Translations under genes and position numbers: made by a program
The notes under the pieces: generated by a model
Databases searched by the model: none
What the model saw: only the letters and a program-made list of their open reading frames with translations
What the model was told of the DNA's origin: nothing
NCBI RefSeq assembly: GCF_900111125.1
Contig: NZ_FOGE01000009.1
Coordinates: 62,001-126,000 of the forward strand
Source: Sphingobium sp. YR768
GTDB lineage: Bacteria; Pseudomonadota; Alphaproteobacteria; Sphingomonadales; Sphingomonadaceae
DNA length: 64,000 nt
Reading direction: 5' to 3'
Part shown: piece by piece, positions 1 to 64,000 of the stretch
Layout: each line of letters begins with the position of its first letter
Numbering within the stretch: position 1 is the first letter of the stretch

Positions 1-1400
1 AGGCGGCGCGTGGCGGGCGCGGGTTCCTGCCAATAGGCCGCCTTACCGCCGCGATAGGTGGTCATGCGCGCGCCGTCATGGCCCATGCCGAAGAAGAGCC
101 GGTCATTGTAGAAGAGCAGCAGGCCGCCCTGCACATCGCCGGTCAGGTCCATCGCGACGCTGATCTCATAGGCGCGGTCGCCGACCATTTGCGTGAGCGG
201 GGAGCAGTCCTGCGGGCCGGTGCCCTTGCCCTTCAACAGCAACGCGCCCTTGCCGACCTGCGCCCGCCCCGCCTCACCCGGTGTCGCGCCATAGAAGCTC
301 CAGCGCGTGCCGAAGGCGGGGGCGTCGAATGCATCGGAGCGGGCGATGCCATGGGGGCCAGCGCTCTTTCCGGGCATCGGCAACGGCTTTGACAGGTCGC
401 CGCCCAATGCGCGCGGCCAGCCGTCGGCAGTCCATTCGATCGGCTCCAGCAGAGTCTGCCGACCCAGCGTACGATAATCCTTTTCATAGCCATGATAGAC
501 CAGATACCAGCGGCCGCCCGGCCCCTCGACCGCGGTGGCATGGCCACGCGACCACCAGTGTTCGGCATCGCTGCGCGTGCGCACGATGGGATTGTGCGGA
601 CAATTTTCCCATGGCCCGTTCACGGATCGGGAGCGCGCGGCGATGACCATATGGCCGGTCGCCGGGCCAGCGGTGCCGCCGACCGCGCTGATCAGATAGA
701 ACCAGTCGCCCCGCCGCATCAGCTTGGGGCCTTCCAGCGCATAGGCCTCCGTCACCCAGTCGTCGGGATAATGCCAGCCGTCATAGACTTTCTTCACCGG
801 CCCGATGGTCGACAGGCCATCGCGGGCCAGCTTCACCCGGTTGACGCCGGAAAGGAAGAGATAGCGTTCGCCATCCTCGCCCACCAGATGGCCCGGATCG
901 ATCAGGCCGCCGATGCCCAGGTCGACCGGGTCGCTCCATGGCCCGGCCATGGTGTCGGCATGGATGACGTAGATATTGGCGAAATCCTTGAGGTCGGTCG
1001 ACCAGGGCGCCTTCATGAAGGGGATATAGATATAATAGCGGCCGTCATGCTTCACGAGGTCGACGGCGAACACCGTGCCCAGCACCTTGGTCAACACCGG
1101 GCCGATCGGCGTCCAGTTCACCAGATCGCGCGAATGCCAGATGACGAGGCCGGGCGACGCATCGAAGCTGCTGTGCGTCATATAATAATCCTCGCCATCC
1201 TTGAGGATGGAAGGATCGGGATGATCGCCGGCGAGGATCGGATTGAGATAGGTGCCATCGCCCAGATCGGCGCGACGTTGCCCATCCATGCCGGTGCCCC
1301 AGCGTGGCGCGGTGGGCGCGGCACGGGCCGCTGTGCCAAGGGCTGCGGCAGCCGCGCCACCCGTTAGCGCTACCATAATTGCTTCGCGACGTGACGGCAT
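1..1400 (-). CDS. Glycoside hydrolase family 43 protein (beta-xylosidase/arabinofuranosidase-like), C-terminus beyond window
   Basis: Seen: an open frame starts at ATG 1400 behind GGGGAGAGG and runs off the left edge without a stop, so about 466 residues are visible. The N-terminus (PSRREAIMVALTGG) is a Tat-like signal with a twin arginine, so the enzyme is probably periplasmic. Residues about 50-65 read NPILAGDHPDPSIL, the GH43 signature carrying the catalytic-base Asp. Further on, EAYALEGPKL fits the GH43 region with the general-acid Glu, and the last part resembles the beta-sandwich that often follows the five-bladed propeller. Family knowledge: GH43 enzymes remove xylosyl, arabinosyl or galactosyl units. 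It is the last visible gene of the minus-strand operon, 22 nt after the TIM-barrel gene, which points to a pentosylated substrate. Specificity cannot be read from the sequence. Confidence 0.87.
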   Translation of the reverse strand, partial: MPSRREAIMVALTGGAAAAALGTAARAAPTAPRWGTGMDGQRRADLGDGTYLNPILAGDHPDPSILKDGEDYYMTHSSFDASPGLVIWHSRDLVNWTPIGPVLTKVLGTVFAVDLVKHDGRYYIYIPFMKAPWSTDLKDFANIYVIHADTMAGPWSDPVDLGIGGLIDPGHLVGEDGERYLFLSGVNRVKLARDGLSTIGPVKKVYDGWHYPDDWVTEAYALEGPKLMRRGDWFYLISAVGGTAGPATGHMVIAARSRSVNGPWENCPHNPIVRTRSDAEHWWSRGHATAVEGPGGRWYLVYHGYEKDYRTLGRQTLLEPIEWTADGWPRALGGDLSKPLPMPGKSAGPHGIARSDAFDAPAFGTRWSFYGATPGEAGRAQVGKGALLLKGKGTGPQDCSPLTQMVGDRAYEISVAMDLTGDVQGGLLLFYNDRLFFGMGHDGARMTTYRGGKAAYWQEPAPATRR

Positions 1401-1422
1401 GTGATCCTCTCCCCTTATCGTC

Positions 1423-2475
1423 TTAGCTTAATCCCAATATCCGGCGGTTTTGCGCGGCGTCCACGCCCGATGCGGCGAAATCGTCAAAGGCGTGCGGGGT
1501 GACGCGGATGATATGGTCGCGGATGAAGGGGGCGCCTTCTCGTGCGCCATCTTCGGGATGTTTCAGCGCGCATTCCCATTCCAGCACGGCCCAGCCGGCA
1601 TAGTCATAGTGGGCGAGTTTCGAGAAGATCGCGCCGAAATCGACCTGTCCGTCGCCCAGCGACCGGAAGCGACCGGCGCGATCGGCCCAAGGCAGATAGC
1701 CGCCATAGACACCGGTACGGCCATTGGGGCGAAACTCGGCATCCTTCACATGGAAGCAACTGATCCGGTCATGATAGCGATCGATGAAGTCGAGATAGTC
1801 GAGCTGTTGCAGCACATAATGGGACGGGTCGAACAGGATGCGCGCCCGCTCATGCCCGCCGACCGCTTCCAGAAAACGTTCGAAGGTCGCGCCGTCGTGC
1901 AGATCCTCGCCCGGATGGATTTCATAGGCGCAGTCGACGCCGCAATCGGCAAAGACATCCAGAATCGGGCGCCAGCGCCGGGCCAGTTCGGCAAAGGCTT
2001 CCTCGACCAGACCCGCAGGCCGTTGCGGCCAGGGATAGACATAGGGCCATGCCAGCGCGCCCGAAAAAGTCGCATGGGCGGTGAGGCCCAGATGCGCGCT
2101 GGCCTTGGCCGCCAGCTTCATCTGGTCGATCGCCCAAGCCTGCCGCGCCGCCGGATTGCCGCGTACTTCAGGTGCGGCGAAACCGTCGAACAGCGCGTCA
2201 TAGGCCGGGTGAACGGCAACGAGCTGGCCCTGCAAATGGGTCGATAATTCGGTCGGCTCGACCCCGAAAGCCGCCAGACGGCCGCGCAGATCGTCGCAAT
2301 AGCCCTTGCTCTCCGCTGCGGTCTTCAGGTCGATCAGGCGCGGGTCGCAGGGGATTTGCACGCCCTTATAGCCCAGCGATCCGGCCCACTCCGCCAGATG
2401 ATCCAGCGTGTCGAACGGCGCGGCATCGCCCATGAACTGGGCGAGGAAAATCGCCGGTCCCTTGATCGTCTTCAT
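1423..2475 (-). CDS. Xylose-isomerase-like TIM-barrel protein (sugar phosphate isomerase/epimerase family)
   Basis: 350 residues from ATG 2475. I chose this start because it overlaps the stop of the upstream oxidoreductase in an ATGA quartet and the family similarity begins there. Likely divalent-metal ligands are Glu185 (YEIHPGED), Asp216 (LFDPSH), His242 (FHVKD) and Glu299 (LEWE), the usual Glu-Asp-His-Glu set of this AP-endonuclease-2 fold. Family knowledge: relatives isomerise or epimerise sugars or inosose, and some, paired with a Gfo/Idh/MocA dehydrogenase, cleave 3-keto-C-glycosides by beta-elimination. Inference: the direct coupling to the oxidoreductase suggests that it acts on the keto sugar made by that enzyme or by the GMC dehydrogenase at 11.7-13.4 kb. 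A plain inosose- or hydroxypyruvate-type isomerase is the alternative. Confidence 0.85.
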   Translation of the reverse strand: MKTIKGPAIFLAQFMGDAAPFDTLDHLAEWAGSLGYKGVQIPCDPRLIDLKTAAESKGYCDDLRGRLAAFGVEPTELSTHLQGQLVAVHPAYDALFDGFAAPEVRGNPAARQAWAIDQMKLAAKASAHLGLTAHATFSGALAWPYVYPWPQRPAGLVEEAFAELARRWRPILDVFADCGVDCAYEIHPGEDLHDGATFERFLEAVGGHERARILFDPSHYVLQQLDYLDFIDRYHDRISCFHVKDAEFRPNGRTGVYGGYLPWADRAGRFRSLGDGQVDFGAIFSKLAHYDYAGWAVLEWECALKHPEDGAREGAPFIRDHIIRVTPHAFDDFAASGVDAAQNRRILGLS

Positions 2476-3599
2476 AGATCCACCCACCCCTTGCCATTGC
2501 CCTCGACACAGGCCGACACGAAGCGCATCGACCGCAGCCCTTCCGCTATGCCGGGCAGCAGTGGCGCATCCTCGCCTGCCATGCGATCGGCAAAGTCGCG
2601 ATAGAGATTGGCGAAGGCCTCCAGATAGCCTTCGGGATGGCCGGCCGGCACTCGCACGGCGCGTGCGGCCCAATCGCCGACATGGCCGCTGCCAGCCCAG
2701 AGCGTGCGGTCCGATCCATCCGCATCAGTAATGATCAGCCGGTCCGCCGCCTCATGGCTCCAGCGGATCGCACCGGTTTCGCCATAGATGCGTAAGGTGA
2801 GGTTGTTGCGTTCGCCGGTCGCGATCTGCGACGCGCCGACCATGCCGCGCGCACCATTGGCGAAGCGCAGCAGCACCGTCATGTCATCGTCCAGCGCCCG
2901 GCCGGGGACGACGATGCCAAGATCGGCATTCACCTGTTCCACCGCATCGCCGACGACGAATTCGGCGAGGTTGAAGGCATGGACGCCGATGTCGCCGATG
3001 CAGCCGCCCTGCCCGGCCTGTTTGGGATCGGTGCGCCAGCCGGCTTGCTTGTTGCCGTCCTGTTCGATCGGCTGGGCCAGCCAGCCCTGATAATATTCAG
3101 CCACGACCTTGCGCACCCGGCCGATCTCGCCCGCTGCGATCCGGGCCTTCGCCTCGCGGATCATGGGATAACCGGCATAGGTGAAGGTAAGACCGTAGAG
3201 GCCGCCCTTGTCCGCCAGCAGCGCGGCCAGTTCCTGCGCCTGCGCCAAGGTCGCGGTGGCGGGCTTGTCGCTCATCACGGCGAGGCCCACGTCCAGTGCC
3301 GCCTTCGCGGCAGGCAGGTGCAGATGATTGGGCGTGGCGATGACGACCATCTGGATGCCGTCGGGGCGTTGCGCCTCCGCCGCGATCATCGCCTCGACCG
3401 AGGGATAGGCGCGGGTGGGATCGATGCCATAGGCCTCCCCCGCCGCCAGCGAGCGTGCCGGATCGGACGAAAAGGCGCCGGCGACCAGCTCGATCCGCCG
3501 GTCCATCTCCGCCGCCAGCCGATGCACCGGGCCGATAAAGGCGCCGGGGCCACCGCCGATCAGGCCCATGCGGATGCGCGCGCTCATGCCGGTGCTCAT
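2472..3599 (-). CDS. Gfo/Idh/MocA family NAD(P)-dependent oxidoreductase
   Basis: 375 residues; the start at 3599 overlaps the preceding stop as ATGA, and its own stop overlaps the next start the same way, so translation is probably coupled through three genes. The Rossmann glycine motif (MGLIGGGPGAFIG) lies near residues 12-24. The family E/D-K-P motif appears as SDKPAT, with the Lys that helps catalysis, and GDIGVHAFNL carries the conserved Asp and His of the substrate site. Family knowledge: these enzymes oxidise or reduce a sugar or inositol hydroxyl with NAD(P). It has no signal peptide and is cytoplasmic. Beside a TIM-barrel protein and glycosidase it most likely oxidises or re-reduces the sugar part of a glycoside. 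The exact substrate is unknown. Confidence 0.9.
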   Translation of the reverse strand: MSTGMSARIRMGLIGGGPGAFIGPVHRLAAEMDRRIELVAGAFSSDPARSLAAGEAYGIDPTRAYPSVEAMIAAEAQRPDGIQMVVIATPNHLHLPAAKAALDVGLAVMSDKPATATLAQAQELAALLADKGGLYGLTFTYAGYPMIREAKARIAAGEIGRVRKVVAEYYQGWLAQPIEQDGNKQAGWRTDPKQAGQGGCIGDIGVHAFNLAEFVVGDAVEQVNADLGIVVPGRALDDDMTVLLRFANGARGMVGASQIATGERNNLTLRIYGETGAIRWSHEAADRLIITDADGSDRTLWAGSGHVGDWAARAVRVPAGHPEGYLEAFANLYRDFADRMAGEDAPLLPGIAEGLRSMRFVSACVEGNGKGWVDL

Positions 3600-4540
3600 G
3601 GCTGTACCACCTGCTGGTCGATGACGCCGAAGGGACCGCCCAGCGCCTCCATCCGGACCCGGTCGCCAAAGTGGAGGAAGGGCGTCTGCGGCGCGCCATG
3701 GTCGATCATCTCGATCGCGCGCCGTTCGGACAGGCAGCTGGAGCCGACGCCGGCATAGTCGGCGTTGGAGACGGTGCCCGATCCGATGATGGTGCCCGCC
3801 ACCAGATGACGGGTGCGGGCGGCGTGGGCGATCAGGTCATGGAAGCCAAAGGCCATTTCGCGGCCATGGGGATGACCGAACCAGTCGCCGTTGACATGGA
3901 CCTGCAAGGACAGGTGGACGCGGCCATCGGCCCATGCGTCGCCCAGTTCGTCGGGCGTCACCGCAAAGGGCGCGACCGCGCAGGCGGGCTTGGCCTGGAC
4001 CCAGCCGAAGCCGGTCTTCATTTCAACGGGGGCGATGGCGCGCAGCGACCAGTCGTTGATCAGCAGCAGCAGTTTCACATGATCGAGCGCATCCTGTGCA
4101 CTGGTGCCCATCGGCACCGCGTCGGTGACAACGCCGAACTCGCCTTCGAAATCGATCCCGTCCGCTTCGCTGGGCAGCGGTACGTCCTGCGTGCCGGACA
4201 GGAAGCGATCGGACAGGCCCTGATACATGAGCGGCCGGTCCGTCTCGATCGGCGGAAGGTGGAAGGCCTTCTGCATCAGTTCGCCATGTTGCGGAAAGGC
4301 CGATCCGTCGAGCCATTGCCAGGCGCGCGGCAGCGGCGCGAGCAGACGGCTATGGTCGAGCGGTTCGCCCTCGCCCTGTTCCAGCCGGGCGGCGAGCGCG
4401 CGCAGGTACGGTTCGACGGTCGTCCAGCTTTCTATCGCCTGTTGCAGCGTGCCGCCTGCGGGCAGGCAGCGTTGCGCATCGCGCGAGACGACGAACAGGG
4501 CGCCGTCGGGCGACCCGTCGGCAAGGGTGGCGAGACGCAT
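3596..4540 (-). CDS. Fumarylacetoacetate hydrolase (FAH) family protein
   Basis: 314 residues. The metal-binding acidic stretch IDFEGEFGVV and the downstream segment GTIIGSGTVSNAD mark the PF01557 fold; the length fits the larger FAH members with an N-terminal extension rather than the roughly 220-residue hydratases. The gene starts 1 nt after the stop of the cyclase gene and ends in an ATGA overlap with the oxidoreductase. Family knowledge: FAH enzymes hydrolyse, hydrate or decarboxylate beta-diketo or oxo acids formed after aromatic ring opening. Inference: it processes the open-chain product of the extradiol dioxygenase encoded upstream in the same operon, either as a C-C hydrolase (fumarylacetoacetase type) or as a hydratase. 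Confidence 0.88.
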   Translation of the reverse strand: MRLATLADGSPDGALFVVSRDAQRCLPAGGTLQQAIESWTTVEPYLRALAARLEQGEGEPLDHSRLLAPLPRAWQWLDGSAFPQHGELMQKAFHLPPIETDRPLMYQGLSDRFLSGTQDVPLPSEADGIDFEGEFGVVTDAVPMGTSAQDALDHVKLLLLINDWSLRAIAPVEMKTGFGWVQAKPACAVAPFAVTPDELGDAWADGRVHLSLQVHVNGDWFGHPHGREMAFGFHDLIAHAARTRHLVAGTIIGSGTVSNADYAGVGSSCLSERRAIEMIDHGAPQTPFLHFGDRVRMEALGGPFGVIDQQVVQP

Positions 4541-4541
4541 C

Positions 4542-5333
4542 TTATTCCTCGATGATGGCGACGGCGCGGGTCCAGCCGGCCGACGCGCCCTTGATCTTGT
4601 GCGGGAAGCAACTGACGGTGAAGCCGTGGGCCGGCAACGCCTCCAGATTGTGCAGCTTCTCCAGATGGCAATAGCCGATGTCGCGGCCAGCCTTATGCCC
4701 TTCCCAGATCAGCGATGTGTCGCCGGTTTCCTTGACCTTCTCCGCCGTGTAGCTGAACGGCGCGTCCCAGCTCCAGGCGTCGGTGCCCGTCACGCGCACG
4801 CCGCGCGTCGTGAGATACATGGTCGCTTCATAGCCCATGCCGCAGCCGACATTGACGAAATCGGGCCGGCCCAGCGCCTTGCCCGCCGCTGTGTTCACCA
4901 GCACGATGTCGAGCGGTTGCAGGTCATGGCCGATGCGCGCGAGTTCCGCCTCCACGTCGGCGGCGGTCACGACATAGCCATCGGGGAAATGGCGGAAGTC
5001 CAGCTTCACGCCGGGGCGGAAGCACCAGTCGAGCGGCACTTCATCGATGGTGATCGCCCGCTGGGGTTCACCGTCCTTGGCATCCATGGTCGGGGAGAAA
5101 TGCCAGGGCGCGTCCAGATGCGTGCCATTATGGGTGGTCAGCGTCACCCATTCCGCCGCCGCAAAGCCTTCGCCGCCCGGCGTCTGCTCCGCCGTCACGC
5201 CGGGGAAGAAATGCTGCAATTCCTTCACCGTGTCCTGATGCGTTTCATAGGTGATCCTGGGCCGCATGAAGGGCGGGTCGGACACGACGTCATTGTCCAG
5301 CGTGATCGACAGGTCGATGAAGCGACGGGTCAT
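4542..5333 (-). CDS. Cyclase family protein (PF04199, kynurenine formamidase-like fold)
   Basis: 263 residues from ATG 5333, which overlaps the stop of the alpha/beta hydrolase (ATGA). The motif HNGTHLDAPWHF near residues 68-79 is the metal-binding HxGTHxDxPxHF signature of this family. Members hydrolyse amides such as N-formylkynurenine, open lactones, or act on polyketide-like or isatin substrates using Zn or Mn. No signal peptide is seen. In this operon between ring-cleavage and FAH genes it most probably opens or closes a lactone-like ring-cleavage intermediate. I cannot choose among lactonase, amidase and cyclase activity. Confidence 0.88.
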   Translation of the reverse strand: MTRRFIDLSITLDNDVVSDPPFMRPRITYETHQDTVKELQHFFPGVTAEQTPGGEGFAAAEWVTLTTHNGTHLDAPWHFSPTMDAKDGEPQRAITIDEVPLDWCFRPGVKLDFRHFPDGYVVTAADVEAELARIGHDLQPLDIVLVNTAAGKALGRPDFVNVGCGMGYEATMYLTTRGVRVTGTDAWSWDAPFSYTAEKVKETGDTSLIWEGHKAGRDIGYCHLEKLHNLEALPAHGFTVSCFPHKIKGASAGWTRAVAIIEE

Positions 5334-6487
5334 GCGGTCTTCCCTCCGAGCGTTTCGGCGAACCAGTCCGAAATCAGATCGCGACCATAGGCCATATTGT
5401 CGGCGCCGACATGCTCCACGCCGCCTTCGCGGGGGGTGAAGATGACCTTCTCGCGACGCGGCGAATTGACGAGCTGGTCGTAGAGATCGTCGGCATAGGC
5501 GACGCTGATCTGGCGGTCATTGGCGCCATGGGTGACGAGGAAAGGCACCTTGATCGAACCCATATGGCCGTTGAGGTTCATCGCCTCGGACTTGGCCAGG
5601 AAGTCGTCCTGATCCTTCGCGCCGAAGGCCCAGTGGACATGCGCCCAATAATGGGGGACCGGATTCTCGCCCTCGCGCGCCATGCGCTTGTCCTGCACCT
5701 CGCGCCAATTATGGTTCGCGCCCCAGACGGCCCCGCTGGCGAAGCGCGGTTCATAGGCGACCGCGCGCGGCGCGAAATGGCCGCCCAGCGAAATGCCGGT
5801 CATGCCGATCGCCTTGGGGTCCACTTCGGGCTGTTGTTCCAGCCAGTCGACCGCCTTGCTCGCCCAGCTCTCGCTATGCGGATCAACGGGGAGATTCTGG
5901 AGGCGCAGCGCCTCCCCGCTGCCCGGCTGATCGACGCACAGGGTGGAAATGCCGCGTCGCGCCAGCTGTTCAGGCAGCCGGGTCCAGTAGAGCAGTTCCT
6001 TGCAGCTATCGAGGCCGTTGCAGAAGACCACGACAGGCTTGCGGCCGTCGCCCGGCGCGCGAGTGAACAAGGCAGGCATGGTGCCGGTGTCGAGCGGGAT
6101 TTCCACGCGCTCGCGATTGATTTGGCCCAATGCGGTCGATCGGTCGAAAGCATCGCGCGCGCGGGCATAGGTCGCCTCGCGGCCCGGTGCGCCATGGCCC
6201 TGCATCCGCTCGGCGGTGATCAGGTAGAGCGACGCGCGCTCCAGCTTGTTGGAGGCGGAGAATTTACGGCCCTTCGCCTCGTCCTCGGCAGCAAGGTCGA
6301 GCAGCTTGTCGCCCATCGCGGCCCAGGCCTTCATGAACATCGGCGTGCCCGCGTCGCCGCCATTGGCGGCCGCGTCCCTGATCGGCTGGCACATGTCGAC
6401 GATCTCGCCGATCTGCCCACCGCTCTCCATCGCGATCGCGACCGACAGGTTCCAGATATAATTGGGGAAATATTCGAACAGGGCCAT
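5330..6487 (-). CDS. Alpha/beta hydrolase with N-terminal helical region (C-C hydrolase-like)
   Basis: 385 residues. The nucleophile elbow GISLGG places Ser233. Asp324 (GANDRQ) and His359 (VEHVG) complete a plausible catalytic triad. About 130 residues precede the hydrolase core and look mostly helical (ESGGQIGEIVDMC, KLERASLYLITAERM). This layout recalls FrsA/DUF1100-like hydrolases and the 2,6-dihydroxypseudooxynicotine hydrolase, which cleaves a C-C bond next to a hydroxylated ring. Position between the dioxygenase and the cyclase fits cleavage of an acyl side chain or of a ring-opened diketone. The similarity is from memory of the family layout, not from an alignment. The ATG at 6487 has only a weak ribosome-binding site. 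Confidence 0.83.
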   Translation of the reverse strand: MALFEYFPNYIWNLSVAIAMESGGQIGEIVDMCQPIRDAAANGGDAGTPMFMKAWAAMGDKLLDLAAEDEAKGRKFSASNKLERASLYLITAERMQGHGAPGREATYARARDAFDRSTALGQINRERVEIPLDTGTMPALFTRAPGDGRKPVVVFCNGLDSCKELLYWTRLPEQLARRGISTLCVDQPGSGEALRLQNLPVDPHSESWASKAVDWLEQQPEVDPKAIGMTGISLGGHFAPRAVAYEPRFASGAVWGANHNWREVQDKRMAREGENPVPHYWAHVHWAFGAKDQDDFLAKSEAMNLNGHMGSIKVPFLVTHGANDRQISVAYADDLYDQLVNSPRREKVIFTPREGGVEHVGADNMAYGRDLISDWFAETLGGKTA

Positions 6488-6502
6488 GGGAAACTCGGTC
6501 TT

Positions 6503-6940
6503 TCAGAACATGGGGTGCGGATTGGCGGCGGTGGTCGGCATGGGTTGCAGCACATCCCAATGTTCGACGATGCGCCCGTCCTTGAGGCGATAAATGTCGG
6601 CCACCGCGCCGCCCGCAGAGGCCGGATCGCCCCGGCCGTGCAGATGGATCACGGCATAGTCGCCATCGACGATGATGCGCTTGATGTCGAAGGCGGCGCC
6701 GGGCTTCGAGAACATCGGTTCCAGCGCGGCGATCGCGGCGTCGCGGCCGTCGGCGATGCCGGGATTATGCTGGATATAATCGGGCGCGACATAGGTCATG
6801 AAGGCCCGGCGCACATCCTTTTCCGCATAGAAGAGCCGCGCGAAATCGCCGATGACCGCGCGGTTCCTCTCGGTATCGCCGGGGGATGCCGCCGCCATCA
6901 GCAGCATCCCGGCGACGCCCAGCGCGACCGCACGGATCAC
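6503..6940 (-). CDS. SnoaL/NTF2-like protein with signal peptide
   Basis: 145 residues if translation starts at GTG 6940. I chose this because it makes a GTGA overlap with the dioxygenase stop and is followed at once by a hydrophobic signal-like stretch (RAVALGVAGMLLMAAAS). An ATG lies inside that stretch. The mature part (RLFYAEKDVRRAFMTYVAPDYIQHNPGIADG through HWDVLQP, seen in pieces) fits the cone-shaped NTF2-like fold of SnoaL polyketide cyclases and related isomerases. A Sec signal on a SnoaL-like protein inside a ring-cleavage operon is unusual and suggests an exported binding or isomerase role. The function is unknown. Confidence 0.78.
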   Translation of the reverse strand: MIRAVALGVAGMLLMAAASPGDTERNRAVIGDFARLFYAEKDVRRAFMTYVAPDYIQHNPGIADGRDAAIAALEPMFSKPGAAFDIKRIIVDGDYAVIHLHGRGDPASAGGAVADIYRLKDGRIVEHWDVLQPMPTTAANPHPMF

Positions 6941-7839
6941 GCCTCGACGGCCTGGAACAACCCCTTGTCGGGTTCGGGATGGGGCATGGTCTGCGGACCG
7001 CCGACGCCGACGCCCCACTGATCCATCACCTTCGGCCCCGGCACATGGACCTTCGGCTCATGACCCTCGAAATCCACATAGTCCAGTTCGGACGTATATT
7101 CGACCGCGAAGCCGGCGGGGGTGGTGAAATAGCTGAAAGTGTTGTTGCCCGCCGTGTGCCGGCCCGGCCCCCAACGAATGTCGGTGCCCTTCTGCCGCAG
7201 CCGGTTGATGCCGACCATCATGTCGTCGACGCTCAGCATGTCATAGGCGACATGGTTGAGGCAGGGCGGTCCGGGCAGGATAGCGATGCGGTGATGCGCG
7301 CCGTTGCAGCGCAGGAAGCACATGAAATCGCCCAGCCAGTCCGACACCTTGAAGCCCAGCACGTCGCAGAACCACGCCACCAGCGCCTTATGATCGGGCG
7401 CGTGCAGGACGATATGGCTGATCTTCTGCGGCACGCCTTCCCAGCGGCTGAGGTCGCGGGCGTCGCGGCGGGCGACGTCGCTGGAAATCTCAAAGGTCAG
7501 GCCGTCGGGCGAGAAGAAGCGGAAGCCATAGCCGCCGCCCAGCGTGTCGAAATCCTTCGGCGCGAAGATGATGCGGGCGCCAGCCGCCGCCACCCTGTCA
7601 TGCAGGGCGTCGACATCGGCGCGGCTGTCGGCGGCGAGCGCGATCACGTCGATGCGCTTTTCCTCGGCCGCGCGCAGACGCACGACATAGAGTTCATCGC
7701 CCCCGTCGGCGGCGAAATGGATCATGCCATCCTTCTCGCCCGCCTCGACCAGCTTCCACTGGTCATTATAGAAGGCGCGCTCGGCCTCCAGATCGGGGAC
7801 GGCATAGCCGACATAGCGAATTTCGGTGACGCGGCTCAT
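6937..7839 (-). CDS. Extradiol ring-cleavage dioxygenase, type I (VOC/BphC-like)
   Basis: 300 residues with two vicinal-oxygen-chelate modules, the BphC/catechol 2,3-dioxygenase layout and length. Candidate Fe(II) ligands lie in the C-terminal module: His142 (ISHIVLH), His196 (LNHVAYD) and Glu247 (AVEYTSE), the same His-His-Glu order and spacing as in BphC-type enzymes. His228 (GPGRHTAGN) is in the place of the acid/base His. Family knowledge: these enzymes open a catechol ring next to the two hydroxyls using O2. It acts in the cytoplasm on the product expected from the FAD hydroxylase encoded just upstream (18 nt away), and defines the operon as an aromatic meta-cleavage pathway. Ring substituents cannot be told from sequence. 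Confidence 0.92.
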   Translation of the reverse strand: MSRVTEIRYVGYAVPDLEAERAFYNDQWKLVEAGEKDGMIHFAADGGDELYVVRLRAAEEKRIDVIALAADSRADVDALHDRVAAAGARIIFAPKDFDTLGGGYGFRFFSPDGLTFEISSDVARRDARDLSRWEGVPQKISHIVLHAPDHKALVAWFCDVLGFKVSDWLGDFMCFLRCNGAHHRIAILPGPPCLNHVAYDMLSVDDMMVGINRLRQKGTDIRWGPGRHTAGNNTFSYFTTPAGFAVEYTSELDYVDFEGHEPKVHVPGPKVMDQWGVGVGGPQTMPHPEPDKGLFQAVEA

Positions 7840-7857
7840 GGCTGCTATCCTTGATTG

Positions 7858-8960
7858 TCAGATGGGTTGGGAGACGACCGCGAACATCTCTGCGGTGGCC
7901 TTGTGATTATCGACCTGCGGCCCTTTGCCGATCTGGCCGTGGCAGATGGCCAGCGACTGTTCGACAATATAGCGACAGCGTTCGTAGCGGCGGTCGCGAT
8001 AGGCAGCGAAGGCGGTTTGCGGGCTTTCGCCCTTGCCCAGTTCCTCGGCCAGCACGATCGCATCCTCGATCGCCATGCCCGCGCCCTGCCCCAGATGCGG
8101 CGTGGTCGCATGGACGGCATCGCCCAGCAGCACGACCCGTCCCTTCGACCAGGGACCATCATCGCTTCGAGCGGGCGATAGACGACGCCGTCATTGTCGC
8201 TGATCTGCGCGGCGAGCGCCTGAATCTGCGGCGCGGTGTTGGCCAGCTTGGCGCGCATCGTCGCGGCGAGATCGGCGCGGGCATAATGAGGATTGCCCGG
8301 CTCCGCGCTGGTCGCGAAGAGATAGATCTGCTCCGCACTCATCGGCACCAGCCCGACGCCGATCGGGCCATTATAGACATGGAGCGCATCCAGCCCGGCG
8401 GGGCGCGGGAAATTGTAACGCCACACGCCCTGTCCGGTAAATTCGGGTTTTTCCGCGTCGGGCAGGATCATCTGGCGGGTCTGCGAATAGACGCCGTCCG
8501 CGCCGACGACGATGTCATGGCGATCCGCGCTGCCATCGGAGAAACGCACGTCGACGCCCGCGCCATCATCGTCCAGCGCCTCGACGGTGAGGCCCAGCCG
8601 AATCTCCGCGCCCAGCGCCCGCGCGCTTTCGCCCAGCACCTTTTGCAGCGCGCGGCGGCCGATGCCGACATTGGCGGGCTTGCCCGGCACCAGCGTCGGA
8701 GACGGCACGCGCGCGACCCGATCGCCGCTGGGGATGTAGATTTCCACCGCGTCGAAGCCGCAGGCCGCATCGAGAAAGGCATCGAGCACGTCCAGTTGCT
8801 CCATCGCCCGCACGACATTGGCCTGCTGGATGATGCCCACGCCATAGACCGACCAGTTGGGATCGCGTTCGATGACGGTGACGGCATGACCCGCCCGGCT
8901 GAGCGCGATCGCCGCCGAAAGGCCGCCAATGCCGCCGCCGATGATCAGCGCCTTCATCAT
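7858..8960 (-). pseudogene. FAD-dependent aromatic monooxygenase, frameshifted
   Basis: The first part reads MKALIIGGGIGGLSAAIALS, the FAD Rossmann motif of salicylate- or 3-hydroxybenzoate-type hydroxylases, with the DG motif VVGADGVYSQTR later on. Near 8145-8157 the frame breaks. The expected continuation, LLGDAVHATTPHLGQGAG with the second FAD-binding GD motif, is present in another frame and runs to a stop at 7858. Reading straight through gives an arginine-rich nonsense tail ending at 7845. A single collapsed copy of a 7-bp tandem repeat (CCCTGGT) would explain the shift exactly and restore a family-typical VPGPWSKGRVV segment. It may be a true inactivating mutation, a phase-variable site or a sequencing error. 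The start overlaps the transporter stop (ATGA). Intact, it would hydroxylate the ring before extradiol cleavage. Confidence 0.85.
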
Positions 8961-10180
8961 GCGACTCCCAGCTTGCCGGTCGCGCCGCGCGCCGAGCGAT
9001 CGAGGAACAGGAAGATGATCACCGCCAGCACCAGTCCGATCAGGCCCGCCGCCGTGAAGGCGCCCTGCATCGTGCCGGTCGCGTCATTCAGCTTGTGGAC
9101 GAGAAAGGGCGAGGAGAATTGGCCGAAGAAGAAGCAGGCGGTCCAAATACCCATGCCGCGCCCGCGATGTTCGAATGGCAACTTGGTCTGCGCCCAGGCG
9201 ATCAGCGAGGGGACGGCCATGCCGGCGCCGGTCTGCTGTATCACCAGAGCGGCGATCATCCACTTCGCGCTGGTCGCCATGCCGATGCCCAGCAGGCCAA
9301 GGCCCAGCATCAGGAAGAAGGCCGAAAGCTGCACCGCATTGCTCTTGCCGCCGAGCGCCCGGAAGACCAGCGCGCCGACGATGACCGACAGGCTGGGCAG
9401 CGCGGTCATGGCGCTCAAGGCCGACGGATCGGTCACGCCGACTTCGCGGAAGGCCAGACCGCCATTGATGATGAAGACATAATAGAGGCCCGAGGCGCAC
9501 AGCGTCACCAGCCCCAGCAGGCCGACCGGCTTCCAGGGGAAAGGCGTCGTCGCGCGCGGCGTGTCGGCGACCTGCGCCACGCTATGGCCTTCGCGCTTGG
9601 GCTCGAACAGCCAGGCCATCATCGCGAAAAAGATAGGGAAAGCGATCAGGTAGACGAGGAAGATGCCGTTCCAGCGGATCGCCGTGGCGGGACCGGACAG
9701 GGCGATGACGCCGCTGGCCAGGAACGGCCCGGCCACGCCTTGCAGCATCAGCCAGTCGCGCCGCCCTTCATCCTCCCAATAATCGCCGATCAGCGTGTTG
9801 ACGATGGTCAGGATCGCCGCCTCCGCCACGCCCAGCAACAGGCGCGAGGCGAACACCGCGTTCAGGCTGTCGAGAAAGAAGGGGGCGGTGCCGAAAATAC
9901 CGTAGAGCAAGGTCGCGCCGATCAGCAGCGGCCGCCGCCCGATCCGGTCCACGAACCAGCCGGCAAAGGGCGCGATCAGCGCGATGGTGAGGCCGGGGGC
10001 CGACACCATCATCGGCACTTTCCAGCGCGCATCGGGGTCCGCCGCGAAATGGTCGATGATCGCGGGCACGGCCGGGAACATCGATACGATCGCGAAGATC
10101 GGCAGGAAAGCGGCGGTGACGATCGTGATGCCCTGGGGCACCAATGTCAGTCGCCGAAAGAAGGAAACCAGCCGCGACAT
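8957..10180 (-). CDS. MFS transporter, 12 TM (aromatic/organic acid uptake type)
   Basis: 407 residues from ATG 10180 behind GTGGAGGGTAG. Around twelve hydrophobic segments are visible, and the loop after TM2 carries GWFVDRIGRRPLL, the MFS motif A (G-x3-D-x2-G-R-R). A short cytoplasmic loop (FEPKREGHSVAQVAD) separates the halves. It is the first gene of the ring-cleavage operon and overlaps the next start (ATGA), so it probably imports the aromatic substrate or an intermediate of the pathway. Export of a toxic intermediate is possible but less likely for a single 12-TM carrier in a catabolic operon. Confidence 0.88.
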   Translation of the reverse strand: MSRLVSFFRRLTLVPQGITIVTAAFLPIFAIVSMFPAVPAIIDHFAADPDARWKVPMMVSAPGLTIALIAPFAGWFVDRIGRRPLLIGATLLYGIFGTAPFFLDSLNAVFASRLLLGVAEAAILTIVNTLIGDYWEDEGRRDWLMLQGVAGPFLASGVIALSGPATAIRWNGIFLVYLIAFPIFFAMMAWLFEPKREGHSVAQVADTPRATTPFPWKPVGLLGLVTLCASGLYYVFIINGGLAFREVGVTDPSALSAMTALPSLSVIVGALVFRALGGKSNAVQLSAFFLMLGLGLLGIGMATSAKWMIAALVIQQTGAGMAVPSLIAWAQTKLPFEHRGRGMGIWTACFFFGQFSSPFLVHKLNDATGTMQGAFTAAGLIGLVLAVIIFLFLDRSARGATGKLGVA

Positions 10181-10244
10181 CTACCCTCCACTCAAATCTA
10201 TTATTAGAATACTGGTTCTTTTTTGACGTCGATCAAGGCGCCTG
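10181..10244 (-). promoter_or_regulatory. AT-rich leader/promoter region of the ring-cleavage operon
   Basis: This 64-nt gap is distinctly AT-richer than its neighbours. Read on the minus strand it holds AGAACCAGTATTCT, an imperfect AGAA-N6-TTCT inverted repeat at 10205-10218, followed by TAATAATAG and the GGAGGG ribosome-binding site. A weakly similar AGAAC...TTCTTATAA pattern lies in the AT-rich leader of the GMC dehydrogenase operon at about 14039-14063. A promoter/operator is inferred from composition and position only. Confidence 0.4.
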
Positions 10245-11684
10245 TCAAGCGTCGAACAACCGGGCCGGCAACATCCGCGCCAACAGGGCGACGATCAGCA
10301 GCAACGCCACCATCGCCCCTGCCGTCGCGGTAAAGGCTTGGCGGCTAATCTCCGCCTCCTGCGCGCCCTTGGCAAGCCACAGGAACAGCGCGCCGATGCC
10401 GGCCGCGCCGATCGCGCTGCCCAGTTGCTGCACAGCTTTCAGTACCCCGCCAGCCGCGCCAGCATGCGCCCGATCGATTCGCGCCAGCGCGATCGGGGTC
10501 AGCGGGCCGGCGAGCATGCCCATGCCAAGGCCCGCCATCAGCAGGGCCAGCGCCAGCGGAGTGGCAGGGCCGCCAGCGGCGAAGACCGGCACCAGCGCGA
10601 CGATCCCCGCGATCATGCAGGCTGCGCCCAGCACCAGCACATTGCGCCCCAGCTTCGGCACCAGCCCGCGTCCGATGAAGCCGACGCCCAGCCCGGCGCC
10701 GATCGCGAAGGGAATATGCGCGACGCCTGCGGTGAGCGGGTCCATGCCAAGGCCGATCTGCAACACCAGCATCATGGTCAGCAGCAGGCCGGAGGTTGCG
10801 GTGGCAAAGATGAGCGAGGCGATCACGCCCAGCCCGAAGCTGCGCTGCCGGAACAGCGCGGGATCGAGCAGCGCCGATCCATCGCGGGCGGTGCGCGCTT
10901 TCAGATAGCGCAGCGTCGTCCAGACCAGCGGCAGCGTCGCCACCAGCAGCGCCACGCACCAGAGCGGCCAGCCCAGATCGCGCCCGATCGCCAGCGGGAA
11001 GATCAGCGCAAACAGGGTCGCGATCACCAGTGCGTTGCCGGTCCAGTCCATCCGCAGCGGATGGGCGGATCGACCGACAGGCAGGAATTTCAACGCCGCG
11101 ATCACCCCGGCCACGCCCAATGGCGCGTTGATGAAGAAGATCGGCCGCCAGCCAAGACCTGCAATATTCGCGTCTATCAGCGCGCCGCCGACAATCGGGC
11201 CGAGGATCGCGGACACGCCGCCCAGCAAGCCGAACATGCCCAGCACGCCCACCCGTTCCGACGGACCATAGAGCAGCTGGATCAGCGCCAGCACCTGCGG
11301 CGCCATCAGCGCGGCCGTCGCCCCCTGCGCGATTCGGGCCAGCACCAGATGCAGCGCATCATCGGCCAGACCGCAGGCGACGGAACTGAGCGAAAAGCCG
11401 ATAATCCCGGTCAGGAACAGTCGGCGATAGCCGTAGAGATCGCCCAGCCGCCCGCCGCTGATCAGCAACATGCCGAACGCCAGCGCATAGCCGGCCACGA
11501 TCCACTGCACCGCCAGCGCGCTGGCATGCAGATCGCTGCGGATCGCCGGGACCGCGACATTGACGATCGTGCCATCCAGCACATCGACGACAAAAGCGAT
11601 GATCAGCGTGCCCAGCGCTGCGCGGCGCTGAGCCGGACTAAGAGATGCGGCCGATTGCGCCGCATCCGCCGTCAGCGCCGTCAA
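10245..11684 (-). CDS. MFS transporter of the DHA2 (EmrB/QacA) family, 14 TM
   Basis: 479 residues. The start is TTG 11684, chosen because it overlaps the GMC gene stop as TTGA like the other couplings in this region; no ATG lies near the family start. The sequence has the DHA2 pattern: motif LDGTIVNVAVPAI in TM1, RLGDLYGYRRLFL (motif A) and GPIVGGALID (motif C of antiporters) in TM5. The presence of motif C favours proton-driven export. It is the last gene of the GMC dehydrogenase operon and may expel a toxic aglycone or excess oxidised product. Uptake cannot be excluded. Confidence 0.88.
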   Translation of the reverse strand: MTALTADAAQSAASLSPAQRRAALGTLIIAFVVDVLDGTIVNVAVPAIRSDLHASALAVQWIVAGYALAFGMLLISGGRLGDLYGYRRLFLTGIIGFSLSSVACGLADDALHLVLARIAQGATAALMAPQVLALIQLLYGPSERVGVLGMFGLLGGVSAILGPIVGGALIDANIAGLGWRPIFFINAPLGVAGVIAALKFLPVGRSAHPLRMDWTGNALVIATLFALIFPLAIGRDLGWPLWCVALLVATLPLVWTTLRYLKARTARDGSALLDPALFRQRSFGLGVIASLIFATATSGLLLTMMLVLQIGLGMDPLTAGVAHIPFAIGAGLGVGFIGRGLVPKLGRNVLVLGAACMIAGIVALVPVFAAGGPATPLALALLMAGLGMGMLAGPLTPIALARIDRAHAGAAGGVLKAVQQLGSAIGAAGIGALFLWLAKGAQEAEISRQAFTATAGAMVALLLIVALLARMLPARLFDA

Positions 11685-13363
11685 AGCCGGCCTTCCTTCA
11701 GCATCGTCACCGCCGCGTCGCAGGCCCGCGCGGTCAGCGCCATATAGGTGAGCGAAGGGTTCTGGCAGGCGGACGAGGCCATGGCCGCGCCATCCGTGAC
11801 GAACAGGTTGGGCACGTCATGCGCGCGGTTCCATTTGTCCAGCACCGACGTCACGGGATCATGGCCCATGCGCGCGCCGCCCATTTCGTGAATGGAGGAG
11901 CCACCCGCGCCCGGCTGGTCGAAGCCGAACAGGTACGTACCCCCTGCCGCCTCCAGCATCGCCTTGGCCTCGACCTTCGCGTCGGCCAGCGCGGCGCGTT
12001 CATTGGCGCCATGGTCGAAGGCGATGTGCAGCGCCGCCATGCCATGGGCGTCGGTCTTGACCGGATCGAGCGTCAGTCGGTTGGATGCGCGCGGCAGGCT
12101 TTCGGCATAGGTGACGAGCACCATCTTCCAAGGCCCGACTTTATGGAGATTGTCCTTCATCTCCGCACCGATGCCGGGCATCCGCTTGCCCTGCGTCCAG
12201 GTCGATTGCAGCGCGCCCCCCTGATAGCTGTAACCGCGCGTGAAGCCATGCCCATCCGCCTTGTCGAGGTTGCGGAAGCGCGGGATGACGATGCCGGTCG
12301 GCCGGTTGCCATAGGTGGTCCGATCCTCGAACCCGTGCATCAGCGCCATGCCCGACAGGGTGGAGGCATGGTCCATGATATGCGTGCCCAGCACGCCACT
12401 GCTGTTGGCGAGGCCGTTGGGGAAGAGTTCCGACCGCGAGCGCAGCAGGATATGCACGCTGTTGAAAGCGCTGGCGTTGAGGAAGATCATCCGCGCCGTG
12501 GCGCGCATGGTCTTGCCGGTCGCGGTGTTCAGGATCAGCACGCCGGTCGCCTTCTTCGTGACCGGATCGATCTCCACCTGGTCCACGATGCTGTCCGTCA
12601 CCAGCGTCAGATTGCCGGTCGCCTGCGCGGCGGGCAGCGTGGAACTTTGCGTCGAGAAATAGGCGCCATAGCTGCATCCACGCGCGCAGATGGAACGGTA
12701 CTGGCATTTCGCCCGCCCCTCCTTCTCCTGCGTCAGATTGGCGGTGCGGCCCACGGTCAGGCAGCGGTCGGGCCACTGCTGGCCGATGACGCCGCGCACA
12801 TGCTGCTCGACCACATTCAGCGCCATGGGCGGCTGGAAATGACCGTCCGGCAGGGACGCCAGCCCTTCGGCCGAACCCGATACGCCAACGAAATCCTCGA
12901 CCTTGTCATACCAGGGGGCCAGGTCGGCATAGCGGATCGGCCAGTCGCTGCCATGGCCATCGGCCTTGTTCGCGCCGAAATCATAGTCGGACCAGCGATA
13001 GCATTGCCGCCCCCAGGTCAGCGATCGTCCACCCAGCTGATAGCCGCGCCACCAGTTGAACGCCTGCCCCTCGCCCACCGTATAGGGATTGATGTCGTCG
13101 CGGACGAAATGATGCTGCGTATATTCGTTGAAATGGCGATTGCCCGACTGGACCGGGTAGGATTTCAGATATTCCTCCGCGTCGCCCATGCCGCGAAAGG
13201 GCATCTCCCACGGCGCCTTCATCTCGGTCGGATAGTCTCCATGCGGTTCATTGGGGCCGCGCTCGACCAGCAGCACCTTCAGGCCCGCCTGCGTCAGTTC
13301 CTTGGCCGCCCAGCCCCCGGTGATGCCGGAGCCGACGACGATCGCATCGAAGGTCGCGCTCAT
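11681..13363 (-). CDS. GMC family FAD oxidoreductase (glucoside 3-dehydrogenase / gluconate dehydrogenase large-subunit type)
   Basis: 560 residues from ATG 13363, which overlaps the stop of the small-subunit gene (ATGA). The N-terminus has the FAD motif VVGSGITGGWAAKEL. The C-terminus has the catalytic region HEMGGARMGHDP and the family signature NPSLTYMALTARA. A cysteine group C-x5-C-x3-C (CQYRSICARGC) in the middle resembles the iron-sulfur-binding Cys of glucoside 3-dehydrogenases and FAD-glucose dehydrogenases. It has no signal peptide and probably rides through the Tat system with its signal-bearing small subunit. Family knowledge: such pairs oxidise sugars or glycosides, often at C3, and pass electrons to a cytochrome c. 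No cytochrome gene is next to it here. Inference: it oxidises the sugar of the glycosylated substrate in the periplasm. Confidence 0.9.
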   Translation of the reverse strand: MSATFDAIVVGSGITGGWAAKELTQAGLKVLLVERGPNEPHGDYPTEMKAPWEMPFRGMGDAEEYLKSYPVQSGNRHFNEYTQHHFVRDDINPYTVGEGQAFNWWRGYQLGGRSLTWGRQCYRWSDYDFGANKADGHGSDWPIRYADLAPWYDKVEDFVGVSGSAEGLASLPDGHFQPPMALNVVEQHVRGVIGQQWPDRCLTVGRTANLTQEKEGRAKCQYRSICARGCSYGAYFSTQSSTLPAAQATGNLTLVTDSIVDQVEIDPVTKKATGVLILNTATGKTMRATARMIFLNASAFNSVHILLRSRSELFPNGLANSSGVLGTHIMDHASTLSGMALMHGFEDRTTYGNRPTGIVIPRFRNLDKADGHGFTRGYSYQGGALQSTWTQGKRMPGIGAEMKDNLHKVGPWKMVLVTYAESLPRASNRLTLDPVKTDAHGMAALHIAFDHGANERAALADAKVEAKAMLEAAGGTYLFGFDQPGAGGSSIHEMGGARMGHDPVTSVLDKWNRAHDVPNLFVTDGAAMASSACQNPSLTYMALTARACDAAVTMLKEGRL

Positions 13364-13995
13364 CCGAAGTCCACCGCGGTCCAGTCGCTGGAAAAGGCGC
13401 GGGTTTGCAGCGTGATCGGAATGTCCGGCTCCCATCGGCCCGGCACCAGTTCATAGCGCAGTTCCTGCGAACCGCCGATTTCGGACGTATAATAGCCGGT
13501 CAGGATGAGATCCTTGATCTTGTGCCAGGGATGGGCGTCATTGCCGGGCTTGAACGCCTCTGCATCGAGCGCCGAAAGAAGGTCATGCTGGGCCTTTGCG
13601 GCGAGGCTGACGAAATCCCCCTTGGCCATGGCGTTCAATTGACGCCCGACGGCATCGAGCCAGGCGAGGCCCACCGGCACGGCCGATCCGACTGGCCGGG
13701 CCAGCACATAGGGGCCAGTGGGCTGCGCGGCCGTACCGGCCTGCCCATGGCTAAGCGCGAGCAACAGCCAGTCCGGCACCTTCACCGCCAACGCGCCGGG
13801 CGTGTCGGTCGCGGGCACCACCAGATCGCTGAGCCGTTCGGCAAGGGCGCGCTGCCCGACATCGGCAATGTCGCTTTCGCCCTCGGCATGGCGGCGCCAT
13901 AGCTGAAGCGGCGTGCCCACGCCCAGCGCCAGCAACAGGCCGGCGCCCAGCAGTTGCCGCCGATCCATCGATCCGATCGTCCCGGTAGAGGCCAT
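13360..13995 (-). CDS. Gluconate 2-dehydrogenase subunit 3 family protein (Tat-type small subunit)
   Basis: About 211 residues. The start is uncertain: ATG 13995 lies 12 nt after an AAGGAG; ATG 14004, ATG 14025 and ATG 13968 are in the same frame. All but the shortest keep the Tat signal SMDRRQLLGAGLLLALGVG. The remainder matches the PF13618 small subunit of membrane-associated sugar dehydrogenases (ALAERLSDLVVPATDTPGA near the mature N-terminus, GNDAHPWHKIKDLILTGYYTSE near the end, given in part). The subunit exports and stabilises the GMC flavoprotein encoded by the overlapping downstream gene. Confidence 0.85.
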   Translation of the reverse strand: MASTGTIGSMDRRQLLGAGLLLALGVGTPLQLWRRHAEGESDIADVGQRALAERLSDLVVPATDTPGALAVKVPDWLLLALSHGQAGTAAQPTGPYVLARPVGSAVPVGLAWLDAVGRQLNAMAKGDFVSLAAKAQHDLLSALDAEAFKPGNDAHPWHKIKDLILTGYYTSEIGGSQELRYELVPGRWEPDIPITLQTRAFSSDWTAVDFG

Positions 13996-14093
13996 CGCCG
14001 CCATCCACTCCTTCCCTGCCCGCATGACTCGCGCGGTTATAAGAATTAAAATTGTTGTTCTGTTATTAGGATGGAGAAAGGGGCTGGTCAAGC

Positions 14094-14132
14094 GACTGCG
14101 GCGCGCATCCCTATGGGATACGCGCCGCAGTC
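14094..14132 (-). terminator. Hairpin after the Rieske oxygenase gene
   Basis: A perfect 12-bp inverted repeat (14094-14105 with 14121-14132) encloses a loop that itself contains ATCCC/GGGAT. It starts 46 nt beyond the Rieske gene stop on the minus strand. No long T tract follows, so it may be a weak or Rho-assisted terminator, or an RNA 3'-end stabiliser, separating this gene from the GMC operon. Confidence 0.6.
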
Positions 14133-14178
14133 TGTCAGAAATTCGGAGCGCCCGGAAGAGCGACCGTCGACGCCCCGT

Positions 14179-15252
14179 TCAGGCGGGGACCGGCACATCC
14201 TCGCTTGCCTGTTCGGCAGCGATCATCCGGTCGATCATGCGCAGCGCCATGACCGGCGCGCGATCGATGGCGATGGCGGTCTTCTGGCGCAGGCCGGTCC
14301 GTTCCTGTTCGACCTGAATGGCGCTGGCCATGACATTATCTTCCTGAAAGGTCTTTTCCAGACTGGCGCGCAGCCCTGCGTCGAAGCCGCTGTCGGCCTG
14401 ACGGTAATTGCGCAGGTGCAGCCAGAAGAAATGGGTGGTCCGTTCGGTCTCCGGTGTCAGGAATTTATAGCTGAAGGTGCGGATGCCGCCATGCATCAGA
14501 TTGGCGTCGGTCCGGTCCATGCCCGCCGGGATTACCGCGATATCGACGAAGCTGGTGGCGGGCAGTTCGAAATGGAAGGCGACCTGCCGGTCGACGCGAC
14601 CATCGCCAAAGTCGCGGCTTTTCTGGTCGAGCGGGGTCGGCGGGACATTTTCGATCCAGCGATAGGCTTTGAGGCCATAGTCGCTCTGCGCCACCTGCAC
14701 CGGGATATCCTTGGCCGCCTTGTTCCCGATCGTCTCCTTGTGGAGGAAGGTGGTGTGCGCCGGGTCCATGAGATTTTCGATCTCGATCCGGTAATTGGCG
14801 CGATGATGCTGATAGCCCTGGTCCAGCACCGCCCAGCCCGGCTCGCCATGGCCCAGCACCTGCGGCAGCTTCGCCTCGTCGGCCGCGCCCTCTCCGGTCC
14901 AGAGCCACACCAGCCCGTAGCGCTCCGCCACCGGATAGGCGCGCGCCCGCGCCGTCGGCGGAATGATGGCCTGCCCCGGAATGCCGATACAGTCGCCCCT
15001 GCCGTTGAACACCATGCCATGATAGCCGCAGCGCAGCCCGCCATCGGCGCATTCGCCCAGCGACAGCGGCGCCAGCCGATGCGGGCAGCGATCCTCCAGC
15101 GCGCCGATCACGCCATCGGGCTGGCGGAACAGCACCACGGTTTCGCCCAATATCTGCCGGGCGACGGGCGCGTCCCCGATCTCCGTCGCCCATGCAGCCG
15201 CATACCAATGGTTGCGGGCGAAGCCCTGGGTGAAATCCGCCTTGATCGACAT
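14179..15252 (-). CDS. Rieske [2Fe-2S] aromatic oxygenase, VanA-like O-demethylase type
   Basis: 357 residues from ATG 15252 behind AGAGG; upstream codons in frame lack family similarity. Rieske ligands are Cys56-x-His58 (CPHR) and Cys75-x2-His78 (CGYH). The mononuclear iron site is N160-LMD163-PAH166-TTFLH171, with His166 and His171 as ligands and Asp163 bridging to the Rieske cluster of the next subunit. The domain order and length fit single-component alpha-only oxygenases such as vanillate demethylase oxygenase. These need a ferredoxin-reductase partner (VanB type), and none is encoded in this window. Divergent from a TonB receptor with which it may share a promoter region. Role inferred: oxidative O-demethylation, or ring hydroxylation, of the imported aromatic. 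Confidence 0.9.
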   Translation of the reverse strand: MSIKADFTQGFARNHWYAAAWATEIGDAPVARQILGETVVLFRQPDGVIGALEDRCPHRLAPLSLGECADGGLRCGYHGMVFNGRGDCIGIPGQAIIPPTARARAYPVAERYGLVWLWTGEGAADEAKLPQVLGHGEPGWAVLDQGYQHHRANYRIEIENLMDPAHTTFLHKETIGNKAAKDIPVQVAQSDYGLKAYRWIENVPPTPLDQKSRDFGDGRVDRQVAFHFELPATSFVDIAVIPAGMDRTDANLMHGGIRTFSYKFLTPETERTTHFFWLHLRNYRQADSGFDAGLRASLEKTFQEDNVMASAIQVEQERTGLRQKTAIAIDRAPVMALRMIDRMIAAEQASEDVPVPA

Positions 15253-15543
15253 GCCTCTAATCCTCTGCTGTCCTTTCCCGCCATAGTAAGCGCCGCCGCC
15301 GCGCCAGAAAGGCGACAATCGGCACGTTTATGGTGCGGAAACGGCAATGGTGGCTGGCAGTCGGGATCAGAAACAGCGCAGACGCGATCGGAAATCCGCC
15401 ACCATTGGTGCATCCGGCGCGACACATATTTGCGATTAGCGCTATCGCCGGGACCAATCCCCTGTCCTACCACTGTTGCTGACGAAACGATGCGCCGCAG
15501 GGCGCCAACGCCGATCGTCCGGCGAACCCAAGGAGGGGAAGTC
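15253..15543. promoter_or_regulatory. Divergent promoter region, Rieske gene / TonB receptor
   Basis: The 291-nt gap holds a 10-bp perfect inverted repeat CAATGGTGGC (15345-15354) and GCCACCATTG (15398-15407), and directly before the left arm the sequence TGGTGCGGAAACGGC (15331-15345). The latter matches TGGTGCGG-N4-GGC sites at 21574-21588 and 25731-25745, also in divergent gaps of this region. A third partial TGGTGC lies at 15405. I infer an operator, with the LysR protein encoded at 23200-24135 as one candidate binder. Confidence 0.5.
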
Positions 15544-17766
15544 ATGCTTTCAACCAAGACGAGATTGCGCGCGCTGCTGATGGCCGGCACCGGCGCGGCC
15601 TGTGCGCTGGCCATGCCGGCGCTGGCGCAGGAGAATGCCGCCCCGGCCGGTGGCATCGCCGACATCATCGTGACCGCCCAGAAGCGCGCCGAAAACCAAC
15701 AGAATGTGCCGATCGCCGTGACCGCCGTGTCGGCCGCCACGCTGGAGAGGGTCGGCATTGCCGATACATCGGACCTGAAAAATGTCGCGCCGAGCCTGAA
15801 TTTCAGCACGGCGGTCGGCGGCTTTGGCCTGCCGCGCATCCGCGGCGTCGGATCGACCGGCACAGGCCCCGGCGTCGAGAATCCGGTCGCCACCTATATT
15901 GACGGCGTCTATGTCAGCTCGCCGATCGGGGCGCTCACCAATCTGAACGATATCGAGCAGGTGGCGGTGCTGAAAGGGCCGCAGGGCACGCTGTTCGGTC
16001 GCAACGCCACGGGCGGCCTGATCCAGATCACGACCAAGAAGCCGAGCGAGACGCCGACCGCCAATGTCCGTTTCGGCTATGGCAATTATGATATGGTGAC
16101 GGCGTCGGCCTATCTCAGCGGCGGGCTGACCGACGGGCTGTCGGCCAGCATCGCCGCCAAATATGAGAATAGAGACAAGGGTTTCGGCGTCAACGTCTAT
16201 ACCGGCAACGACATCATGACCCAGCGCAGCTTCAGCACGCGCGGGAAATTGCTGTGGGAGGGGGACGCCACCACGGTCCAGATGTCGGGCGACTATTCGA
16301 CGGTCGAGGGCGTCAATCCCGCCTTCCGCCCGATCAGCAAGAATGTGCGCGGCCTTTATGCCGGTGGCGGGCGACGCGACATCGATTCCGATTTCGATCC
16401 TTGGATGGATTCGAAACAATATGGCGGCAGTCTGGACATCACCCATGACTTTGGCGGCTTTTCCGCCAAGAGCCTGAGCGCCTATCGCAAGATGCGCCTC
16501 TATGTGAAGTTCGACCCCGATGGCACGACCGAAAGCGACTGGGTCGGCGTGCCGGGCGCCAACAGCCCGCCGCTGGGCTTCGCTCATGGCTTCCAGATCG
16601 AAAATACCCAGATCGACGAACAGTTCACCCAGGAACTGCAATTGCTGTCCGACGATGACGGGACGCTGAGCTGGGTGCTGGGCGGCTTCTATATGTGGAG
16701 CAAGGGCCGCTTCAATCCGGGGCGCAGCCGCACTGCCTTCCTCAACCAGTTCGGCCGCTATACCGATGTGACCGCGACGCAGACGCTCAACAGCCTCGCC
16801 GCCTTCGCGCAGGGCACCTATCATCTGGGCGAGGCGACCAACCTGACCGCCGGCATCCGCTACACCCACGACAAGCGCGAGGCGGAGGGCATCCGCATCA
16901 CCTATGCCGCCGATGGCACGCCGCTGGCCGTGCAGACTGCGCCGCAGGGCGTGGTGGAAAGCTATGAAGATACTTTCCCCAAAATGACCTGGCGGCTGTC
17001 GCTCGATCACCGTTTTTCGCCGCAGGTCATGGCCTATGCCAGCTATAATCGCGGTTTCCGCAGCGCGGCCTATGTCGTCGGCAATTTCGGCCTGGCCACG
17101 TCGATCACCAACAAGGTGCTGAAGCCCGAAGTGGTCGACGCCTATGAAGTGGGCCTGAAGACCGACCTGCTGGACCGCCGCCTGCGCTTCAACGTCGCCG
17201 GCTATTATTATGACCAGAAGAATGTGCAGGTGATGCAGATTCAGAATGGCATCCAGACGGTCTATAATGCCGACGGGGCAAAGATTTACGGCGTGGACGC
17301 GGACTTCATCCTCCAGCCCTTCGCGCATTTCAGCATCACCGGCGGCGTCAACTGGACCCATGCGCGCTACAAGAATTTCACCAATGCGCAGGTGACGACA
17401 CCCAATCCGGCAGGCGGCAACATTCTGACCACCGGCGACGCCAGCGGCAAACGCTTGCAGAATGTGCCGGACTGGACGCTGTCGCTGGGCGCCTCCTACG
17501 AGATCGGGCCGGTGACGATCACGGGCAATTATTATCATAATGACGGCTGGGCCGCCGACCCCGACAATCGCGTGCGGCAATCGGCCTATGATCTGGTCGA
17601 CGCATCGATCAACTGGCAGGTCGGCGGGGGCGCCAGCCTCTCCGTCTGGGGCAAGAACCTGACCAATGCCTTCTATTTCCAGCAACTCGGCGCCAGCAAT
17701 TTCGCCGACAACGGTGTCCAGGCGTCGCCGCGAACCTATGGCGTGACCCTCGGTTTCGATTTCTGA
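15544..17766 (+). CDS. TonB-dependent outer-membrane receptor
   Basis: 740 residues from ATG 15544, preceded by a strong AGGAGG at 15531; the open frame extends far upstream, but nothing there looks coded and the signal peptide (LRALLMAGTGAACALAMPALA) starts here. After it comes the plug domain with the typical sphingomonad start IIVTAQKRAENQQNVPIA and the motif VLKGPQGTLFGRNATGG near residue 140. The barrel ends in TLGFDF with a terminal Phe. Family knowledge: such receptors import bulky ligands such as aromatics, glycosides or siderophores using TonB energy. Placed divergently from the Rieske oxygenase, it probably takes up the aromatic substrate of the cluster. Confidence 0.92.
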   Translation: MLSTKTRLRALLMAGTGAACALAMPALAQENAAPAGGIADIIVTAQKRAENQQNVPIAVTAVSAATLERVGIADTSDLKNVAPSLNFSTAVGGFGLPRIRGVGSTGTGPGVENPVATYIDGVYVSSPIGALTNLNDIEQVAVLKGPQGTLFGRNATGGLIQITTKKPSETPTANVRFGYGNYDMVTASAYLSGGLTDGLSASIAAKYENRDKGFGVNVYTGNDIMTQRSFSTRGKLLWEGDATTVQMSGDYSTVEGVNPAFRPISKNVRGLYAGGGRRDIDSDFDPWMDSKQYGGSLDITHDFGGFSAKSLSAYRKMRLYVKFDPDGTTESDWVGVPGANSPPLGFAHGFQIENTQIDEQFTQELQLLSDDDGTLSWVLGGFYMWSKGRFNPGRSRTAFLNQFGRYTDVTATQTLNSLAAFAQGTYHLGEATNLTAGIRYTHDKREAEGIRITYAADGTPLAVQTAPQGVVESYEDTFPKMTWRLSLDHRFSPQVMAYASYNRGFRSAAYVVGNFGLATSITNKVLKPEVVDAYEVGLKTDLLDRRLRFNVAGYYYDQKNVQVMQIQNGIQTVYNADGAKIYGVDADFILQPFAHFSITGGVNWTHARYKNFTNAQVTTPNPAGGNILTTGDASGKRLQNVPDWTLSLGASYEIGPVTITGNYYHNDGWAADPDNRVRQSAYDLVDASINWQVGGGASLSVWGKNLTNAFYFQQLGASNFADNGVQASPRTYGVTLGFDF

Positions 17767-17797
17767 ACCGAGCCGGGTTTCTGGGAATAAGGGGGAG

Positions 17798-17833
17798 CGC
17801 GCCATTTGCCTGGCCGGGCGGATGGCGCGTTTT
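17798..17833 (+). terminator. Rho-independent terminator after the TonB receptor gene
   Basis: CGCGCCAT (17798-17805) pairs perfectly with ATGGCGCG (17822-17829), followed by TTTT at 17830-17833. It lies 32 nt after the receptor stop and directly before the ribosome-binding site of the next gene, so some read-through must feed that gene or it has its own promoter. Confidence 0.72.
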
Positions 17834-17855
17834 CCTGTCGATCAAGGAGAGCTAT

Positions 17856-18833
17856 ATGAGACTGGATCGCCGCATGATGATGGGCCTGATCGGCGCAGGC
17901 GCGCTGATGCCGACGCGGCTGATGGCGCAGGCGGCGAAGGGCGCGACCGTCACCCTGCTCGGCACGGCGGGCGGGCCGCCCGCCCATGCCGGCCGGTCGC
18001 AACCCGCCAGCCTGTTGCAGGTGGGCGGCAAGACCTATCTGATCGACGCGGGCGAGAATGTGGGCCAGCAACTGGCGCGCGCGGGCGTGCTCGCGTCGAA
18101 GGTGGATGCCACGCTGCTGACGCATCTCCACTGGGATCATACGCTGGGCCTCGACTATCTGATGGCGACCGGATGGATGCGCGGGCGACGCCAGCCCATG
18201 CCGGTCTGGGGACCGCCGGGCACGCGCATGCTGGTCGAGCGCACGGTCGCAGCGATCGGGGTCGGAGAGGATATTTTCCGCGCGCAGGCGCAGGAGCGGC
18301 CGCCGATCGCCAGCCTCTACCCCGCGCGGGAGGTGGATGTGAGCGCGCCGCAACTGCTGTTCGATGACGGCACGGTGAAGCTGAGCGCCGTCGCCAACAC
18401 GCATTTCGCGGAGATCCGCAGCGCGCCGCATGCCTATGGCGTGGACAAGGCCTATAGCTATCGGTTCGACACGGCGGCAGGGGCTGTGGTGTTCACCGGC
18501 GATACCGGGCCGTCCGAGGCGCTGGCGGGTTTCGCCAAGGGCGCGACGCTGATGGTGTCGGAGATTGTCGACCTGCCCAGCATGAAGGCGGCGCTGATTG
18601 CGGCGGGCAGCAAGGGGCAGGAGCTGGACTTGCTGATGCAGCATATGGCGCATCAGCATCTGACCGCCGACGCGCTGGGACGGATGGCGGCGCAGACCGG
18701 GGTGAAGAAGCTGGCGCTCAGCCATTATGTGATCGGGCGGGATTTCGATCCGGCGGGCTTCGTCGCGCCGCTGCGGAAATATTTTGGCGGCGAGATTATC
18801 GTCGGGCAGGATTTGATGGCGATCAGAATATAG
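17856..18833 (+). CDS. Metallo-beta-lactamase-fold hydrolase, exported
   Basis: 325 residues from ATG 17856 with AAGGAG at 17844. The N-terminus (MRLDRRMMMGLIGAGALM) is a Tat-like signal with RR. The metal-binding signature THLHWDHTLG (HxHxDH) is clear, with further ligand candidates in VANTHFAE and FTGDTGP and a distal His in LALSHY. The pattern without a GRHH-type beta-lactamase insert is closest to RNase Z/arylsulfatase-like members. It lies downstream of the TonB receptor in the same direction. Likely a periplasmic hydrolase of an ester, lactone or sulfate in the imported substrate; the exact reaction cannot be assigned. Confidence 0.85.
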   Translation: MRLDRRMMMGLIGAGALMPTRLMAQAAKGATVTLLGTAGGPPAHAGRSQPASLLQVGGKTYLIDAGENVGQQLARAGVLASKVDATLLTHLHWDHTLGLDYLMATGWMRGRRQPMPVWGPPGTRMLVERTVAAIGVGEDIFRAQAQERPPIASLYPAREVDVSAPQLLFDDGTVKLSAVANTHFAEIRSAPHAYGVDKAYSYRFDTAAGAVVFTGDTGPSEALAGFAKGATLMVSEIVDLPSMKAALIAAGSKGQELDLLMQHMAHQHLTADALGRMAAQTGVKKLALSHYVIGRDFDPAGFVAPLRKYFGGEIIVGQDLMAIRI

Positions 18834-18836
18834 TTT

Positions 18837-18911
18837 CCGTTCGCTTCGAGCGAAGTCGAGAAGCGGATAGGACTGCGCTTCTCGTTTCTCGACTTCGCTC
18901 GAAACGAACGG
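18837..18911. repeat. Palindromic intergenic repeat, family A
   Basis: Left arm 18837-18865 begins CCGTTCGCTTCGAGCGAAGT. The right arm 18876-18911 is its near-perfect reverse complement. It fills the gap between two convergent genes (stops at 18833 and 18918) and can act as a bidirectional terminator. The TCGAGCGAAGTCGAGAA core is a sequence type I know as frequent in sphingomonad genomes. Only one copy is in this window. Confidence 0.85.
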
Positions 18912-18917
18912 AGATTT

Positions 18918-19757
18918 TCAAGTCGCCCGCGCCGCCTGTACCGTGTTGCGCAGCAGGCAGGCGATGGTCATCGGCCCTACCCCGCCGGGCACCGGGGTCA
19001 GCGCGGCGGCATGGGCCATTTCGTCCGCCGCCGCATCGCCGACGATCCGGCCGTCTGCATCGCGGTTGATGCCGACATCGATCAGCACTGCGCCCGGCTT
19101 CACCCAGTCGCCCCGCACCAGCCGGGGGCTGCCCGCCGCGACGACGACGATGTCGGCGCTGCGCACGATATCGGGCAGGCCGCGCGTGTGGATATGGGTG
19201 ACGGTGACGGTACATTCCCGCTCCAGCAGCAACAGCGCCACCGGCTTGCCGACGATGTTGGACTTGCCGATCACGACGGCCTTGAGGCCGCGAAAATCAT
19301 CGATCACCCGCTCCAGCAGCAGCATGCAGCCAAGCGGCGTGCAAGGGATTAGACCACCCGTGCCGGTGGACAGCCGCCCGACATTGACCGGATGAAAGCC
19401 GTCCACATCCTTTTCCGGCGCGATCGCGCCCAGCACCTTGTCGCTGGCGATCTGCGGCGGCAGGGGGAGTTGCACCAATATGCCGTGCGTGGCGGGATCG
19501 GCGTTCAGCCGGTCGATCAGCGCGAGCAGGTCGGCCTCGCTGGTTGCGGCGTCCAGCCGATGTTCGACCGAGCGGATGCCGACCCGCGCCGCCGCCTGCT
19601 GCTTGCGGCGGACATAGATGGTGCTGGCCGGATCATTGCCCACTAAAATGACAGCGAGTGAGACAGCTATGCCGTCTTGCGCCAGCGTGGCCACGCCCGC
19701 GCGCGTTTCCGCCTCCAGTTCGCGGGCGATCTCGTCGCCCCGCACGATGCGCGCCAT
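18918..19757 (-). CDS. folD: Bifunctional methylene-THF dehydrogenase / methenyl-THF cyclohydrolase
   Basis: 279 residues, the normal FolD length. Diagnostic segments are [14 protein letters not shown] (with the catalytic Lys of the YxxxK motif), the substrate loop [10 protein letters not shown], the signature [12 protein letters not shown], and the NADP site [13 protein letters not shown]. The end [15 protein letters not shown] is also typical. It converts 5,10-methylene-THF to 10-formyl-THF in the cytoplasm. It lies 2 nt after purU, itself near a metF-like gene and divergent from a THF-dependent O-demethylase. This copy therefore probably serves methyl-group oxidation from methoxylated aromatics and not only housekeeping folate metabolism. 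Confidence 0.97.
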
Positions 19758-19759
19758 GC

Positions 19760-20611
19760 TCAGTTCCCGAACACGACCGTCTTGGCGCCGTTGGGCAGCA
19801 CCCGATGGGCGATGTGCCAGCCGACCGCCCGGCCCAGCACCCGGCTTTCGATCTCGCGCCCCTTGGCGACCAGCACGTCGGGCGAATCCTCATGGCTGAC
19901 CGGTTCGACCGCCTGATGGATGATCGGCCCTTCGTCGAGGTCGGCGGTGACATAATGGGCGGTCGCGCCGATCATCTTCACGCCCCGGGCATGCGCCTGA
20001 TGATAGGGTTTGGCGCCCTTGAAGCTGGGCAGAAAGCTGTGATGGATATTGATGCAGCGGCCCGACAGGAAGGCGGCCAGATCATCGCTCAATATCTGCA
20101 TATAGCGGGCCAGGATCACCAGTTCCGCGCCGGTCTGATCGACCAGCGCCTTGATCTGCGCCTCCTGCTGCGGCTTTATATCCTTCGTGATCGGCAGGTG
20201 ATGAAAGGGGATGTCCCCGATCTGGCTGACCGTCAGCGCATCCGCCGGATGGTTGCCGGCGATGGCGACGATGTCCATCGGCAGCTCGCCGATCCGCTGC
20301 TTGTAGAGCAGATAGCCCAGACAATGATCGAATTTCGACACCAGAATGAGGACGCGCATCCTTTGGTCGGCCGGCACCAGTTTCCAGTCCATGCCATGGT
20401 CGCCCGCCAGCAGAGCGATTGCATCGCGCAAACTGTCCACATCCTTGTCGCTTTCGAACATGATGCGCAGGAAGAAGCGGCCCGTCTCGCGATCGTCGAA
20501 CTGGCGGGATTCGAGGATATTGCCGCCCTGCGCGAAAATCGCGCCGCTCACATGATGGACGATGCCCGGCCGGTCGGGGCAGCTGAGGACGAGCGTATAG
20601 GTCTGGGGCAT
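19760..20611 (-). CDS. purU: Formyltetrahydrofolate deformylase
   Basis: 283 residues. The N-terminal ACT domain starts [20 protein letters not shown]. The formyltransferase-like catalytic part has [17 protein letters not shown] and [18 protein letters not shown], with the catalytic Asp in the last motif. It hydrolyses 10-formyl-THF to THF and formate. Two nucleotides separate it from folD, and 27 nt from the metF-like gene upstream, forming a metF-purU-folD operon. In this arrangement PurU is the final step that releases the methyl carbon as formate and regenerates THF for the demethylase. Confidence 0.97.
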
Positions 20612-20638
20612 GTGTCTCTCCTGATATTATGATGGGGG

Positions 20639-21490
20639 TCAGGCGGCGCGGCAGCCGCGCGGCGCGGCGCCCGCCTGCACCAGCCAGTCGGCGGTCTGGG
20701 CGAAGCCGCCGAAGGGGAAGATGTGCAGATGCACCTGCCCCGTCCGTGTCGGTTCCAGCCCCGCCTGCAAATCCGCGACGAAGCGATCCGGCCCGGCATT
20801 GCCGAACAGGCGGCCGAGCGACAGGCCATATTTGGCGACCGCGCCCGCCGACGCCGTGACGCCACAGCGCGTGGCATAGCGCAGCAGGGTGCGCACGCCG
20901 GTCGGCCCCGGAATGCCGATACGCACTGGCTGGCCGATGCCGCGCGCCCGCACCTGCCGCAGCCAGTCCAGCACCCGCTGCGCGTCGAAGGAAAATTGGG
21001 TGACGATCTGGCTGTCCAGCCCGCGCGCGGTCAGGGCGGCGACCTTGTCCTGCATCGCCTGCCAGATCACATCTTCCGCCACATCGGGATGACCGTCGGG
21101 ATGGCCGGCGATGCCGACGCTTGTGACGCCATGTCGTTCGATCAGGCCGGTGGCGATGACCGACAGGCTGTCCGCGAACGGCCCGATCGGTCGGGCTAGG
21201 TCGCCTGCGATCAGGAAGATCGTGTCGACCTGCGCCTTCTCCCGCAGCGCGCCAAGGAGCGTGTCGAGCGCCGCCTCGCTTGGCAGGCGCCGGGCCGAGA
21301 TATGTGGCACCGGCACAAGGCCGGCGGCGCGGATCATGGCGCAGGCGTCGATCCGGGCGGCGTCGCTCTCTTCGGGCAGATAGGGAACATAGACCTGCGC
21401 CGGGCAAGGCAGATCGTCGGCGATGACGATGGTGGCGGCGTCCTTCGCCGTGGCTTCGATACTATAGTTGCTAAGAATGTCGCTGAACAT
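20639..21490 (-). CDS. metF: Methylenetetrahydrofolate reductase-like protein
   Basis: 283 residues from ATG 21490; upstream in-frame codons are arginine-rich without family character. The PF02219 TIM-barrel pattern is seen: EATAKDAATI near the N-terminus, TIFLIAGDLARPIGPF (the flavin-site region GD), IAGHPDGHPD, and VTQFSFDAQRVLDWL, which matches the conserved ITQ-FFD segment. It lacks some canonical MetF residues (for example the usual PPR near the N-terminus is absent), so it belongs to a divergent branch. Expected role: oxidising 5-methyl-THF, made by the O-demethylase, to 5,10-methylene-THF, the reverse of the biosynthetic direction. The symbol is by similarity. Confidence 0.85.
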   Translation of the reverse strand: MFSDILSNYSIEATAKDAATIVIADDLPCPAQVYVPYLPEESDAARIDACAMIRAAGLVPVPHISARRLPSEAALDTLLGALREKAQVDTIFLIAGDLARPIGPFADSLSVIATGLIERHGVTSVGIAGHPDGHPDVAEDVIWQAMQDKVAALTARGLDSQIVTQFSFDAQRVLDWLRQVRARGIGQPVRIGIPGPTGVRTLLRYATRCGVTASAGAVAKYGLSLGRLFGNAGPDRFVADLQAGLEPTRTGQVHLHIFPFGGFAQTADWLVQAGAAPRGCRAA

Positions 21491-21742
21491 CGGCGTGACC
21501 TGTCGCTGTGTCGGGATGGTCGCGACATGCCATCGGCGTCGGCGCGGCAGTAGCGCGCGAACCCGCAACAATCTGGTGCGGAAGAGGCGCATCCCTCGAT
21601 TTTGCCGGCATTTTGCGCCGTCCGCGCGCTGTTGCGGAAGACGCGACAGTGTGGCGCGGATCGGGGCGTATCTGGGGACAGTCGAGCCTTGCTAAGCCCC
21701 ATGACGGGCCGCGAGAACGCGGCAGGAGGATCGAGGAAAGGA
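21491..21742. promoter_or_regulatory. Divergent promoter region, metF-purU-folD / O-demethylase
   Basis: The 252-nt gap contains TGGTGCGGAAGAGGC at 21574-21588, matching the sites at 15331 and 25731. Near the right end AGGAGG (about 21725) and AGGAAAGGA (21733-21741) precede the demethylase gene. I looked for a folate or SAM riboswitch and saw no convincing core. Operator role is inferred. Confidence 0.5.
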
Positions 21743-23077
21743 ATGAACATGACGCCCAAAAGCCTGCAACAGGCGATCGATGACGCCGGATCGCCGCTGG
21801 GCGTGGTCTGGAAACCCAATGCCAAGAGCTGGGAAGTGCCGGTGATCCAGCCCGAATATATCGGCTGGCGCGCCGAACAGGCCGCCTGGCGCGACAATGT
21901 GGCGCTGAGCGACCTGTCGCATCATATGTGGGACTTGTGGATCGAAGGGCCGGACGCGCTGCGCCTGCTGAAGGATTATAGCGCCAATAATTACGAGAAT
22001 TTCGTCGTCGGCCAGGCCAAGCAGTTCGTGCCGGTCACGGCGAAGGGCGACATCGTCACCGACGGCATATTGATGCGCGACGCGGAGGAGCGGTTCAACC
22101 TGTCGGGCGTGCCCGCTTCGCAAAGCTGGATCCGCTATCATGGCGAGAAGGGCAGCTATGATGTGGAGATGCGGGTCGACCCGGATTCCGGCCTGCGCAA
22201 GGCGGGCGAACCGATCCTGTTCCGCTATCAGATTCAGGGGCCGAACGCCCTGCCGCTGGCCGAAGCCCTGTTCGGCGGACCGCTGCCCAAGACGAAATTC
22301 TTCCATTCGACCCCGGTGTCGCTGGGCGGCCGCAATTTCCGCGCCTTCCGCCATGGCATGGCGGGGATGCCGGGTTATGAATTTATCGGCGACTGGGCCG
22401 ACGCCGCCTATGTGAAGGAGGCGATCCTGAAGGCGGGCGAGGAATTCGGCCTGGTCCATGTCGGCGGCAAGGCCTATTACACCAACGGCATCGAAAGCGG
22501 CTGGATCCCCACCCCCACGCCCGGCATCTTCAGCGATCCCGACCTGCGCGGCTATCGCGAATGGCTGAGCCTCTTTTCCTATGAGGGGCAGAAGCCGCTG
22601 CACGGCAGCTTCTATTCGGACAATATCGAGGATTATTATGTCTCCCCGTTCGAGCTGGGCTATGGCAAGTCGATCGCCTTCAACCATGATTATCTGGGTC
22701 GCGAGGCGCTGGAGCGGGCGAAGGATGATTATCGCCGCCGCCGCGTGACGCTGATCTTCGACAAGGACGATATGGACCGGGTGTTCGGCCAGCCGGACTA
22801 TCTCAACAGCTATGGCCGTTATCGGATCGAGGCGGGCGGCAAAATGGTGGGCATGTCGTTCCAGACCGGGCTGATCGGGCCGCTGAACACGATATTGTCG
22901 CTGGCGCTGGTCGATCAGGACCATGCGGCGCCCGGCACGCAGGTCGAATTCGTCTGGGGCGAGCATCCCGGCCCCGGCCATGATCCGGCGGGCGATTTCG
23001 GCTTCCAGCGCCTGCGCGCCACGGTCGCGCCGTCGCCCTATAATGATCATGCGCGGACGGATTATCGGAAAGATTGA
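21743..23077 (+). CDS. Tetrahydrofolate-dependent aromatic O-demethylase (LigM/DesA-like, GcvT family)
   Basis: 444 residues from ATG 21743; ATG 21749 is an alternative with better ribosome-binding-site spacing. From memory the protein follows vanillate/3-O-methylgallate demethylase LigM and syringate demethylase DesA of Sphingobium across its length: VALSDLSHHMWDLWIEG, AKQFVPVTAKGDIVTDGI, FRAFRHGMAGMPGYE, NGIESGWIPTPTPGIF, DNIEDYYVSPFELGYG. It is an aminomethyltransferase (GcvT)-type fold that transfers the methyl of an aromatic methoxy group to THF. The adjacent metF-like, purU and folD genes give a complete route from methyl to formate, strong context for this role. Which methoxyaromatic is used cannot be decided here. 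Confidence 0.92.
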   Translation: MNMTPKSLQQAIDDAGSPLGVVWKPNAKSWEVPVIQPEYIGWRAEQAAWRDNVALSDLSHHMWDLWIEGPDALRLLKDYSANNYENFVVGQAKQFVPVTAKGDIVTDGILMRDAEERFNLSGVPASQSWIRYHGEKGSYDVEMRVDPDSGLRKAGEPILFRYQIQGPNALPLAEALFGGPLPKTKFFHSTPVSLGGRNFRAFRHGMAGMPGYEFIGDWADAAYVKEAILKAGEEFGLVHVGGKAYYTNGIESGWIPTPTPGIFSDPDLRGYREWLSLFSYEGQKPLHGSFYSDNIEDYYVSPFELGYGKSIAFNHDYLGREALERAKDDYRRRRVTLIFDKDDMDRVFGQPDYLNSYGRYRIEAGGKMVGMSFQTGLIGPLNTILSLALVDQDHAAPGTQVEFVWGEHPGPGHDPAGDFGFQRLRATVAPSPYNDHARTDYRKD

Positions 23078-23084
23078 GGGCTGC

Positions 23085-23150
23085 GTGCTCCTGCGAAGGC
23101 AGGAGCCCAGTTCCGCCGTTTCAACTGGGCTCCTGCTTTCGTAGGAGCAC
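23085..23150. repeat. Palindromic intergenic repeat, family B, copy 1
   Basis: Left arm 23085-23112 (starting GTGCTCCTGCGAAGGCAGGA) pairs with right arm 23123-23150, with only two non-identical positions. It lies 7 nt after the demethylase stop. A decayed second copy is at 41397-41490. Confidence 0.85.
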
Positions 23151-23169
23151 GTTGTGAAGAAGCAAATAG

Positions 23170-23198
23170 CGCCCGGTTCATCACGAGCCGGGCGTTTT
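23170..23198 (+). terminator. Rho-independent terminator between convergent genes
   Basis: CGCCCGG (23170-23176) pairs with CCGGGCG (23188-23194), followed by TTTT. It stands between the stops of the O-demethylase gene and the LysR gene. The T-rich minus-strand flank (TTTGCTTC) suggests that it works in both directions. Confidence 0.75.
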
Positions 23199-23199
23199 G

Positions 23200-24135
23200 C
23201 TATGTGCGGGGCGTATCGTCCTGGATCGAAGCGAGGCTGCGCGAGGCGCCGCCGCGCGCCTTGAACCAGTCGGCGAGGAAGGAGATGAGCGCGCGGGTCT
23301 TGCGCGGCGCATCTCCACCCGGCGGAAAGGCGACGTAGAGCGGACGGCTGGCCAGCGGATAATCGGGCAGGACATGGACCAGAGCGCCCTGCGCCAGCGT
23401 CCCCTGAATGATCCCCTGTGGCAGCATGGCGATGCCGAGGCCACCCGCCGCTGCCTCCCGCAAGGCAAAGACGCTGTTGGAGGAGAAGCGCGGCGGCTGG
23501 GGCAGCGGCACGCGCTCGCCGTTTGCGAAGGTCCAGGACGTCTCGGTTGTCTTGGCGAGGCATTGATGCACGGCGAGATCGGCGATCTGCGCGGGTGCGC
23601 CATGCTGGGCGATATAGGCGGGAGAGGTCGCAAGGATATGATCGATCTGGCCGATTTTCTTCACCATGATCGAACTGTCGCGCAGCACATTGGGCTGGAT
23701 GCAGACGTCGAAGCCCATCGCCAGAAATTCATGCGGGTTGCTCGACGGTTCGGCGAAATGGATCTTCACGCCAACCTTGGGATTGAGCGCGCAAAATTCC
23801 GCCGTGGCGACCGATATGCCGAAGCTGCCGATCCAGATCGGGCAGAGGATCGAAATCTCCCCCTCCACCTCATTCTTGATCGCGGTGATTTCCTCCTCGC
23901 CATGGCGGATGTCGCCCAGCACGCGGCTGCACAGCTCATGATAGCGCAAACCCGCTTCGGTCGGCGTGACCGAGCGGGTGGTCCGGTTGAGCAGGCGGAT
24001 GCCGAGATAGGCCTCAAGGTCCGCGACATGGCGCGACACCAGGGTCCGGCTGATCCCCAGATCATCAGCGGCCGTGGTGAAATTGGCATATTTGACGACC
24101 TTCTGAAAGGTCATCATCGTCGCCAGGCGGTCCAT
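23200..24135 (-). CDS. LysR family transcriptional regulator
   Basis: 311 residues. The N-terminal winged helix-turn-helix is clear (FQKVVKYANFTTAADDLGIS, then RTLVSRHVADLE and LGIRLLNRTTRSVTPTEAG). It is followed by a coiled linker helix and a type-2 periplasmic-binding-like effector domain (residues about 90-300). It is the only transcription factor gene seen between 1 and 37 kb. It is convergent with the O-demethylase and followed by a DHA2 transporter gene 68 nt upstream. A natural candidate regulator of the surrounding aromatic genes through the TGGTGCGG-N4-GGC sites, but this link is inferred. The effector would be a pathway aromatic. Confidence 0.94.
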   Translation of the reverse strand: MDRLATMMTFQKVVKYANFTTAADDLGISRTLVSRHVADLEAYLGIRLLNRTTRSVTPTEAGLRYHELCSRVLGDIRHGEEEITAIKNEVEGEISILCPIWIGSFGISVATAEFCALNPKVGVKIHFAEPSSNPHEFLAMGFDVCIQPNVLRDSSIMVKKIGQIDHILATSPAYIAQHGAPAQIADLAVHQCLAKTTETSWTFANGERVPLPQPPRFSSNSVFALREAAAGGLGIAMLPQGIIQGTLAQGALVHVLPDYPLASRPLYVAFPPGGDAPRKTRALISFLADWFKARGGASRSLASIQDDTPRT

Positions 24136-24203
24136 CGCCCCTCCTATTCTCTCTTATATGGTGCGCCCTTTTATTCCCGGCGCACAGGGAACTGGCAAGA
24201 GGT

Positions 24204-25625
24204 TCAGGCGCGGGCGCGATGGCCGCTGATCTCGTCGCCGACATCGCGCGCCAGACTGCGGTAGGAGAGCGCGGCGAGTGCGCTCATCGCCCCGGCCAGC
24301 ACCAGCGCGACGCGGAAGTCGGCAAGGCCGATCGCATCCGCGCCCCGCGCCATCTGGCTGAGCGTCAGCAGCAGCGCGCCCACCGCCACGCCCGCGCCCA
24401 TGCCGATCTGCTGGGTGAGCGAGGACAGGACGGAGGCGGGCTGGCGCTGTTGCGGGGCGATGTCGGCGAAATTGACCATGGTGATGGCGGTCAGTTGCAG
24501 CGAGCGGCCCGCGCCGGCCAGAGCAAGGATCAGTCCGTTGAGCAGCAGATGCTGTTCCGGCACGATGAAGGCGCAGAGCGCGATGGTGATGCCCGCGCCG
24601 ATGCTGCTCCAGATGAGCGTCGCGCGGATGCCGAAGCGGGTGATGACCGGATTGGTCAGCATCTTCATGCCCAGATTGGCGAGCATATAGATCATCAGCA
24701 TGCCCCCGGCCTCCAGAGGGCTGAGACCGAAGGCGAGCTGGAACATCAGGGGCAGCAGGAAGGGCGTGGCGCTGATCGTCGCGCGGGAGAGGACACCGCC
24801 GGTCACGCTGCTGATAAAGAAGCTGTGAACCTTGAGCGCTTCCAGCCGGACGAGCGGCGCCTGCGTGCGGCGCATATGGCGCAGCGCCGCCATGCCGACG
24901 GCCAGCGCGAACAGCATCAGGCCAAGGCCGATCGCCAGCGCCGATGTTTCACGCAGCCCCAGCAGGTCGAAGCCATAGGTCAGCGCCAGCAGCGCCACCG
25001 CCGTCAGGATGAAGCCGGTGCCGTCGAAGCGCGTCGGTTCCTTCTTCTCATTGGGGACAAAGGCCAGCACCAGCGCCATGCCGATCAGGCCGACCGGGAT
25101 GTTGACGTAGAAAATCCAGTGCCAGGAGGCCGCATCGGTGATCCAGCCGCCCAGCGGCGGGCCGAGGACCGGGGCGACCAGACCGGGCCAGATGAGCGCG
25201 GACAGCGCCTTCATCAGATCCTTCTTCTCCGACGTGCGCAGCACCACCAGCCGGCCGACCGGCGACATCATCGCTGCCGCCGCGCCCTGCATGGCGCGGC
25301 CGACGATGAAGGTGGTGAAATCGGGCGCCAGGCCGCAGACCAGCGACGACAGGGTGAACAGGCCGATCGCGCCGCAGAAGAGGGTGCGGGTGCCGACGCG
25401 GTCCGCCAGCCAGCCCGACGCGGTGACGCAGGCCGCCGCCGCCATCAGATAAGCGGTGATGCCCATGCTCATCCGCGCGGCATCGACGCCGAAATCGCGC
25501 GCCATCTGCGGCAGGGCCGTGACGATGATTGTCGCGTCCAATGTCTCCATGAAGAAGGCGATCGCGACGATCAGCGATACCAGCATCGATCGCCCGCCCA
25601 CCATAGACGCCAGTCTCTCACTCAC
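24204..25625 (-). CDS. MFS transporter of the DHA2 (EmrB) family, 14 TM
   Basis: 473 residues from GTG 25625, which has GGAGA 7 nt upstream; a longer open frame exists but has no membrane character before this point. TM1 ends with METLDATIIVTALPQM, then WLADRVGTRTLF (motif A) and GPPLGGWITD (motif C, antiporter signature). Closest in type to EmrB-like drug exporters. Divergent from another MFS gene (25833), with a shared TGGTGCGG-N4-GGC site between them. Probably protects against toxic phenols or moves a pathway intermediate; the substrate is unknown. Confidence 0.9.
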   Translation of the reverse strand: MSERLASMVGGRSMLVSLIVAIAFFMETLDATIIVTALPQMARDFGVDAARMSMGITAYLMAAAACVTASGWLADRVGTRTLFCGAIGLFTLSSLVCGLAPDFTTFIVGRAMQGAAAAMMSPVGRLVVLRTSEKKDLMKALSALIWPGLVAPVLGPPLGGWITDAASWHWIFYVNIPVGLIGMALVLAFVPNEKKEPTRFDGTGFILTAVALLALTYGFDLLGLRETSALAIGLGLMLFALAVGMAALRHMRRTQAPLVRLEALKVHSFFISSVTGGVLSRATISATPFLLPLMFQLAFGLSPLEAGGMLMIYMLANLGMKMLTNPVITRFGIRATLIWSSIGAGITIALCAFIVPEQHLLLNGLILALAGAGRSLQLTAITMVNFADIAPQQRQPASVLSSLTQQIGMGAGVAVGALLLTLSQMARGADAIGLADFRVALVLAGAMSALAALSYRSLARDVGDEISGHRARA

Positions 25626-25832
25626 CCTTTGTCTCCAATTTCCGGGATAATGCCGCAGCGCGTCTGTCGCCCCCGGCCCTGTTTCATGCCTAAGGGTGTC
25701 AAATGCCGGCAGGGTCCGCAACCCGCGCATTGGTGCGGTTTTGGCAACATAGAAGTGTCGCCCTTCCGGTTGCCGCCATCAGGTAGTTGGCCGACAAGGA
25801 AAGCCAGAAAAGAGAAGTTGGAGGAGCCCTGC
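25626..25832. promoter_or_regulatory. Divergent promoter region between two MFS genes
   Basis: Contains TGGTGCGGTTTTGGC at 25731-25745, the third member of the site found also at 15331 and 21574; here and at 21574 AACCCGC lies shortly upstream. GGAGGA at 25821 is the ribosome-binding site of the plus-strand gene. Nothing else is recognised. Confidence 0.5.
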
Positions 25833-27026
25833 ATGTCGCAAGCCGAGCGCGCACCCTGGTCGCGCATCATCCTGATCTATCTGATCGGCGTCTTCGGCAT
25901 GATGGTGGTCAGCGCCGCCCTGCCCGCATTGGGCGGGATCGCGGCGGAGTTCCGGCCGCCCTCCCCCTCCACCATCGGCTGGGTCATGTCGGCGCCCGCG
26001 CTGGCGGCGGCGCTGGCTTCGCTGGCGATCGGCGCGCTGGTCGACCGGTTCGGCGACCGGCGGATGATGCTGATCGGCGGGGCGCTGGTGCTGCTGGGCG
26101 ATATCGGCGTGGTGACGGTGCATGACATGACGCTACTGCTCGCCTGGCGGATCGCGGCGGGGCTGGGCTATGTCTGCATCGTCGTGGCGGCGGTGACGAT
26201 GATCATGCGTATGACCAGCGGAAGGGCACGCACGGCCGCGCTGGCGCTGTGGTCCACGGTCATTCCGGCGAGTTTCGTGATCGCGTCGCTCTATGGCGCG
26301 GCCTTCGGTCATGGCGGGGGATGGCGGACGATATTCCTGCTGCATGCCGGTGGCGTGGCGCTGTTGATGGCGCTGGCGATCGCCTGCCTGACGGGTGGCG
26401 TGGCGGCGGAAACGGGCCGGTCACGCCTGAACGGGATTGGGCAGGTGCTGCGCAGCCCATGGCCCTATGTGCTGGGCGCGTCCTTCGCCGCTGCCGCCTT
26501 CCTCCAGACCGGTTTCGTCTCCTCCCTGCCGCGCCTGCTGGCTGGCAGCATCGGGGCGAGCGAAGCGCAGGTGCATAGTTTCAACGCGCTGGCCATGGTC
26601 TGCAACATGGTGGGCGCTTTCTCCTTCGGCTTGTTGTTCAATCGGGGCCTGAAGCCCTGGCAGATGGGGGTAGCGAGCGTGGCGATGTGCGGCCTCGCCG
26701 GACTGGGGCTGGTGCTGGCGCCGACCAGCCTGATGCTGGCGATCGTGATGAATTGCGCGCTGATGTTTGGGCTGGGCATATTGGTGGGCATGTGGGCGCT
26801 GCTGCCCGCCGTTACGCCCTCCCCCGCCTGCACCGGCGCGGCGAGTGGCCTGATCACGCAGATTACGCTGCTGGGCGTGCTGTTCGGTCCGCCGGTCGCC
26901 TTTCAGGCGCTGCATGCCGGGCCGACGACGATGCTGCTGTTTCTGGCGGCGGCGCTGCTGGTCTGCATGATCGGCTGGCCGGTGTGGCGGCGACCGCTGA
27001 CCGCCGCCGTGGCAGCGGCGCACTGA
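25833..27026 (+). CDS. MFS transporter, 12 TM
   Basis: 397 residues from ATG 25833 with GGAGGA at 25821; the open frame reaches far upstream but only as an antisense shadow. Twelve hydrophobic segments are visible, with the motif-A-like loop ALVDRFGDRRMMLIGG after TM2. The pattern resembles CynX/NimT-like and other small-molecule carriers. It ends 6 nt from the convergent ThuA gene. Its divergent partner and shared candidate operator link it to the aromatic cluster. Direction of transport is not predictable. Confidence 0.88.
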   Translation: MSQAERAPWSRIILIYLIGVFGMMVVSAALPALGGIAAEFRPPSPSTIGWVMSAPALAAALASLAIGALVDRFGDRRMMLIGGALVLLGDIGVVTVHDMTLLLAWRIAAGLGYVCIVVAAVTMIMRMTSGRARTAALALWSTVIPASFVIASLYGAAFGHGGGWRTIFLLHAGGVALLMALAIACLTGGVAAETGRSRLNGIGQVLRSPWPYVLGASFAAAAFLQTGFVSSLPRLLAGSIGASEAQVHSFNALAMVCNMVGAFSFGLLFNRGLKPWQMGVASVAMCGLAGLGLVLAPTSLMLAIVMNCALMFGLGILVGMWALLPAVTPSPACTGAASGLITQITLLGVLFGPPVAFQALHAGPTTMLLFLAAALLVCMIGWPVWRRPLTAAVAAAH

Positions 27027-27032
27027 CTCCGG

Positions 27033-27800
27033 TCAGCGCACCTGGCCCCGGCCGGTCGCGCTCCACCAGATGCCGCCCATTAAGTGGGCGAGATAGGTGG
27101 GGTCGCGATACATTTCGACATCGTGGCCCAGCGTGGTGACGAAGACGCGGCCCTTTTCATAGGAATGATACCAGGCGACCGGATGGTCCGGCCCCATCGG
27201 CTTTGCCACCTGACCCGGCCAGATTTTGGTCGGATCATAGCTGCTTTCATCCACGGTCAGCACCGGGTGGATCGCGACATGCCAAGGATTGGCGAGGACA
27301 TAATATTCGTCGCTCCAGATCCAGCGATCGGGCAGGCCGAAGGTGGCGGGAAAGCCCTTGTCGGCGATCGTCACCGCGGCGGTTTGCAGCATGGGATGGT
27401 TGATGAAGCTGCGGCCGACGAGTTTCTCATACCAGACCCAGTCATTGGCCGGGGTGATGGCGGCGCGATGCACGATGATCGCATTGCCGCCGGCGCGCAT
27501 ATAGGCCTCGAACTTCGCGCGCTGGGCGGCGTTCAGTTGCTCGCCCGGCGTGTTGAGGAACATCACCGCCGCATATTGGCTGAGATCGCCGTCGAACACA
27601 TCGGTCCGATTGGCCCAGGTAAAGGTGAAAGCGTGGAGCTTCGCCAGCCGTTCCAGACTATCGCGGGCGACCGGAATATATTCATAATGATATTTATTGG
27701 GGATGGAGAGGACGAGCAGCTTATATTGGGGATCGGCCAGCGCGGCCGAGGGGAGTAGCATCCCCAGCAGCGCCAGCAAGGCCCAGATCATCCGCCGCAT
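27033..27800 (-). CDS. ThuA-like domain protein, exported
   Basis: 255 residues from ATG 27800, preceded by AAAGGGG at suitable distance; a GTG two codons upstream is possible. The signal peptide is MIWALLALLGMLLPSAALA. The mature protein has the class I amidotransferase-like ThuA fold: YKLLVLSIPNKYHYE near the start, AAVMFLNTPGE, the GGNAIIVHRA strand-turn, and VAWYHSYEKGRVFVTTLGH near the end, given in part. Family knowledge: ThuA-domain proteins are linked to sugar catabolism (trehalose or keto-sugar utilisation), with unknown chemistry. It starts 11 nt after the stop of the beta-helix/propeller gene and so belongs to that operon, which supports a carbohydrate role. Confidence 0.87.
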   Translation of the reverse strand: MRRMIWALLALLGMLLPSAALADPQYKLLVLSIPNKYHYEYIPVARDSLERLAKLHAFTFTWANRTDVFDGDLSQYAAVMFLNTPGEQLNAAQRAKFEAYMRAGGNAIIVHRAAITPANDWVWYEKLVGRSFINHPMLQTAAVTIADKGFPATFGLPDRWIWSDEYYVLANPWHVAIHPVLTVDESSYDPTKIWPGQVAKPMGPDHPVAWYHSYEKGRVFVTTLGHDVEMYRDPTYLAHLMGGIWWSATGRGQVR

Positions 27801-27811
27801 CGCCACCCCTT

Positions 27812-30800
27812 TCAGTCGATATGCGCCGCATATAGGCCATGGTGCGACAGCATGAACAGCGTCTTGCCGTCTGGCCCACCGAACAGCAATTGCAGCGGCC
27901 GTTCGGGCACGTCGATCCGGCCGATTTCCTTGCCATCAGGCGCATAGACGAACACCTGCCCATTGGCGACATAGACGCGGCCCTGCGCGTCGGCGACCAC
28001 GCCCTCCCCGCCGCGATCGGCGAAGAGTTTGAGATCGCTCAGCGTGCCGTTGGCGCTGACCAACGCGCTGTAGGTGCGGTTTTCCGATGCGTTGGTGACA
28101 TGAATGCGCTCGCCCGGCTTGCCCTGCACGAAGCCATAGCTGTCGAGAGAGTGGGAGAAGCGCAGGCCGCGATGGTCGGCCGGTCCCTGCGCGAAGACGC
28201 GCCAGGCCGGGAGCGCGATGCTGCCATCGGGCGAGACATAGGATTGCGCATTGGGCTGTGCCGTGTCGTGGGCGAACATCTCTGACAGGGTGGTGAACTG
28301 GTAAGTTTTGGGATCGATCTGGTCCTTGAACTCGCCATTCACCCACCAGTTGACCGGGAAGACCGTGGCCGCATTGCCCTGTGCCGTCGAGGTCTGCGCC
28401 GCCGGGGTGGCGGGGATGACGCTGATCTGCGTTTCCGGCGCATCGGGCGTGACGCTGTAGACCGTGCCGTTGCGGCCATAGGAGGAGAGGACGAGCAAAT
28501 TGCCGGACTTGTCGATGCTGAGGTTCACCGGATCGAGCGCGGCGTCGCGGACCATTTCCAGACGGCCCGTGTCGGACCAGCGCCAGATGCGCGAGAAGAA
28601 ACGGTCGATGAAATAGAGCCGCCCCCGCGCATCGACCGCGCCGCCGCCAATGCCGTAAAAGCCATCGGCCAGCTTGGCGACCGTGGCGTTGCCGAAGGTC
28701 GAGGGGGCGACGGGTTCGGGCTTGGCCGGCACGTCGAGCACGGCAAATTCACGCTCGCGCACCTCAAGGCCGTGAGTCACGTCCGTAATGGCGTTTTCGA
28801 ACGGATATTTGGTGAGCCGCAGGAAGGTGGCGCAGCCATTTTCGTCGCAGGTGCCGACGCCGCTTTCCGCATTCACATGGACATTGCGGAAGCGGATATC
28901 GTGGGAATTGTAGAGCGACACGGCGGTCGGCGCGGGCTTGCGCGTGCGGGTGACGCGATAGCCGTGGAAATTGGCGACCAGGATATTTCGGGAATCGCGG
29001 ATTTCGAGCGCGACGGCGTCGCCGCTCTCGCCCGCTTCCCCTTCGGTCTGGGGGGCCAGCAATTCCCAGTTGGCGACGCGGTTGAGGCCGATTTCGGTGC
29101 GGACATGATGTTCGACCGACGCCTGAATCAGGCGACCGGGGGTTTCCGTATCGGAAATCAATATGCCGGGATGGCCGAAGCTGCTGGGGCTCCAGATATT
29201 GGCGAAGGTGCCGCCGCCGCCCTGCGTCACCCACAGGCTGGCATATTGACCGGCCCAGCGGCGCGCGGCGTCGGGATCGGCCGTGGCATTGTTGTTGTAG
29301 GGATTGCGGCGACTGCCATCGAAAGCGTCGGTGCCATGGCCGCCCTGAAATTTGACGTCGTTGACCATGGAATTGGCCCCGGCCTTCCACAGCAAGGCGG
29401 TCGCGCGTGGATTGGCGCCGTTGGTGTCGAGCGCGATGCCCGCGACGATCGCGTCGCCGCCCTGTGCGCTTTCGACCAGCGCCCTGGGCGCGCCGACGCC
29501 CTGAAAGGCGGGCGTGCCGTCGGGCAGGACGATCTGGGTCAGGCTGGGGTGCAAGCCGATCAGCGCCGTGTCGGCGCGCAGCCGCAGCGTGTCGCTGACC
29601 TTGTAGAAGCCGGCGGGCAGATAGACGACACGATGGCTGTCGATCGCCTTTTGCAGGACGGCAGTATCGTCCGTGCTGTTGTCGCCCTTCGCGCCCAGCG
29701 TGCGGACATTGACCCAGTCGGACACGGGCGGAAGCGAACGGATGGCGGGCGCGGCGGGTGCGGGCAGGCTGGCGATGCTCTCCGCCTGCATATCCGTCTT
29801 ATACGCACCGATGCGGCCGAGGCCCGGCAGGGTCAGGCCGTGGGTGAAGGACGTGACCTTGTAGGTCGCGCCCTTCCCCGCGACCGTCCGGCCGCTCTCG
29901 CGGAAACGGGCGAAGGTGGGGGTGTTGGCGGCCAGCACATTCTGGAAGCCGACCTGCGTATAGACATTCTTCTCGTTGGAGATGATGACGCCCGCCTTCG
30001 ACACATTTTCGAAGCGGACATCCTGTCCCCAGAGCCAGTCGCCATAGCCGCGGTCGATCTCGATCCCGACCGGCACATTGCGGAAGGCGACGTTGAGCAG
30101 CGTCAGCCCCGCCTCATGTTCGCGGATAGCGGCGTCGCGCTGGCCTTCAAAGGTCGCGTCAACCAGGGCGAAGGGCCATGCCGGCGAGGTTTTTTCCGCC
30201 AGGATGCCATAGCGGCCGCCCTTGAAATGCAGATCCTCCGCTTCGTTGGCGACATGGTAGAGGCCGGCGAGGCCCGATCCGATGTCGAAATCGACATGGC
30301 TGACGAAACTATGCTGGGCGGAATGGAAGCGGATCGCGGTGGCGGCCGGATTGCCGTCCTTGATGCGGAAATCGATATTGCCGAGCGCGGAATAGAAGGT
30401 GCCGGGATTGGCGTCCGCCACATTTTTGTCGAACGGCACGCTGCCGGCCGGGGGGAAGGCGGCGGGCGTGCCGTCCTTGTCGGTCTGACGCTTGCCACCG
30501 GCGAAGATCAGCATATGGGCGACGCCGCGCTGGAAGCCGGGCGTCTTGACGCCCAGTTCGATCACCGGGCGCTTTTCGCCGACGCCGAAGATGCGCACGC
30601 CCGGCCAGAGGAAGAGGGTGCGGCTGATGCGGTAGGTACCGGCAGGAAGAAAGACGATGCCGCCGCCGCCCCTTGCCGCCGCCGCGTCGATCGCCTGCTG
30701 GATCGCCGCGCTGTCATCGGCGCGGCCGTCGCCCACGCCCCGAACCGTCACGGCGCGCGCATCGTCGGGCATGGCGGTATAGACGGACGGCGAGGCAAGG

Positions 30801-30877
30801 GCTGGCTGCGCCGCCGCCAGATATAGCAGCACCGACGCGCAGGCTCCGCTCAATCCACCATGTATGCCGCGATACAT
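27812..30877 (-). CDS. GH55-like double beta-helix protein with C-terminal beta-propeller (paralog 1)
   Basis: 1021 residues with a Sec signal (VLLYLAAAQPALA). The first beta-helix (about 42-350) starts AVTVRGVGDGRADDSAAIQQ and holds FLPAGTYRIS. The second (about 388-690) starts WVNVRTLGAKGD and holds YLPAGFYKVS. This tandem is the GH55 (exo-beta-1,3-glucanase) rib-cage layout, and NPAATAIRFHSAQHSF and VEHH...NWELLAPQTE resemble GH55 landmark segments. From about 735 to the end come repeated strands of a six-bladed SGL/NHL-like propeller (DARGRLYFIDR, DKSGNLLVLS, DAQGRVYVANG), but the SMP-30 metal-binding EGP is replaced. Such a fusion is not one I know as characterised. Likely a periplasmic or surface glycan-active enzyme. 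The nearly full-length paralog is at 34057-37080. Confidence 0.85.
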   Translation of the reverse strand: MYRGIHGGLSGACASVLLYLAAAQPALASPSVYTAMPDDARAVTVRGVGDGRADDSAAIQQAIDAAAARGGGGIVFLPAGTYRISRTLFLWPGVRIFGVGEKRPVIELGVKTPGFQRGVAHMLIFAGGKRQTDKDGTPAAFPPAGSVPFDKNVADANPGTFYSALGNIDFRIKDGNPAATAIRFHSAQHSFVSHVDFDIGSGLAGLYHVANEAEDLHFKGGRYGILAEKTSPAWPFALVDATFEGQRDAAIREHEAGLTLLNVAFRNVPVGIEIDRGYGDWLWGQDVRFENVSKAGVIISNEKNVYTQVGFQNVLAANTPTFARFRESGRTVAGKGATYKVTSFTHGLTLPGLGRIGAYKTDMQAESIASLPAPAAPAIRSLPPVSDWVNVRTLGAKGDNSTDDTAVLQKAIDSHRVVYLPAGFYKVSDTLRLRADTALIGLHPSLTQIVLPDGTPAFQGVGAPRALVESAQGGDAIVAGIALDTNGANPRATALLWKAGANSMVNDVKFQGGHGTDAFDGSRRNPYNNNATADPDAARRWAGQYASLWVTQGGGGTFANIWSPSSFGHPGILISDTETPGRLIQASVEHHVRTEIGLNRVANWELLAPQTEGEAGESGDAVALEIRDSRNILVANFHGYRVTRTRKPAPTAVSLYNSHDIRFRNVHVNAESGVGTCDENGCATFLRLTKYPFENAITDVTHGLEVREREFAVLDVPAKPEPVAPSTFGNATVAKLADGFYGIGGGAVDARGRLYFIDRFFSRIWRWSDTGRLEMVRDAALDPVNLSIDKSGNLLVLSSYGRNGTVYSVTPDAPETQISVIPATPAAQTSTAQGNAATVFPVNWWVNGEFKDQIDPKTYQFTTLSEMFAHDTAQPNAQSYVSPDGSIALPAWRVFAQGPADHRGLRFSHSLDSYGFVQGKPGERIHVTNASENRTYSALVSANGTLSDLKLFADRGGEGVVADAQGRVYVANGQVFVYAPDGKEIGRIDVPERPLQLLFGGPDGKTLFMLSHHGLYAAHID

Positions 30878-30889
30878 CCATCAGGCTCC

Positions 30890-30928
30890 GTAAAAATGAA
30901 GACGTCCCGGCCGTGCAGGACCGGGACG
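30890..30928 (-). terminator. Rho-independent terminator after the large TonB receptor gene
   Basis: Read on the minus strand: CGTCCCGG (30928-30921) and CCGGGACG (30910-30903) form an 8-bp stem, followed by TCTTCATTTTT. It lies between the receptor stop (30958) and the start of paralog 1 (30877), so the latter is expressed by read-through or from its own promoter in this short gap. Confidence 0.8.
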
Positions 30929-30957
30929 AGTTTGGGGGGAGGTAATCTTATTTTCTA

Positions 30958-33921
30958 TCAGAAATTGAAGCGGACACCGGCGCGATAGACACGGCCCAGC
31001 GTATCGTAGAGCGCCGGATTCACGTCCAGACCGGTGTTGGTCTGGGGCGATGCCGTCGGATCGCGATCGAACAGATTGTCGACCTTGCCATAGATGGACA
31101 GATTGTCGCCCAACTTGAAGGTGGCGCCGATGTCGACATAGAAGGCGCCCTTCATCTTGTTATAGTCGATCGTCGGATGGTTCGCGGTCGAAGTCGGGCA
31201 GGACGACTGGCAGACGACATATTGGTTGCCGAAAGTGCCGTCGCTGAACCAGCGTTCCTGCACCGTCAGGCTGAACCGGCCGCTGTCATAGGTCTGCACC
31301 GCCAGCCATTTCCAGTCCGGCGTGTTGCCGTTATTGGCGCCCGCCTGATCCACCGGATCGACGCCCGCGATGCCCGCATTGACGATGAACTTGCGGATAT
31401 GGGTGCCCAGCGCCCGGACGGTGAAGCTGCCCGGCAGGCCGAGCGGCTGCTGCCACTGATAGCTGGCCTCGATATCGAAGCCGCTGGTCCGCCAGGAGGC
31501 AAGGTTGAACGGCTGGACATTGACATAGTTGAGGCTGGGATCGGCATTGTCGAGGCTGAAGCCGCCGCAAAAGGCCTGATTGCCCTCAAAGCAGAATTGC
31601 ACGATCTGCTGCGCCGACAGGCTGGAGACGACGCCCTTCAGCTTGATATCATAATAGTCGAAGGACAGGCTGAGGCCCGGCAGCCAGGAGGGGCGCGCCA
31701 GCACGATGCCCAATTCGGTGTTGCGGGCGATTTCCGGCTTCAGATTCTGGTTGCCGATCGTGTTCTGGAAAATCTGCACCGCCTTGCCCTGGAAGGGATC
31801 GTTGAAGCTGGGCACAGTCGTGACGGTCGGGGCGGCGAACAGTTCGGACAGATTGGGTGCGCGGACGTCGCGCGAGGTGACGGCGCGCAGGCGGATGCCG
31901 TCGAGCGGCGTGTCCCATGTGCCGCCGACCTTCCAGGCCCAGACCGTGCCCGACGTGCTGTAATGGGTGCCGCGACCCGCCGCGTTCAGGTTCGCGCGGC
32001 CCATCGCCTCGCTGTCGAACAGCGGCATGTCGATTTCCACGAAGCCTTCATAGACTTCATATTTGCCGCGGCCATTTTTGTAATTGCCCGCCGCCCAGTT
32101 GCTGCCCAGCGAGGAGTTGAGCAAAGGATCGGCCGGATAATCAGGGCTGTTGGGGCTGAGATCGGATACGCCCGCGCCATAGGGATCGGCATTCACGCGA
32201 TAGAATTCGCGGCGATATTCCGCACCGAAGGCGACCGAGAGCGGCCCGGCCCACAATTCCAGCGGATTGCCCGAGAAGTTGAGGCTGGCGACATCCTGCG
32301 TCAGCTTGGTGTGCTGGAACGGGCCATTTTCGTGCGGCGCGACATAAGCGAGCGCGGCGGCCGAAGGGGTGAAACCACCGAAGACGTTGATCGGCACGCA
32401 GCCATTGGCGCGGGCGACCGGATCGGCACAGACGATCGCGCCGTTCAGCTCAATCGCATTGGATGCCGCCGCATAGCGGCTTTGCAGCACGATATCCTTC
32501 ACCCTTATGTCCGAGATGGTGATGCCATGTTCATAATAGGCATCATAATTCCAGTCGGTGCCGGCCGCGCCGAACTTGCCCTTTGCCCCGGCGACGAAGC
32601 GATATTGCTTACGGTCGGTATAGACCTGCGGATCGGGGAAGGCGCCGTTGGAGGAACCGAAGCTGAAGGACGTGATGCCGGCCTCTGCGCACTGGTCCTT
32701 CACCAATTGCGGCAGATAGGCATTGGCGCACTGCACCGTCAGGCTGGACCGGGTATAGCCGGGATTGGGCTGGTTGTTGGTCTTCACCTGCGCGACGTTG
32801 ACGGTGACATAGGCTTCATTGTCGTCGGCGAAATCATAGCCGATCCGGCCATAGCCGTTGATGCGCTCCAGCGAGGATTTGAGCGACGCGCCCGATCCCG
32901 GCGCGCCCGTCAGGTCGCCGCCTTCGCAGAAGCTGTTGCCGCGATAGCAGTTGGTGACGGCGCCGGTGCCGGTGGGCGTGCCGTTCGACCCATAGTTGAA
33001 CTGATAGGGATTGCCCTGCGGGTCGAAGGCGATGCCCTGCAACGGGCCGTTGTTGATCAGGCCGTAGCGGGCATATTGATAGGGCTGCGCATAATCGCGA
33101 TACACATATTGCGGCAGGCCATTGTTGGTCTGGCCCGTGTTCATCAGCGTGGTGGCGCGATACCAGTTGCGACTGCCGGCCAGGTCCGTGCCGAAGTCAC
33201 CGGCGCCCACGCCGCCTTCATGATCATATTCGCCGCTGACCACCACATGCAGGCGATCGTCCATGAAGGACTTGCCATAGGCGGCCTGCACCAGCGCGGT
33301 TTCGTCATCGCCATATTTGGTGATGCTGCCCAGGATATTGCCCTTGAACCCTTCGAAATGGGTGTCGGTGATGAAGTTGACCACGCCGCCGACCGCGTCC
33401 GACCCATAGGAGGCCGAGGCGCCACCGGTGACGACGTCGACGCGCTTCACCAGCAGTTGCGGGAACATGGAGATGTCGGGAACGCCGGTGACGTTGGCGC
33501 CGACGACGCGCTGGCCATCGAGCAGAGTCAGGGTGCGGATCGCGCCGAGGCCACGCAGCGAGAAGGAACTGAGGCCCTGCTGGCCGCTCGACGTGGAGAA
33601 GGTGCCGGTGGCGGCGCCGGTCGAGCCTTGCAGCGAAGGCAGCTGGGCGATGGTGTTGAAGATGTTGGGCTGGGCGTTGTTGGCGATCTGCTCCTCACCG
33701 ATGACGGTGGTGGGCGTGGGCGCATTGAAGCCGCTGGTGGTGATGCGCGATCCGGTGACGACGATGTCGGCGGCGCGGGGCGCTTCGGCCTGTGCGGCGT
33801 CTTCCTGCGGGGCGACGGCTTGCGGGGCTGGCGCGGTCTGGGCCTGCGCGGTGCCCGCCAGCGCTATGGCGGCCAGGCTGACGCTGGCCAGATGCCGGTG
33901 GAGTGCGATCGTCACTTTCAT
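30958..33921 (-). CDS. Large TonB-dependent receptor (carbohydrate-type)
   Basis: 987 residues. The signal peptide ends near LAGTAQAQ. The plug begins DIVVTGSRITTSGFNAPTPT, with RGLGAIRTLTLLDGQRV and VDVVTGGASASYGSDAVGGV as typical segments. The barrel closes with YRAGVRFNF. This long subtype with an Ala/Pro/Gln-rich spacer before the plug is common in sphingomonads and Xanthomonas beside glycan-degrading genes. It stands between two paralogous GH55-like genes and is preceded by the palindromic site 34014-34035. Likely imports oligosaccharides or glycosides released by the flanking enzymes. Confidence 0.93.
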   Translation of the reverse strand: MKVTIALHRHLASVSLAAIALAGTAQAQTAPAPQAVAPQEDAAQAEAPRAADIVVTGSRITTSGFNAPTPTTVIGEEQIANNAQPNIFNTIAQLPSLQGSTGAATGTFSTSSGQQGLSSFSLRGLGAIRTLTLLDGQRVVGANVTGVPDISMFPQLLVKRVDVVTGGASASYGSDAVGGVVNFITDTHFEGFKGNILGSITKYGDDETALVQAAYGKSFMDDRLHVVVSGEYDHEGGVGAGDFGTDLAGSRNWYRATTLMNTGQTNNGLPQYVYRDYAQPYQYARYGLINNGPLQGIAFDPQGNPYQFNYGSNGTPTGTGAVTNCYRGNSFCEGGDLTGAPGSGASLKSSLERINGYGRIGYDFADDNEAYVTVNVAQVKTNNQPNPGYTRSSLTVQCANAYLPQLVKDQCAEAGITSFSFGSSNGAFPDPQVYTDRKQYRFVAGAKGKFGAAGTDWNYDAYYEHGITISDIRVKDIVLQSRYAAASNAIELNGAIVCADPVARANGCVPINVFGGFTPSAAALAYVAPHENGPFQHTKLTQDVASLNFSGNPLELWAGPLSVAFGAEYRREFYRVNADPYGAGVSDLSPNSPDYPADPLLNSSLGSNWAAGNYKNGRGKYEVYEGFVEIDMPLFDSEAMGRANLNAAGRGTHYSTSGTVWAWKVGGTWDTPLDGIRLRAVTSRDVRAPNLSELFAAPTVTTVPSFNDPFQGKAVQIFQNTIGNQNLKPEIARNTELGIVLARPSWLPGLSLSFDYYDIKLKGVVSSLSAQQIVQFCFEGNQAFCGGFSLDNADPSLNYVNVQPFNLASWRTSGFDIEASYQWQQPLGLPGSFTVRALGTHIRKFIVNAGIAGVDPVDQAGANNGNTPDWKWLAVQTYDSGRFSLTVQERWFSDGTFGNQYVVCQSSCPTSTANHPTIDYNKMKGAFYVDIGATFKLGDNLSIYGKVDNLFDRDPTASPQTNTGLDVNPALYDTLGRVYRAGVRFNF

Positions 33922-34013
33922 TCATCCATCCCCTTTTATCTCCGACAGCCCTCCCGCCGCCGGGCGCCCATGACGGGCTATTGTGTGAGTATTACCCCCT
34001 GCCCTTCTTCGCC

Positions 34014-34035
34014 GCACTTACGACATAGGTCGTAG
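34014..34035. promoter_or_regulatory. Palindromic operator candidate, copy 1 (TonB receptor promoter)
   Basis: Core CACTTACGACATAGGTCGTA with an ACGAC-N4-GTCGT palindrome. The same 22-nt stretch occurs at 37141-37162 with two differences. It lies 93 nt upstream of the receptor start; a TAATAC about 20 nt downstream of the motif could be a -10 element. Inferred regulator site. Confidence 0.65.
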
Positions 34036-34056
34036 ATGCGACGGAAGGCCGGATTT

Positions 34057-37000
34057 TCAGGGCTTTGCGGCGTAAAGCGCGTGGTGCGTCAGGATGAACA
34101 GCGTGCGCTTGTCCGGGCCGCCGAACAGGATCTGGAGCGGGCGTTCGGGCACGTCGATGCGGCCCGTTTCCTTGCCGTCGGGACCGTAGACGAAGATTTG
34201 CCCGTTCGCGACGAACACCCTGCCCTGCCCGTCCACGGCGACGCTTTCGCCGCCGCGATTGGCGAAGGGCTTGAGCGCGGTCAGCGTGCCGCTTGGCCCC
34301 ACCGTGCCGCTATAGGTGATATTTTCCGACCCGTTGGTGACGAACAGGCGATCGCCGATCTTGCCGGAGACGAAGCCGTTGGCGTTGAGCCCATCGGACC
34401 AGCGCCAGCCGGTGTGATCGATCGGACCCTGCTGCCAGACGCGGAAGGCGGGCAGGGACAAGCTGCCGTCGGGCGAGACATATTCCTTTGCCTTGGGCGT
34501 ACCGGCATCGCGGACGAACATGTCTGCGAGGGTGGTGAATTCGTAGGTCTTCGGGTCAAGCTGATCCCTAAACTCCCCATTATTCCACCAGTTGACCGGC
34601 AGCAGCGTCTTGCCCGCGCCACCGCTGCGCATCGGGGTCGGCTGGATGAGCGTCATCGCGTCCTTGGGACCGGCGGGGTCGAAAGAATAGGCGCCGCCCT
34701 TCGCGCCGAGCGAGGACAGGACCAGGACATGGCCCGAGGCGTCGATGGCGAGATTGACCGGATCGAGCGCATGATCGCGGACGATTTCCAGCCCCTTGCC
34801 CTCGCTCCAGCGGTGGATGCGCTGGAAGCGGCGGTCGATGAAATAGAGTTGCCCTTGCGCATCCACCGCCGCGCCGGAGATGGACCAGAAGCCATCTTCC
34901 AACTTCTCGACCTTGGTGCCCGAGGGCGCCGCTGCCGGGACCGCGCTACCGGCCGGACCGATGTCGAGCCCGGCGAACTCGCGTTCGCGCACCAGCAGCT
35001 TGCGGCTGACATCCTCGATCGCATTGTCGAACGGATATTTGCTGGCGCGCAGGAAGGTGCCGCAGCCTTCATCGTCGCAGGTGGCAAAGCCGCTTTCGCC
35101 ATTCACATGGACATTGCGGAAGCGGATATTGCCCGAATTGGTGATCTTCACCGCGCTCTTTTCCGGCGCATAGGTGCGAGTGACGCGATAGCCATGATAG
35201 TTGGCGAAGAGCAGGTTGCTGGAGTTGCGGATATCGAGCGAGATGGCGTCCGGACCATCGTCCACTTCCTGCTCGGTCTGGGGGGCAAGGAATTCCCAGT
35301 TGCGCACATTATCGAGCACGATCTCGTTGCGGGCATGATGTTCGACCGACATTTCATAGACATGGCCGGGCGTGTCGGTGTCGGTGACATAGAAGCCCGC
35401 CTGCGCAAAGCTGTTGGGGCTCCACACGTCGGCGAAGGTGCCGCCGCCCCCGTCCGTCACCCAGATGCTGGGATATTGGGCGTCGAGCCGGCTGTCGGTG
35501 ATCGGATCGCCGGTGTTGACGCGCAGCGTGCCCAGCATCTTGCCATCGGCGGTGGGCGTGCCGCCGCCGCCCATGATCTTGACGTCCTCGACCAGGCTCC
35601 GCTCGCCCGAACGCCATAGCAGGGCGGAGGCGCGCGGGTTCACCCGGCCGGTGAACAGGCCGAGGCCCGACAGGATATTGTCGCCACCCTTGCGGCTTTC
35701 GAGGATCGGAAGGACGGCGCCGAGGCCCGCATGTTTGGGGTTGTTGTCCGGGATGAACAATTGGGTGATGGCCGGGTGCAGGCCGATCAGGATACTGTCC
35801 GGGCGCAGGGTCAGCCGGTCCGTCACCTTGTAGAAGCCGGTCGGGAAATAGAGGATGCGGTTGGCGTCGATCGCCTTTTGCAGGGCGGCGGTGTCGTCCG
35901 CCTTGCCGTCGCCGACCGCGCCCAGCGTGCGGACATTGATCCATTGGTCCATGGGCGGCAGGTCGCGGATCGCGGGCGCGCGTGGCGCCGGTAGGCTGGA
36001 GAGCGACTGGATGTCGGCGGTGGTGGCGTATTCGCCGGTGTGACCGAGCGCCGGGACGGCAAGGCCGTAGGAGAAGTTCGCGACCTTATAGGCCTTGCCC
36101 TTGCCGTCGATCGTCTTGCCGCTGTCGCGGAAGCGGGCGAAGACCGGGCTGTTCACGGCCAGCGCGTTGTCGAAGCCGATCTGGGTGAAGACATTCTTCT
36201 CGTTCGAGATGACGACCCCGGCCTTCGACACATTCTCGAACCGGACATCCTTGCCCCACAGGCTGTCGCTATAACCGCGGTCGATCTCGATCCCGACCGG
36301 CGTATTCTTGATCGCGACATTGACGAGGGTGAGATCGACTTCATGCTCGCGGATCGCGGCGTCGCGCTGGCCGTCGAAGCTGGAGTCGAGCAGGGTGAAC
36401 TGCCAGGCGGGCGAAGTCTTTTCGGTGACGATGCCGTATCGGCCGCCCTGGAAATGGACATTCTCGATCACGTTTCCGGCCTGATAGACGCCGGCAAAGG
36501 CGGTGCCGAGGCGGAATTCCATATGGCTGAGAAAGGCATGCTGGGCCATGCGGAAGCGCACACCGGCGGCGGCCGGATTGCCCGCGCCAATCTCGATATC
36601 GACATTGCTCATCGCGGAATAGAAGGTGCCGGAATTGGCGTCCCGCACCACCTTGTCGCGGGGTATGACGGTCGGCACAGGGACCGGCACCTGACCGACA
36701 TTATATTGATCGCCGCCCGCGAAGATCACCATGGTCGACACGCCCTGCTGGAAGCCGGGGGTGTTGACGCCGAGCAGCAGCACCGGCCGGGTCGGGCCGA
36801 CGCCATAGACGCGTACGCCCGCCGGGACGATCAGCGAGCGGGTGATGCGATAGGTGCCCGATGGCAGGAAGACGATGCCATGGCCGGTCGCGTCGCGGGC
36901 CTGATCGAGCGCCTGCTGGATCGCGGCGCTGTCGTCAGCGCGGCCGTCACCCACGGCCTTCACCGTGACGGCATGGGGCTCGGCGGGTGCGACCGGGAAG

Positions 37001-37080
37001 ACCGAGGTCGTCGCGGCAAAAGCCGGTGCCCCCAATGCGGTTGCCGCCAGCAAAACCGCGATCATGCTGCGTCCGATCAT
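34057..37080 (-). CDS. GH55-like double beta-helix protein with C-terminal beta-propeller (paralog 2)
   Basis: 1007 residues from ATG 37080 behind GGAGGCGG. The signal peptide is SMIAVLLAATALGAPAFA. Domain order equals that of the protein at 27812-30877: beta-helix one (AVTVKAVGDGRADDSAAIQQ), beta-helix two (WINVRTLGAVGDGKADDTAA), VEHH...NWEFLAPQTE, and a propeller ending IDVPERPLQILFGGPDKRTL. Many blocks are identical between the two, for example EIDRGY and DVRFENVSKAGV. The pairs differ most around the first 40 residues of the mature protein and in the 510-540 insert. Duplication around a shared receptor suggests two related substrates or endo/exo division of labour. Catalytic residues cannot be fixed by eye. 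Confidence 0.85.
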   Translation of the reverse strand: MIGRSMIAVLLAATALGAPAFAATTSVFPVAPAEPHAVTVKAVGDGRADDSAAIQQALDQARDATGHGIVFLPSGTYRITRSLIVPAGVRVYGVGPTRPVLLLGVNTPGFQQGVSTMVIFAGGDQYNVGQVPVPVPTVIPRDKVVRDANSGTFYSAMSNVDIEIGAGNPAAAGVRFRMAQHAFLSHMEFRLGTAFAGVYQAGNVIENVHFQGGRYGIVTEKTSPAWQFTLLDSSFDGQRDAAIREHEVDLTLVNVAIKNTPVGIEIDRGYSDSLWGKDVRFENVSKAGVVISNEKNVFTQIGFDNALAVNSPVFARFRDSGKTIDGKGKAYKVANFSYGLAVPALGHTGEYATTADIQSLSSLPAPRAPAIRDLPPMDQWINVRTLGAVGDGKADDTAALQKAIDANRILYFPTGFYKVTDRLTLRPDSILIGLHPAITQLFIPDNNPKHAGLGAVLPILESRKGGDNILSGLGLFTGRVNPRASALLWRSGERSLVEDVKIMGGGGTPTADGKMLGTLRVNTGDPITDSRLDAQYPSIWVTDGGGGTFADVWSPNSFAQAGFYVTDTDTPGHVYEMSVEHHARNEIVLDNVRNWEFLAPQTEQEVDDGPDAISLDIRNSSNLLFANYHGYRVTRTYAPEKSAVKITNSGNIRFRNVHVNGESGFATCDDEGCGTFLRASKYPFDNAIEDVSRKLLVREREFAGLDIGPAGSAVPAAAPSGTKVEKLEDGFWSISGAAVDAQGQLYFIDRRFQRIHRWSEGKGLEIVRDHALDPVNLAIDASGHVLVLSSLGAKGGAYSFDPAGPKDAMTLIQPTPMRSGGAGKTLLPVNWWNNGEFRDQLDPKTYEFTTLADMFVRDAGTPKAKEYVSPDGSLSLPAFRVWQQGPIDHTGWRWSDGLNANGFVSGKIGDRLFVTNGSENITYSGTVGPSGTLTALKPFANRGGESVAVDGQGRVFVANGQIFVYGPDGKETGRIDVPERPLQILFGGPDKRTLFILTHHALYAAKP

Positions 37081-37140
37081 GTCCGCCTCCTATTTCTCTT
37101 TTTCTGGATACAGCATGGCTAGGGGAGCGGGCGCGGATTG

Positions 37141-37162
37141 GCACTTGCGACAAAGGTCGTAG
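37141..37162. promoter_or_regulatory. Palindromic operator candidate, copy 2 (paralog 2 / gluconokinase divergent region)
   Basis: Core CACTTGCGACAAAGGTCGTA, matching 34014-34035 at 20 of 22 positions in the same orientation. It lies 61 nt upstream of paralog 2 on the minus strand and 73 nt upstream of the gluconokinase start on the plus strand, so one bound regulator could serve both directions. Confidence 0.65.
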
Positions 37163-37235
37163 TTTTCCTGAGGTGTGGCGCGGCCTTATAGCAGTGGAAC
37201 CGATCCCCACTATCCCAGCGCATAAGGACGCCCGC

Positions 37236-37772
37236 TTGCCGATTTCCGCCGATCCTGCCCCTGGCTCCCACCGTGCTGTCATCGTTATGGGGGTGAGTGG
37301 CTGTGGCAAGTCGACGTTGGGGGCGCTGGTGGCGCTGGCGCTGCATTGCCCCTTTCTGGAAGGCGACAGCTATCATTCGGCGGCGGCGGTGGAGAAGATG
37401 CGCGGCGGAGAGGCGCTGACCGATGCGGATCGCTGGCCCTGGCTCGACCGGCTGGGCGCGGCGATCGCCGACACGGTTGCGGCGCAGAGCGTGGCGGTCG
37501 CCGCCTGCTCGGCATTGAAGCGCGTCTATCGCGACCGGCTGCGCGCGGCGATCGGCGTGCCGGTGCATTTCATCCTGCTCGACAATGACCGCGACGCCCT
37601 GCTGACGCGAGTGGGCAACCGGCCGGGCCATTATATGCCCGCCAGCCTGCTCGACAGCCAGCTCGCCACGCTGGAGCCGCCGCTGCCCGAAGAAGGGGCG
37701 ATGATCCTGACGACCGACATGCCGCCGGAAGCGCTGCGCGACCGGGTGCTGGACTGGCTGGGATGTCGTTGA
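37236..37772 (+). CDS. gntK: Gluconokinase
   Basis: 178 residues if translation starts at TTG 37236, which has AAGGA 7 nt upstream. The first in-frame ATG (37287) would cut into the P-loop, so it cannot be the start. The P-loop GVSGCGKST, the segment FLEGDSYHSAAAVEKMRGGEALTDADRWPWL (shown here only to mark the conserved GD-H-N-K/M pattern, in part) and RVGNRPGHYMPASLLDSQ are characteristic of GntK. It phosphorylates gluconate to 6-phosphogluconate for the Entner-Doudoroff or pentose phosphate route. Divergent from the GH55-like gene with a shared operator candidate, which ties the locus to a gluconate-yielding sugar pathway. Confidence 0.9.
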   Translation: MPISADPAPGSHRAVIVMGVSGCGKSTLGALVALALHCPFLEGDSYHSAAAVEKMRGGEALTDADRWPWLDRLGAAIADTVAAQSVAVAACSALKRVYRDRLRAAIGVPVHFILLDNDRDALLTRVGNRPGHYMPASLLDSQLATLEPPLPEEGAMILTTDMPPEALRDRVLDWLGCR

Positions 37773-37939
37773 AAGCCCCAGTGCTGCCTTTGCCGTTCGA
37801 CCGAGCCCACTTCAGTCATCCGCCGACAGCGCGCAAATCACGTCATCTGCTTGCGATCCGCATCAAAAATAATCTGCCACATATGATCCCCCCATCATAT
37901 CGCACACCGATCCACACGGCCTGGGCCCGCAACTGACGT

Positions 37940-37975
37940 GAAAAAGGGCGCAGGACACCAGTTCCCACGCCCTTC
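37940..37975 (-). terminator. Rho-independent terminator of aspS
   Basis: AAGGGCG (37944-37950) pairs with CGCCCTT (37968-37974). On the minus strand the stem is followed by a T run (complement of AAAAA at 37941-37945). It lies 22 nt beyond the aspS stop. The rest of the 37773-37996 gap shows no gene. Confidence 0.8.
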
Positions 37976-37996
37976 TCATCATTTCGTCGGAACGGA

Positions 37997-39781
37997 TCAG
38001 CCCTTCGTCTGCGGCTCGACGACGCGGACATGGAGTTCGCGCAGCTGCTTGAATTCGGCGGCGCTCGGCGCGCCCATCAGCAGGTCTTCGGCGCGCTGGT
38101 TCATCGGGAAGAGCGTGATTTCACGCAGATTCTGCGCGCCGCACAGCAGCATCACGATACGGTCGACACCGGCAGCCATGCCGCCATGCGGCGGGGCGCC
38201 ATATTGGAAGGCGCGATAGAGGCCGCCGAAACGCTCCTCGACATCCTGCTGCGACAGGCCGACCAGTTCGAACGCCTTGACCATCAGTTCGGGCGACTGG
38301 TTACGGATAGACCCCGATGCGATCTCAAAGCCGTTGCAGACCATGTCATACTGGTAGGCGTTGATCGTCAGCGGGTCCTGATTGTTCAGCGCATCCAGAC
38401 CACCCTGCGGCATGGAGAAGGGATTGTGGGCGAAGTCGATCGACTTCGAATCCTCATCATATTCGTAGAAGGGGAAGTCCACGATCCAGCAGAGTTCGAA
38501 ACGGTTCTTGTCGATCAGGTCGAGTTGCTCGCCCACGCGGATACGGGCGAGGCCTGCGAGCTTGGCGGCCTGCGATTCCTTGCCGGCGGCGAAGAAGACG
38601 CCGTCATTGGGACCAAGGCCGAGCGCTTCGATGAGCTTCGCGGTCGCTTCCTCGCCATGGTTCTTGGCGATGGGGCCGCCGGGCACGCCATCCTTGATGT
38701 TGATATAGCCAAGGCCCGAATAGCCTTCGCCGCGTGCCCAGACATTCATCTCATCGAAGAATTTGCGGCTGCCAGCGCCAGCGCCCGGCGCGGGGATGGC
38801 GCGGATGCGTGCGCCGCCTTCGACCAGCGAAGCGAAGATGCCGAAGCCCGAGCCGACGAAATGATCGGTCACGTCCTGAATCAGGATGGGGTTGCGCAGG
38901 TCGGGCTTGTCGCTGCCGTACTTCAGCAGCGCTTCGGCATGCGGGATGCGCGGGAAGCTGCCGGCCGGGGTCACGGGCTTGCCCTCGGCAAACGCTTCGA
39001 ACACCTGAGCGATTACCGGCTCCATCGTGTTCCAGACATCTTCCTGCGTGACGAAGCTCATTTCCAGGTCAAGCTGGTAGAATTCACCGGGCAGACGGTC
39101 GGCACGCGGGTCTTCATCGCGGAAGCAGGGCGCGATCTGGAAATAGCGGTCGAAACCTGCGACCATCAGCAACTGCTTATATTGCTGGGGCGCCTGCGGC
39201 AGGGCGTAGAATTTGCCGGGATGGATGCGCGAGGGAACGAGGAAGTCGCGCGCACCCTCCGGCGAAGATGCCGTCAGGATCGGCGTCGAATATTCGGTGA
39301 AGCCCACGCCTTCCATGCGGCGGCGCATGTCGGAGATGATCTTGGTGCGCTTGACGATGTTGGCGTGCAGCGTTTCGCGACGCAGATCGAGGAAGCGATA
39401 GCGCAAGCGAATATCTTCGGGATAATCCTGCTCGCCCGCGACCGGCAGCGGCAGTTCGGCGGCGGCCGACAGGATCGTCACGCTGTCGGCCACGACTTCG
39501 ATTTCGCCGGTGGCCATGCGGGGGTTGATCGCTTCGGCAGCGCGCGCGACGACGGCGCCCTCGATCGTCACGACCGATTCAAGGCGCAGACTTTCCAGCG
39601 CACGGAGCGGATCGCTGTCCGCCTTCGCCACGATCTGGGTGATGCCATAATGATCGCGCAAATCGACGAAGAGAACGCCGCCATGATCGCGCTTGCGATG
39701 CACCCAGCCCGATACGCGGACCTGATTGCCGACTTCGGCTGTCGTCAGGGCGCCGCAGGTGTGAGTGCGATAGGCGTGCAT
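37997..39781 (-). CDS. aspS: Aspartyl-tRNA synthetase
   Basis: 594 residues, the bacterial-type length with the GAD insertion domain. The N-terminal OB-fold anticodon domain ([20 protein letters not shown]) is followed by class II motif 2 ([20 protein letters not shown]) and motif 3 ([17 protein letters not shown]). It charges tRNA-Asp in the cytoplasm; many alphaproteobacterial AspRS enzymes also make Asp-tRNA-Asn for later amidation. Divergent from rnd, with 128 nt between the starts. Confidence 0.98.
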
Positions 39782-39909
39782 GGCGTTTTGTATCTTTCAG
39801 ATTCGTTTTACGGAAATGACAAACTGTTGCAGCGTCGCTATGCCCGGTCTTGTCAAGCATTGACGAGCCCGTGAGCGACGGGCCAGCCCATAATAAGATC
39901 GAAGACCAT

Positions 39910-41076
39910 ATGCAAATTCATCCGCTGATTACCGACAGCAAGACCCTTGCCGATTTCTGCGCCCGCATTGCGAAATCCCCGTACATCGCCGTCGACACCG
40001 AATTCATGCGGGAAAACAGCTATTGGCCCGAACTGTGTCTGGTGCAGGTTGCCGACCCGAACGAAGCCGCGGCGATCGACCCGAAGGCGCAGGGGCTGGA
40101 CATGACGCCGCTGCTGGACCTGCTGGTCAATAATGAGGATGTGCTCAAGGTCTTCCATGCTGGTGGGCAGGATATCGAGATCGTCCACAACCTGACCGGC
40201 AAGACGCCGCATCCGATGTTCGACACGCAGATTGCGGCCATGGCGCTGGGGCTGGGCGAGCAGATCGGCTATGGCAATCTGGTCGATGCGTGGATGGGCG
40301 TGCAACTGGACAAGGGCGCGCGCTTTACCGACTGGGCGCGGCGGCCGCTGGACAAGCGCCAGATCGACTATGCGATCGGCGACGTCACCTATCTGATCCA
40401 GATTTTCCCCAAGATGCTGGAAGAGTTGCGCAAGACCGGGCGTGGCGACTGGCTGGATCAGGAAATGGAGCGGATCAGCGATCCCAGCCATTATGAAAAT
40501 GATCCCTCGCAGGCATGGCAGCGCGTGCGCATCGCCAGCAAGAAGTCCGACGTGCTGGGACGGCTGAAGGCGCTGGCGGCATGGCGCGAGATCGAGGCGC
40601 AGGACAAGAATCTGCCGCGCGGGCGCATCGTGAAGGATGAGACGCTGGCCGATATCGCCAGCCATCCGCCGCGCACGCAGGAAGATCTGGGCAAGGTGCG
40701 CGGGTTGAGCGCGACATGGCGCAGCAATGATATCGGCGCGCGGCTGATGAACGCGCTGGCCAAGCACCAGCCGCTGGGCAAGGACGAGATGCCCGAGCGC
40801 GATCCCAAGCGGCCGGGGCTGGGCAAGGACGGCGCGCTGGTCGCGGATTTGCTGAAGCTGTTGCTCAAGATTCGCTCGCGCGACATCAATGTCGCGGCGC
40901 GGCTGATCGCGCGGACGGATGATATCGACGCGCTGGCGGCGGGCGTGCGTGAGGGCCTGTCGATCCTGGAAGGCTGGCGTTATGAACAATTTGGCCGGGA
41001 CGCGGTTGATCTGGTCGAAGGCCGGATGGCCTTTGCGGTCAAGAATGGCCGGTTGAAGATGACGCGCACGGAGTAA
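39910..41076 (+). CDS. rnd: Ribonuclease D
   Basis: 388 residues from ATG 39910. The DEDD exonuclease motifs are seen: VDTEFMRENSYWPE (Exo I), HAGGQDIEIVHNL (Exo II) and DYAIGDVTYLIQI (Exo III, with the Tyr of the DEDDy class). An HRDC helical domain follows at about 205-285. The 3'-5' exonuclease trims tRNA precursors and other structured RNAs. An 11-nt gap to the next lipoprotein gene suggests co-transcription. Confidence 0.96.
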   Translation: MQIHPLITDSKTLADFCARIAKSPYIAVDTEFMRENSYWPELCLVQVADPNEAAAIDPKAQGLDMTPLLDLLVNNEDVLKVFHAGGQDIEIVHNLTGKTPHPMFDTQIAAMALGLGEQIGYGNLVDAWMGVQLDKGARFTDWARRPLDKRQIDYAIGDVTYLIQIFPKMLEELRKTGRGDWLDQEMERISDPSHYENDPSQAWQRVRIASKKSDVLGRLKALAAWREIEAQDKNLPRGRIVKDETLADIASHPPRTQEDLGKVRGLSATWRSNDIGARLMNALAKHQPLGKDEMPERDPKRPGLGKDGALVADLLKLLLKIRSRDINVAARLIARTDDIDALAAGVREGLSILEGWRYEQFGRDAVDLVEGRMAFAVKNGRLKMTRTE

Positions 41077-41087
41077 GGAGAGGCAAG

Positions 41088-41390
41088 ATGCGGATGGCCT
41101 TTGTGGGATTGATGGCGCTGCCGCTCGCCGCCTGTGCGGGTGCCAGTGGTCAGGGGCCGGAGACGCCGCCCGCCGCATCCGCGGAGGGGCCTTGCCGCAA
41201 TGACGGGCTGGAGCGGTTCGTCGGGCAGAAGGCAAGCGCCGAACTGGGCGCGGACCTGCTCAAGGCATCTGGCGCGAAGACGCTGCGCTGGGGCGGGCCG
41301 GGCATGGCGATGACGATGGATTTCCGTCCCGATCGGCTGACCGTCAGCTATGATGAAGCGATGGTGGTTACGTCTGCGCGGTGCGGGTAA
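41088..41390 (+). CDS. Small lipoprotein, I78 peptidase-inhibitor-like
   Basis: 100 residues. The lipobox LPLAAC puts the lipidated Cys near residue 16, so this is a membrane-anchored lipoprotein. The mature part has the I78 family outline: a Cys pair (GPCRNDGL and the C-terminal ARCG), LRWGGPGMAMTMDFRPDRL, and an acidic strand at the end. I78 proteins inhibit serine proteases; several are periplasmic lipoproteins. Ribosome-binding site AAGGAGAGG. Downstream of rnd in the same direction. Confidence 0.78.
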   Translation: MRMAFVGLMALPLAACAGASGQGPETPPAASAEGPCRNDGLERFVGQKASAELGADLLKASGAKTLRWGGPGMAMTMDFRPDRLTVSYDEAMVVTSARCG

Positions 41391-41396
41391 AAGCAA

Positions 41397-41490
41397 CATG
41401 TTCCTGCGAAGGCAAGAACCCAGTCCCGCCGTCTGAACTAGGCTGAGGGCGAGCCGCTTGTCTCGCCTCAGTGCTTTCGCAGGAGCACGT
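41397..41490. repeat. Palindromic intergenic repeat, family B, copy 2 (diverged)
   Basis: The outer arms (41397-41425 and 41471-41490) match the arms at 23085-23150, with CCTGCGAAGGCA in common. The centre is replaced by a second hairpin in which CTGAGG(G)CGAG pairs with CTCGCCTCAG. The right end lies only 25 nt before the next gene and may affect its translation. Confidence 0.75.
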
Positions 41491-41515
41491 TTCCTATGAT
41501 CTCGAAAGTCTGTTC

Positions 41516-41899
41516 ATGACCGCTGCCGCCGATCTGGCCATTCGCATGGCACGCGCCACGTTCAACCGGGCGCTGGAGGAGGCTAACCTGAATGCGATCG
41601 GGCCGCTGCTGGCCATGCATGTCGTGATGGTGACGGGCACGGACAGCGCCGTGATCAGCGGGCGCAAGGCGCAACTGATGGCGTGGAAGCGGGAATTCGC
41701 GGCGCGGGAGCGGATGATCTACACGCGCACGCCAGACAGCATCGTCATGTCCCCCACCGAACCGATCGCGATGGAACATGGTCGCTGGCAGGGCGCCGTC
41801 GATGGCGTGGTGCAGGCGTCGGGCGACTATAGCGCGAAGTGGCGCGATATCGGCGGCGACTGGGTGATCGAGGCGGAAATCTACCTGACGCTTGCCTGA
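41516..41899 (+). CDS. SnoaL/DUF4440-like small protein
   Basis: 127 residues from ATG 41516. The N-terminal helix-loop (ARATFNRALEEANLNAIGPL), the central strands and the end (GDYSAKWRDIGGDWVIEAEIYLTLA, in part) give the NTF2-like outline of DUF4440/SnoaL proteins: a helical start, then HGRWQG and SGDYSAKW strands. No signal peptide. Its last 19 nt overlap the end of the convergent diguanylate cyclase gene. Function unknown. Confidence 0.75.
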   Translation: MTAAADLAIRMARATFNRALEEANLNAIGPLLAMHVVMVTGTDSAVISGRKAQLMAWKREFAARERMIYTRTPDSIVMSPTEPIAMEHGRWQGAVDGVVQASGDYSAKWRDIGGDWVIEAEIYLTLA

Positions 41900-43755
41900 G
41901 CCGGGGCCGGAACGAGCGTCGTTTCGCCGTCATCGGCAACGGGCGTGTCGAGGATGATGCGATTGCGGCCGCCCCGCTTGGCGCGATAGAGCGCAGCGTC
42001 GGCGGCCTGCAACAGGGTCGATCCGTCGCGGGCCATGGGTTCCGCCCAGGTGGCGATGCCGAAGGACATGCTGGTCGATCCCAGCGCGCGCCCACCCTGT
42101 TTCAGCACGATTTCGCTAATGCTCTTGCGCAGCAGTTCGACCCGCGCCGACAGCGCCTGCGCGGTGGTGCCCGGCGCGATGATGGTGAATTCCTCCCCGC
42201 CATAGCGGCAGACGATGTCGCCGTCGCGGAAGCGGCTGCGCATTTCGCTGGCCACCGACTGGAGCACGCTGTCCCCTGCATCATGGCCGAATTCGTCATT
42301 GAACCGCTTAAAATGGTCGACGTCGCACATGACCAGGCTGAGCGGGATGCCGGACCGGCGCGAGCGGGCGATCTCGATCGCCAGCGCCTCTTCCATATAG
42401 CGACGGTTGAACAGGCCGGTCAGCGGATCGCGGATCGTCTGTTCGCGCAGGCCACGCTGGAGGCTATGGTTGACCAGCGCGGAGCTGATATTTTCCGCCA
42501 TCACGGTCAGGCGGAAGCGATGTTCTTCGCCGACCACACCCTGAAGATAGAGGGTGCCGATCACCTCGCCACCGGCCAGCAAAGGCTCGCAATGATAGAT
42601 GGCGTCGGCATCGACATGGGCGCAAACGATGTCGCCACCCGGTTCGGCGACGAAGTGGCTCTGTCCGCGCCGCAAGGCCCAGCACTGGTCTGGCGCGAAG
42701 CCATCTGCTCGCGGGGTATAGCCGCCCCATCCCGCAATCGGGATCAGCAGGTTGCGGCTGTTATTATGGGCATAAAGGCCGCCGGGGATGCCGGGGAGCA
42801 CGCGCGGCACGAACACGCCGATGACCTGAGCCAGTTCCTCGTCTGTGCGGGCGGCCTGCATGCGGTGGGCCATGCCGCCCAGCAATTCGATCACCTCGCC
42901 CCGTTCCCGCAGCGTATCGCTATTCTGCATCAGTTCGGTATGGGCGGCCTTGAGTTCCCGCTCACTGCGTCCCTGATCGGCGATGGCGGTCTGTAGCTGA
43001 TCGGCCATGGCGTTATAGCCGTCGGCAAGTTCTTCAAATTCGCGCGATCCCATCGGTTCGGTGACGCGCACCTCCCGCTCCCCCTGCCCCAGCGCCGTCA
43101 TCGCCTGACGGATCAGGCCAGCAGGCCGACGGATGCCCCAGATGAAGAGCAGGGAGATGGAGAGGATCAGCAATGCGAGCAGCGGGCCACCGACCAGCGC
43201 CAGCTTGCGGACCCAGGCGAGGCGATGGTCCGCCGCCTCGATCCGGCTGGTGCGCAGCGCCCGTTCCTCGATCAGGAAACTGTCGATCCGCAGCGATACC
43301 ATGGCCATCAGGTCGCGGCCGCCGCCGCTGGCGATCACGGCCCGTGCCTGATCGAAATCGCCCCGCCGGGCCAGATCGATCGTGCCCCGAAGCATGGCGA
43401 TGCGCCGTTCGACCAGCGTGCCGATTTCGCGCGCGCGCGCATTCTGGGCGGGATTGTCGGCCGTGAGGGTGACGACCTGGCCAACGGCGCGACGGGTATC
43501 GCCGATGCGCGAATCGACAGAGTCGGCAAAACTGGCGTTGCGGGTCAGGACGAAACCGCGCTGGCCCGATTCGGCTTCGCGCAGAGCGGCGAAGGCGTCG
43601 TCCATCGTCTCGATCACCTGCGCCGAATGCGTGACCCAGCGGAAGCTGTCCCGCGTCTGCATCGACGCATCGACCAGCATCCAGATGAGCGCCAGCAGGG
43701 CCAGCATGACCAGCAGGCCGAAAGTGGCGATCCTGGCGGTGAGAGACGAGAACAT
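41881..43755 (-). CDS. Membrane diguanylate cyclase (CHASE3-HAMP-GAF-GGDEF)
   Basis: 624 residues. A TM helix at about 8-28 is followed by a CHASE3-type periplasmic sensor (about 35-180, with ALREAESGQRGFVLT), a second TM near 188-210, a HAMP-like linker, a GAF-like domain (about 300-450) and a C-terminal GGDEF domain. The catalytic motif is GGEEF at 519-523. The inhibitory I-site RDGD is at 510-513, exactly five residues before it. The enzyme should therefore be active in making c-di-GMP and be subject to product inhibition. No EAL domain is present. Confidence 0.95.
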   Translation of the reverse strand: MFSSLTARIATFGLLVMLALLALIWMLVDASMQTRDSFRWVTHSAQVIETMDDAFAALREAESGQRGFVLTRNASFADSVDSRIGDTRRAVGQVVTLTADNPAQNARAREIGTLVERRIAMLRGTIDLARRGDFDQARAVIASGGGRDLMAMVSLRIDSFLIEERALRTSRIEAADHRLAWVRKLALVGGPLLALLILSISLLFIWGIRRPAGLIRQAMTALGQGEREVRVTEPMGSREFEELADGYNAMADQLQTAIADQGRSERELKAAHTELMQNSDTLRERGEVIELLGGMAHRMQAARTDEELAQVIGVFVPRVLPGIPGGLYAHNNSRNLLIPIAGWGGYTPRADGFAPDQCWALRRGQSHFVAEPGGDIVCAHVDADAIYHCEPLLAGGEVIGTLYLQGVVGEEHRFRLTVMAENISSALVNHSLQRGLREQTIRDPLTGLFNRRYMEEALAIEIARSRRSGIPLSLVMCDVDHFKRFNDEFGHDAGDSVLQSVASEMRSRFRDGDIVCRYGGEEFTIIAPGTTAQALSARVELLRKSISEIVLKQGGRALGSTSMSFGIATWAEPMARDGSTLLQAADAALYRAKRGGRNRIILDTPVADDGETTLVPAPAQASVR

Positions 43756-43841
43756 GGGCGGCCCTGATTGTGAGGCGCAACAATATCAGTCACGTCACCA
43801 TGGATAAAGCATCATGCGACGCGGTTCGCCGCATCGCAGCA

Positions 43842-44747
43842 TCAGCGGCGCCAGCGCGCCCAGATGGCGGTGGGCAGCGCGATGCCGCGTGCCTCCTCCC
43901 GTACGACCAGCTCGCCCGCATCGACCGTCCCGGGCAGGTCGGCAAAGGCCTGACGCAGCAATTCGCCGATCGCCAGAGCCGACATGCGCACGGCATAGAC
44001 GGTCAGGAACAGGAAGCGGCTGTCGGCGTCCAGCAGCGCGCGGCAATTGGCGATCAGACCGGGGAGATCCTCCTCCAGACGCCAGACTTCACCATCCGGG
44101 CCACGGCCATATTTGGGCGGATCGAGCAATATGCCGTCATAGCGGCGGTTGCGGCGCACTTCGCGGGCGACGAACTTGGCGGCGTCCTCCACGATCCAGC
44201 GGACAGGCTTGTCCTCCATGCCCGAAAGCGCGGCATTGGCGCGGGCCTGCGCCACCGACTTCTTCGACGCATCGACATGCACCATGCGCGCGCCGCCGGC
44301 CGACAGGGCCAGCGTGCCGACGCCGGTATAGCCGAACAGGTTCATCACCTCTGCGTCCGGCTTGTCGGCATAGCTGGCGCGCAGTTCGTCCCAGATCGGC
44401 GCCATGTCGGGAAAGAAGCCGAGATGGCGGAAGGGGGTGCAACTCGACTGGAAGGTCACTTCCTTCCAGTGCAGCGGCCAGCCTTCGGCCGGGACCGGCT
44501 TGTCATAATACCAGCGGCCGCCGCCATCCTCGTCCGAACCGGGGATGAATTCGCCGTCGGCCTTCCAGTCGGTCGTCGCGGGCTTCCACATCGCCTGCGG
44601 TTCGGGACGGATGAAGCGGAAGCGGCCATAGCGTTCCAGCTTTCGCCCGTCGCCCGAATCAAGCAGGCCGTAATCCGACCAGGGTTCGCCGATGAGGGTC
44701 TTGAGTTCCAAAGGGCTAGCCGCGCGGGGTCGCGCGTTCGGCGACAT
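43842..44747 (-). CDS. Class I SAM-dependent methyltransferase (RlmI-like)
   Basis: 301 residues from ATG 44747, which overlaps the end of thrC by 32 nt; TTG 44711 just downstream of the thrC stop is an alternative. SAM motif I reads NLFGYTGVGTLALSAGGA, motif II VHVDASKKSV, and motif IV ILLDPPKYGRGP, the D-P-P-K/P-Y type found in RlmI/RlmL rRNA m5C or m2G methyltransferases and their relatives. The N-terminal PUA domain of RlmI is missing, so it belongs to the shorter family. Target RNA inferred, not shown. Confidence 0.85.
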   Translation of the reverse strand: MSPNARPRAASPLELKTLIGEPWSDYGLLDSGDGRKLERYGRFRFIRPEPQAMWKPATTDWKADGEFIPGSDEDGGGRWYYDKPVPAEGWPLHWKEVTFQSSCTPFRHLGFFPDMAPIWDELRASYADKPDAEVMNLFGYTGVGTLALSAGGARMVHVDASKKSVAQARANAALSGMEDKPVRWIVEDAAKFVAREVRRNRRYDGILLDPPKYGRGPDGEVWRLEEDLPGLIANCRALLDADSRFLFLTVYAVRMSALAIGELLRQAFADLPGTVDAGELVVREEARGIALPTAIWARWRR

Positions 44748-46116
44748 AGGCGGTCACCGCCTCGAACGTGCCGGGCAGCTTGGCATAGCTTTCCTCCCGC
44801 GAGAACAGATCGCCCACGCGCGAAGGCAGCGGCGGACGGGTGCCGGTGGCGCGCTCGACCGCGTCGGGGAATTTGGCGGCATGGGCGGTCGCCAGCGTGA
44901 CGACGGGGATGGAGGCATCCACGCCAGCGGTGCGGGCAGCGGCCAGACCGATCGCGCTGTGCGGATCGATGATCTGACCGGCCGCGTCATAGGCCCAGCG
45001 CATCGCCATGGTCATGCCATCGGCATCGACGCGCGAGGAGGAGAAGAGGCGCGCTGCCCCTTCCCGCTGAGCATTGGTCAGGCGCATCGCCTTGCTGGCT
45101 TCGAAGCCGCGCATCTGTTCGGCGAGCGCCAGACCGTCGCGGCCGCCGGCAGCGAACAGCAGCCGTTCGAAGTTGGAGCTGACCTGAATGTCCATGCTAG
45201 GGGTGGCGGTCGCCACGACCTGACCCTGGCTATAGTCGCCTTCGGCCAGCGCGCGGTGCAGGATGTCGTTGACGTTGGTCGCGACGATCAGCTTGGCGAC
45301 CGGCAGGCCCATCTGCGCGGCGACATAGCCCGCAAACACGTCGCCGAAATTGCCGGTCGGGACCGAGAAGGCGACTTCGCGATGCGGCGCGCCCAGACGC
45401 ACGGCGGCGTAGAAATAATAGACGACCTGCGCCATCAGCCGCGCCCAGTTGATGCTGTTCACGGCGGACAGGTTGAAGCGGCTCTTGAAATCGGCGTCAT
45501 TGAACATCGCCTTCACCAGCGCCTGCGCATCGTCAAAGCTGCCGTCGATGGCGATGTTGTAGACGTTGGGCGCCAGCACCGTGGTCATCTGGCGGCGCTG
45601 CACGTCGGACACGCGGCCTTCGGGGTGGAGCATGAAGATATCGATCTTCGCCCGGCCCGCGACCGCATCGATCGCGGCGGAGCCGGTATCGCCCGAAGTG
45701 GCGCCCACGATGGTCAGATGATCGTCACGGCGCGAGAGGAAGCGTTCGAACAACTGGCCGAGAAGCTGGAGCGCGACATCCTTGAACGCCAGTGTCGGGC
45801 CGTGGAACAGTTCCAGCACCCAATGTTGATGATCGAGCTGCACCAGCGGGGTCACGGCCTGATGGCTGAACCGACCATAAGCGGCGGTGCAGAGTTCGCG
45901 CAGTTCCTCTTCGGTCAGCGAACCGGCGACGAAGGGGCTCATCACCCGGACGGCGGTTTCGACATAGGAGAGGCCGGCAAGACCGCTGATCTGGTCGGGC
46001 GTGAAGGCCGGCCAGCTCGTCGGCAGATACAGGCCGCCATCGGACGCCAGCCCGGCCAGCGTCACATCCTCAAAACCGAGCGCGGGCGCGCTCCCCCTGG
46101 TGCTCTGATATTGCAT
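44716..46116 (-). CDS. thrC: Threonine synthase
   Basis: 466 residues from ATG 46116; upstream in-frame codons lack family character. The PLP-binding Lys lies in TLAFKDVALQLLGQLF. GATSGDTGSAAIDAVAG binds the phosphate, and VPTGNFGDVFAGYVA follows, all as in the long (class 2-like) bacterial ThrC. It converts O-phosphohomoserine to threonine. It follows the SURF1 gene by 44 nt at the tail of the oxidase operon, a linkage seen in many sphingomonads as I recall. Confidence 0.97.
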   Translation of the reverse strand: MQYQSTRGSAPALGFEDVTLAGLASDGGLYLPTSWPAFTPDQISGLAGLSYVETAVRVMSPFVAGSLTEEELRELCTAAYGRFSHQAVTPLVQLDHQHWVLELFHGPTLAFKDVALQLLGQLFERFLSRRDDHLTIVGATSGDTGSAAIDAVAGRAKIDIFMLHPEGRVSDVQRRQMTTVLAPNVYNIAIDGSFDDAQALVKAMFNDADFKSRFNLSAVNSINWARLMAQVVYYFYAAVRLGAPHREVAFSVPTGNFGDVFAGYVAAQMGLPVAKLIVATNVNDILHRALAEGDYSQGQVVATATPSMDIQVSSNFERLLFAAGGRDGLALAEQMRGFEASKAMRLTNAQREGAARLFSSSRVDADGMTMAMRWAYDAAGQIIDPHSAIGLAAARTAGVDASIPVVTLATAHAAKFPDAVERATGTRPPLPSRVGDLFSREESYAKLPGTFEAVTAYVAERATPRG

Positions 46117-46160
46117 AATGGGAAAGCGCGGTAGCGATCCACGCGCGCCGGAGCAAGCGT

Positions 46161-46808
46161 TTAGGCGGGTTTGGCCGCGTTCCGCCAGCGCAGGGCCAGA
46201 ATATAGATGATGATGGCGATTCCGGCGAACAGGAACCATTGCACGGCATAGGCCAGATGATTGTTGGGCAGATCGTCCGCGACTGGTGGCGCGACGGGTT
46301 TGAGACCGGCAGGCGCGGTGCGGGCGATCAGCATCGGGCGGAGCGGTGGCGCCTTCCCATCGATGCGGGTGAACAGGGCGCGATGGTCCGGCTCCTGACT
46401 GATCCAGCCTTCCACCCGCCCCCCGGTCCAGTCAGGCTTGTCATCCGGTTTCTGGCCGACGCCGATCGCCACCAGCACGCCCGGCCCCTCCGCCCCGGTC
46501 GCGCAATGGGCGATATGGCGATAGCCGGTCGATCCATCGGCGGCGCGGCCCGCCTCCACCTGCCATTCGACGACGTTCAGGCAATGGACCGAGGACGGGC
46601 GAAAGAGGATCGCCGGGTCGACGGGCGGCAGCTTCGGGAAGGCGACGGCAGGCCGGGTGGGATTGGCGGTGGCGAGGGCCAGCGCCTGCGCCTTTTCCGC
46701 GCGGCGCTGCAACTGCCAGATGCCTAGGCCGATCATGGTCAGTACCGCCAGCGCGACGAGGATCGTCGGGATCAGGGGAATGCGGGCTTTGGCGGGCTGA
46801 TCGGTCAT
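46161..46808 (-). CDS. SURF1 family cytochrome oxidase assembly protein
   Basis: 215 residues with the family layout: TM helix one near the N-terminus ending in LGIWQLQRRAEK, a periplasmic domain, and a C-terminal TM preceded by the conserved NNHLAYAVQWFLFA. SURF1 proteins deliver or insert heme a into subunit I of aa3 oxidases. It is downstream of ctaE in the same direction, separated by a repeat and a terminator, so it may have its own promoter. Confidence 0.94.
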   Translation of the reverse strand: MTDQPAKARIPLIPTILVALAVLTMIGLGIWQLQRRAEKAQALALATANPTRPAVAFPKLPPVDPAILFRPSSVHCLNVVEWQVEAGRAADGSTGYRHIAHCATGAEGPGVLVAIGVGQKPDDKPDWTGGRVEGWISQEPDHRALFTRIDGKAPPLRPMLIARTAPAGLKPVAPPVADDLPNNHLAYAVQWFLFAGIAIIIYILALRWRNAAKPA

Positions 46809-46836
46809 GGCCGGTCCTTGAGACTGGATAGAATAT

Positions 46837-46906
46837 CGTCATTGCGAGCGTAGCGAAGCAATCCACCGCAGCGACAATGGATTGCTTCGCTACGCTCGCA
46901 ATGACG
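46837..46906. repeat. Palindromic intergenic repeat, family C, copy 1
   Basis: A perfect 29-bp inverted repeat, arms 46837-46865 and 46878-46906, beginning CGTCATTGCGAGCGTAGCGA. The 12-nt loop is all that is unpaired. It lies 28 nt upstream of the SURF1 start. A second copy with a C/T change in both arms is at 59969-60038. Confidence 0.92.
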
Positions 46907-46946
46907 GAGAAAGGCAAATCCGTCTTCGTGATATCCCCATGCGCGA

Positions 46947-46980
46947 CAAAAGAAAACGGCCGGAGTTTTCGCCCCGGCCG
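46947..46980 (-). terminator. Rho-independent terminator of ctaE
   Basis: CGGCCGG (46957-46963) pairs with CCGGCCG (46974-46980). On the minus strand TTTTCTTTT follows the stem. It is 28 nt beyond the ctaE stop and separates the oxidase genes from SURF1 and thrC. Confidence 0.85.
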
Positions 46981-47008
46981 CTCCGAACATCATGCGAGGG
47001 TCAATGGC

Positions 47009-47839
47009 TCAGCCGCCATGGACCGGGGCGCCCCAGCCGCCCCAGACATAGATGGCGACGAAGAGGAACAGCCACACCACATCGACGAAATGCCAGTACC
47101 AGGCAGCCGCTTCGAAGCCGAAATGCTGGCGCGGGGTGAAGTGCCCCTTATAGGCGCGGACGAGGTTGACGATCAGGAAGATGGTGCCGACGATGACGTG
47201 GAAGCCGTGGAAGCCGGTCGCCATGTAGAAGGCCGAGCTATAGGGGCTGCCGCCGAATGCGAAGGGTGCATGGGCATATTCATAGGCCTGGATGCACGAG
47301 AAGATCGCGCCCAGAATGATGGTGCACCACAATCCCTTGATCAGGCCATCGCGGTCGCCATGGATCAGCGCATGATGCGCCCAGGTGACGGTGGTGCCCG
47401 AACAGAGCAGGATCAGCGTGTTGAGCAAGGGCAGCTCAAACGCGTTCATCACCTCTATGCCCTTGGATGGGAACATACCCTCGATAGGCGCGAGCGCGCT
47501 GGGGAAGAGGGAGAAGTCGAAAAAGGCCCAGAACCAGCCGACGAAGAACATCACTTCGGACGCGATGAACAGGATCATGCCGTAGCGCAGGTGCAATTGC
47601 ACCACCGGCGTATGATCGCCGGCATGGGCTTCGGTGATGACATTGCCCCACCAACTGAAGAAGGTGAACAGCACGCCGCCCAGCCCGATCAGGAAAACCG
47701 CGCCGCCACCGGCGGGCATCGCGTCGGGATGCATCCACATGATCGCGCCGAACGCCATGACCAGTGCGGACATGGAGCCGAACAGCGGCCAGATGCTGGG
47801 CGGAAGGATGTGATAATCGTGATTCTTTGCGCCTGCCAT
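47009..47839 (-). CDS. ctaE: Cytochrome c oxidase subunit III
   Basis: 276 residues with seven hydrophobic segments. Landmark segments are [29 protein letters not shown], and the end [14 protein letters not shown]...[22 protein letters not shown], given in part, which carry the conserved Glu and His of COX3. It is part of the aa3-type oxidase in the inner membrane. Encoded 35 nt downstream of ctaG. Confidence 0.98.
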
Positions 47840-47874
47840 GACCGCTTTTCCCTGCTCCTGTTCTTCTCTTTTCC

Positions 47875-48450
47875 TTAGCTTGCCTTCTTGCCCTGCTCAA
47901 CAGGATAGAAGGTATAGCTCAGCGTAATCTGTTGCGTGTCCCTGTTGTCGGGATCATCGAGGATTTTCGGGTCGATATAATAGAGGACGGGCATCCGCAC
48001 CTCTTCCCCCGGTTGCAGCGTCTGCTGGGTAAAGCAGAAACACTGGATCTTCGTGAAATAGCCACCCGCCTGCGTCGGGGTGACGTTGAAGCTGGCCGTG
48101 CCGGTGACCGGGCGATCCGACATATTCTTCGCGATGAAGATCGCCATGTCCTTCGCCCCCACCGTCACCGTGTCGGTCGGATGTTCGGGGTAGAATTTCC
48201 ACGGCATGCCCGGCTGGACATTGGAATCGAAGCGAATCGACATGGTGCGGCCGATGACGGCGCGCGCGGCCTTGTCATCGGCGGCGCGGCTGGTGGTGCC
48301 GCCAAAGCCGGTCTGTTCGCAGAAGATGCGGTAGAGCGGGACCGACGCGAAGCCGAGGCCCAGCATGGACAGGCCCACCACCGCCGTCGCCACCAGCGTC
48401 CGGCGATTGCGCCGGTCACGGTCGAAGGGCGAAGGCGGGATAGAGGCCAT
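47875..48450 (-). CDS. ctaG: Cytochrome c oxidase assembly protein CtaG (Cox11 type)
   Basis: 191 residues. A single N-terminal TM anchor is followed by a periplasmic domain with the copper-binding CFCFTQQ (C-x-C) and the conserved [15 protein letters not shown] before it. It inserts the CuB atom of subunit I. The ATG overlaps the stop of the upstream 45-codon gene in TGATG. Confidence 0.97.
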
Positions 48451-48587
48451 CAGATCGCGTGGCTCGCGCCGATCTTGGCCAAAGTGATGGCGAAGAACAG
48501 GATGGCGAGAAAGCCCAGCAGCAGGCCGGTGACGATCGAGCGCGACTTTTGCCGGGCGCGAATCTGGTCCTGATCCTCCGGCTTCAT
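48450..48587 (-). CDS. 45-residue single-TM protein in the oxidase operon
   Basis: ATG 48587 overlaps the ctaB stop (ATGA), and its TGA shares a base with the ctaG start (TGATG), which strongly supports translation. The peptide has a charged start ([15 protein letters not shown]) and one hydrophobic helix ([20 protein letters not shown]). Small unannotated membrane proteins occur at this place between ctaB and ctaG in other alphaproteobacteria; they may correspond to the CoxF-like or oxidase-associated small subunit class. No function is shown. Confidence 0.85.
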
Positions 48588-49495
48588 GCCAGCAGCCAGC
48601 GGTCGACGACCACTGCCCCGAACAAGAGGAAGAGATAGAGGATCGAATATTTGAACAGGCGCCGTTCCGGCTTCATGCGAGCGGGGTCGGTTTCCCGGCT
48701 GCGATAGACCTGGAAGGCGAGCGCCACGAAGACCGCTGTGCCGGCGAGCGCCACGCTGCCATAGACGATGCCGGTCAGGCGCAGCAGCACCGGGGCCAGC
48801 GCGGCGGCGGCCATGATCGCGGTGTAGAACCAGATCTGGCGACGGGTCGCGCGTTCACCGGCGACCACCGGCAGCATCGGGATGCCGGCGGCGGCATAAT
48901 CGGGGCGCACGAACAGGGCGAGCGCCCAGAAATGCGGCGGCGTCCAGAAGAAGGTGAGCATGAACAGGGCGACCGGCAGCGCGCCGACATCGCCCGTCAC
49001 CGCCGCCCAGCCGATGATCGGCGGGAAGGCGCCGGCCGCGCCGCCGATGACGATATTCTGCGCCGTCCGGGGCTTCAGCCAGATAGTGTAGATGAAGACG
49101 TAGAAGAGGATCGAGACGAGCAGCACGCCCGCCGCGAACCAGTTGGTCGCGACCCCCATCAGGATCACCGAGAAGAAGGACAGGCCGACGCCGAAATGCA
49201 GCGCCGCCTGCCGGTCCATGCGCCCGGCGGGCAGCGGACGGTTGGCGGTGCGCTTCATCTTCGCGTCGATATCGGCTTCCCACCACTGGTTGAGCGTGGC
49301 GGCGGCCCCGGCGCCCAGCGCGATGCACAGGATAGCGGTGAAGGCGAGGACGGGATGGATATGGCCCGGCGCGGCGAGCAGGCCGCACAGGCCGGTGAAC
49401 ACGACCAAAGTCATGACGCGCGGCTTGGTCAGCGCGACGAAATCGCGCCAATGGGCGGGCATGAGCGTGGCGGCGGGGTAGGTCAACATGGTCAT
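48584..49495 (-). CDS. ctaB: Protoheme IX farnesyltransferase
   Basis: 303 residues from ATG 49495 (ATG 49489 is also possible). It has the UbiA prenyltransferase pattern: the aspartate-rich [19 protein letters not shown] with the N-x3-D-x3-D signature, then [20 protein letters not shown] and a second acidic loop at [13 protein letters not shown]. Several TM helices follow. It makes heme O from heme B for the aa3 oxidase. Confidence 0.97.
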
Positions 49496-49512
49496 TGCGA
49501 GGCGGCCTATAC

Positions 49513-49542
49513 GCTGCTTCTGCCCCAAGAGGAAGAAGCAGC
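49513..49542. other. Hairpin between methyltransferase gene and ctaB
   Basis: GCTGCTTCT (49513-49521) pairs with AGAAGCAGC (49534-49542). It lies in the 62-nt gap after the methyltransferase stop. No T run follows on either strand, so it may be an RNA-stabilising or processing hairpin rather than a terminator. Confidence 0.55.
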
Positions 49543-49557
49543 CTGTTGTCCGATGAA

Positions 49558-50379
49558 TCAGCCAGGAATTTCGCGCGGCTGGAACCGGCGCGCCAGCGGC
49601 AGTTGCTTCCTGCACGCGATGAGATCCTGATGATTGTCCCAGGCGCGCGGCTTGTTGATGATCGGGATCAGATCGGCATCAAGGCAGATTTGCGTCATCT
49701 TCGAGGGATGAGTCGCCGAGGTGCCATAATCGGCCGTCCATTCCTTGTAGATGGCGTAGCCATAGCCGCGCTCGCCATATTCGCGCAGCACCTTTTCCCG
49801 ACCGGCGTCGTCCAGGCCATAAGGGGTCTTGGGGCTGGTGAGGAGATTCAGCACATATTCGCCATGATAAGTGAAGACGATAATGCCGTTTTCGCTCAAC
49901 TGATCCTGCAAGTAAGCAAGAACCCGGCGGGTTTCGAATTCCGATAGATGGGTAAAGAGCGATCCGACCCAGATCAGGTCGAATTTGCGCGGCATGTCTT
50001 CGCGCAGGCTGATGTCCGCCTGGATGATCGTCGCGCCCAGATTGAGCGCCCGCGCACCCGCGACGGACGGACCGTCGGCATCCACCCCATAGAGATCGGC
50101 CGTGGGAAAGCCTGCGCGCAGCCAGCGCAGGACGCGACCGAAACCGCAGGCATAATCGAGAACGGAGGTTACGGCCGCCATGTTCGACCCGGCGACATTG
50201 AGCGCCTGTCGAATATGCCCGAGCGCATTCGACCCTACCGACAGATAATGCCGCGCGCTGCCATACATGGTATCGCCCGGCACCAGCGTCAGGCTGACAT
50301 CCGGCATGAATTGATCCTGGCCATGCAACAACAATGAGTGGCTATGGATATCCAGCAACGTGGTTTTCTGACTCATCAT
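49558..50379 (-). CDS. Class I SAM-dependent methyltransferase inserted in the cox operon
   Basis: 273 residues from ATG 50379 (ATG 50376 is in frame too, with GGGGGA just upstream). SAM motif I reads [15 protein letters not shown], followed by [17 protein letters not shown] and [11 protein letters not shown]. This is a Methyltransf_11/25-type small-molecule methyltransferase. The C-terminal part contains [12 protein letters not shown]-like and [13 protein letters not shown] segments typical of methyltransferases near glycan or peptide modification genes. Third position codon use looks less GC-biased than in the cox genes. It sits between a hairpin after coxA and another before ctaB, a place where sphingomonad cox operons normally have no such gene as far as I know. 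Substrate unknown. Confidence 0.82.
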
Positions 50380-50400
50380 TCCCCCAGAAACACGCAGATT

Positions 50401-50438
50401 TTCAACAAGAAAGGCGCAACATTGATGTCGCGCCTTTC
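50401..50438 (-). terminator. Terminator-like hairpin after coxA
   Basis: GAAAGGCGC (50409-50417) pairs perfectly with GCGCCTTTC (50430-50438). On the minus strand TTGTTGAAAATC follows. It lies 25 nt beyond the coxA stop and upstream of the methyltransferase gene; it could attenuate transcription into the ctaB-ctaG-ctaE part. Confidence 0.65.
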
Positions 50439-50463
50439 AAATCCTGTCAAACTTTTCAGGACA

Positions 50464-52146
50464 TCAATGATGCACGCTGTCTTCGATCACTGGCAGCGTT
50501 TCGAACTGGTGGAAGGGCGGCGGGCTGGACAGGGTCCATTCCAGCGTCGTGGCGCCTTCGCCCCAGGGATTGCCCTCCGCCTTCCTGCCGGCCGCGAGCG
50601 ACCAGATCAGGTTGATGAAGAAGATCACCATGCCGCTGGCCATGACCATATAGCCCATGGTCGCGACCCAGTTCCAATGCTCGAACGCCGCCGGATAATC
50701 GGGGTAGCGACGCGGCATGCCCGACAGGCCCAGGAAATGCATCGGGAAGAACAGCAGGTTCACGCCGATGAAGAAGACCCAGAAATGCAGGTGGCCGAGG
50801 AACTCGTTATACATCTTGCCCGACATTTTCGGGAACCAGTAATAGAAGCCCGCGAACAGGCCGAACACCGCGCCCAGCGAGAGGACGTAATGGAAGTGGG
50901 CGACGACATAATAGGTGTCGTGCAGCACATCGTCCACGCCGCCATTGGCCAGCACGACGCCGGTCACGCCGCCCACGGTGAACAGGAAGATGAAGCCCAG
51001 CGCCCACATCATCGGCGTCTTGAAGCTGATCGACCCGCCCCAGATGGTCGCGATCCACGAGAAGATCTTGATGCCCGTGGGGACGGCGATGACCATCGTC
51101 GCGGCGGTGAAGTACATCTTCACATTCACCGACATGCCGGTGGTGAACATATGGTGCGCCCAGACGACGAAGCCGACCACGCCGATCGCGACCATGGCAT
51201 AGGCCATGCCGAGATAGCCGAAGACCGGCTTGCGGCTGAAGGTCGAGATGATCTGGCTGACGATGCCGAAGCCCGGCAGGATCATGATATAGACTTCGGG
51301 ATGGCCGAAGAACCAGAAGAGATGCTGGTAGAGTTCGGGATCGCCACCGCCGGCGGCATCATAGAAGGTGGTGCCGAAATTGCGGTCGGTCAGCAGCATC
51401 GTGATCGCAGCGGCCAGGACCGGGAGAGCCAGCAGCAGCAGGAAGGCGGTGACCAGCACCGACCAGACGAACAGCGGCATCTTGTGCAGGGTCATGCCCG
51501 GCGCGCGCATGTTCAAAATGGTGGTGATGAAGTTGATCGCGCCGAGGATCGACGAAGCGCCCGCGATGTGCAGCGACAGGATCGCCATGTCGACGGCGGG
51601 GCCAGCCGATCCGCTGGTCGAGAGCGGGGCATAGACGGTCCAGCCGGTGCCCGCGCCATTGCCGGTGCCGCCAGGAACGAAAGTGCTGCCGAGCAAAAGA
51701 ACGAACGCGGGGATGAGCAGCCAGAAGCTGACATTGTTCATCCGGGGGAAGGCCATGTCCGGCGCGCCGATCATGATCGGCACGAACCAGTTGCCGAAGC
51801 CGCCGATCATCGCGGGCATGACCATGAAGAAGACCATGATCAGGCCGTGGGCGGTGATCAGCACGTTCCACAGATGATAGGCCTGGTCCAGAGTCGCCTC
51901 CGGCCCGTCCATCATCATCGCCCATGTGTGCAGATACTGAATGCCCGGATGGGCCAGTTCGGCGCGCATAAGCCCCGAAATGCCACCGCCGATGATACCG
52001 GCGACGATCGCGAAGATCAGGTAGAGGGTGCCGATGTCCTTATGATTGGTGGACATGAACCAGCGCTGGAAGAAGGCTGGCTTGTGATCGGCATCATGAT
52101 GATCATGGGCATGATCGCCGTGATGATCCGCGGTGATGGTGGTCAT
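50464..52146 (-). CDS. ctaD: Cytochrome c oxidase subunit I
   Basis: 560 residues from ATG 52146, with a His-rich N-terminus ([18 protein letters not shown]). The heme-copper oxidase signature [10 protein letters not shown] and the CuB-ligand region [11 protein letters not shown] are present, with twelve TM segments. It is the catalytic subunit with heme a, heme a3 and CuB. Encoded 17 nt after ctaC. Confidence 0.98.
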
Positions 52147-52163
52147 GACGTTCCTACCCCTGA

Positions 52164-53171
52164 TCAGATTTTCTTCTCGGTCGCGGCGGGAGCGGCTTGT
52201 GCCGTCTTTTCCGCTGCGCCCTTCAGGCTGCCGCCCTGCGACAGCACCCACTGGTCGAACTGTTCGGGCGGCAGCGCCTCGATCGCGATCGGCATGAAGC
52301 CGTGGCGCGCGCCGCACAGTTCGGAACATTGGCCGTAATAGACGCCCGGCTTTTCGATGAAGACGCTCTTTTCATTGAGGCGGCCGGGGACGGCGTCCAT
52401 CTTCAGCCAGAGCGAGGGCACGGCGAAGGCGTGGATCACGTCCGCGCCGGTGATGATCAGCTTGACCGGGCGCCCGGCCGGCAGCACCAGACGATTGTCG
52501 GGCGCCAGCAGATAGGGTTCGCCATTGGCCTTCGCCTTGTCTTCGGGCAGCAGGTTGGACACATATTCCGGGATCGCATTGTCCGGATATTCATAGCCCC
52601 AATACCATTGATAACCCGTGACCTTGACCGTCAGCGCATCCTTGGGCGCGGGCTTATACTGGTCGGCCAGCAGGCCGATCGAGGGCACAGCGACGATCAG
52701 CAGGATCACGACCGGCAAAACCGTCCAGATCACTTCGATCAGCGTGTTGTGCGACGTCTTGGACGGCACCGGATTAGCGCTGCGGCGATAGCGCCACATC
52801 ACATAGAGCATCAGGATCAGCACGAAGACCGAGATGATGGTGATCAGCGGCAGCAGCAGCACGTCGTGCAGCCAGCGCGCGGTGTGGCCGGTGGGGCTGA
52901 ATTGCTTTTGCAGGGTGATTTCACCCGGCATCGGCATACCGATGCCTTCGGTCGGCTTCATGCGCGGCGGCGCGGCGACCTTGGGCGCGGCGGGCGCCGC
53001 TTCGGCTGTCGGTGCGGTGGCGTTGGAGGCCGATTCGGCCGGTGCGGCGGCATTGTCCGCTGCGGGCGCGGCAGCGACACTATTGTCCTGTGCGAGTGCC
53101 GATCCATTCAATGCGAGTGCGGGCATCAAGGCCAACAACCCGGCGAGAACGAGCGATTTCACCGTTTTCAT
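52164..53171 (-). CDS. ctaC: Cytochrome c oxidase subunit II
   Basis: 335 residues: a signal peptide ([21 protein letters not shown]), an Ala/Pro-rich spacer (about 30-70), two TM helices, and the periplasmic cupredoxin domain with the CuA site [16 protein letters not shown] (Cys-x3-Cys-x3-His-x2-Met). [11 protein letters not shown] is the conserved aromatic patch for electron entry from cytochrome c. First gene of the oxidase operon. Confidence 0.98.
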
Positions 53172-53459
53172 AGCGTCTTCGTACCCCTAACCCCTTGGCG
53201 CCGCTGCAACGAAGACGCACTTTATGCGCTATGGTCCTCGCCCGTTTCGGTTCTTCCGCGGCTTATAAGCAGGCTTTTCCCCTGCCTCAAGCATGAGGGA
53301 GCAGATTTTCTTCGCTGTTGCAACGCTTCCCTTGGCCGCCTATTCGGCAGGCAGAGCGCACAGGGGCGCGATCATGGCGGGCCGAAGGGCCGGTCATGCT
53401 GACGGAATGGCGGACCGGACGCAGCAGCGGCGGGCCGCCCGACATGGATAGTGGACGGC
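53172..53459. promoter_or_regulatory. Divergent region between ctaC and pyrE
   Basis: Directly upstream of ctaC a perfect 10-bp inverted repeat GCGTCTTCGT (53173-53182) and ACGAAGACGC (53209-53218) brackets 26 nt that would lie in the mRNA leader or at the promoter. The rest is GC-rich, without a convincing gene or other signal. Confidence 0.45.
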
Positions 53460-54041
53460 ATGAACGACGAGGAAGTATTGGCGGAATTCCGGGCGGCGGG
53501 GGCGCTGCTCGAAGGACATTTCATCCTGTCTTCGGGCCGCCGCAGCGCCAATTATCTGCAATGCGCCCGCGTGCTGATGAATGCGGAGCGGGCCGGCAAG
53601 CTGGCCCGCGCCACCGTGCAGAAGCTGCCCCGCGAATTGCGGCAGGAAATCGATCTGGTCGTGTCGCCCGCCATGGGCGGCCTGATCATCGGCCATGAAA
53701 TCGGCCGCGCGCTGGACAAGGACGCGGTGTTCCTGGAACGGCCGGACGGCTTTTTCGAGCTGCGTCGCGGCTTCGCCATCACGCCGGGGCAGAAGGTGCT
53801 GATGGTCGAGGACGTCGTGACCACCGGCCTGTCGTCGCGTCAGGCGATCGAAGCGGTCGAGAAGGAAGGCGGCATCGTCATCGCCGAAGCGGCGCTGGTC
53901 GACCGGTCGGCTGGTGAAGTCGATCTGGGCGTGCCCTTCTACCCGCTCGTCTCGATCAACTTCCCGGTCTATGACGAAGACGCCGTTCCGCCAGAACTGG
54001 CGGCGGTCCCCGCGATCAAGCCCGGCAGCCGGAAGCAGTAA
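53460..54041 (+). CDS. pyrE: Orotate phosphoribosyltransferase
   Basis: 193 residues from ATG 53460; a GTG three codons upstream is possible. The PRPP-binding motif is [34 protein letters not shown] near the N-terminus is typical of the orotate-binding part. It forms orotidine 5'-phosphate in pyrimidine synthesis. pdxJ begins 2 nt after its stop. Confidence 0.97.
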
Positions 54042-54043
54042 CG

Positions 54044-54772
54044 ATGACCATGCCCCTTCGCCTTGGCGTGAATATCGACCATGTGGCGACCATCCGCAAC
54101 GCGCGGGGGGGCGAACATCCCGATCCGCTTCGCGCGGCCTTTATGGCAGTTGAGGCGGGGGCCGATGGCATCACGGCACATCTTCGCGAAGATCGGCGTC
54201 ACATCAGGGATAGAGATATCGATGCGCTCGTAAACGGGATCAGCGTACCGCTGAACCTGGAGATGGCGGCGACGCAGGAGATGCTGGACATCGCCCTGCG
54301 CCACAAGCCGCACGCCGCCTGCATCGTGCCGGAAAAGCGCGAGGAACGCACGACCGAGGGCGGGTTGGACGCCGCCGGGCAGTTTGCGACGCTGCAACCG
54401 ATCGTGACGGCGCTGAACGAGGCCGGCATTCGCGTCAGCCTGTTCATCGAGGCGGACGCCGCGCAGATCGACGCGGCGATTCGGCTGGGCGCGCCGGTGG
54501 TGGAATTTCATACCGGCGCCTATGCGCATCTGAGCGGCGAGGCCCGCGCGGTCGAACTGCGCCGCATCGCCGACGCCGCCGCGCTGGCTGCCAAAAATGG
54601 CATCGAGCCGCATGCCGGCCACGGCCTGACCTTCGACAATGTCGCACCGATCGCCGCCATCCCGCAGATCGCCGAACTCAATATCGGCCATTTCCTGATC
54701 GGCGAGGCGATCTTTGGCGGGCTGGAAGCGAGCATCCGCGAGATGCGGCGGCAGATGGATCTGGCGCGGTGA
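54044..54772 (+). CDS. pdxJ: Pyridoxine 5'-phosphate synthase
   Basis: 242 residues, with the PdxJ start [17 protein letters not shown] and the motifs [31 protein letters not shown] and [10 protein letters not shown]-like ([13 protein letters not shown]). It condenses 3-amino-1-hydroxyacetone phosphate with deoxyxylulose 5-phosphate. It forms a row pyrE-pdxJ-acpS-lepB, interrupted only by a repeat element before acpS. Confidence 0.98.
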
Positions 54773-54775
54773 TTC

Positions 54776-54916
54776 CTCCCCGGCACGGGGAGGGGGACCG
54801 CCAGCGAAGCTGGTGGTGGAGGGGGCTGGCCTCTGGGCAGGCCCTGTCATGTTTCGCTGCACTCCCCCTCCACCACGTCGCTGCGCGCCGCGGTCCCCCT
54901 CTCCTTGCAGGGGAGG
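54776..54916. repeat. Palindromic intergenic repeat, family D
   Basis: A long inverted repeat of about 50-nt arms (54776-54825 and 54862-54916) rich in CCTCC/GGAGG, with GGGGACCGC and its complement and GGTGGTGGAGGGG against CCCCTCCACCACG. It fills the gap between pdxJ and acpS. Its right end, AGGGGAGGAG, supplies the ribosome-binding site of acpS. Confidence 0.85.
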
Positions 54917-54920
54917 AGAG

Positions 54921-55322
54921 ATGATCATCGGCCTTGGCTCCGACCTCTGCAATATCGAGCGTATCCAGAATTCGCTCGACCGGTTCGGTGAGCGATTCGT
55001 GCAGCGCGTCTTTACGCCGGTGGAGCAGGCCAAGGCCGAACGCCGCCCCTTCACCAAGGCAGGCACGCTGGCCAAGCGTTTTGCCGCCAAGGAGGCTTTC
55101 TCCAAGGCGGTGGGCACCGGGTTCAAGGCCGGGGTGTTCATGAAGGATATCGGCGTCGTCAACGCGCCGTCGGGCGCGCCCACGCTGGCGCTGACCGGGG
55201 GGGCGCTCAGGCGGCTGGAATCGATGGTGCCGGCGGGGCATAAACCCGTCATTCATCTGACGCTCACCGACGATCATCCATGGGCGCAGGCCTTCGTCAT
55301 CATCGAAGCCCTGCCCCTGTAA
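54921..55322 (+). CDS. acpS: Holo-[acyl-carrier-protein] synthase
   Basis: 133 residues from ATG 54921, 5 nt after the repeat whose last bases act as ribosome-binding site. Conserved [10 protein letters not shown] holds the Mg-binding Asp8, and [15 protein letters not shown] the Glu-Lys region of AcpS. It transfers 4'-phosphopantetheine from CoA to ACP. Its TAA overlaps the lepB ATG (TAATG). Confidence 0.97.
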
Positions 55323-56251
55323 TGACCAACCCGATCACCGATCCCGACGCCCCCAAGGAAAGCCCGCCCGTGACGGCCATCGACCTGCCCGAAGACCAGA
55401 CCATATCGGATGCCCCGACCCCGGCGGAGGCCAAGACCCCGGTCAACTGGTTGCAGGAGGTGAAGAGCATCACCCTGCTGATCCTGGCGGTGCTGGCGTT
55501 CCACAGCTTCGTCGCCAAGCCTTTCTACATCCCGTCCGAATCGATGATGCCGGTGCTGCTGACCGGCGACCGGCTGGTGGTGAGCAAATTCCCCTATGGC
55601 TGGTCCTATGTCTCGCCCAGCTTCCACCCCCTGCCCTTCATGAAGGGGCGCGTGCTGGGCCGCCTGCCCGAGCGCGGCGACATCGTGATCGTGTCCCCAC
55701 AGAACCGGCGGGAAGATTATATCAAGCGGGTGATCGGTCTGCCCGGCGACATTATTGAGGTGCGCGGCGGTCAGGTGATCCTGAACGGCGTGGCGGTGCC
55801 GCAGAAGGTGCTCAAGCCCCTGCGCATCCCCGTGGACGGCAATGCCCCCTGCCCGCCGCTGCAATTCCCCGGCGCGCTGGTGACGGGCAAGGATGGCAAG
55901 GAATATTGCGAACTGCCGGTGCGGCAGGAAATCCTGCCCAATGGCAAGACCTATGTCACGATCGACATGGGTCCGAGCGCGCTGGACTGGTATGGCCCGG
56001 TGCGGGTGCCCGAAAACCATGTCTTCCTGATGGGCGACAATCGCGACAACAGCGCCGACAGCCGCGCGCCGCTGGAGGAAAATGGCCTGGGTGGACCGGT
56101 GCCGTTCGAGGCGATCGGTGGCCGGGCGGAATTCATCACCTTCAGCCTGGACGGCGATTCGACCTGGAATCCGCTGACCTGGCTGCATGCCTTCCGTAGC
56201 GGACGGGCGGGGAACAGCCTGCGGCCGGAGAGCGTTGCAGCAGCGAAATAA
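55322..56251 (+). CDS. lepB: Signal peptidase I
   Basis: 309 residues. A TM helix at about 48-62 is followed by the catalytic Ser74 in YIPSESMMP and Lys135 in EDYIKRVIGLPGD. The C-terminal box GDNRDNSADSR is present. It removes signal peptides in the periplasm. A 40-residue acidic Pro-rich N-terminus precedes the helix. Translationally coupled to acpS. Confidence 0.97.
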   Translation: MTNPITDPDAPKESPPVTAIDLPEDQTISDAPTPAEAKTPVNWLQEVKSITLLILAVLAFHSFVAKPFYIPSESMMPVLLTGDRLVVSKFPYGWSYVSPSFHPLPFMKGRVLGRLPERGDIVIVSPQNRREDYIKRVIGLPGDIIEVRGGQVILNGVAVPQKVLKPLRIPVDGNAPCPPLQFPGALVTGKDGKEYCELPVRQEILPNGKTYVTIDMGPSALDWYGPVRVPENHVFLMGDNRDNSADSRAPLEENGLGGPVPFEAIGGRAEFITFSLDGDSTWNPLTWLHAFRSGRAGNSLRPESVAAAK

Positions 56252-56272
56252 CCGACGAAGGGGCACCGGCTT

Positions 56273-57358
56273 TTGAGCGACACGAACAGACAGCATGTCG
56301 AGGAACCCGGCCCCAGCGAAGTTCGCAGTCCGTTAGTCAGCCATGAATTGCAGCGCGCGGGCGTGTGGTTCGCGCTGGCCATCGCCATTGCTATGGTGGT
56401 GCTGCTGGCGCAGCCGCTGATGCTGATCATGGGCGCGCTGGTGCTGGCGACGATGATGGACGGCGGCACGCGGCTGCTGGGCCGGGTGCTGCCGATTTCG
56501 CGCGGATGGCGCCTGACCATCGTGCTGCTGGGCGCAGTCGCCTTCATGGCCTATACTTTCTACCTTACCGGATCGAGCCTGGCGGCGCAGGCGCAGGCGA
56601 TGCGCACCATCGTCGAGGCACAGGTGGCGCGGGTCGGCGGCTGGATGCAGCAATTGGGCATCAGCACCACGCCCGACGACCTCAAGAGCCTGGCCAGTCA
56701 GGCGATGAGCAGCATGGGCCGGGTGACGGCGGCGGTCGGCACGGCGGTCGGCGCGGTGACGAGCGGCGTCATGATGCTGGTTCTGGCGATCTTCATCGCG
56801 GTCGAGCCGAAACTCTATGAGCGCGGCGTCGCCTGGATGCTGCCGATGGAGAAGCGCGCCCATTTCTACGCCATCGCCGACAAGATGGGCTGGACGCTGC
56901 GCCGGCTGATGTTCGGCCGGCTGATCGGCATGGCGGTGGAGGGCGTGGGCACATGGCTGTTGCTGTGGGCCGGCGGCGTGCCGATGGCGGGGCTGCTGGG
57001 CATATTGACCGGCCTGTTCGCCTTCCTGCCCAATATCGGATCGATCATATCGGGCGTGCTGATCATATTGGTCGGCTTTTCCGGGGGCACCGACACGGGC
57101 CTCTATGCCTTTGGCGTCTATCTGGCGGTGCAGGTGATCGACGGCTATCTGATCGTGCCGATGGTGGCCAAGCGCGCCACCGATCTGGCCCCGGCGCTGG
57201 TGCTGGCGGCGCAGATATTGTTCGGCGCGCTGTTCGGCCTGATGGGCCTGTTCCTGGCCGATCCGATCGTGGCGATGATCAAGGTCTATCTTGAGGAACG
57301 GTCCAAGGCGCTGAAGGGACGGGCGAAGGATGGCGCCAAGGCGGAGCCGGGCGTTTAG
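56273..57358 (+). CDS. AI-2E family (PerM-like) transporter
   Basis: 361 residues from TTG 56273, which has AAGGGG about 10 nt upstream; no ATG lies in a better place. About eight TM helices occur, with the family segments MLVLAIFIAVEPKLY, AFLPNIGSIISGVLI and LVLAAQILFGALFGLMGLFLADP near the end (in part). Members include the sodium/proton-linked PerM and the TqsA exporter. It is downstream of lepB by 21 nt. Substrate unknown. Confidence 0.9.
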   Translation: MSDTNRQHVEEPGPSEVRSPLVSHELQRAGVWFALAIAIAMVVLLAQPLMLIMGALVLATMMDGGTRLLGRVLPISRGWRLTIVLLGAVAFMAYTFYLTGSSLAAQAQAMRTIVEAQVARVGGWMQQLGISTTPDDLKSLASQAMSSMGRVTAAVGTAVGAVTSGVMMLVLAIFIAVEPKLYERGVAWMLPMEKRAHFYAIADKMGWTLRRLMFGRLIGMAVEGVGTWLLLWAGGVPMAGLLGILTGLFAFLPNIGSIISGVLIILVGFSGGTDTGLYAFGVYLAVQVIDGYLIVPMVAKRATDLAPALVLAAQILFGALFGLMGLFLADPIVAMIKVYLEERSKALKGRAKDGAKAEPGV

Positions 57359-57699
57359 GGCGCATAGCGCTAGAATGTTGCGCGTTAACCAGTTTCCGTT
57401 CGTCCTGAGCCTGTCGAAGGACGTTGCGCGCGTCGTTGACCTTCGGTCGCCTGCGGCCCGACAGGCTCAGGACGAACGGCTCTGAGTCAAACCTCTGATC
57501 GCTTAACTTCGCATATTTCCCGTGAATCGTGAAATTTCCTGTCTTTCTCGCGATATATTGTGACAAGCCTTCGTTCAATGCGCAGCCCTCCCGTCTAGGC
57601 CGATACCGGCAGATAGGACAGGTATCCGCTTTTGCGCTGGATCATTTCGCCCGCTTCTGCGCTTCTCTATAAAGGCAGAGGATGACGAGAAGGACGCGA
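57359..57699. other. 341-nt intergenic stretch with repeat, no gene seen
   Basis: It holds the family E palindrome (57396-57479). The rest is comparatively AT-rich (around 57490-57570) and is probably the promoter region of the small gene at 57700; TATAAA at about 57670 may be a promoter element. No open frame or RNA gene is supported. Confidence 0.5.
57396..57479. repeat. Palindromic intergenic repeat, family E
   Basis: A perfect 21-bp inverted repeat, arms 57396-57416 (starting CCGTTCGTCCTGAGCCTGTC) and 57459-57479. It lies 37 nt after the AI-2E-family gene and may end its transcript. The sequence type is common in alphaproteobacterial genomes by my recollection. Confidence 0.88.
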
Positions 57700-58041
57700 A
57701 TGATGTCGATGCATCTGGACAAGCAGAAGAAGCTGCATTTCGACCTGACCAATGTGGGCATGCGGGCGCAGGCGACCGCGGTGGGCATGTTGCAGATGTG
57801 CCTGGAATTGCGGCGCGCGGGCGTGCTGGACGAAGCGGCGATCGAGCGGATCAAAAATGCGATCGCCTGTGACATCGAGGTGTCGGCGCCGCGATCGGTC
57901 GCCAATGCCGAATATCGGCGCGACATCAAGGCGCGGCTCGACAAGCTGTTTGCGGGCGAAGAGCGGGTCGGCAGTGCCGATGCGCTGGCCTTTGGCGCCA
58001 GCCCGGTCACAGATGATTCGGTCTGTCAGGGGCACGCCTGA
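57700..58041 (+). CDS. Small helical protein of unknown function
   Basis: 113 residues from ATG 57700, which has AAGGA 6 nt upstream; ATG 57682 in the same frame lacks good spacing. No signal peptide, membrane segment or Cys pair. The sequence is largely helical with regular Leu/Met/Ala (GMLQMCLELRRAGVLDEAAIE) and a basic part (YRRDIKARLDKLF). I do not recognise the family. The codon pattern and the terminator after it (58055-58080) support a real gene. Confidence 0.65.
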   Translation: MMSMHLDKQKKLHFDLTNVGMRAQATAVGMLQMCLELRRAGVLDEAAIERIKNAIACDIEVSAPRSVANAEYRRDIKARLDKLFAGEERVGSADALAFGASPVTDDSVCQGHA

Positions 58042-58054
58042 ACGCAGGCAAAGA

Positions 58055-58080
58055 AAAAGGGGCCGGAAACGGCCCCTTCT
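58055..58080 (-). terminator. Bidirectional terminator between convergent genes
   Basis: A perfect 9-bp stem AAGGGGCCG/CGGCCCCTT (58057-58065 and 58070-58078) with a GAAA tetraloop. On the minus strand TTTTTCTT follows, so it is strong for the FKBP gene and can also stop the plus-strand small gene. Confidence 0.9.
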
Positions 58081-58108
58081 CCTGATCAGACTGGCTGGCT
58101 GATCTGAC

Positions 58109-58684
58109 TTACTGGCCGCCCTGCGGCATCGCACCCTGGGGCATGGCACCCTGCTGCTGCTGCATCTGCTGCTGGATCTGCATCAGTTCCGCCTTCGACT
58201 TATAGTCGTGGAGCGTGACGTCGAACACCAGCACCGAACCGGCCGGGATCGGGCCGGCGGCCTGATCGCCATAGCCAAGCTGCGGCGGAATCCAGAGGCG
58301 ATACTTGCCGCCCTTCTTCATCTTTTGCAGGCCTTCGGAGAAGCCCGGCACCACGCCGTCGATCGGCATGGCGGCCTGCGGATTCTCGTCGAACACGGTG
58401 CCGTCGAGCAGCGTGCCCTTATAACCGACCAGCGCCACGTCGGCGGTGGTCGGGCTGGCGCCCGTACCTTCCGACAGGACTTTGAACTGAAGGCCCGATT
58501 CGGTGGTCACGACACCGTCCGCATGGGCATTCTGGCTCAGGAAAGCGGCCGGCGAAGCGTCCACGCCCTGCTGTCCCGCCCAGGCAAGACCACCAGCCGC
58601 CAGAGCGACGGCGGCAACGCCGATCCAGAGCCGCGTCAGCGACCCCTTGGCAATAGGGCGAAGGGGGACAGCCGTGATGGACAT
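58109..58684 (-). CDS. FKBP-type peptidyl-prolyl cis-trans isomerase, membrane-anchored
   Basis: 191 residues. An N-terminal hydrophobic anchor (LWIGVAAVALAAGGLAWAG) is followed by an FKBP domain at about 58-165: TTESGLQFKVL, GYKGTLLDGTVFDEN, PIDGVVPGFSEGLQKMKKGG and PPQLGYGDQAAG with typical active-site aromatics. The C-terminus is rich in Gln and Met (IQQQMQQQQGAMPQG, MPQ repeated). Probable periplasmic folding helper. 70 nt downstream of rpsU. Confidence 0.95.
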   Translation of the reverse strand: MSITAVPLRPIAKGSLTRLWIGVAAVALAAGGLAWAGQQGVDASPAAFLSQNAHADGVVTTESGLQFKVLSEGTGASPTTADVALVGYKGTLLDGTVFDENPQAAMPIDGVVPGFSEGLQKMKKGGKYRLWIPPQLGYGDQAAGPIPAGSVLVFDVTLHDYKSKAELMQIQQQMQQQQGAMPQGAMPQGGQ

Positions 58685-58719
58685 GGGCGTTAAGCTCGCA
58701 ATTCAAGGGCAGGATAAGC

Positions 58720-58745
58720 AAGGAAACGGGGCGCGGGTGCGCCCC
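58720..58745 (-). terminator. Rho-independent terminator of rpsU
   Basis: GGGGCGC (58728-58734) pairs with GCGCCCC (58739-58745) around GGGT. On the minus strand GTTTCCTT follows. It begins about 10 nt after the rpsU stop. Confidence 0.75.
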
Positions 58746-58754
58746 GGACGGCGC

Positions 58755-58961
58755 TTACTTCGCGCCGTCGCGCTCTGCGCGCTTGCGTTCCATCTTGCGG
58801 GCGCGACGGACCGCAGCAGCCTTTTCACGGGCGCGCTTTTCCGACGGCTTTTCGTAGTGACGACGCAGCTTCATTTCGCGATACACGCCTTCACGCTGCA
58901 GCTTCTTCTTGAGCGCGCGAAGAGCCTGGTCGACATTATTGTCGCGAACGATGATCTGCAT
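58755..58961 (-). CDS. rpsU: 30S ribosomal protein S21
   Basis: 68 residues from ATG 58961, the usual S21 length and start ([20 protein letters not shown]). An in-frame upstream ATG would add six non-conserved residues. The protein is very basic, with the family segment [24 protein letters not shown] lies 10 nt upstream. It stands alone between two terminators. Confidence 0.98.
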
Positions 58962-59186
58962 AAGTCCGTTAATCTCCAATCGAAAACGAGCGGTTCGCCG
59001 GGACTTGTCTGTCCATCCCGACGGGCCGACCGAATAGCAAAGCCAGTGAGTCGTCGCGGGTCACCCCACGCCATGTGGGCGGCGCCCTACCAGCAGGGCC
59101 ATGGGAATTCAACCCAAAAGGACCATAGCTCGACATTCCGGGCGGATCGGCGGATAGTGGCGGCATAAAAATACAGGAGGATCGCC
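58962..59186. promoter_or_regulatory. Divergent region between rpsU and the class II aldolase gene
   Basis: 225 nt, GC-rich, with several short inverted repeats on the rpsU side (for example GTCGGGATGGA with TCCATCCCGAC near 59005-59025). It could form a structured rpsU leader, but I recognise no known RNA family. AGGAGG at about 59174 is the aldolase ribosome-binding site. Confidence 0.35.
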
Positions 59187-59945
59187 ATGGCCACCGCCGC
59201 GAAACGGCCCGATATGTCGCCCGCCGAATGGGAGGCGCGCCAGCAACTGGCCGCCTGTTACCGGATTTTCGACCATATGGGCTGGTCGGAACTGATCTAC
59301 AACCACATCACCCTGCGCGTTCCCGGTGAAGATAGCGCATTCCTGATCAATCCCTTTGGCCTGAGCTATGGGGAGGTGCGCGCGTCCAATCTGGTCAAGA
59401 TCGATATCGATGGGCAGGTGCTGGACGGCAGCCCCTATCCGGTCAATCGCGCCGGCTTCACCCAGCATAGCGTGTTCCACCGGCATTTGCCCGACGCCCA
59501 TTGCATCATCCATACCCATACGACGGCCGGGATGGCGGTGAGCGCCTGTGCCGAGGGGCTGCGGCCGATCAGCTTCTATGCCGCCGCCTTCATCGGGCGA
59601 ATCGCCTATCATGATTTTGAGGGCGTCACGATTCGCGCGGACGAGGGGGAAAGGCTGATCGCGCATCTGGGGGACCAGCGGGCGATGATCTTGCGCAATC
59701 ATGGGACGCTGGTGATGGCGCCCACCCTGCCCGAAGCCTTTCTGAAGCAATGGCTGCTCCAGCGCGCCTGCGAGATACAGGTGGCGGCCGGGGCTGCGGG
59801 GACGCCGATCGACATCCCGCCCGAGGTGATCGCGGTGCATCAGCGCGATCTGGCAGGGGTGCAATTGCCGGTGGGGCCGGGCGTGCCGGATTTTCAGGCG
59901 ATGCTGCGGGTGATCGACAGGGTCGATCCGAGCTGGCGGGATTAG
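59187..59945 (+). CDS. Class II aldolase/adducin family protein
   Basis: 252 residues. The zinc-binding HTHTTAGMAVSA, the upstream NHITLRVPG and the later RNHGTLVMAPT (third His) mark the fold of L-fuculose-phosphate aldolase and adducin head. It has the extended C-terminus common in sphingomonad and rhizobial members of unknown substrate. Good AGGAGG ribosome-binding site. No pathway partner is next to it except the convergent hydantoinase gene. Confidence 0.92.
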   Translation: MATAAKRPDMSPAEWEARQQLAACYRIFDHMGWSELIYNHITLRVPGEDSAFLINPFGLSYGEVRASNLVKIDIDGQVLDGSPYPVNRAGFTQHSVFHRHLPDAHCIIHTHTTAGMAVSACAEGLRPISFYAAAFIGRIAYHDFEGVTIRADEGERLIAHLGDQRAMILRNHGTLVMAPTLPEAFLKQWLLQRACEIQVAAGAAGTPIDIPPEVIAVHQRDLAGVQLPVGPGVPDFQAMLRVIDRVDPSWRD

Positions 59946-59968
59946 GGCGTAATTCCATCCATCTGAAT

Positions 59969-60038
59969 CGTCATTGCGAGCGCAGCGAAGCAATCTATGG
60001 GTGCGCCAGTGGATTGCTTCGCTGCGCTCGCAATGACG
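59969..60038. repeat. Palindromic intergenic repeat, family C, copy 2
   Basis: Arms 59969-59997 and 60010-60038, near-perfect inverted repeat starting CGTCATTGCGAGCGCAGCGA. Same as 46837-46906 except for compensating T-to-C and A-to-G changes in the arms and a different loop. It lies between two convergent genes. Confidence 0.92.
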
Positions 60039-60059
60039 GCGTGGACTAAGGCAAAGTCA

Positions 60060-63000
60060 TCATAATTTAGGGCCGAATCCCCCGCCGCCCGGCGTTTCGA
60101 TGATGAAGGCGTCGCCGGCCTGCAAGTGCGCGGTGGCGGTGGGGCCGAGCGGTTCGATCGTGCCGTCGGCGCGCTCCACCCGGTTGCGGCCGACATCGCC
60201 GGGCTGGCCGCCAGCCAGGCCGAAGGGCGGCACGGTGCGGCGGTTGGAGAGGATGCCGGCGGTCATGGCCTCCAGGAAGCGAATCCGGCGCAGACCGCCA
60301 TTGCCGCCATGATGCGCGCCCTGCCCGCCTGAACCGGGGCGAATCGCAAATTCTTCCAGCAGCACGGGGAATCGGGTTTCGAGGATTTCGGGATCGGTCA
60401 GGCGGCTGTTGGTCATGTGCGTCTGAACCACATCGGCGCCGTCATAGTCGGGACCGGCGCCCGATCCGCCCGCGATCGTCTCATAATATTGGTGGCGGGC
60501 ATTGCCGAAGGTGAAATTGTTCATCGTCCCCTGCGCCCCGGCCATGACGCCGAGCGCGCCGAACAAGGCGTCGGTGACGACCTGGCTGGTTTCGACATTG
60601 CCCGCGACCACGGCGGCGGGATGGCGGGGGCGCAGCATCGAGCCTTCGGGGACGAGGATGGCGATGGGTTTGAGGCAGCCATCATTCATCGGCACCGCCT
60701 CATCGATCAGGGTGCGCACGACATAGAGGACGGCGGCGCGCACGATCGAGGCGGGGGCGTTGAAATTGCCGGGCAGTTGCGCCGACGTGCCCGCAAAGTC
60801 GATGGTTGCGGCGCGGGCTTCCCGGTCGATCGAGACGGCGACATGGACAGTTGCGCCATTATCCATCGCATAGCTGAAACGGCCATCGTCCAGCTTGCCG
60901 ATCAGGCGGCGGACGGCGGCTTCGGCCTGATCCTGCACATGGCCCATATAGGCGGATATCGTTTCGATACCGTAATTATCACTGATGCGGCGCAGTTCGC
61001 TGGCCCCCTTCGCACAGGCGGCGATCTGGGCGGAGAGATCGGCGATATTCTGGTCGATATTGCGCGCCGGGAAGGAGCCGGAGGCCAGCAGGGTGCGGAT
61101 CGCCGCTTCGCGGAAATCGCCCTGATCCACGACGAGGAGGTTATCGAGCAGGATGCCCTCCTCCTCCACCGATTGGCTGCCGGGCGGCATGGAGCCGGGG
61201 GTGATGCCGCCGATATCGGCATGATGACCGCGCGCCGCGACATAGAAGCGGGGCGTGTCGCCATCGACGAATACAGGCATGACCACGGTGACATCGGGCA
61301 GATGGGTGCCGCCATCATAGGGGGCGTTTAGGGCATAGACATCGCCGGGCAGCATGCCGCGCCCGTCTATCGGGGCGCCGTCCGCGCCGGGGCCACGGCG
61401 GCGCAGGATGGCGCGGATGCTTTCGCCCATGCTGCCAAGATGCACCGGCATATGCGGCGCGTTTGCGACCAGATTGCCCTGCACATCGAACAAAGCGCAG
61501 GAGAAATCGAGGCGCTCGCGGATGTTGACCGAGGAAGCGCTATGCTGGAGCGCGGCGCCCATTTCCTCGGCAATGGCCATGAACAGGCCGCCCATCACCT
61601 CCAGTCGGACCGGATCGACGGCGGTGGCGTCGTCGCTTTGCGGTTTCGGGCGGGGCGTGTGCCGGGTGAGGAGGAGATTGCCGATCGGATCGAGCCGCGC
61701 GCGCCAGCCCGGTTCGACCGCCGTGGTGGAAACGGGATCGATGATGAGCGCAGGGCCATCGATGACGCTGTCGAGGGACAGGCCGGCACGATCATGGACC
61801 GGCGCTTGCGTCCCGGCATAGTCGACCTGCGCCAGTGGCGGGGCGGCCCGTTCCGCTATGGCCACGATATTGCCCATATCCTCGGCGGTGGAGGCGATCG
61901 CTTCCACGCGGGCCATGTCGATGAGGATGCGCCCCTGCCCTTCGAAGCCGAAGCGGGCGCGATGCTGGGTCAGGAAATCGGCGCGCATGGCGTCCGCCTC
62001 GCCCAGCGGCACGTCGAACAGGCTGTCGGTGCCGTCATAACGCAGGCGCAGCAGGGTTTCGGTGCGGTCGGCCTGTGGCAGATCGGCACGGGCGTCGGCG
62101 GCGAGCGCGGCAATGGCGTCGGAGAGCGCCGTCGCTTCGTCCAGCGGCAAGGCGAGGGTGCGTTCGCGCACGGCGCGGCGATCGGCCAGACCCATGCCAT
62201 AGGCGGAGAGCACACCGCCCAGCGGGTGGATCATCACCCGGTCCATGCCCAGCGCGTCGGCGACCAGACAGGCATGTTGCCCCCCTGCCCCGCCGAAGCT
62301 GGCCAGCGTATAGCGCGCCACATCATGGCCGCGCGCGACCGAGATGCGCTTGATCGCATTGGCCATGCTGGCGACGGCGACGGCGATGAAGCCCTGTGCC
62401 GCCTCCCGCGCGGTCAGGCCGCGACCGGTCTCTTCCTTCACCTGCGCGCAGATGGCGGCGAAGCGCGCCTCCACGGCGGCGCTATCGAGCGGCTGGTCGC
62501 CATTGGGGCCGAACAGGCTGGGGAAGACATCGGGCTGGATCTTGCCCAGCATGACATTGCAGTCGGTGATGGTGAGCGGCCCGCCGCGCCGGTAGCAAGC
62601 GGGGCCGGGCACGGCGCCCGCCGATTCCGGGCCGACGCGGAAACGGCCATCGACAAAGGAGCAGATGGAACCGCCGCCCGCCGCGATGGTGTGGATGCGC
62701 ATCATCGGCGCGCGCAGGCGCACGCCCGCGACCTTTGCTTCATTGTCGCGCTCATAGGCGCCGGCATAGTGCGACACGTCGGTCGAAGTGCCACCCATGT
62801 CGAAACCGATGACTTCGGTGAAACCGGCCTGCTCCGCCGTGCGCGCCAGACCGACAATGCCGCCGGCCGGGCCGGACAGGACGGCATCCTTGCCCCGGAA
62901 CAGCGCGCCGTCGGTCAGGCCGCCGCTCGATTGCATGAACAGCATGTCAGCCTCCGCCCCCAACGCATCGTGCAGGCCATCGACATAGGCGCGCAGCACG

Positions 63001-63632
63001 GGGGAGAGATAGGCGTCGGCCAGCGTGGTGTCGCCGCGCCCGACCAGCTTGATCAGCGGCGCGACATCATGGCTGGCGCTGATCTGGGTGAAGCCGATGT
63101 CTGCGGCGATCTGCGCCAGCCGCTGTTCATGGGCGGGATAGAGATAGCCGTGCATCAGCACGATCGCGACGGCGCGCAGGCCCAGGTCATAGGCAGATTG
63201 CAGCGCGGCGCGGGCGGCATCTTCATCCAGTGCCGTGCGGATCGTGCCGTCGGCCATCAGCCGCTCTTCGATCTCGATCACATCGGCATGGAGCGGATCG
63301 GGCAGATGGATGGCGCGGGCAAACAGGTCCGGCCGTTCCTGCGTGCCGATGCGGATCGCATCGCGGAAACCGCGGGTGATCGCCAGCAGGACGGGCTCGC
63401 CCTTGCGCTCCAGCAGCGCATTGGTGGCGATGGTGGTGCCGATACGCAGCGAACAGGGCGGGATCGGGCCTTCGCCTGCGCCGGTCAGCCGCCGCACCGC
63501 CTCCACCGCCGCGTCGGCATAGCGTTCGGGGTCGCTCGACAGCAATTTGGCGGTGCGGAGGATGCCGTCGGGTGCGCGTGCGACCACATCGGTAAAGGTG
63601 CCGCCGCGGTCGATCCAGAATTGCCATGTCAT
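60060..63632 (-). CDS. Hydantoinase/5-oxoprolinase, HyuA-HyuB fusion
   Basis: 1190 residues from ATG 63632 (a GTG at 63653 is also open; no strong ribosome-binding site for either). The HyuA half (about 1-680) starts [14 protein letters not shown] and has the ATP-site motif [14 protein letters not shown] and [15 protein letters not shown]. The HyuB half (about 690-1190) contains [17 protein letters not shown] and [13 protein letters not shown], and ends in a Gly-rich TPGGGGFG. The single-chain form matches eukaryotic-type 5-oxoprolinase. It hydrolyses 5-oxoproline or a hydantoin with ATP. Substrate not decidable. Confidence 0.95.
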
Positions 63633-64000
63633 GGGTGGGCGTGATGGCGGCACGCCCGGCGATTGGCAAGGCGGATCGGCGAACCATCCAGTCCGCCTAC
63701 GTAACGTTCATGCTCCAGCAAGCATGGATGCGGCAGATGATGCTGCATGCCATTTGCAGCTTCCCTTGGCGGCACGGTCGCGCCGGTCCTGTTGATGCTG
63801 TCGCCCTTCGCGGTGATGGCGGCGAAGGATTGCAGCGTCTGGAAACCGGCCGCCAAAGTCGCAAAAGCCACCAGTGACACCCCCTGCACCCCGGCCCGCC
63901 CGCCGTTGATGTGACGGCGCATATTGCAGCGCAACCGTGCCGCTGCTAACGCCATGGGCCATGATCCAGCCGCCCGAAACCATCCGAGTCTCCAAGTCCC
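63633..64000. other. Right-hand 368 nt, no supported gene
   Basis: Short open frames occur on both strands, but none has a good start, a recognisable fold, or a clear codon bias. The start of a further gene may lie beyond the window. Confidence 0.4.

Follow-up and report, generated by a model that had tools for sequence, protein, structure and literature searches.

The closest described relatives of the proteins analysed here are the GH55 enzymes (PcLam55A, PDB 3eqn; CtLam55, 5m5z; MnLam55A, 8jhh; SacteLam55A, 4pew) and members of the SMP-30/gluconolactonase family (3dr2, 3e5z, RPA3624, and Caulobacter XylC). In excerpts of the MnLam55A report, Glu614 is the general acid, Glu591–His592 serve the water relay and subsite −1, and Tyr617 orients the acid; the same excerpts state that GH55 enzymes work from non-reducing ends and that a hesperidin rutinosidase-type activity is already found within GH55 (PMC10637969). 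A further relevant system is the Caulobacter pair CC1225/CC1224, an aldose-aldose oxidoreductase and a gluconolactonase. In the excerpted parts of its report, the operon is described without a GH55-like fusion, and the physiological role of the oxidoreductase is called unclear by its authors (PMC4628093).

A fused GH55-like helix and propeller, in two copies

In the window (the whole 64,000-nucleotide stretch of Sphingobium sp. YR768 DNA that was analysed), two paralogues with 59% identity from end to end stand on either side of a TonB-dependent receptor. Paralogue 1 (27812–30877, minus strand; 1021 aa) is identified from the ORF list and Pfam as a GH55-like double β-helix with a propeller. 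Paralogue 2 (34057–37080, minus strand; 1007 aa) is composed, according to the ORF list, Pfam, and AlphaFold, of a double β-helix (about residues 28–708) and a six-bladed SGL-type propeller (about residues 715–1007). PF12708 matches two stretches per paralogue (Pfam E 1.2e-37 and 5.2e-35), and SGL (PF08450) matches the C-terminus of both above the cut-off (6e-12 and 6.3e-12). A signal peptide is recognised by eye in paralogue 2, and both paralogues are probably exported. The receptor (30958–33921, minus strand; 987 aa), with Pfam Plug and barrel domains, is separated from the flanking genes by gaps of 135 and 80 bp.

A gene for a ThuA-domain protein (27033–27806, minus strand; Pfam E 8.3e-52) lies 5 bp downstream of paralogue 1 and is probably co-transcribed with it in this window. 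A divergent gluconokinase of the GntK/IdnK type (ORF 36987–37772, plus strand) scores 166 bits against the curated TIGR01313 cut-off of 113.75 and is the sole match above that cut-off in the window's genome. The kinase match is confined to 37281–37757, so the true start probably lies inside the ORF.

The initial annotation had described a GH55-type tandem helix and a propeller in one chain, duplicated around a TonB receptor. That observation is confirmed by Pfam, by the match to 3eqn given below, and by a model of the propeller; the interpretation attached to it is partly supported. A survey across genomes, which the same annotation had proposed, finds relatives of the fusion in at least 79 distinct loci. 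All 120 copies that align over at least 900 residues translate cleanly, indicating that the architecture is not due to chance; an artefact of a single assembly is rejected on the same grounds. Apart from one genome (G454), matches in 298 genomes of the family fall into two groups, scoring at least 1378 bits and at most 52 bits, and a second search gives a similar gap (1605 bits, then 48). The match in G454 looks like a helix-only relative (926 bits, positions 8–576), but it ends at 56985 on a contig that ends at 56989 and is thus truncated by the contig end. The fusion family, old and discrete, has members in Sphingomonadales, Caulobacter, Oxalobacteraceae, and Acidobacteriota. The annotated records examined bear only the generic name 'glycosyl hydrolase family 28-related protein', and a fusion of GH55 with a gluconolactonase/SMP-30 protein or a propeller is, as first supposed, without a description that we could find in the open-access literature.

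Conserved and lost residues of the two halves

The AlphaFold model of the helix half (pLDDT 91, pTM 0.92) comprises two linked parallel β-helix domains in a rib-cage fold, as expected of GH55. Residues 28–708 of paralogue 2 superimpose on 3eqn with a VIA Z of 33.5 (rmsd 2.9 Å, 612 residues aligned), and Z is 33.4, 32.5, and 23.5 for 5m5z, 8jhh, and 4pex; the double β-helix is thus shared with the GH55 enzymes over the whole helix half. Profile searches match the helix half to 5m5z (1.4e-23), 3eqn (3.2e-17), and 8jhh (1.7e-10). When the domains are searched singly with a limit of E 10, the N-terminal one has 5m5z (0.0014) and 3eqn (0.48) as its only GH55 matches, and the C-terminal one has none.

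By profile alignment to 8jhh and 3eqn, rather than by superposition, Glu603 of paralogue 2 corresponds to MnLam55A Glu614, and Glu580–His581 correspond to Glu591–His592. Each of the three residues is invariant in the 69 rows of alignment A2, from which all residue counts are taken; A2 holds 67 of 68 non-redundant relatives and the two window proteins, omits L068:13286-16348 (near-identical to paralogue 1), and supplies 35 rows to alignments A4 and A5. Glu603 is the putative catalytic acid, at the position that the initial annotation had asked to be mapped, and Glu580–His581 are its putative partner. At the level of the predicted fold and these catalytic residues, the objection that the helix half might lack a sugar cleft does not appear to hold. 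In contrast to GH55, the equivalent of Tyr617 (position 606, three past Glu603) is gone in 69/69 rows (A 33, V 28, G 5, T 1, I 1, S 1). HMMER alignments to CtLam55 and MnLam55A conflict on the placement of the Trp552–Asp557 loop (Trp552, Trp554, and Asp557), and the N-terminal region of Glu140, Phe143, Gln172, and Ser203 yields no profile alignment to MnLam55A.

Since the whole-chain VIA lists are filled by the helix half, the neighbours of the propeller are taken from a separate model (pLDDT 93). The VIA Z is 16.5 for both SMP30 3g4e and gluconolactonase 3e5z, with DFPase and NHL domains tying within 1 Z of the SMP-30 structures; the nearest Foldseek neighbours belong to the SMP-30/gluconolactonase family. 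The propeller shares with that family the six blades and the SGL profile, but its metal-ligand triad is degraded and it is joined to a glycosidase. The divalent-metal ligands of SMP-30 are a Glu, an Asn, and an Asp. The Glu (position 734) is replaced in 69/69 rows (I 43, L 18, A 6, V 2), in line with the first impression that the SMP-30 metal-binding start is missing. The Asn is kept in 6/69 rows (otherwise Y 50, H 11, L 1, S 1), and the Asp is Glu in 69/69, although the match to Asp is clear in one of two alignments only. The degraded metal site suggests that the propeller, with its SMP-30 fold, probably binds rather than hydrolyses. A plain gluconolactonase is rejected, because the metal Glu is missing and canonical SMP-30 proteins coexist with the fusion. 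Invariant residues occupy 35 of the 293 propeller positions, among them Glu836, Asp839, Arg893, Glu945, and His999.

With the acid and the Glu–His pair kept, the acid-orienting Tyr lost, other subsite residues unplaced, and the SMP-30 triad degraded, the helix half is GH55-related, short of a proven β-1,3-glucanase. Its nearest neighbours by fold and by sequence are β-1,3-glucanases, and some fusion loci have no gluconate genes, as expected if the fusion were a plain secreted β-1,3-glucanase, the propeller a relic or carbohydrate-binding add-on, and the gluconate genes merely convenient neighbours. We consider this improbable, given the uniform loss of the Tyr, the presence of the propeller in the full-length relatives examined, and a gluconate linkage that recurs in several gene orders and as a genome-level association.

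Gluconate genes around the fusion

Among the 79 loci listed, a TonB-dependent receptor homologue occurs in 68, gluconokinase (GntK) in 57, a GntR regulator in 55, and the gluconate permease GntP in 46. An aldose-aldose oxidoreductase homologue is present in 20, a separate canonical SMP-30 gluconolactonase in 19, and ThuA in 2. Gluconokinase, together with the permease and the regulator, is the main contextual clue. The initial annotation had named gluconokinase and ThuA side by side, giving the former too little weight and the latter too much; ThuA is rejected as a component of the system. Minimal operons have the order TBDR-gntK-fusion-gntP in Asticcacaulis and gntK-TBDR-gntP-fusion in Massilia and Duganella. 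Across the 298 family genomes (kinship ignored), GntK is found in 12/16 genomes with the fusion versus 26/282 without, GntP in 14/16 versus 23/282, and the oxidoreductase in 13/16 versus 33/282. Gluconokinase above the TIGR01313 cut-off is absent from the five Acidobacteriota genomes tested and from the genomes of loci L046 and L075.

A pair homologous to CC1225/CC1224 accompanies the fusion at some of the loci and is also found elsewhere in the window's genome, where GntP, GntR, the oxidoreductase, the lactonase, and a LuxR-type gene cluster on contig C35. This oxidoreductase matches the Caulobacter aldose-aldose oxidoreductase 5a02 (7e-146) and also Zymomonas GFOR, and the lactonase matches gluconolactonase 3dr2 (2.3e-39).

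Near some fusion loci there are esterase, GH3, GH67, or GH43 genes, which differ between loci. Such neighbours, and the rutinosidase-type activity cited above, would suit a non-glucan glycosidase, acting for example on a phenolic glycoside from plants or on a side chain that contains a uronic acid, but they vary by locus and the gluconate genes recur more often, making this reading very unlikely.

A proposed route to gluconate

We think it slightly more probable than otherwise that the fusions are exported GH55-like glycosidases serving a pathway that turns an imported glucoside or glucan into gluconate. The proposal draws on the observed domain composition, fold, acid conservation, and gene linkage; from these we infer secretion, the substrate, the order of steps, and the role of the propeller. 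The TonB receptor would carry a glucoside, oligosaccharide, or polysaccharide over the outer membrane, and the GH55 half, presumably inverting, would act in the periplasm to free glucose or else a fragment that ends in gluconate, with the propeller in a binding role. A GFOR/aldose-aldose oxidoreductase-type enzyme or another periplasmic glucose oxidiser would make gluconolactone, a separate canonical gluconolactonase would open the ring, and gluconate would be taken up by GntP and phosphorylated by GntK to enter the Entner-Doudoroff pathway. Counting against this pathway are the loss of Tyr617, the weak single-domain GH55 matches, and fusion genomes without gluconokinase or the tested oxidisers.

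Those oxidisers, the TIGR03074 dehydrogenase and the oxidoreductase (E 1e-60), were sought in 50 chosen genomes of the 79 loci. The oxidoreductase is found in 44, and the other six have neither it nor the dehydrogenase above the cut-off; four of the six carry GntK and GntP at the fusion locus. These four genomes would fit a fusion that frees gluconate directly, the propeller recognising the aldonate or lactone at the end of an oxidised oligosaccharide while the GH55 half cuts the adjoining β-glucosidic bond, so that periplasmic glucose oxidation would be unnecessary. The minimal operons, with receptor, fusion, GntP, and GntK and without oxidoreductase or lactonase, and the invariant propeller positions, as expected of a functional pocket, point the same way. 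However, the oxidoreductase is present in most of the 50 genomes, the search covered these two oxidisers, GH55 enzymes work from non-reducing ends, and we found no aldonate-binding precedent for such a propeller; direct release is therefore rather unlikely. The boldest form, a specialist for aldonate-ended β-glucosides, seems to us quite unlikely; here the metal-less propeller would read the end that carries gluconate or its lactone, the GH55-like half would cleave next to that end, and the gluconate would pass directly to GntP and GntK. If the aldonate end is indeed what is read, this would be a polysaccharide-use locus centred on oxidised glycans.

In the preferred pathway from glucoside or glucan to gluconate, the link between the fusion and the genes that import and phosphorylate gluconate predicts that glycans are converted to gluconate by a route that has no sugar kinase acting on glucose. 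The same link would give the periplasmic aldose-aldose oxidoreductase a role. The locus suggests a little-studied way, through gluconate, of feeding on a sugar polymer or a glycoside.

A GH55-like helix fused to an SMP-30-type propeller

The model of the fusion protein (AlphaFold with 69 family sequences) has a pLDDT of 91.1 and a pTM of 0.92. In structure comparison, the helix half (residues 28–708) matches the GH55 enzymes 3eqn (Z 33.5; 2.9 Å, 612 aligned), 5m5z (Z 33.4), 8jhh (Z 32.5), and SacteLam55A (Z 23.5), followed by single-helix epimerases and tailspikes at Z 25 or less. In the family profile alignment, Glu603 (numbering of the 1007-residue paralogue) pairs with Glu614 of MnLam55A and the QTE-motif Glu of PcLam55A; Glu580-His581 pairs with MnLam55A Glu591-His592, with identical 23-residue spacing. 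According to the MnLam55A report, Glu614 is the general acid, Glu591 takes part in a proton relay, and Tyr617 orients the acid (PMC10637969). Glu603, Glu580, and His581 are each invariant in 69/69 family sequences; since 136 of the 1007 positions are invariant across these sequences, invariance by itself is a weak argument. Alignments to CtLam55 and MnLam55A conflict on where the remaining GH55 residues fall. A Tyr at the position matching Tyr617 is present in 0/69 family sequences. With this Tyr absent and activity only predicted, the fusion is not assigned to GH55 as a member. It likely works like GH55.

The propeller (residues 712–1007), modelled separately, has a pLDDT of 93. The isolated model matches SMP30 3g4e and gluconolactonase 3e5z (Z 16.5), NHL domains (Z 16.1), and DFPase (Z 16), values so nearly equal that the fold alone cannot choose among them; the propeller sequence favours SGL (6e-12). 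Across all 69 family sequences, the position of the SMP-30 metal Glu is hydrophobic and that of the metal Asp is Glu, and the metal Asn is retained in 6. Comparison of the active-site residues of both halves indicates that the helix half is likely catalytic and that catalysis by the propeller is unlikely.

Organization and distribution of the locus

Four minus-strand genes encode, in order of transcription, the 1007-residue fusion paralogue (34057–37080), a TonB-dependent receptor (30958–33921), the 1021-residue paralogue (27812–30877), and a ThuA-domain protein (27033–27806), successive genes being separated by 135, 80, and 5 bp. A gluconokinase (match 37281–37757) is divergently oriented. 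The four proteins encoded on the minus strand all have signal-peptide-like N-termini, judged by eye, and the paralogues are 59% identical. Among named relatives, Sphingobium strains come closest (97–99% for locus L068, 91–96% for L008). From translations, we take the genes at 19760–23077 (formyltetrahydrofolate deformylase-like, methylenetetrahydrofolate reductase-like, and LigM/DesA-like tetrahydrofolate-dependent O-demethylase) to be a C1/aromatic demethylation cluster adjoining the glycan locus.

A scan found at least 79 loci. In the DNA fetched around 79 of them (no more than 10 kb on either flank, and frequently less; identities by Pfam), the fusion is near a receptor in 68, gluconokinase in 57, a GntR-type regulator in 55, GntP permease in 46, a Gfo/Idh/MocA oxidoreductase in 20, an SMP-30 protein in 19, and ThuA in 2. 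A small LuxR-type protein of ~100 residues, with LuxR/GerE DNA-binding as sole domain (e.g. L009:6628–6948), is found in 38/79. Gene order differs from clade to clade, which argues for selection on linkage. In annotated records, gluconokinase, a FadR/GntR regulator, and a gluconate:H+ symporter adjoin a 'glycosyl hydrolase family 28-related protein'; in Asticcacaulis, the receptor, gluconokinase, fusion, and gluconate symporter all run in the same direction.

In a cluster of seven loci, an alpha/beta hydrolase lies beside or near gluconokinase (including L024:8207–9184, L021:8317–9804, and L023:408–1301); the L024 protein, the one run against Pfam, matches Abhydrolase_3 and BD-FAE. A separate Beta_helix (PF13229) protein adjoins the fusion at L078:13013–15013 and L075:7610–9766 (a Vicinamibacteria MAG and Croceibacterium).

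In evenly drawn samples, counting the window's genome, the full-length fusion occurs in 3/398 genomes of the phylum and 16/298 of the family. The tree of 69 rows, rooted at its midpoint only, splits into groups of 30 and 39 (support 97), each with one window paralogue plus Caulobacter and Novosphingobium rows, indicating an old duplication. A single clade on the second side of the split comprises six Acidobacteriota rows. Copies on plasmids of 0.26–1.25 Mb in Sphingomonas, Asticcacaulis, and Sphingobium (NZ_CP110112, NZ_AP029026, NZ_CP155749, NZ_CP081002) hint that the locus has been transferred.

Association with gluconate use

In the 298 family genomes, gluconokinase occurs in 12/16 with the fusion versus 26/282 without (Fisher p 4e-9), GntP in 14/16 versus 23/282 (p 2e-12), and the oxidoreductase in 13/16 versus 33/282 (p 2e-9), all three p values overstating the association because related genomes are not independent. 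The tie to gluconokinase is not strict, since no kinase above the cut-off is found in the five Acidobacteriota genomes tested, the genomes of loci L046 and L075, or 4 of the 16 fusion-bearing genomes in the family.

No gluconokinase in the window's genome other than the one in the window scores above the cut-off. On another contig of this genome (L101, G000 C35:58000–72000), GntP, GntR, a LuxR-type gene, the oxidoreductase, and an SMP-30 lactonase are grouped separately from the fusion operon; relatives including L009 have both parts joined. The stretch on C35 also codes for a RecA-like protein, named from its translation. The nearest solved structures to the oxidoreductase are Caulobacter aldose-aldose oxidoreductase and Zymomonas GFOR, both of which are reported to form gluconic acid from glucose; the same paper calls it unclear what the Caulobacter enzyme does physiologically (PMC4628093).

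Two kinds of glucose oxidiser were sought in 50 fusion genomes: the oxidoreductase (E 1e-60) is found in 44, the TIGR03074 membrane dehydrogenase (above cut-off) in 20, and neither in 6. These six comprise two Acidobacteriota genomes (L074, L083) and four whose locus includes both GntK and GntP (L024, L025, L027, L039). The six genomes leave room for the boldest reading, that gluconate is released directly from an oxidised glycan. The fusion is a predicted glycosidase related to GH55 that carries a fused, metal-less propeller of the SMP-30 type and belongs to a conserved locus for gluconate use.
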